24,047 nt of DNA from IMG/VR virus record IMGVR_UViG_3300032087_001350, positions 1-24,047 of that record. One strand, 5' to 3'. The number at the start of each line of letters is the position of its first letter. The stretch's first letter is position 1. Source of the stretch: a virus. Below the pieces are notes generated by a model. The model made no database searches. It was not told where the DNA came from and worked only from the letters and a program-made list of their open reading frames with translations. Below, piece after piece: positions 1-24,047 of this stretch. A program made the translations under genes and the position numbers.

Positions 1-2
1 TG

Positions 3-110
3 GCTACAGTAGGTGTTACCATTGAAGCAACAGCAGCAGCAGCAACAGGAACTACCCACAGCAGTAGCACAGCAGATTGTCAGGTTAATATTACTGCTTC
101 TGCTAACGGT
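3..110 (+). repeat. Linker repeat copy A within the lectin-like gene
   Basis: This codes for about 36 residues that begin ATVGV and contain THS, CQVN and ASANG. A diverged second copy at 867-971 begins ATVSV and contains THSG, CQVN and ASASG. Each copy immediately precedes a lectin-like domain, so the repeat unit appears to be linker plus beta-sandwich. More copies may lie upstream of the window. Confidence 0.65.
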
Positions 111-1781
111 TACAACATCAGCGACACTATACCAGACGAAACCGCCAACGGTAACAACATGGTAATGGAGGGTACTGGTTGGACCTTTGAGACTGATGCT
201 GCTGTAGGTACTAGGTCGGTTGATTTTGGTAATTCGGGTACTTCTTACGGCATTATAGACGAGTCGTACCTAAGCGTATTCCGCAGTCCTTGGTCGTTTT
301 CTTGTTGGTATAAACCAGATAACGGAACTATTGGAACGACTGGTGGCGGAACTAGCATATTATACCTACTCCATACGGGCATAAACGGACCTACTAATCC
401 GCTGGGAAGCCATTATCAAATGTACCATTATAACAGGAAACTACGTTGGTGGTCTAGGATAGATACTAGTGGAGCTTCTACACTTCGCGATACTGGCAAC
501 GTATTTTCAGAAGGTTCTGGTACTAATGATTGGGTACATATTGTTGTCACAGTCGATAATGTCGGTAACCCAACTATGTACATTGATGGTAGTGAAACAA
601 CACTGACTACAGACTCAACACCTAATACAGAAAATCTTTCTGAATATTCTAACACCTCAGATGTGCGGATAGGTTATGGCAGGACTGGAACAGCTGAAGG
701 TTATAAAATTGACGATGTTTCCATCTGGTCCACCGAACTAACCAGCACACAGGTCAGCAACCTTTATAACAGTGGTAGCGGTACAGACCTGACAGGTAGT
801 AGCAATCTTGCTGGTTGGTGGAAGATGGGTGACAGCAATGTTGTACCAGTTACTCACACAGGAGCAGCAACAGTTTCAGTAGACGTTACAGCAAGTGCTA
901 GTGGAGAAACGTTTACTACCCACTCAGGCACAGCCTCCTGCCAAGTTAATCTATCAGCATCTGCTAGTGGTACTGTTACATCCCCTGACTACGAACAAGA
1001 AGTATCAGAAATAACCAGTCTAAAGGGTTGGTTCGATGCTAATAAACCTAACGGAACGGACCAAACTGGATTTACTAACGGTACAGCAGTCACCACTTGG
1101 ACTAGTCGTGTAGGTACATCTGTTACACTAGGACAGTCTACTGCATCGGCTAAACCGACATGGAATACCAGTCAGATCAACTCACTTCCCGCAATAGACT
1201 TTGCTGTAGGTGACTGGCTCAATTCAACAAGTACCGATATTAAAGACATTGTTCACGGTCAAAATAACATAGCAATTACGACCTATGTTGTGATGCAGGT
1301 GGATAACTACCCCTCATCTTCAGCGTCAGGTGACGCAATGGTTTTGGGTTGGGAAGATACGGTCACAAGTGTCGGTTCCCAAGACGTTTTCCACCTACCA
1401 CGAATCGAACGGGGAACAGGCTACCTACAATTACTAGAAAGAGCTGGTGGCACAGGATTAACTAACCTTGCAGGATACGAGTATCAAACAGCATTAGGCA
1501 CAGGTTCTTATAAATACTTTGGATGCATTGCTGGAGCAACTTCTATAACGCTACGTGTGAATGGCTCTGAGCAAACCTTGAGTAACTATTTAGGTGGAAC
1601 ATGGAACACAGCACAAACACATGACGCCCATCAACTGCAAGTAGGCGGCTTCAGTAACGCTGGCGGTTCACAGATACTTTTAGATGGTAAGATAGCTGAG
1701 ATACTTATATTCAATTCTACCCTAGGTTCAACGGATATAGCCTCTGTCGAAAACTACATAACCGACAAGTATAACCTGTGA
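3..1781 (+). CDS. Lectin-like virion protein, two ConA/LamG-like domains (5' truncated)
   Basis: The reading frame is open from the first bases of the window, so the gene starts upstream; the first internal ATG (159) is not a credible start. The visible 592 residues have four parts: a Thr/Ser/Ala-rich linker (1-36), a LamG/concanavalin-like beta-sandwich (about 55-275, with FSCWYKP, WVHIVVTVD, MYIDG and KIDDVSIWSTEL), a second copy of the linker (about 289-323), and another lectin-like domain (about 333-592) that opens with LKGWFDA and closes with AEILIFNSTLG...VENYITDKY. These folds usually bind glycans or decorate phage virions. Its place directly upstream of the tail and portal genes suggests a virion surface or receptor-binding role. 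The domain calls rest on motif pattern only; the exact role is inferred. Confidence 0.75.
   Translation, partial: ATVGVTIEATAAAATGTTHSSSTADCQVNITASANGYNISDTIPDETANGNNMVMEGTGWTFETDAAVGTRSVDFGNSGTSYGIIDESYLSVFRSPWSFSCWYKPDNGTIGTTGGGTSILYLLHTGINGPTNPLGSHYQMYHYNRKLRWWSRIDTSGASTLRDTGNVFSEGSGTNDWVHIVVTVDNVGNPTMYIDGSETTLTTDSTPNTENLSEYSNTSDVRIGYGRTGTAEGYKIDDVSIWSTELTSTQVSNLYNSGSGTDLTGSSNLAGWWKMGDSNVVPVTHTGAATVSVDVTASASGETFTTHSGTASCQVNLSASASGTVTSPDYEQEVSEITSLKGWFDANKPNGTDQTGFTNGTAVTTWTSRVGTSVTLGQSTASAKPTWNTSQINSLPAIDFAVGDWLNSTSTDIKDIVHGQNNIAITTYVVMQVDNYPSSSASGDAMVLGWEDTVTSVGSQDVFHLPRIERGTGYLQLLERAGGTGLTNLAGYEYQTALGTGSYKYFGCIAGATSITLRVNGSEQTLSNYLGGTWNTAQTHDAHQLQVGGFSNAGGSQILLDGKIAEILIFNSTLGSTDIASVENYITDKYNL
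867..971 (+). repeat. Linker repeat copy B within the lectin-like gene
   Basis: This is the second copy of the 35-36 residue Thr/Ser/Ala linker found at 3-110. The shared landmarks in order are ATV, THS, CQVN and ASA-G. The single Cys in each copy is conserved. It separates the two lectin-like domains. Confidence 0.65.
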
Positions 1782-2050
1782 TGAAGACATATTTATTATA
1801 CGACACACAGGACGAATGGAATGCAGCAAACCAACAGGCTGAAAATTTCCTAGGTATTCCTAGTTCTGACGGTACGACTGAGTATGATGTAATTAAACAG
1901 GTAACCAAGGCCGATCACGCAGATTACGGTAAATATTTTTTCACTCTAATCGATGCAGAGCAAGACGGAGTTACGCTCAAAAGTCAGTTTCCAGAAGGTC
2001 AACCCTTTTCTGAACTAGGTACATGGCAGGAGCCAATAGAAGAATTTTAA
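1781..2050 (+). CDS. Small protein of unknown function (89 aa)
   Basis: I do not recognise the family. The start is taken as ATG at 1781, overlapping the TGA of the lectin-like gene (TGATG), so the two are probably translationally coupled; a GTG at 1778 would add one residue. The protein opens KTYLLYDTQDEWNAANQQAE and is acidic, soluble and without membrane segments. Small proteins directly behind fibre or lectin genes are often chaperones or baseplate-type partners, but nothing in the sequence proves that here. Oddity: a -1 shift at the end of the gene would replace the stop with a short sensible-looking tail (see findings). Confidence 0.7.
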   Translation: MKTYLLYDTQDEWNAANQQAENFLGIPSSDGTTEYDVIKQVTKADHADYGKYFFTLIDAEQDGVTLKSQFPEGQPFSELGTWQEPIEEF

Positions 2051-2111
2051 ACAATCCCGAAGGTGAGTGGTACACCGACCCTGAAGGACTTTAACTAACA
2101 CAACTATAAAT

Positions 2112-2127
2112 AACAGGAGACATAATC
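2112..2127 (+). promoter_or_regulatory. Strong ribosome binding site
   Basis: AACAGGAGAC lies about 8 bases before the ATG at 2128. It is one of the few good Shine-Dalgarno sequences in this window; many other genes here start without one. Confidence 0.7.
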
Positions 2128-2541
2128 ATGTCAGAAGCATCAGACTACGTTGAGAACCAGATACTTAACTGCTATCTCAATCAAACAAACATTACAGCAC
2201 CGACTGCTATTCACCTTGGACTTTTTACAGCTAACCCAACGGAAAGCGATGAAGGTTCAAGCGGTGGTACGGAAGTTAGCGGAAATGGGTATTCCCGTGT
2301 TGCTATTACCGACAAGTTTGGTACAGCAAGCGGCACAGGAGGCAGTCTTTCCAGTAACGCTGACATAACAGGCTTTACAGCATCAGGAGGAAATTGGGGA
2401 ACTGTCACAGGCATAGGCATATTTGATAGTGCCTCTGGTGGTGAACTACTATTTTGGACTGCACTAGACAGTAACGCTACCGTTAATGACGGTGACTCAT
2501 TCCAAATCTCAAGCGGCAACCTAACTGTAACTGTAGCTTAA
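2128..2541 (+). CDS. Small phage structural protein, putative tail/fibre-associated
   Basis: This 137-residue protein has a pattern I know from many phages and annotate as a minor tail or putative tail fibre protein: a short N-terminal helix (SEASDYVENQILNCYL), then HLGLFTANPT, GGTEVSGNGYSRVAI, NWGTVTGIGIFDSASGGELLFWTAL and a final SGNLTVTVA. The rest is probably beta-rich. It sits between the lectin-like gene and the portal and has a strong ribosome binding site, so it is probably made in quantity as a virion component. The family resembles the Gp80-like minor tail proteins of actinophages. That comparison is from memory and the function is inferred. Confidence 0.65.
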   Translation: MSEASDYVENQILNCYLNQTNITAPTAIHLGLFTANPTESDEGSSGGTEVSGNGYSRVAITDKFGTASGTGGSLSSNADITGFTASGGNWGTVTGIGIFDSASGGELLFWTALDSNATVNDGDSFQISSGNLTVTVA

Positions 2542-2549
2542 TAAATATT

Positions 2550-4112
2550 ATGGAATCCTCAAGCGAGACAGCACAACACCTTTACACACAACTGGAGGCA
2601 AGTCGTGATCCTTTCTTGAGGAGAGGTAGAGAAGCCTCTGAGTTAACTATTCCATATGTATTACCACCTGACGGTCATTCTAGTTCAACGGAGTACAAAA
2701 CTCCATTTCAAGGGGTAGGGGCGAGAGGAGTTAATAACCTAGCTAGTAAGCTTTTGTTAGCTCTTCTTCCCCCGAATGCTCCCTTCTTTAGATTATCCAT
2801 TGACAGTTATGAACTTGAAAAAGCAAGAGCAGAACTGGGAGAAATGGAAACCCAAGAGATTAAAACTCAACTTGAAAAAGCATTGGCAGAGATTGAAAGG
2901 TCTGTTATGCAAGAAGTTGAGTCAGAAGCCTTTAGGGTTGGTGCTTTTGAAGCACTAAAGAATCTAATCGTTACAGGTAATGCTCTTGTATATCTACCTG
3001 ATGAAGGTGGAATGAGAGTGTTTCGTCCTGATCGTTATGTTGTTAAACGTGATCCAATGGGTAACGTAACTCACATAGCTACTAAGGAAACTATCGCTCC
3101 ATTTTTATTACCTGATAGTGTTAAGGATGCAGTATATAAAGACAGTAAGGATGATACCTGCGATCTTTATACTGCTGTAGTTCGTAAAGGTGATAAGTTT
3201 ATGGTTTATCAGGATGTCAAAGGTATTCCTATTGATGAATCTTTTGGATCATACGATATAGATAAATCACCATTTATTCCCTTACGTTATACAAGAATAG
3301 ACGGAGAAAACTACGGAAGAGGATTTGTAGAAGAATATATAGGTGATCTTAAATCCCTTGAAAGTCTTACACAAGCTATCGTAGAAGGTTCTGCTGCTGC
3401 CGCTAAAGTTTTATTCCTAGTTAATCCTAACGGAACTACTAAAGCACGTACATTATCGGATAGTGCTAACGGAGCAATCGTTCAAGGAAATGCTGGAGAC
3501 ATTAGTGTACTACAGTTGCAAAAGTTTAATGACTTCCGTGTAGCTCAAGAAACAATGAGAGCTATACAGGAGCGACTAAGCAATGCATTCCTACTTAACA
3601 GTAGTGTAGTTAGGCAAGCTGAACGAGTAACTGCTGAAGAGATACGTATGCTTAGTCAGGAACTAGAGACTGCTCTTGGTGGATTGTATAGTATCCTTAG
3701 TCAAGAGTTCCAAATGCCGCTAGTTGAACGTCTAATGTCACGTATGCGGAAGAAAAACAGAATGCCTAAGCTTCCGAAAGACATCGTTAAACCTACTATT
3801 ACCACAGGTGTAGAAGCACTTGGTAGGGGTAACGATCTTAATAAATTGGATATGTTTATAGCAGGAGCTAATCAAATTGTAGGTCCAGAAGCAGTACAAC
3901 AATATCTTAATGTTAGTGATTATTTTACTAGACGAGCGACTTCTCTTGGTATAGAAACTGAGGGACTAATTAAAACAGAGGAGGAAGTAGCGCAAGCAAG
4001 TCAGCAAGCTCAGATGCAAGCTTTAGCGTCTCAATTAGGAGGACCAGCTATTAATGCAATGAGTCAACAAGCACTTGCCCAGCAAGAGTCTCCAGAACCA
4101 ACTGAGGAATAA
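2550..4112 (+). CDS. Portal (head-tail connector) protein, T7 gp8-like
   Basis: This forms the dodecameric portal ring at the capsid vertex, through which DNA is packaged and ejected; the tail attaches to it. The 520 residues are close to T7 gp8 (536). Family features are the N-terminal helix with LEASRDPFLRRGREASELTIPYV, the FQGVGARGVNNLASKLLLALLPP segment, the VTGNALVYLPDEG and FRPDRYVVKRDPMGNV strands, the wing/stem region with LKSLESLTQAIVEGSAAAAKVLFLVNP, and RVTAEEIRMLSQELE before a Gln/Ala-rich C-terminus. No Shine-Dalgarno is seen before ATG 2550 (TAATAAATATT precedes it). The scaffold gene follows after two bases. Confidence 0.96.
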   Translation: MESSSETAQHLYTQLEASRDPFLRRGREASELTIPYVLPPDGHSSSTEYKTPFQGVGARGVNNLASKLLLALLPPNAPFFRLSIDSYELEKARAELGEMETQEIKTQLEKALAEIERSVMQEVESEAFRVGAFEALKNLIVTGNALVYLPDEGGMRVFRPDRYVVKRDPMGNVTHIATKETIAPFLLPDSVKDAVYKDSKDDTCDLYTAVVRKGDKFMVYQDVKGIPIDESFGSYDIDKSPFIPLRYTRIDGENYGRGFVEEYIGDLKSLESLTQAIVEGSAAAAKVLFLVNPNGTTKARTLSDSANGAIVQGNAGDISVLQLQKFNDFRVAQETMRAIQERLSNAFLLNSSVVRQAERVTAEEIRMLSQELETALGGLYSILSQEFQMPLVERLMSRMRKKNRMPKLPKDIVKPTITTGVEALGRGNDLNKLDMFIAGANQIVGPEAVQQYLNVSDYFTRRATSLGIETEGLIKTEEEVAQASQQAQMQALASQLGGPAINAMSQQALAQQESPEPTEE

Positions 4113-4114
4113 CG

Positions 4115-4915
4115 ATGGCAGAACTAACTACAGTAGAAATTAACGAACCTACACAAGGGGAGATTGAACCAGCTTCCGAAACAGTAGAGGAACAACCACA
4201 ACCAGAGCATATTGCTACAGACTCTCAGGAAGAGGGAGCAGTAGAGGAACAAACTGAAGAAAGCTCATCACTAAAGCTTGGTCAAGGTGAACGACCCGAA
4301 GGATTACCTGATAAGTTTAACAGTATTGAAGACCTTGTTAATTCGTATCAGGAACTAGAAACTAAATTATCTCAGGGCAATCAGGAAACAACTACTAACG
4401 AAAACGGTGAAGAAACTGTAGAGGTTAGTACATCTGAAGTTCTTACGTATGCATCTGAAGAGTTTCACGGAAACGGAGAGCTTTCTAGGGATACATATGA
4501 AACACTAGCTGAGTTTGGAATTAGTGAAGATATTGTTAATAGTTACATTGCTGGTCAACAAGCTCTTACCGCTCAACGAACAACAGAAATTAAAGGGGCG
4601 GCCAATGGTGAGTACGAACAGATGGGAGAGTGGGCAGTACAAAACCTACCACCTGACGAACTAGAAGCTTACAACAACGTAGTAGAAGGATTAGATATTA
4701 ATGCTGCTAAGATGGCAGTTAGTGGTCTGTATGCTCGTTATAAATCAGGAACATCACAACCTAACCTTACTATGGGCAACACTAGTGGTGCTGGTGTAAC
4801 TCCTTTTGCGGATATGCAAGCTGTAAGAGCAGCTATGAGTGATCCACGTTATAAATCAGGAGATAAAGCATATCATGCAGAGGTTGACAGAAGACTCAAG
4901 GTAAGTAACTTTTAA
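4115..4915 (+). CDS. Capsid assembly scaffolding protein, T7 gp9-like
   Basis: This guides assembly of the procapsid and leaves before or during packaging. Its 266 residues are shorter than T7 gp9 (about 307). The first ~110 residues are Glu/Gln/Thr-rich and strongly acidic, as in the family. Then follow RPEGLPDKFNSIEDLVNSYQELETKL, the conserved YETLAEFGIS...VNSYIAGQQAL segment, and a C-terminal capsid-interacting end with ADMQAVRAAMSDPRYKSGDKAYHAEVDRRL. The start at 4115 has GAGGA six bases upstream, inside the end of the portal gene. The order portal-scaffold supports the call. Confidence 0.95.
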   Translation: MAELTTVEINEPTQGEIEPASETVEEQPQPEHIATDSQEEGAVEEQTEESSSLKLGQGERPEGLPDKFNSIEDLVNSYQELETKLSQGNQETTTNENGEETVEVSTSEVLTYASEEFHGNGELSRDTYETLAEFGISEDIVNSYIAGQQALTAQRTTEIKGAANGEYEQMGEWAVQNLPPDELEAYNNVVEGLDINAAKMAVSGLYARYKSGTSQPNLTMGNTSGAGVTPFADMQAVRAAMSDPRYKSGDKAYHAEVDRRLKVSNF

Positions 4916-4920
4916 ATATT

Positions 4921-5097
4921 ATGGAATTCGTACAATCAAATTGGGAAGGTATTGTCCTTGTCCTTACATCAGCAGTAGCATTAGCTTCAGCAGTAGCCGC
5001 TTTAACTCCTACCCCGAAGGATGATGGCATTGTTAAAAAGTTATACGCATTAATCGATACACTTGCAATAAACGTAGGTAAAGCCAAGGATAAGTGA
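4921..5097 (+). CDS. Small one-helix membrane protein, holin-like candidate (58 aa)
   Basis: ATG at 4921 opens 58 codons ending in TGA at 5095-5097. After a short N-terminus (MEFVQSNWEG) there is a hydrophobic stretch of about 20 residues (IVLVLTSAVALASAVAAL), then TPTPKDD and a basic amphipathic tail with LYALIDTLAINVGKAKDK. One transmembrane helix, a charged tail and small size fit a holin-like or other phage membrane protein. The next gene overlaps its stop (GTGA). The location between scaffold and capsid is unusual for a lysis gene. It could instead be a virion assembly membrane protein; no enzymatic role is expected. Confidence 0.7.
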   Translation: MEFVQSNWEGIVLVLTSAVALASAVAALTPTPKDDGIVKKLYALIDTLAINVGKAKDK

Positions 5098-5300
5098 AGA
5101 TACTCTTAGGTATACTTACTTCTATTTTAGACGCACTATTTAAAAACGTAATCCGTGAAGTTAAAAAACCAGTCAAAGCTAAAGATGCTCCTATCAGTCC
5201 TGATCGTGAGCGTTTTCTTGAGCGGATGCGGGAACACGAGGGTAGTCTTCGTGGACTCTCAAAGTCAGATTCTAAGAGTAGGACCAAAGGTAAAGGGTAA
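5094..5300 (+). CDS. Small basic protein with hydrophobic N-terminus, unknown (68 aa)
   Basis: It starts at GTG 5094, overlapping the stop of the upstream membrane protein gene by four bases. The N-terminus (KILLGILTSILDALFKNVI) is hydrophobic or amphipathic and could be a membrane anchor. The rest is charged (REVKKPVKAKDAP, PDRERFLERMREHEGSLRG) and ends in a Lys/Arg-rich tail. I do not recognise a family. Because a lipoprotein gene starts inside it in another frame, the pair recalls inner- and outer-membrane spanin genes (Rz/Rz1). It is much shorter than a typical Rz and lacks a clear long coiled coil, so that role is only a possibility. Confidence 0.6.
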   Translation: MKILLGILTSILDALFKNVIREVKKPVKAKDAPISPDRERFLERMREHEGSLRGLSKSDSKSRTKGKG

Positions 5301-5400
5301 AGTATACTTTTGGAATGGTGAAGAGTGGGAGTTATCAGCAAATAAAGTTGAATATCCCGAAGGACATCATATGGGTGCTTTAGAACCCGAAGAAGAATAG
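5155..5400 (+). CDS. Phage lipoprotein, out-of-phase overlap with upstream gene (81 aa)
   Basis: The protein has a complete lipoprotein signal: a basic start (KLKNQSKLK), a hydrophobic core (MLLSVLIVSVF) and lipobox L-S-G-C with Cys25 encoded at 5227-5229. Gly follows the Cys, so outer-membrane sorting is expected. The mature part has RVVFVDSQSQILRVGPKVKGKVYFWNGEEWELS and YPEGH, a small beta-domain pattern I recall from lipoproteins in phage lysis regions. GTG 5155 is chosen because it supplies the charged n-region; ATG 5185 is an alternative giving a shorter signal. Its first 146 bases overlap the preceding gene in another frame, as Rz1 overlaps Rz. The role could be outer-membrane spanin-like or superinfection exclusion; the sequence does not decide. 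Confidence 0.7.
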   Translation: MKLKNQSKLKMLLSVLIVSVFLSGCGNTRVVFVDSQSQILRVGPKVKGKVYFWNGEEWELSANKVEYPEGHHMGALEPEEE

Positions 5401-5455
5401 TCCTACTATATGAAGATTTTTAGTTAGTATTATTGGTTTGGTATTACCTATCATG

Positions 5456-5508
5456 CCCCTCATCAAGGTTTTGCTTTCTTTCCCTTGGTGAGGGGTTTTA
5501 TTTTTTTT
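5456..5508 (+). terminator. Strong intrinsic terminator upstream of the capsid gene
   Basis: A 13-bp stem pairs CCCCTCATCAAGG (5456-5468) with CCTTGGTGAGGGG (5483-5495) with one G-U pair. It closes a 14-base loop and is followed by TTTTATTTTTTTT (5496-5508). It ends the portal-scaffold-small gene transcript, so capsid expression should depend on readthrough or on a promoter within 5509-5621. Confidence 0.92.
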
Positions 5509-5513
5509 GATCG

Positions 5514-5531
5514 TAATTATACATTGAGTAG
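5514..5531 (+). promoter_or_regulatory. Candidate phage RNA polymerase promoter before capsid gene
   Basis: TAATTATACATTGAGTAG lies between the terminator and the capsid gene. It shares TAAT at the start and TAG at the end, at the same 18-base spacing, with the T7 promoter core, and shares TAAT and GTAG with 23009-23026. The match is partial and the assignment is an inference. Confidence 0.3.
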
Positions 5532-5533
5532 TA

Positions 5534-5558
5534 GAAGCCCACTACGGTGGATAACTTC
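5534..5558 (+). other. Small stem-loop in capsid mRNA leader
   Basis: CCAC-TACG-GTGG (5539-5550) forms a perfect 4-bp stem with a tetraloop, and flanking GAAG (5534-5537) can pair with CTTC (5555-5558). If transcription starts near 5531 this would sit at the 5' end of the capsid message, where a hairpin commonly stabilises mRNA. The stem is short, so the call is tentative. Confidence 0.4.
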
Positions 5559-5621
5559 CAGACGCTGGGTAGAAATTACAACTTAATAGTTAAACACATT
5601 CAAACATAGAAAGACCATATC

Positions 5622-6686
5622 ATGGCAAACGGAGACACTACTCCATCACGGGTTGGCCTTAAACAAGGCGGCTCAGATAATCAAGAACTATTCCTTAAAA
5701 AGTTTAGTGGTGAGATTCTTACCACATTTGAGGAAAAGAACATCATGAAACCTCTGCACACGATCCGTACTATTAGTGACGGTAAGTCTGCACAGTTTCC
5801 TGTAACTGGCGTTGCTTCTGCAAAGTACCACACCGTTGGTCAAAACATTGCAGATAGCGGTAACAGTTACCTATCGGATATTGCTAAAAGCGAGAAGATC
5901 ATCAGCATCGACAAAGTTCTGTTGGCTTCTTCTTTCCTAGCTAACATCGATGACGTTATGAATCATTATGATATTCGTAGTGTCTATGCAAATGAGTTGG
6001 GCAACGCTCTTGCTAATCGTTTTGATACTGCTGTTATCAAGACCTTTATCGCAGCCGCTCGTTCAGCAGCAAACCTAACAGGTGGAGCCGCTGGCGATCG
6101 TCTAGACGTTGGTCAAAATGTATTCCTGTCTGACTCTAGTTACTCTGCTGGTGATGACACGGATGCCGCTGGCGATCCTACTGGTGCTGAGCTTATTACT
6201 GCTCTCTTCAGTTCCGCTCAAAAGCTAGACGAAAACGATGTTCCTAGTGATGGTCGTTTCTGCGTTATTCGTCCCGAAGAGTACTACAAGCTAATTACTG
6301 GTGGTGCAACTTCTGGTATTAACGTAGCAAACAGCGCACTTAACACCGATGTTGGCGGACAAGGTTCTGTTGCTCAAGGTATCATTCCTCAAATTGCAGG
6401 AATTAACATCTTCAAGAGCAATCATGTGCCTTCCACAAACACTATCTCTGGTGATGATGACAATGCTGTTAATGATCCCTTCGGTGCTGGAAACGGCTAC
6501 AACGGAGACTTCACTACCACATTGGGTATTGTCGGTCATTCTGCCGCTGTTGGTACGGTCAAGCTTCTTGATCTTGCTACTGAGTCGGAATATCAGATTG
6601 AGCGTCAAGGTACGCTGTTCGTAGCTAAGTACGCAATGGGTCACGGAATCCTCCGTCCTGAGTGTGCTATCGAACTCATCAAGTAA
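5622..6686 (+). CDS. Major capsid protein, T7 gp10A-like
   Basis: This is the main shell protein with an HK97-type fold; 354 residues compares with 345 for T7 gp10A. Family landmarks are the N-terminal arm with LFLKKFSGEILTTFEE, the TIRTISDGKSAQFPVTG strand, YHTVGQNI, the KIISIDKVLLASSFLANIDD helix region, a central DENDVPSDGRFCVIRPEEYYKL segment, and the C-terminal FVAKYAMGHGILRPECAIELIK. It has its own leader of about 110 bases after a strong terminator and is followed by another stem-loop, which isolates it as a separately expressed unit. Only a weak AGAAAGA is seen before ATG 5622. No slippery site for a gp10B-like frameshift product was found at its end. Confidence 0.97.
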   Translation: MANGDTTPSRVGLKQGGSDNQELFLKKFSGEILTTFEEKNIMKPLHTIRTISDGKSAQFPVTGVASAKYHTVGQNIADSGNSYLSDIAKSEKIISIDKVLLASSFLANIDDVMNHYDIRSVYANELGNALANRFDTAVIKTFIAAARSAANLTGGAAGDRLDVGQNVFLSDSSYSAGDDTDAAGDPTGAELITALFSSAQKLDENDVPSDGRFCVIRPEEYYKLITGGATSGINVANSALNTDVGGQGSVAQGIIPQIAGINIFKSNHVPSTNTISGDDDNAVNDPFGAGNGYNGDFTTTLGIVGHSAAVGTVKLLDLATESEYQIERQGTLFVAKYAMGHGILRPECAIELIK

Positions 6687-6698
6687 ATTCCTCCTATC

Positions 6699-6749
6699 GT
6701 TACCTCATGGGGGAGTAGGTTCTTATGAGCTTGCTCCCCCTCTGGTAAC
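6699..6749 (+). terminator. Terminator-like stem-loop after the capsid gene
   Basis: GTTACC (6699-6704) pairs with GGTAAC (6744-6749). Inside that, GGGGGAG (6709-6715) pairs with CTCCCCC (6734-6740) around an 18-base loop. Only a weak AAATACCTTTT follows, so termination would be partial. T7 has its late terminator at the same place, after gene 10, where leaky termination lowers expression of downstream genes relative to capsid. Confidence 0.65.
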
Positions 6750-6766
6750 AAATACCTTTTAGAATT

Positions 6767-7372
6767 ATGGCAAATCTCACGACAAAACTAGATGCAGTAA
6801 ATACTATGTTAGGGGTTATCGGGGAACTGCCTGTTAACTCTTTAGGTAGCGGAAGTCAAAGATCAGCTAATGTGGTCCTTGCAGAAAACGTGTTAGATGA
6901 AACCAATAGAGAAGTACAGAGTGAAGGGTTTCATTTTAATACAGAACATAAATACACCCTACGTAAAGATGGGGTTACCAATCAAATTACATTACCTTTA
7001 AATACACTCAGGGTTGATACAGAGGTAGGTAAATATACTGATATTGATATAGTCCAAAGAGGAACATCCCTTTACGACCGTAAGAATCATACATCTACAT
7101 TTGATAAAGACCTTGAGGTATCTATTGTGTTTCTGTTAGAGTTTGCTCAGATGCCAGAACAGTTCCGTAACTATGTTGCTATACGTGCTGGTAGAAAGTT
7201 TGCAGGTAGATTCTTAGCAAGCTCTGAAATACAAGGTCTAACTATTCGTGATGAAATTGAAGCAAAAGCTAGAGCTTTAGATAGTGATAGTGAAACAGCA
7301 GACCTTACGATATTTGATAACTATTCCGTTTATCGTGTACTAGATAGAAATAATGCCTCTACTAAATACTAG
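6767..7372 (+). CDS. Tail tubular protein A, T7 gp11-like
   Basis: This adaptor ring joins the portal to the tail nozzle. The 201 residues match T7 gp11 (196). The family opening is clear (LTTKLDAVNTMLGVIGELPVNSL), followed by VLDETNREVQSEGFHFNTE, the LPLNTLRVD strand, YDRKNHTSTFDKDL and the helix with MPEQFRNYVAIRAGRKFAGRF. The gene begins just after the capsid stem-loop. The nozzle protein gene overlaps its end by 20 bases, which suggests coupled translation. No Shine-Dalgarno is present; ATG is preceded by TTTTAGAATT. Confidence 0.95.
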   Translation: MANLTTKLDAVNTMLGVIGELPVNSLGSGSQRSANVVLAENVLDETNREVQSEGFHFNTEHKYTLRKDGVTNQITLPLNTLRVDTEVGKYTDIDIVQRGTSLYDRKNHTSTFDKDLEVSIVFLLEFAQMPEQFRNYVAIRAGRKFAGRFLASSEIQGLTIRDEIEAKARALDSDSETADLTIFDNYSVYRVLDRNNASTKY

Positions 7373-9743
7373 TATCCCAAACCTTACTCAAGGTGTATCT
7401 CAGCAACCCAGTAATATACGTCATGCTGGACAGGCTGAAAGCCAAACTAATGCACTTAGTAGTGTTGTAGAGGGTTTAGTAAAACGTCCTAATAGTAGGT
7501 TAATCGAACGGATTAAAACTTCTGCTATAGATAATAATAGTTTTGTTGGGTTAATCGATAGAGGTTCAGAAAGTGAACGATTTGTAGTAGTTATACCTCC
7601 ATCATCCGATACAGTTGAAATGTGGAAGGTAGATGGAACAGGTGTAACAGTTACTAATAATTTATCAGGTAGTTACCTTAATGATAGTAATCCTAAAGAT
7701 GCTATCAAAATGCTTACAGTAGCTGATACAACTTGGTTACTTAATCGAAATAAAAGCGTACCAGCACTTACAGGTAACTCTGGAGCAGTTGCTCATGAAG
7801 CTTTAATATTTATTAAGCAAGCCGCTCAACATAAAGAATATACAGTATCCCTTAATAGTACGACATATACTGTAGAAATTACAAGCGGAACTAACATACA
7901 TAGTCACGATTTATTGACTACTTTAAAAACAGGTTCTGCACCTAGCCATATTACATATACAGGTCCAGTAGGAGGATTAGATGGGGTATCAGGTTTAACA
8001 GTAACTCTTGTAGAAGGTAACGTAATGAAGCTTTCGCAAAGCTCTGCGTTTACCGATTTGTATGTTACTGATGATTTATCTGATACAGGAATAGGTTTAG
8101 CTTATATAGAGGTAGCAAATATTACAGACCTACCTGCTAAAGCCTTTAACAACTTTAAAATAAAAATTAAAGGATCAGTAGAGTTATCGGAAGATGATTA
8201 CTACGTTAAGTTTAAAACTAAAGATGACGGAACATTTGGTGAAGGAGCTTGGATAGAAACTATAGCTTTTGATACAGCAACTACCATTAATAAGGCGTTT
8301 ATGCCTGTTAGTCTTGTTCCTACAGGTAGTACTACATATGATCTTAACGAAATAACTTGGACAGATAGAGCAGCAGGAGACGATGATACTAACCCTGCTC
8401 CGTCCTTTGTAACGCCTAATGATCCAGATGAACCTGCTCGTTATATTAACGATATATTCTTCTTTAAGAATCGTTTAGGTCTACTTACCAAAGATAATGT
8501 AGTGTTAAGTGAAGCAGGTGAATACTACAATTTCTTTAGGACAACTGTTATCAATCTGTTAGACTCTGCTCTTATTGATGTAGCAGTTGCTCACCAAGAG
8601 GTTAACGACCTTCATCATGCTGTACCTTTTCAAGAAAAACTGTTGTTAATGTCACCAACATCACAGTTTATACTTAGAGGTAATGACCTACTTACTCCTA
8701 AAACCGTCAATATTAGCCCCGTAACGTCCTTTACTGCTAATCAGTACCCTGTACCCTTATCTCTTGGTGGATTCGTTTACTTTGCGTTTTCTAGAGGAAA
8801 CAGCCAAGGTGTACGAGAGTTTGCTGTAGATGATCTATCTTCTACCTATCATGCCAATGAAATTACAGAACACGTACCTAAATACATTCCTGATCGTATT
8901 GATAGGATTATTGGTAGTTCTTCCGAAAACGTATTAATTTGTACTACATCTGCTAGTCCTTACATCTTGTACGTTTATAAATACTTCTGGCAAAACAAAG
9001 ACAAACTACAAAGCTCTTGGAGTAAGTTTACGTTTAGACATGAGGTTATAGGTGGTAACTTTATCGATAGTAATCTGTATGTAGTCCTTACGGATACTAC
9101 TAACACTTACCTAGAAAAGATTCCTTTTGAATCAGGTGTAGCAGATACCAACTACAACATTCTGTTAGATGATCGTATAGCTTCGTCTGCTCTTACTGTA
9201 TCTTATAGTGCTGACACGTTAAAGACTACCATATCTAATATTCCATATGATCCAGCTAATGCAGTAGTCTATACTCAATCGGGAACACGTTACGCTCTAA
9301 CTAGAGTAGATGCATCTACTGCAACTGTTAACGTAGATCTTAGTAGTACAACCTTTTATCTCGGACATGAATACGAAATGGAGTATGAGTTTTCCGATCA
9401 ACTAATTAAACAACCAAGTGAAAGGGGTGGTAGATCAGTAAGTAATTTTACAAAACAAGTTATACGAAATATGTCCATTGAATACTCTGATACAGGTTCC
9501 TTTAATGTAGAGGTAACTCCAGAGTACAGGGACACATATACATACGAATACAGTCCTGTACAACTTGGTGCGGACTTTAACATAGGATCACTAACACCAG
9601 AAAGCGGAACATTTAGAGTTCCAGTACATAGTGAACCAGATAAGGTAACGATAAAAATAAAGTCTTCATCTGCTCTTCCTGTAAAAATCTTGTCAGCAGA
9701 AGTAGAAAGCTTTATATCATCACGTTCAAAAAGATATGCCTGA
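7353..9743 (+). CDS. Tail tubular protein B (nozzle), T7 gp12-like
   Basis: This forms the hexameric nozzle of the short tail, to which fibres bind. The 796 residues are nearly identical in length to T7 gp12 (794). The N-terminus is typical (TSIPNLTQGVSQQPSNIRHAGQAESQTNA), as are NDIFFFKNRLGLLTKDNVVLSEAG, FFRTTV, HHAVPFQEKLLLMS, FILRGNDLLTPKTVNI and the late SERGGRSVSNFTKQVIRNMSIEYSDTG. The start lies inside the end of the gp11-like gene, and the gp13-like start overlaps its stop by eight bases, so the three genes form one tight translational block. Confidence 0.96.
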   Translation: MPLLNTSIPNLTQGVSQQPSNIRHAGQAESQTNALSSVVEGLVKRPNSRLIERIKTSAIDNNSFVGLIDRGSESERFVVVIPPSSDTVEMWKVDGTGVTVTNNLSGSYLNDSNPKDAIKMLTVADTTWLLNRNKSVPALTGNSGAVAHEALIFIKQAAQHKEYTVSLNSTTYTVEITSGTNIHSHDLLTTLKTGSAPSHITYTGPVGGLDGVSGLTVTLVEGNVMKLSQSSAFTDLYVTDDLSDTGIGLAYIEVANITDLPAKAFNNFKIKIKGSVELSEDDYYVKFKTKDDGTFGEGAWIETIAFDTATTINKAFMPVSLVPTGSTTYDLNEITWTDRAAGDDDTNPAPSFVTPNDPDEPARYINDIFFFKNRLGLLTKDNVVLSEAGEYYNFFRTTVINLLDSALIDVAVAHQEVNDLHHAVPFQEKLLLMSPTSQFILRGNDLLTPKTVNISPVTSFTANQYPVPLSLGGFVYFAFSRGNSQGVREFAVDDLSSTYHANEITEHVPKYIPDRIDRIIGSSSENVLICTTSASPYILYVYKYFWQNKDKLQSSWSKFTFRHEVIGGNFIDSNLYVVLTDTTNTYLEKIPFESGVADTNYNILLDDRIASSALTVSYSADTLKTTISNIPYDPANAVVYTQSGTRYALTRVDASTATVNVDLSSTTFYLGHEYEMEYEFSDQLIKQPSERGGRSVSNFTKQVIRNMSIEYSDTGSFNVEVTPEYRDTYTYEYSPVQLGADFNIGSLTPESGTFRVPVHSEPDKVTIKIKSSSALPVKILSAEVESFISSRSKRYA

Positions 9744-10224
9744 TGAGTTTCTTGATTTTAAACGAGTAGTTTACGATGACTGCTATATAAGAATAGCTTT
9801 GCCCATGCTTGATATGTGGCATCTTTATGAGAATTTAAGGATACCAGATATGCTAGAAGCTATAGGACTTGGTTATCATCCGTATGATGCCGTTGCTAGT
9901 TCCTTTAAGGAATCCAAGCAGTCCTATACAATAATGAGTGACCGTAAACTTGTATGTTCTTTTGGTGTATGTGATTCAGATTGTGAAGATCTAGGTATCG
10001 TATGGATGCTTGGTACAGATCGTATACATAACATCCGAAACACTTTCCTAAGACATTCAAGAGAGTGGATTCAGAAATTAATGGGTAACTACAGAGGATT
10101 GGTAAATGTAGTCGGAACACAAAACACTACCTCAATGAGATGGTTAGAGTGGGTAGGTGCAGAGTTCCTAAGAGAAAAGCCGCAAGGCTATCAAGAGTTT
10201 ATAATATTTAACAAGGATATATAA
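9736..10224 (+). CDS. Internal virion protein A, T7 gp13-like
   Basis: This 162-residue protein occupies the gp13 position (T7 gp13 is 138 residues). It has the expected alpha/beta pattern of that family, which resembles GNAT acyltransferases: LVCSFGVCDSDCEDLGIVWMLGTDRI, a central helix with HSREWIQKLMGNYRGLVNVVGTQN, then SMRWLEWVGAEFLREKPQG. In T7 gp13 is needed for correct virion assembly and interacts with the internal core. Any acyl-transfer activity is unproven. The gene overlaps the end of gp12 by eight bases, and the gp14-like gene starts two bases after its stop. Confidence 0.88.
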   Translation: MPDEFLDFKRVVYDDCYIRIALPMLDMWHLYENLRIPDMLEAIGLGYHPYDAVASSFKESKQSYTIMSDRKLVCSFGVCDSDCEDLGIVWMLGTDRIHNIRNTFLRHSREWIQKLMGNYRGLVNVVGTQNTTSMRWLEWVGAEFLREKPQGYQEFIIFNKDI

Positions 10225-10225
10225 T

Positions 10226-10930
10226 ATGTGTTTTCCTCCAATGTTAGCGGCAGTAGGAAATGCTGTTCTGGGTACAACGGGAGTAACGGCTGCAAGTGTA
10301 GCGGCAGGGTCAGCAACATTAAGTGCAGTTGGTAGTACTTTAGGTTTTATTGGGCAAAGGCAAACAGCAAGAGCGCAAGAACGAGCGCAAGCAGTTGCTA
10401 TGCAACAAGAACAGCAAAGGCTTATACGTGAGCAAACAGCAATGCGTCAACGTGAAGCTCAAGAACAAATAGCAAGCCTTCAACAGCGTCAGCAAATTGC
10501 AGAGGAAACACGTAAAGCTTTAGCAAGGCAAGCAGTAGCTACTGGAGAAGCTGGTGTAGGAGGAGCATCTGCTCAAGCTGTTGTTAATGAATTTACAGCA
10601 CAAGAAGGAAGATACCTAGCAGCTCTTGAACAACAACGTCAGTTCCAAGCTCTTAATACAGGACTTGCTTTAGGTGACGCTGGTATGGCATCTCAAAGAA
10701 ACATTACTGCTATTAATCGACCTATTCAACAACCATCATTCCTAGAAGGAATAGCAAGTATAGGATCAGCAGGAGCTTCGGGATACTTAGCAGGTCAACG
10801 TATGTATGAAGCATCTACTTTACCCACAGTTCCTACACCTTCTTCTTCTTCCTTTTATGGCCCATTTCAACAAACATCTTACGATAAGGATGCTAATGGG
10901 GTTCCTGATCTAATTCAAAGATATCCTTAA
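10226..10930 (+). CDS. Internal virion protein B, T7 gp14-like
   Basis: This is an internal core protein; in T7, gp14 is ejected and forms a pore in the outer membrane for DNA entry. The 234 residues compare with 196 in T7. It starts with CFPPMLAAVG and a Gly/Ala/Thr-rich hydrophobic segment (about 5-45). A long Gln/Arg/Ala-rich helical region follows (about 46-150), with ATGEAGVGGASAQAVVNEF, and then a Gly/Ser region with GYLAGQRMYEA. An AAGGA lies eight bases before the ATG. It forms a set with the gp15-like and gp16-like genes immediately downstream. Confidence 0.9.
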   Translation: MCFPPMLAAVGNAVLGTTGVTAASVAAGSATLSAVGSTLGFIGQRQTARAQERAQAVAMQQEQQRLIREQTAMRQREAQEQIASLQQRQQIAEETRKALARQAVATGEAGVGGASAQAVVNEFTAQEGRYLAALEQQRQFQALNTGLALGDAGMASQRNITAINRPIQQPSFLEGIASIGSAGASGYLAGQRMYEASTLPTVPTPSSSSFYGPFQQTSYDKDANGVPDLIQRYP

Positions 10931-10935
10931 TTACT

Positions 10936-13536
10936 ATGGCAACTCGCAAGACATACGAAAATCGCACACAAGTTGATATACCTTTTTCTTCAGTACCTAT
11001 TGTATCTCCTACAGTAACTGCTGGAAGGGGTGCGGTAGTAGGGCCAGCACAAGTACAACCAAGCAAGTTAGTAAGTCTTAGTAATGCTCTTGGTGTAGCT
11101 ACTGATATTATTCCTACTGTTACAGCCATAAAAGGACTAGAGAAGCAACAAGGATTACGAGCAGGAGAACTAGCTGCTGAACTATCAAAAAATGTAGAAG
11201 AATCAGCTAAAGCTATGGAAGCTGCTGAACGAAAAGCAGTAAAAGAAAATTTAATAACAGAAAGCCAAACAAGTTACTGGCAGTATGCATATAAGAAAAC
11301 ATTAGCTGAAAGATATGCTGCTGAAAAATACCAAACAGCTCTAATGTCTAGAGTAAACGAAGCAACTAAAAACTTAGAAGATGGAACAAATGGAGAAGCT
11401 TACGCTAAAGGAATGCGAGATGAAGTGTATTCATCGATAGTTGAAAATTTTAGTAACGATCCGTTAATGCTTCAAGCCTTTAATCAAAGTATAGGAGGAT
11501 ATGATAGAGCTTTTTATAGTCAGACAATTACTCAACGAGATGCGGCTTTACGAGCAAATAAACAAAGTGAAGATACAGCAGCTAAGATAGCTCAGTTTAA
11601 AGGATTAGACCCTTTTAGTGAATCTTATGATTTTGAGTTTAATAATATATTAGGAAAAGGTGAAGAAGGTGATCCGACAAATGTAACTATAATTAAAAAC
11701 TTTGAAGCTTTGCAGGGTACGATAAACTCCTTAATGTCTGGACCTCCCTCTAACAAAAGGGCAATGCAAATTGAAAGTTTACTAGATTCATTAGACGCAT
11801 CTTACGTAAATAATACACCAGTAGTTAACGTAGCTGAAATTACAGGAAAACTGTCAGCTTTAAGAAGTAAGTTTAGAACTTATCAAAATTCACTTTTAAT
11901 ACAAGATACTACAAAAGCTGATTTAATTGCTACAGAAGCTCAGGTTTTTATAGGAGCAGCATTAGATAACAATTCAGAAATAGCCAACCTAGCAAACTTG
12001 CAGCGAATTGCACCTAATGCAACTCAAGAAGACCTTGATAAACTTATAACAGATTTACAAGAAAACCACACACAAGCTAATAGTACATTTGTAGGTTTAA
12101 TTCAACAATCAGACTTAGGAGCGGAAACTAAAAAAGCTCTTTTGGATTTTTCTACTGGTATAGATTCAATAGCATCCCAACATCACGCAAGACAAGTAAT
12201 AGGACTTAGTGACTTATCGGATGAGGAGGTTACAGCTTTTACGGACGAATGGAAAGAGCAGGACAAACCTAGTAGGTCTCAGGTAAATATGTATTTCGAT
12301 TCTAAACTTAATGACGAAGCTTATAGCAAAGTCATAGAAGAATGGGAAAAGGAATCATTAAGTTTTATTGGAAAATCTACAAGTAATACCTCGGAAGGTA
12401 GAAAGACAGTAAGTGCTATTAATACTATAGTAGGAGATGCTAGAAAAAATATCCTTTCTAATAGTTTAAGTATGATTGGGGAAGATGTTATTACTAAAAC
12501 CGAATTAGATACGATATTAAATCAAACAGAATACGCAGGTCAGTTATCTTTTATACAAAACAAACTAAGAGCTGCTGTTGACGAAAAGCTAGAAAGTTTA
12601 ATAAAAGAAAGTGGAGTACGACCTGATTCCGAAACTCTCGCTAGTTATAGAAAAGAAGCATTAGACTTTGCTAAACGTGAGATAAACGATGACGTTAACC
12701 AATTTACATCTAGATTAATTAGCGAACAAAAATATAAAGAAGGAACATCGCTTTCTGTAGGTTATCCCATCACTATACAACAAGAGCTTGGAAGAGATTT
12801 AGAACCTCTCAAGTTTAAAGTAGGAACTACTACAGTTAACGGTTCTCAGGTACACTCCGATTCTTATTTATCTTATCTATATAAACCTATACCCGATTCG
12901 TTAAAAAACGTAGAAGAATTTAAAACTTTTGATAAACTTTCCGAAAATATTAAAGGAGATTTAAAAGATCGATTCGTTCCTGATCCTACTAAAAAACTAG
13001 ATACAGAAAACGTTGATCCTAAATTCGACTTAATATTCTCACCAGAAGCCGCTAACGAAGTTAATGGTTTATGGAACTATGAGTATGAGCAAAGCTCTCC
13101 TAGAATGGCTTTACTACAAATGAAAGCAGCAGAAGAAAAAGGTGAAAGTGTTTTAGGAAAATTAGAAAAAGGATTTTATGTAACTAAATATCCAGATGCT
13201 GCTTTCTATAGGTTAAAGTTCCCTAAAGTTGTTCAAAATTCTTACGACTTAGAACAAATGTTTGTAATGCAACAAAGGTTACTGAACGCCTATGAAGAGG
13301 TTAACAAAGGCAAAGTAGATATAGTTAAGGATCGTATGAAAGCTCTTAAATCTTCATACGAAAGAGATATAGATATCTATCAGTCTGGGAAAAGTAGACA
13401 CGTTAGCGCAAAGAATGCTTACAACCAAGCGGTAAAACTATTACCCGAAGTAAATTTATACCTAGAATCTACACCTCATACTCAAGATAGTAAGTACTAC
13501 GAGGATTTTAATATTAAAGTACCTACAATAAAGTAA
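10936..13536 (+). CDS. Internal virion protein C, T7 gp15-like
   Basis: The 866-residue protein lies between gp14-like and gp16-like genes, where T7 has gp15 (747 residues). In T7, gp15 and gp16 leave the capsid and form the periplasmic DNA-ejection tube. The sequence is largely helical and charged, with VTAIKGLEKQQGLRAGELAAEL near the start, SYWQYAYKKTLAERYAAEKYQTAL and a C-terminal region rich in Lys/Tyr/Glu. Motif identity to T7 is low, so position, size and helical composition carry the assignment. It lacks a signal peptide. One base separates it from the next gene. Confidence 0.87.
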   Translation: MATRKTYENRTQVDIPFSSVPIVSPTVTAGRGAVVGPAQVQPSKLVSLSNALGVATDIIPTVTAIKGLEKQQGLRAGELAAELSKNVEESAKAMEAAERKAVKENLITESQTSYWQYAYKKTLAERYAAEKYQTALMSRVNEATKNLEDGTNGEAYAKGMRDEVYSSIVENFSNDPLMLQAFNQSIGGYDRAFYSQTITQRDAALRANKQSEDTAAKIAQFKGLDPFSESYDFEFNNILGKGEEGDPTNVTIIKNFEALQGTINSLMSGPPSNKRAMQIESLLDSLDASYVNNTPVVNVAEITGKLSALRSKFRTYQNSLLIQDTTKADLIATEAQVFIGAALDNNSEIANLANLQRIAPNATQEDLDKLITDLQENHTQANSTFVGLIQQSDLGAETKKALLDFSTGIDSIASQHHARQVIGLSDLSDEEVTAFTDEWKEQDKPSRSQVNMYFDSKLNDEAYSKVIEEWEKESLSFIGKSTSNTSEGRKTVSAINTIVGDARKNILSNSLSMIGEDVITKTELDTILNQTEYAGQLSFIQNKLRAAVDEKLESLIKESGVRPDSETLASYRKEALDFAKREINDDVNQFTSRLISEQKYKEGTSLSVGYPITIQQELGRDLEPLKFKVGTTTVNGSQVHSDSYLSYLYKPIPDSLKNVEEFKTFDKLSENIKGDLKDRFVPDPTKKLDTENVDPKFDLIFSPEAANEVNGLWNYEYEQSSPRMALLQMKAAEEKGESVLGKLEKGFYVTKYPDAAFYRLKFPKVVQNSYDLEQMFVMQQRLLNAYEEVNKGKVDIVKDRMKALKSSYERDIDIYQSGKSRHVSAKNAYNQAVKLLPEVNLYLESTPHTQDSKYYEDFNIKVPTIK

Positions 13537-13537
13537 T

Positions 13538-16500
13538 ATGGCTTTTGAAGAATTATTAGATAAAGATACTATTCGTTTTGATACAGCTAGGCTTGAAGAA
13601 TTAAAAAGCGAACTTAGCTATGAAGACCCTTTTTATGTTAAAGGTATAAGAAGTTTCGGTAGAATGCCTTTGCGTGTCTTTGATGACACTATGAACTCCA
13701 TGTCTGATTTAACTGGAGGTGCTTGGGGAAGAACAAAAATCGAACAAGAAACTTTTGGTAAAGCTGAAGGTGGGGAAAATGTAACATCAGAAATTGGATC
13801 GGCTCTTTTAGGTTTCTTTACTGTAGGTACGAAAGCCGCTCAAGGTCTTGCAGTAGGAGCTAAAGGTATATCCAAAGGTTCTCAGAAGTTAGGGTTAAAC
13901 TTTAATAAAGGTGTATCTAAAAAGATAAAAGAAATTGAATACACACGATTAGGAGAAAAAAGTAAGTGGGCAATAAATCTAGCTAAAGACGGAGCATTAA
14001 AAGGTGCTGTTGTTGACTTTATGGTTGCCGATACCACCGAAGAGCAGAGCATACTAGAACGGATGAAGAAGAGGTCGGAAGACGTTTTACTAGGTGCTTT
14101 AGTAGGTTCGGGATTAAACGTTACTTTTGGTTTGTTAGGTTCTAAAGCTTGGGATCAAATGAGAAACTTCATGGGTAAACAAGCTGTAGAGTTAAAGAAA
14201 TCCCATACTAAAATTGCAAAGTTAGCTGAAAAAGGTGATGAAGCTTTGTCTGAGTTTACAGCTACCGAAGAAGGACAAGTAGAATTAATTAACTTTGTAG
14301 CCAATGCCGCAAAGGTTTCTGAAACGTTAAACTCAAGCGGAAGTGTAACTTTTAAAGACATCATAGATGAAGCTCCAAATGTAGATTATATCTACGAAAA
14401 GGATGAGATACTTAAAGAAGTAATCGATCCTAAAATTAAAGACGCAGATAAATTAGAGGAAAGTATAATCGATCAGTTTAACAAAATGAAAGATTTACCT
14501 TCTGCTTTACAGAAGTCTAATCTTTTTGTGCTACATTCTGAGCAACAGCTTACGCCTAGAATCAATGAACTTTATTATAAATTAAAAAAGCTGTTCGATA
14601 AACCCTCTCTTGATATGTATACAGCATTAAGAGGTGATGTAGAAAATTTTAAATCAGTTCTTAAAACTTATAGATTAGCTGTACAAGTAAGAGCAAAAGC
14701 AGGAACGTTAGCAGGTAAGGCTTTAGCAGCATTAAGAAAAACATCAAGGTTTAAAGGAGTAGACGCATCCATACATCTTGATCCTGCATCTAGTAGAGGT
14801 AATTTTGACAAAACAGTAGACTATAGTGATGAAGTTTTAGATAAGTTTAATAAAATAGACGCTCTCCTATCTACAGTAGAAAGCATAAAAAGAACTGATC
14901 CAGATGATTTACACAGTTTTATATTAAACCGAAATCCAAAACAAAAAGAAATACTAGAAGCAATAGGAGAGGGAACAGAAAGCCCATCCGAAATCCTTAC
15001 TAAAATGGTAATGGGTTCTGGTTACAGGAACAAAAATAGAATATGGGATAAATACAAAACCTCCCTAATTAACTCCGTTAAGAACTTATTAAAAAACAAA
15101 GACCCAAAACAAAAAGCTCCTTTAGCTGTACTCCAAACTAGTCTACTAGGTAGGATTTCAAAAGAAATTAAAAAGGGCCATAAGAAAGGAAAGACTACTA
15201 AAAAATTAAAATCGTTAAAATCAAAGTTAACAAACTTAGATAATTGGGAGCAGAATAAAGACGAAGTAAAAGAAATTTTAAGTGAATTAAAAAGTAAAAA
15301 TATAATAGAGATTTCTTATGATGATATTGTTTCTGAGGATTCGGATACTATTGTAAAGGCTTTAATTAAATTAGATAACGCTAAAGGAGCAGACGATTCT
15401 ACAAGCTTTTTAAATTCTTTAGATATTAGCGATGAACTTAGAGAAAGAATACGACTCGATCTAGAAGATGCAAAACTGGCACATATCGAGGAAATGAAAG
15501 AGGAGGAGCTACTTCAAGAAGCTTTACGTCAGCGACAAAAAGAAACTACCTTAAAAGAATTAAACGAATTATTTGTAAGTGGTGATCCTGATAAGATTAA
15601 AGCATTTTTTGAAAATGCGCTTAATCAAACTAAGAATACCGATGAACTTACAAAACTGATTAATAAAAGAAAAGCTCAGTTAAAGAAAAAGTATCAAGAT
15701 CAAAAAGTAACTCCAGATCAGATTGCAGCTATAGCTTTAAACGATTTACAAGGTTTAGTCTCAAAGGTTAATAAAGAGTTATCAAGCAAGTCACAAAAGT
15801 TTTGGCAGGGTTTTGACAGGTTTAGAATGGGAATGATGATGTTTCATCCTAAAACTTGGTTAATTGGCCCTGTTTCTGGTCTTTTTCATTTAGTAGAGCA
15901 ACCTATTAAGCAAGCGATTAGGTCTTTCTCTCATATAAAACAATTAAAAAAACTTACTCCCGAAGACCAAAACTTACAAAACGTAGACGAATTTCAGTAC
16001 GCTTGGTCACAAATTTCTACTGCAATTAATTTAGGAACCATGTGGGATTCTATTAAAAATGGTGTATCTACTTTTATAAAAGATAAATCCGCTTTTAATC
16101 CTAGAATTCAAAATAGGTTTGAGCAGGAGTTTATGAAAGTTGGAGAAAATATTAGTGTAGAAAAACTGGCAGGATTAAATACATATCAACAAAAACAACT
16201 TTCTGATTTAATATCTCAATACGGATCAGATACAGCAGTTAATCGGCAGAAGTTAAAAAACTTTTATGCAACTTTAGAAAGCGGTAAATCAGGAAACGCA
16301 GTAGGTAAAGCCTTAGAATTATTTTCTTCTATTTCGTTTAGAGCGATGGGAGGCGTAGATGATGTTTTTAGGACGTATGGAACAATGAGAGCGTTAAGAG
16401 CAGAAGCTATGCAAAAAGCTCTTATAGCAGGAAAAACGACCAAAGAAGAAATAAAGACATTTTCCGAAGACTATATGAAGAAAGCGGTATTAAAGGATTC

Positions 16501-18055
16501 TACCTCTACTGCTAAAGAAGTATACGGATTTGGAGGGGATAAGCCTGTATCTACGTTAAGATGGAAAATGGATGAAGAGTTTTCTGATGTAGAGCAATTA
16601 GGTTTAGCTATTACATATCAAGCCGATTTTGCAGATAAAGTATTTAGCAGGACAATGAAAAGTCTAGCTAACTGGTCTAGGGATTATAGTAACGATGACT
16701 ACGCTAAACGCTTTACAAGGATTGTTTTACTTCCTTTTGTTAAAACTCCTACAGCTATTGGTCAATGGATGTTAGATCATGGATTTGGAGCAACTGGTTT
16801 ATATCGCAGGTTAACAGCAGATAGTAAATTATCTAAACAAAGAAAAGCACTTACAGATCGTATAGACTCACAGAATAAACTGAAAGAAGCAGGAACAGTA
16901 AACGAAATTGACGCTAATCAGATAATAGAAGAAGCTCAAAAATCTCTTAGGAATTTAGACCTTCAAGCGGCACAAATGAAAGCTGATGCTACAGCAGATA
17001 TAATAAGCGGTTTATTTTGGACAGGGATACTAGGCTCTTTAGCTGCTAGTAGTAAAATAACAGGTAGTGGAAGTCACATGAGTCCTCAAGATAGGAAAGC
17101 AGCAGAAGAAGGAGGGTGGAAACCTAATCGATTAAACATAGGAAATATTTCAGTTAGTTATGAAAGAATCGAACCCATATCTTCATTTCTTTCTTTAGCT
17201 TCTGATGCTGTTGCCCATATGTACGCAAAGGATCAATTTAAAAGTGCAGCGTATAAAGACGAGGATGCTGTAAATCTTTTAACTACTGTAGCTGTAGGTA
17301 TGAGTGAAATGATGAGGAATAAGTTTTTCCTTAGAAGTCTTTCTGATGTAATTTCCGTATTTGATACTTCTGGTGATAAGATTTCTTTTAATGCTGGTAA
17401 TTGGGCTACAGGTTTTACTGCTTCCTTAACTCCTAGAATTATTAAAGATCTAAACGAAATTGCAGAACCATACGAAAAAAGGTCTAAAGATTTTTTAGAT
17501 AAACTAAAACAGCGAGTATACGGAGGAAGTACAGCAGGTTACAATAGAAATATATTTGGAGAAAAAATAACCCGAACTCGAAGCAAAGAGGGCTTTATAG
17601 GTTTAATATCTCCTATTTACGTTAGCCAAAAGCAAAACGATCCGTTGCTTCAGCAGCTATCTTATATGCAACATAACTTTGGGCAGCAGACACGTTTTAT
17701 ACGAAGCTTTGAAGGTGTTAAGTACGATACAAGGGATTTTAAAAATAACGAAGGTCAAGACCTTTATGATGCTTGGTTACAACATTTAGAGAGATATAAA
17801 ATCAAAGGTAACACTTTACGAAAGCGATTGTCTTTAGACCTTCGATCTAATAAATACAAAAGATTACCCATTAAATCAGAACAAGGAGAGTCAGTAAGTA
17901 ATTTAATTAACGATACAATCAATACCTACGAAAAAGAATCTTTTAAAGAGTTTATTAAAAAACAAGGAAAAAGATTTGTAGATTCAAACGGAATTAGATT
18001 TACAGACCAAAAACAAGATAACGTTCTAAAAACACTTTTAAAACTCAACCGATAA
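13538..18055 (+). CDS. Internal virion protein D, T7 gp16-like, without visible transglycosylase domain
   Basis: At 1505 residues this is the largest gene and sits in the gp16 position (T7 gp16 has 1318). Gly/Ala hydrophobic segments occur near residues 88-110, 184-206, 770-790 and 1150-1172, with a very Lys/Glu-rich helical middle (about 500-750). In T7, gp16 spans the inner membrane during ejection, and its N-terminus is a lytic transglycosylase. Here the N-terminus (EELLDKDTIRFDTARLEELK, then DPFYVKGIRSFGRMPLRVFDD) shows no recognisable Glu-Ser-Gly transglycosylase motif. The ejection role is inferred from position, size and membrane segments. Confidence 0.87.
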   Translation: MAFEELLDKDTIRFDTARLEELKSELSYEDPFYVKGIRSFGRMPLRVFDDTMNSMSDLTGGAWGRTKIEQETFGKAEGGENVTSEIGSALLGFFTVGTKAAQGLAVGAKGISKGSQKLGLNFNKGVSKKIKEIEYTRLGEKSKWAINLAKDGALKGAVVDFMVADTTEEQSILERMKKRSEDVLLGALVGSGLNVTFGLLGSKAWDQMRNFMGKQAVELKKSHTKIAKLAEKGDEALSEFTATEEGQVELINFVANAAKVSETLNSSGSVTFKDIIDEAPNVDYIYEKDEILKEVIDPKIKDADKLEESIIDQFNKMKDLPSALQKSNLFVLHSEQQLTPRINELYYKLKKLFDKPSLDMYTALRGDVENFKSVLKTYRLAVQVRAKAGTLAGKALAALRKTSRFKGVDASIHLDPASSRGNFDKTVDYSDEVLDKFNKIDALLSTVESIKRTDPDDLHSFILNRNPKQKEILEAIGEGTESPSEILTKMVMGSGYRNKNRIWDKYKTSLINSVKNLLKNKDPKQKAPLAVLQTSLLGRISKEIKKGHKKGKTTKKLKSLKSKLTNLDNWEQNKDEVKEILSELKSKNIIEISYDDIVSEDSDTIVKALIKLDNAKGADDSTSFLNSLDISDELRERIRLDLEDAKLAHIEEMKEEELLQEALRQRQKETTLKELNELFVSGDPDKIKAFFENALNQTKNTDELTKLINKRKAQLKKKYQDQKVTPDQIAAIALNDLQGLVSKVNKELSSKSQKFWQGFDRFRMGMMMFHPKTWLIGPVSGLFHLVEQPIKQAIRSFSHIKQLKKLTPEDQNLQNVDEFQYAWSQISTAINLGTMWDSIKNGVSTFIKDKSAFNPRIQNRFEQEFMKVGENISVEKLAGLNTYQQKQLSDLISQYGSDTAVNRQKLKNFYATLESGKSGNAVGKALELFSSISFRAMGGVDDVFRTYGTMRALRAEAMQKALIAGKTTKEEIKTFSEDYMKKAVLKDSTSTAKEVYGFGGDKPVSTLRWKMDEEFSDVEQLGLAITYQADFADKVFSRTMKSLANWSRDYSNDDYAKRFTRIVLLPFVKTPTAIGQWMLDHGFGATGLYRRLTADSKLSKQRKALTDRIDSQNKLKEAGTVNEIDANQIIEEAQKSLRNLDLQAAQMKADATADIISGLFWTGILGSLAASSKITGSGSHMSPQDRKAAEEGGWKPNRLNIGNISVSYERIEPISSFLSLASDAVAHMYAKDQFKSAAYKDEDAVNLLTTVAVGMSEMMRNKFFLRSLSDVISVFDTSGDKISFNAGNWATGFTASLTPRIIKDLNEIAEPYEKRSKDFLDKLKQRVYGGSTAGYNRNIFGEKITRTRSKEGFIGLISPIYVSQKQNDPLLQQLSYMQHNFGQQTRFIRSFEGVKYDTRDFKNNEGQDLYDAWLQHLERYKIKGNTLRKRLSLDLRSNKYKRLPIKSEQGESVSNLINDTINTYEKESFKEFIKKQGKRFVDSNGIRFTDQKQDNVLKTLLKLNR

Positions 18056-18061
18056 AACATT

Positions 18062-19399
18062 ATGGCAAGCAGCTCAGTAACCTATACATCAGGAACCAAT
18101 AACTTTAATATTACATTTCCTTACCTACGTGATAAGCACGTTGTCGTTTTGGTAGGCGGAACTTTGTATGATGTTGACGATAACTATTTTACTATAGATG
18201 CTTCATCCTCTACAAAGAAAGTTGTTCTAACAAATCCTGTATCGGAAGGTACAACTATTAAGATTCTTCGTATGAGTCTTGGTAAGAACAACGATTTGTA
18301 TAACGACGATAACTTAGGTACGCTTGTAGATTTTGTTGATGGATCAGTCCTTACCGAAAAACAACAAGACGAATCATACCTCCATAACTACTATCTTAAT
18401 CAGGAATCACTAGAGGGTAATCTTAAACTAGGAACTCCAATATTAGATAGCGATCCAGCCACTAAAGGTTATGTTGATGGTATAGGTATTTCTGGTGGGG
18501 GAGGTTCCGTAACAAGTGTAACAGCAGGTAACGGACTTAGTGGTGGAACTATTACAACCAGCGGTACGGTAAGCATCCCAACAAGCGGAGGTGACTTAAA
18601 TATTAACAGCGGCAAGGTAGGTATTGGTGGAGACGCTGACGGTACTTATAAAGCTAAAGTTACAGGTGATCTACTAGTTAGTGAAAGCGGTGACCATACG
18701 GTACTTACCGTTGAAAATACTAATACATCAGGAGCAAACAACTCTACTATTCTTGTTACTGCACCCCAAAACGCTACAATACAACTTAAAGATACTGATA
18801 CTACTTCCGCTGATACAGGCATATACAATATAACTTCAGCTAATGGATTTTTTAATGTAGGACACATTAGTGACGATGGGTTAACAGGTACTCCTATTTT
18901 AAGCTTATACCCAACAGGTAATGTAAAAATAGATCAACTCCCCACAAGCGACCCATCAACTGCTGGTTACCTTTGGAACAATGGTGGTGTTGTTGCTGTT
19001 AGTGGTAGTAGTGGGTTTAGTGGTGGTGTATCTAAATACGACTCTGGTTGGGTAACGACCGATGGTACAACAACAGTAACTAATGGAGCAACCCTTACGT
19101 TTAGTCACGGTCTAAGCACATCTGCACTAAACGCTCAAATATGGGTATCAGGTTCGTCTAGTGGTTCTTATCCTTACCTAATGGATATACAAGAAACATT
19201 TACTGATACTAGTATGGTAGGTGCTGTAATAACCAATATTACCTCTACGCAAATAACCATTCAGTTTGCAAATTCTGGGTATGTCTACATGAATAGTAGC
19301 GGTCAGAATGCAACATCTGATACCAACGGACATAACGCAGGGTCTAGTGGGTACGTTACGTTTGCGAATAAATATGTACGACTTGTCGCAATAGGATAA
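18062..19399 (+). CDS. Tail fibre protein with T7 gp17-like N-terminal domain
   Basis: The first ~150 residues are the tail-attachment domain of the T7 fibre family: VTYTSGTNNFNITFPYLRDK, VLVGGTLYDVDDNYFTID, GTTIKILRMSLGKNNDLYND and DGSVLTEKQQDESYLHNYYL. After LDSDPATKGYVDG comes a beta-rich Gly/Ser/Thr shaft with VTAGNGLSGG and TTSGTVSI. The distal end (about 325-445, DSGWV, LTFSHGLST, QITIQFANSGYV) is probably the receptor-contacting part. The 445 residues are shorter than T7 gp17 (553). The distal half differs from known sequences I can recall, as expected for host-range determinants. Confidence 0.92.
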   Translation: MASSSVTYTSGTNNFNITFPYLRDKHVVVLVGGTLYDVDDNYFTIDASSSTKKVVLTNPVSEGTTIKILRMSLGKNNDLYNDDNLGTLVDFVDGSVLTEKQQDESYLHNYYLNQESLEGNLKLGTPILDSDPATKGYVDGIGISGGGGSVTSVTAGNGLSGGTITTSGTVSIPTSGGDLNINSGKVGIGGDADGTYKAKVTGDLLVSESGDHTVLTVENTNTSGANNSTILVTAPQNATIQLKDTDTTSADTGIYNITSANGFFNVGHISDDGLTGTPILSLYPTGNVKIDQLPTSDPSTAGYLWNNGGVVAVSGSSGFSGGVSKYDSGWVTTDGTTTVTNGATLTFSHGLSTSALNAQIWVSGSSSGSYPYLMDIQETFTDTSMVGAVITNITSTQITIQFANSGYVYMNSSGQNATSDTNGHNAGSSGYVTFANKYVRLVAIG

Positions 19400-19401
19400 T
19401 C

Positions 19402-19671
19402 ATGGAACCAATGGCTGAACAAATCTCACACTTCCTTGACAGTATATTAGCTGTTGTTCTTGGTGTATTCGGTTGGATCGGTAAAAAGTTTAGTGATAGA
19501 CTTGATAGCGATGAGAAACGTTTAACAAAGATAGAAGTAGAACTAGCTGCTCAACATGAACGTGATATATCCGTTGAGAAACGTATGCAAGGTCTGGAAC
19601 AAAAACTAGAAGCAATGAACGATAAGCTTGATAGACTTCTAGAATTAATAATGAAAAATCAAAATAGATGA
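19402..19671 (+). CDS. Membrane protein with coiled coil, holin-like, gp17.5 position
   Basis: The 89-residue protein has one N-terminal transmembrane helix (about 11-29, LDSILAVVLGVFGWIGKKF). A long charged amphipathic helix follows, probably a coiled coil, with heptad-like repeats (LTKIEVELAAQHERDISVEK, MQGLEQKLEAMNDKLDRLLEL). T7 encodes its holin, gp17.5, between fibre and small terminase, exactly this position, so a holin role is likely. Rz-like spanins have a similar layout and cannot be excluded. AGGA lies five bases before ATG 19402, which favours that start over ATG 19411. Its end overlaps small terminase (ATGA). Confidence 0.72.
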   Translation: MEPMAEQISHFLDSILAVVLGVFGWIGKKFSDRLDSDEKRLTKIEVELAAQHERDISVEKRMQGLEQKLEAMNDKLDRLLELIMKNQNR

Positions 19672-19907
19672 AACGAGAACGCTTAGAAAAGCTACAGGTA
19701 CAAGTAGCAGAAACTTATTCTACAGCTATATCAGAGATGCACGAGACAGGGGAATTTAATGCTGCTATCTTAAATGGTGCTAGACAACTTCTTAAAGATA
19801 ACGATATTATCAGTATTACTGAACAGCATACTCCACTAGGAAGACTTGCTGATCTGTTACCTTTTGAAGACCCTGACCCAGAAGCAGTCAGACAACAGAA
19901 TGGATGA
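19668..19907 (+). CDS. Terminase small subunit, T7 gp18-like
   Basis: This recognises phage DNA and assists packaging together with the ATPase. The 79 residues compare with 89 in T7 gp18. Characteristic features are the helical N-terminus (RERLEKLQVQVAETYSTAI), EFNAAILNGARQLLKDNDI and the C-terminal LGRLADLLPFEDPD. The ATG overlaps the TGA of the membrane protein gene (ATGA). Its last eight bases overlap the large terminase start, so the three genes look translationally coupled. Confidence 0.92.
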   Translation: MKRERLEKLQVQVAETYSTAISEMHETGEFNAAILNGARQLLKDNDIISITEQHTPLGRLADLLPFEDPDPEAVRQQNG

Positions 19908-21573
19908 CCAGTTAAAAGACTTTAGGAACTTTCTGTTTGTTGTATGGAAACATCTTAACCTACCTGATCCTACTCCCATACAATACGATATAGCTGACTA
20001 TATGCAACATGGACCCAAGAGGTCTGTAGTAGAAGCTTTTAGAGGAGTCGGTAAAAGTTGGATATGTTCAGCTTATGTTGTTCATCAACTACTACTTGAT
20101 CCATCCAAGAACTTCCTAGTTGTATCAGCATCCAAGACTCGTTCTGATGACTTTAGTACGTTTACATTACGGATCATTAGAGAGATTCCTATGCTTAACT
20201 CCCTACTACCAAAGGATGGACAGAGGTTTAGTAAGGTATCATTTGATGTAGGTCTAGCTCCTCCAGCCCATGCTCCCTCCGTAAAGAGTCTAGGTATAAC
20301 ATCTCAGTTAACAGGTAGTCGTGCTGATGTTATTGTAGCTGACGATATTGAAGTACCTAATAACTCTCAGACTCAGGGAATGAGGGATAAACTTGATGAA
20401 CAAGTAAAAGAGTTTGAAGCTATTTTAAAACCGTTAGATTCATCTAAAATATTATTTCTTGGTACTCCTCAATGTGAAGATTCTATCTATAACAAACTAC
20501 GAAATAGAGGTTACTCATTAAAAATTTGGCCATCTGAATATGTATCAGAGAAACAAGCTAACGATCTATATGGTAATGAATTAGCTGATATAATCAGTAA
20601 GGAATCATCTAACGAAGCTCTTATAGGTACATCTACTGAACCAACTAGGTTTAACATGAATGACCTTGAGGAACGAAAGCTTTCTTATGGACGTTCTGGT
20701 TACTCGTTACAGTTCATGCTTAATCCACGTCTTAGTGATGAGGATAGATATCCGTTAAAGATTAACGATCTAATAGTAATGGATATTGATAAAGATGTAG
20801 CTCCAGAAAAAGTAGTATGGGCATCTGCTCCTGATTTAGCGTTTGATAACAGTCTTCCTAATGTAGGGTTTAACGGTGATCGTTTTTATAGACCTTTTCA
20901 AACAGTTGGAGATATGGTTCCCTTTACTGGTTCTGTAATGTCTATTGACCCATCTGGTAGAGGTAGGGATGAAACAGCTTATTCAGTTGTTAAGATGTTA
21001 AATGGTCAACTATTTGTACCAGAGTCAGGAGGTCTTAAAGGTGGATACTCTGAGGAAACATTAAAGGAACTAGCTAGGATTGCTAAAGCTCAATCAGTTA
21101 ACCAGATCGTTATAGAGTCTAACATGGGTGATGGTATGTTTACCGAACTCTTTAAACCTATACTTAGTACCATCTATCCCTGTAGTACAGAAGAGGTTCG
21201 TCAAAGTATCCAAAAGGAAAAACGTATAGTTGATACATTAGAACCTGTACTTAACCAACATAAACTAATTATTGATCCTAAAGTAATCCGTAACGATTAT
21301 CAGTCAGCATTAGTTTATCCAACTGAAAGACAATCTAGATATATGTTAATGTATCAATTATCTAGGATTACTAAATACAGAGGAGCTTTACTACAGGATG
21401 ACCGATTAGATGCTCTTGCTATTGCTGTTAACTACTGGGTAGAACAAATGAATCAGGATGCTAACGAAAAGATTAAAGATCGTAAACGTGAACTGTTTGA
21501 TGAAGAAATAGAAAAGTTTAGAGCATCAGCATTTGGTGGAGCTACTGGTAACTCACTTTGGAAATGGATGTAA
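19900..21573 (+). CDS. Terminase large subunit, T7 gp19-like
   Basis: This is the DNA-packaging motor and headful/terminus nuclease (557 residues; T7 gp19 has 586). The ATPase has an adenine-binding region (PIQYDIADYM), Walker A FRGVGKS at residues 47-53 and Walker B VIVADDIE at 144-151 with the catalytic Glu. A coupling-type motif ILFLGTP follows. The RNase H-like nuclease has the expected acidic residues: Asp350 (SIDPSGRGRDE), Glu406 (IVIESNMGDG) and Asp504 (DDRLDALA). ATG 19900 is chosen because MDDQLKDFRNFLFVVWKHL is the family N-terminus; upstream in-frame sequence is inside small terminase. All catalytic motifs are intact. Confidence 0.98.
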   Translation: MDDQLKDFRNFLFVVWKHLNLPDPTPIQYDIADYMQHGPKRSVVEAFRGVGKSWICSAYVVHQLLLDPSKNFLVVSASKTRSDDFSTFTLRIIREIPMLNSLLPKDGQRFSKVSFDVGLAPPAHAPSVKSLGITSQLTGSRADVIVADDIEVPNNSQTQGMRDKLDEQVKEFEAILKPLDSSKILFLGTPQCEDSIYNKLRNRGYSLKIWPSEYVSEKQANDLYGNELADIISKESSNEALIGTSTEPTRFNMNDLEERKLSYGRSGYSLQFMLNPRLSDEDRYPLKINDLIVMDIDKDVAPEKVVWASAPDLAFDNSLPNVGFNGDRFYRPFQTVGDMVPFTGSVMSIDPSGRGRDETAYSVVKMLNGQLFVPESGGLKGGYSEETLKELARIAKAQSVNQIVIESNMGDGMFTELFKPILSTIYPCSTEEVRQSIQKEKRIVDTLEPVLNQHKLIIDPKVIRNDYQSALVYPTERQSRYMLMYQLSRITKYRGALLQDDRLDALAIAVNYWVEQMNQDANEKIKDRKRELFDEEIEKFRASAFGGATGNSLWKWM

Positions 21574-21574
21574 C

Positions 21575-21880
21575 GTGGTTAATTTTAATACAGGTTATGA
21601 ACCTCCAACAGAGGTAACGGAAGTTGTTAAAGACCTGTTTGTACAGGCTGTTAAAGTTCAAATAAAGGCACTTATGAGTAAAGACTATGATGATAATATT
21701 AATTCAGTAAATACTCAAACAGATCAAATATTAGAGGACTTACTTGGTAAGGTTGCTTACTATATGAATGAATTTGATATTAACGAGTATACACTTATGG
21801 GAATCCTAGAAGCTGTTAAACTTGAAGTTAAAGAATCTATGACTTGGGAAATTGATATAAGAGACGATGAAGAAACCTGA
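21575..21880 (+). CDS. Acidic hypothetical protein (101 aa)
   Basis: I do not recognise the family. The chosen start is GTG 21575, one base after the terminase stop; the longer in-frame opening at 21533 would lie inside terminase. The protein is acidic and helical, with TEVTEVVKDLFVQAVKVQIK, TDQILEDLLGKVAYYMNEFD and EYTLMGILEAVKLEVKESM. There is no signal peptide or membrane segment. Its 3' end overlaps the next, strongly basic protein gene by 14 bases. An acidic protein followed by basic ones could indicate a complex, but this is speculation. Confidence 0.75.
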   Translation: MVNFNTGYEPPTEVTEVVKDLFVQAVKVQIKALMSKDYDDNINSVNTQTDQILEDLLGKVAYYMNEFDINEYTLMGILEAVKLEVKESMTWEIDIRDDEET

Positions 21881-22175
21881 TCCACGACTTAAACGAGCTG
21901 GTGTTAGCGGTTATAATAAACCTAAACGTACACCATCTCATCCAACTAAAAGCCATATAGTAGTAGCTAAATCTGGTGGTAAAATCAAAACCATAAGGTT
22001 TGGACAACAAGGTGTTAAAACCAATCAAACAGTAGGACAACGAAAAGCTTTTAAAAGTAGACACGCTAAGAACATTGCTAAAGGCAAAATGAGTGCAGCC
22101 TATTGGGCAGATAAAGCTAAATGGTCACCTAGTAAAACTAAATCTCCAAGTATGAAATGGAAGAAAGGTAGTTAA
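21867..22175 (+). CDS. Highly basic small protein, DUF6321-like
   Basis: The 102 residues contain about 27 Lys+Arg and only two acidic residues. Recognisable family landmarks are MKKPDPRLKRAGVSGYNKPK, the HIVVAKSGGKIKTIRFGQQG core and KSRHAKNIAKGKMSAAYWAD with KW near the end. I recall this pattern as a domain of unknown function in marine phages, including cyanophages. The charge suggests nucleic-acid binding. It overlaps the upstream gene and is the first of three consecutive basic products. Confidence 0.8.
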   Translation: MKKPDPRLKRAGVSGYNKPKRTPSHPTKSHIVVAKSGGKIKTIRFGQQGVKTNQTVGQRKAFKSRHAKNIAKGKMSAAYWADKAKWSPSKTKSPSMKWKKGS

Positions 22176-22179
22176 TAAC

Positions 22180-22575
22180 ATGGCATATACAAAACCTACA
22201 GTAAGGGAACGTATAAAGAACCGTATAATGGCTGGTAATAAAGGTGGTAAAGCTGGTCAATGGTCTGCACGTAAAGCTCAATTATTAGCTCTTGAATACA
22301 AAAAGAAAGGTGGAGGATACTCTGGATCAAAGACTAAGAAACAAAAGAGTCTTACTAAATGGACTAAAGAGAAGTGGGGAACCAAGTCTGGTAAACCTTC
22401 TACTCAAGGACCAAAAGCTACTGGCGAAAGATACCTACCAGAAAAAGCCAGAAAAGCCTTATCTAGCAAACAATACAAAGCTACTTCAGCAAAGAAACGT
22501 ATGGATGCTAAGAAAGGTAAACAGTTTTCTAAACAACCAAAGAACATAGCAAAGATAACCAAAAGATATCGATGA
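22180..22575 (+). CDS. Highly basic small protein, DUF5872-like
   Basis: The 131 residues have very high Lys content and almost no acidic residues. The N-terminal half carries a pattern I recognise from marine phages and some large viruses: RERIKNRIMAGNKGGKAGQW, SARKAQLLALEYKKKGGGY, KKQKSLTKWTKEKWGTKSGK and RYLPEKARKAL. The function of the family is unknown; DNA binding or packing with the genome is a reasonable guess. The start is ATG 22180, four bases after the previous stop. Its stop overlaps a tiny basic ORF (ATGA). Confidence 0.82.
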   Translation: MAYTKPTVRERIKNRIMAGNKGGKAGQWSARKAQLLALEYKKKGGGYSGSKTKKQKSLTKWTKEKWGTKSGKPSTQGPKATGERYLPEKARKALSSKQYKATSAKKRMDAKKGKQFSKQPKNIAKITKRYR

Positions 22576-22628
22576 AAGCTAAACCTTATAAAAGACCTAC
22601 AAAGAAAAAGAAGAAAAGTTCTTACTGA
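22572..22628 (+). CDS. Possible 18-residue basic microprotein
   Basis: ATG 22572 overlaps the TGA of the preceding gene (ATGA) and encodes MKAKPYKRPTKKKKKSSY before TGA 22626-22628. The overlap type matches other coupled pairs in this window, and the composition continues that of the two previous basic proteins. At 18 codons it could be chance, or a remnant of a longer basic tail separated by a frameshift. Confidence 0.35.
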   Translation: MKAKPYKRPTKKKKKSSY

Positions 22629-22815
22629 AAAGTTTTGGTAAAAATTTCTGAAGGGGCTTCTCTAGCGCACGCATCGGCACATCCCCCCATGCACGTTGTA
22701 AAAGTTACGTGTCATTATAAGAATGTCCAGCTAGGGGATGCCTTGGTAAGTTAGAACTTACTTACTGAATACTTTTTAATATCTTTGCATAAGATTGATG
22801 AAAAGGTCGATTTCT

Positions 22816-22873
22816 CCAAGGTGAAGTTGCAAGGCCTTGCTTGATATCTTGGCTAGGGTTTTTAATCCAAGGC
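22816..22873. other. Interlocking CAAGG/CCTTG inverted repeats
   Basis: A perfect 12-base palindrome, GCAAGGCCTTGC (22829-22840), is flanked by CCAAGG (22816-22821), CTTGG (22848-22852) and CCAAGGC (22867-22873). GCCTTG (22834-22839) can alternatively pair with CAAGGC (22868-22873). Several mutually exclusive hairpins are possible, as in a structured RNA or a protein-bound DNA site. Confidence 0.45.
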
Positions 22874-22941
22874 TTTTATCGAAGGTATTTACAAGTGAAT
22901 ACTTTTACATGTATTTTTAAGGACTGTCGTTTTTTGAAAAC

Positions 22942-22975
22942 CTATGCTTAAAAATGCTTAAAAGTTATTGCATAG
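22942..22975. repeat. Tandem 10-base repeat inside an inverted repeat
   Basis: ATGCTTAAAA occurs twice in tandem (from 22944) within arms CTATGC (22942-22947) and GCATAG (22970-22975). Confidence 0.45.
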
Positions 22976-23132
22976 ATTTCCGGTGATTTTTGTCGAACTT
23001 TGGTTAGTTAATACTTACTAACGTAGCTTTGTCGGAAAAAGTTTCACCATCTACAAACCTTCTTTATCTGAGTCTATCAGTGACTTCAGGGCTGGTAAGT
23101 TGATACTTACTTTGGTCTACTGAAAAAATTTA

Positions 23133-23183
23133 TTTGGCATAGTTTGTTTTTTCTGATCTAAGTTTTGGCATCGTTTTTTTTCA
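23133..23183. repeat. Direct repeat TTTGGCAT-GTTT-T-run
   Basis: TTTGGCATAGTTTGTTTTTT (23133-23152) and TTTGGCATCGTTTTTTTTCA (23164-23183) are two near copies about 31 bases apart, three helical turns. Confidence 0.5.
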
Positions 23184-23260
23184 CCATTCAGATTCACCTC
23201 CAACGAAAGTTCACTAAGATTCACTCTCACACGTAGGCAAGGCCTCGTTAACACTACATA

Positions 23261-23286
23261 GGATACGTTCGCTTTATGCAGTATCC
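23261..23286. other. Inverted repeat GGATAC/GTATCC
   Basis: GGATAC (23261-23266) and GTATCC (23281-23286) flank a 14-base loop. No T-run follows, so it is unlikely to be a terminator. Confidence 0.35.
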
Positions 23287-23383
23287 ATTCAAAAGTCTTT
23301 TGCCTAGGCGATGATCTAGTAGCTCATGAGACAGGCGAGCTAGAAAATTCTCACAAAACGTCACCGATCTAAACAGGCGTCAT

Positions 23384-23439
23384 GGTTAGGTTCCCGCAAG
23401 GACCGAAATAAATTAGTAGGTAGCGGGTGAAATTTAACC
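23384..23439 (+). other. Stem-loop in the leader of the first early gene
   Basis: GGTTA (23384-23388) can pair with TAACC (23435-23439) and CCCGC (23393-23397) with GCGGG (23423-23427). A smaller alternative is GGTTC/GGACC (23389-23405). The structure ends 13 bases before ATG 23453, which has no Shine-Dalgarno, so it could influence translation or mRNA processing. Confidence 0.4.
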
Positions 23440-23452
23440 GAACCAATATATT

Positions 23453-23842
23453 ATGACACAAAACCGATTAAACTATATAAACAAGTATCGACGTTCTAGG
23501 GGCCGCCCTATCCTATCAGGTAATAAGTGGGGATTGACCAATGCTCCACAGGTAGGACCGATCCAAGCAAACATTCTGAAGGTTGTAGTTTACAAGATTA
23601 AACGTTACCTAAAGAAACGTGAGGAGCGACTAGCGAACCTATACGCAACCGGTAAATACAGCAAGCAAGGCTTATGGGTACAGGCCCGAAAGGAACGTAG
23701 AAAGATATTAGACCTGAGGTTCTCAGTAGACTCCGATGAAACCTATTCACTACGGGAACTCCAGTCAGTAGGAAAAGATGCAACCGAGTATCAAAGAAAG
23801 CTTATGAAATCTTGGCTGAATGTAATAGCTAGATATCAATAA
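23453..23842 (+). CDS. Basic hypothetical protein, probable early gene (129 aa)
   Basis: I do not recognise the family. The protein is basic and mostly helical: YINKYRRSRGRPILSGNKWG, IKRYLKKREERLANLYATGK, ARKERRKILDLRF and a C-terminal EYQRKLMKSWLNVIARYQ. There is no signal peptide or membrane segment. It is the first gene after the long repeat-rich gap, where T7-like phages carry small early host-takeover proteins; that would be its likely class if the gap is the genome end. No Shine-Dalgarno precedes the ATG (AACCAATATATT). Confidence 0.78.
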   Translation: MTQNRLNYINKYRRSRGRPILSGNKWGLTNAPQVGPIQANILKVVVYKIKRYLKKREERLANLYATGKYSKQGLWVQARKERRKILDLRFSVDSDETYSLRELQSVGKDATEYQRKLMKSWLNVIARYQ

Positions 23843-23873
23843 CCAACCAACCAAATAACAAAACCTAACTACC

Positions 23874-24047
23874 ATGAAAAAAGAAGAAATACTGAACGCT
23901 ATTGAGCAACGTAAACAAGCTGCTGCTAAGGCACGTTTAACCAACGGCAAAGCCTTGCATAAGATCTTGTTAGAGTCTCAACCGATGCCGCAAGGTATCT
24001 GGGATAAAAGTTGCGATACGCTCATCCGTACTGGCTTCTTCGGAACC
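23874..24047 (+). CDS. Hypothetical protein, 3' truncated by window end
   Basis: ATG 23874 opens 58 codons that run to the last base of the window without a stop. The visible part is helical and basic at first (KKEEILNAIEQRKQAAAKAR), then contains LHKILLESQPMPQGIWDKSC. The family is not recognised. It follows the previous gene after 31 bases that include AACC repeated three times (23841-23852) and no Shine-Dalgarno. The same strand and style as its neighbour suggest one early operon. Confidence 0.6.
   Translation, partial: MKKEEILNAIEQRKQAAAKARLTNGKALHKILLESQPMPQGIWDKSCDTLIRTGFFGT

Follow-up and report, generated by a model that had tools for sequence, protein, structure and literature searches.

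The closest described counterparts of the locus analysed here are the spanin gene pairs of phages lambda (Rz/Rz1) and P2 (LysB/LysC), in which a small gene is followed, within a lysis region, by an out-of-frame overlapping gene for an outer-membrane lipoprotein. The i-spanin of such a pair has an N-terminal transmembrane domain (TMD) and a periplasmic domain, the o-spanin is a small protein with a lipoprotein signal peptide and a lipobox, and the two genes may be embedded, overlapped or adjacent; the overlapped class is described in PMC6139136. Unimolecular spanins of the T1 gp11 type carry a lipobox and a C-terminal TMD in one protein. According to PMC12819732, which cites Kongari 2018, recognisable spanins are missing from about 13% of the tailed phages that infect Gram-negative hosts. 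For Pseudomonas phage LUZ100, its authors found none after screening the ORFs for membrane localisation signals (PMC10134795). Phage phiKT has a disruptin, described as a short, cationic and amphipathic peptide of antimicrobial type which acts on the outer membrane once the endolysin has been released (PMC12819732). Here we describe a three-gene cassette at 4921-5400 which, judged from sequence, is probably (we estimate roughly 0.7) a transferable late lysis module whose target would be the outer membrane, as with spanins, and which occupies the interval between the scaffold and capsid genes. Spanin screens seek a TMD i-spanin beside a lipoprotein, and a cassette of this type would escape them, as it did in LUZ100.

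Gene layout and conservation

The window, by which we mean the whole analysed stretch of 24,047 nucleotides, comes from the late region of a marine T7-like phage; the 24-kb virus record is probably a fragment. Its gene order is that of T7: portal, scaffold, capsid, tail tubular proteins, internal virion proteins, fibre and terminase. The features that concern us are the following.

4115-4915, + strand: scaffold gene, T7 gp9-like, upstream border of the slot (Pfam Phage_T7_Capsid, 3.9e-13)
4921-5097, + strand: ORF1, 58 aa, one TMD
5094-5300, + strand: ORF2, 68 aa, GTG start, net charge +8
5155-5400, + strand: ORF3, 81-aa predicted lipoprotein, GTG start, lipobox LSGC
about 5455-5496, + strand: intrinsic terminator closing the cassette (pattern match and fold)
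5622-6686, + strand: major capsid protein gene, T7 gp10-like, downstream border of the slot (Pfam Gp10A-like, 1.5e-65)
19402-19671, + strand: 89-aa membrane/coiled-coil protein at the T7 gp17.5 (holin) place, directly before TerS

The start of ORF2 lies over the stop of ORF1 (overlap of 4 nt), and ORF3 starts 61 nt inside ORF2, overlaps it out of frame by 146 nt and ends beyond it. ORF2 and ORF3 thus have the arrangement of the overlapped class of spanin genes. The sequence-only reading had reported three tiny overlapping genes closed by a strong terminator, and both observations hold. All three ORFs, with identical overlaps, are kept in the closest IMG/VR relatives (L004-L011 and L091), and the terminator hairpin folds at -25.4 kcal/mol (z = -4.4 against shuffles) with a U-run on its 3' side. 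That reading had named two findings that would speak against it, a lack of conservation in related genomes and homologues with a proven structural role; the first is contradicted by these relatives, and no such homologue was found. The choice of the GTG at 5155 as the start of ORF3 is supported by L007 and L011, which have an ATG at that position.

Substitution patterns show that ORF1 (dN/dS 0.07) and the part of ORF3 beyond the overlap (0.06) are under strong purifying selection. Inside the overlap ORF3 is the constrained frame, with a dN/dS of 0.37; for the frame of ORF2 the value is 1.06, so that constraint on the C-terminal half of that protein is not evident, whereas the stretch of ORF2 before the overlap is constrained (0.34). 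Synonymous change falls to 0.12-0.22 per site inside the 146-nt overlap, as expected from double coding; ORF1 and the remainder of ORF3 have 0.66-0.71. In the near-identical relative L004 a further basic ORF, of 51 aa, stands between ORF3 and the terminator (its positions 6273-6428), which is a recent gain or loss within the slot.

Properties of the three proteins

Lipobox and TMD calls were made throughout with simple scripts, not with SignalP or DeepTMHMM. None of the three products belongs to a family in Pfam or NCBIfam. ORF1 has a predicted TMD at about residues 11-29, a TPTPKDD hinge and a C-terminal amphipathic helix, in agreement with its earlier description as a one-helix membrane protein. 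With a membrane-insertion estimate of +0.16 kcal/mol, it is the only product of the cassette with a convincing TMD. It matches PHROG 9685 (E = 1.2e-12), a family without assigned function; its PHROG matches are only to families without assigned function (9685, 402 and 13051), and no holin family is matched.

ORF2 had been described as a basic membrane-anchored peptide. The basic character is borne out by its net charge of +8; the anchoring is not, since the protein has an amphipathic N-terminal helix whose best segment scores +4.7 kcal/mol for membrane insertion, compared with -2.3 for the lambda Rz control and +0.16 for ORF1. Its charges favour a cytoplasmic C-terminus. ORF2 therefore does not show the i-spanin combination of N-terminal TMD and periplasmic domain, is not a canonical i-spanin, and the pair that it forms with ORF3 is not filed as a canonical two-component spanin. 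Some relatives of ORF2 are neutral or acidic (net charge 0 in L105 and -4 in L115).

ORF3, previously read as a lipoprotein, has the small size, lipoprotein signal peptide and lipobox of an o-spanin. The LSGC motif occupies residues 22-25, its Cys25 is invariant in the relatives, and ORF3 is the sole + strand ORF of at least 40 aa in the window to pass the lipobox filter. Spanin profiles match over the signal peptide region only (PHROG 3198, E = 0.018), a tblastn search against 50,697 phage records returned no real match for ORF3 or for its L107 form, and a sequence search of the PDB gave no family. An AlphaFold2 model built from 12 sequences predicts a beta-rich mature domain, with a mean pLDDT of 57 and about 75 over residues 41-70. 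Compared with the PDB, this weak model gave nothing at Z of 2 or more; compared with a viral library by Foldseek, it gave one significant match, an unnamed 83-aa protein with 40% identity that is apparently a plain homologue.

The likeness to P2 LysB/LysC and lambda Rz/Rz1 thus lies in the succession of a small gene and an out-of-frame overlapping gene for a predicted outer-membrane lipoprotein, and in the recognisable Rz-like o-spanins carried by sister cassettes (see below). The locus differs from them in that ORF2 lacks the N-terminal TMD of an i-spanin, that the mature domain of this particular ORF3 is predicted to be beta-rich and gave no spanin sequence match, and that there is an additional conserved TMD protein, ORF1. 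The ORF2/ORF3 pair would, at most, work like a two-component spanin.

Linkage to lysis genes in other phages

An alignment search found at least 585 relatives of ORF1 in IMG/VR; bacterial genome contigs, many of them alphaproteobacterial, contributed 16. The family is spread over T7-like and very different phages. The order ORF1, overlapping ORF2 and out-of-frame lipoprotein is repeated across these loci. A lipoprotein ORF starts between -20 and +130 nt from the ORF1 stop in 42 of 62 ORF1 loci, compared with 7 of 596 other gene ends on the same contigs; the Fisher p of 1e-43 is overstated by the relatedness of the ORF1 loci, but the effect is still large. No other companion accompanies ORF1 as consistently as the lipoprotein. 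The proteins at the ORF3 position fall into at least four unrelated-looking families. In phage contig L099 the lipoprotein is matched by an Rz-like spanin profile (PHROG 8971, 3.7e-11).

Endolysin genes also recur as neighbours. In L145 the triad runs straight into an Amidase_3 endolysin (8.5e-23), and in L105 one small transmembrane gene stands between the triad and such an endolysin (1.3e-15). Of 40 ORF1 clusters from phages that are not T7-like, at least 18 have a recognised endolysin within 2.5 kb, a lower bound because the local search used few seeds, and among 74 ORF1-neighbour proteins Pfam recognised Amidase_3 in 9, phage lysozyme in 8 and GH108 in 2. Many phages have ORF1 relatives with no recognised endolysin or lipoprotein nearby.

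In Vibrio phage phi 2 the order is a holin-like gene (PHROG 14453, 9e-4), an amidase, ORF1 (PHROG 9685, 6e-31), ORF2 (PHROG 9219, 8e-23), one gene on the - strand and an Rz-like spanin lipoprotein (PHROG 8971, 3.3e-31). ORF1, ORF2 and an o-spanin-like lipoprotein follow each other as in the window; unlike there, the module is found 3' of the amidase gene and not beside the capsid gene, and the lipoprotein gene does not overlap ORF2. LUZ100 has the same arrangement in the same scaffold-capsid slot: its ORF1 homologue, gp37, comes first and is followed, with the same 4-nt overlap, by an unannotated GTG ORF (record 20275-20511) and a lipoprotein ORF out of frame with it (record 20342-20617), the 3' part of which is covered by gp38, annotated as a hypothetical protein. 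Whereas ORF3 of the window matches spanins in its signal peptide region only, the LUZ100 lipoprotein is clearly Rz-like, matching over most of its length (PHROG 1275, 4.5e-12). We regard record positions 20275-20617 (18192-18534 of L084) as a candidate spanin pair, the two products being putative partners. At +3.9 kcal/mol, the GTG ORF too is without a convincing transmembrane segment; this would account for its having escaped the authors' screen.

The scaffold-capsid interval

Among 80 capsid relatives, 68 had enough of the scaffold-capsid interval readable. Eight, the closest relatives, carry the window-type cassette, 26 carry a protein with a lipobox and a C-terminal TMD, 33 carry a third cassette, one matches both of the other types, and none is empty. 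As every one of the 68 intervals holds one of three membrane/lipoprotein cassettes, the interval is an exchangeable lysis slot of this T7-like group and not the site of a one-off insertion; to call the cassette inserted, as had been done, is misleading for these marine phages. In the literature searched there was no account of a lysis cassette between the scaffold and capsid genes of marine T7-like phages. T7's own Rz/Rz1 place, between TerS and TerL, holds no gene in the window, where TerS and TerL overlap.

The second type consists of a protein of about 140 aa with a lipobox and a C-terminal hydrophobic segment (about +0.8 to +1.1 kcal/mol), together with a small transmembrane protein. Its predicted layout is that of a unimolecular spanin of the T1 gp11 type, and its occurrence in the same slot suggests that it does the same job as the window's cassette. 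ORF3 of the window has no C-terminal TMD. The u-spanin-like protein stands with a membrane protein of 34-56 aa in L012-L015, L018, L061, L069-L071 and others; the cassette of the L012 group had no match in PHROGs, Pfam or phage records. The third type consists of a one-TMD protein and a membrane protein of 155 aa. In L016, L017, L021, L065-L067 and L081-L083 the 155-aa multi-TM protein (MGELLMLFITGGGSTAMG...) is accompanied by a long second ORF in another frame with a lipobox-like LLLSGC, which is possibly an embedded o-spanin or merely a frame-shifted image of the TMD.

Proposed function and alternative explanations

The lysis-type function proposed in the sequence-only reading is supported by the occurrence of ORF1 relatives near endolysins and Rz-like spanins and by the exchange with other membrane/lipoprotein cassettes in the slot; the cassette belongs to a widespread, unannotated lysis module. 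Its genes would be expressed together with the late structural genes. ORF3 would most likely be an outer-membrane lipoprotein with the role of an o-spanin. ORF2, encoded by the overlapped gene, would be its partner on the inner side, and ORF1 would contribute an inner-membrane component with a single TMD, either holin/antiholin-like or an anchor for ORF2. Once a holin and an endolysin encoded elsewhere had opened the inner membrane and the wall, the outer-membrane-tethered ORF3 and the cationic ORF2 would cause rupture of the outer membrane. Several findings count against this reading: ORF2 has no convincing TMD, the spanin matches of ORF3 are confined to its signal peptide region, its mature domain has no PDB match, and many ORF1 relatives have no recognised endolysin or lipoprotein nearby. 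Nor was an endolysin domain recognised in the whole window or in relative G004 (L173, L174); Amidase_2 is absent from 11 relative records, and Pfam gave no hydrolase either in the unassigned genes scanned from a relative of 37 kb or in the window's pair of large internal virion proteins.

The alternative that survives best, possible though on the unlikely side, is that ORF1 is the true holin, that ORF2 and ORF3 are regulators or accessory membrane proteins, and that the 19402 protein is not a holin. It would agree with the convincing TMD of ORF1, unique within the cassette, with the endolysin genes adjoining ORF1 relatives in many phages, and with the weak holin likeness of the 19402 protein. 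The latter had been put forward as a second holin-like protein at the usual place. The place is indeed the usual one, but the match to the holin family PHROG 1296 is weak (E = 0.003) and the best match is PHROG 462, a 'lipoprotein' family (9e-7); the protein is possibly a holin. Against ORF1 as the holin stand its most consistent companion, a lipoprotein, and the separate holins beside ORF1 relatives in Vibrio phage phi 2 and in LUZ100 (PHROG 920, 5.7e-11). The same coexistence suggests that ORF1 may serve as an additional component of the inner membrane and not as a second holin; the earlier suggestion of two membrane-acting (holin) systems is not established.

Returning to the spanin-type module, a more specific form of it is rather doubtful at present: a three-part system with no canonical TMD i-spanin, in which the PHROG 9685 TMD protein would anchor an amphipathic peripheral partner that acts with the overlapping lipoprotein. 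If true, it would provide the lysis step that is missing from phages described as having no spanins, LUZ100 among them. The work also offers a testable role for PHROG families without assigned function (9685 and 9219) and makes ORF1 a marker for lysis modules in uncultured marine phages.

It is improbable that ORF2 acts by itself as a disruptin, attacking the outer membrane after release of the endolysin with ORF3 and ORF1 as accessories. The small size, charge of +8, amphipathic N-terminus and lack of a TMD would suit this role, and the likeness to the phiKT peptide is one of description; a disruptin does not need the overlapping lipoprotein with which ORF2 is paired, and not all ORF2 relatives are cationic.

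Superinfection exclusion or envelope protection, in which ORF3 and its membrane partners are produced late and ORF3 hides a receptor or keeps DNA from entering, is very improbable. A role like that of exclusion proteins such as T5 Llp would suit a small lipoprotein of the outer membrane, but the late-operon position, the association of the cassette with endolysins and Rz-like spanins elsewhere among phages and the exchange with a u-spanin-like protein all point to lysis; ORF1-ORF3 matched no exclusion family, and nothing was found in favour of this suggestion of the earlier reading. Virion or capsid-assembly accessory proteins, suggested by the position between scaffold and capsid genes, or functionless genes are hardly credible in view of the signal peptide and lipobox of ORF3, the strong purifying selection, and the ORF1 relatives, several in whole triads, that lie far from capsid genes in unrelated phages (L145, Azospirillum phage Cd and L107, a 167-kb contig with the whole triad).

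Other observations

Between the terminator and the capsid gene, a small hairpin at 5535-5557 (AGCCCACTACGGTGGATAACTT) has the form CCAC-TACG-GTGG with a UNCG-type loop. Its stem covaries in relatives (CCCG/CGGG, CCCT/AGGG, CCAT/ATGG and CCTG/CAGG) and is followed by a conserved A-AACT. Rfam gave no match in the window, this hairpin included; the hairpin may be a leader element of the capsid mRNA. The region 3' of the large terminase encodes two small proteins, both very basic, at 21867-22175 (102 aa) and 22180-22575 (131 aa).
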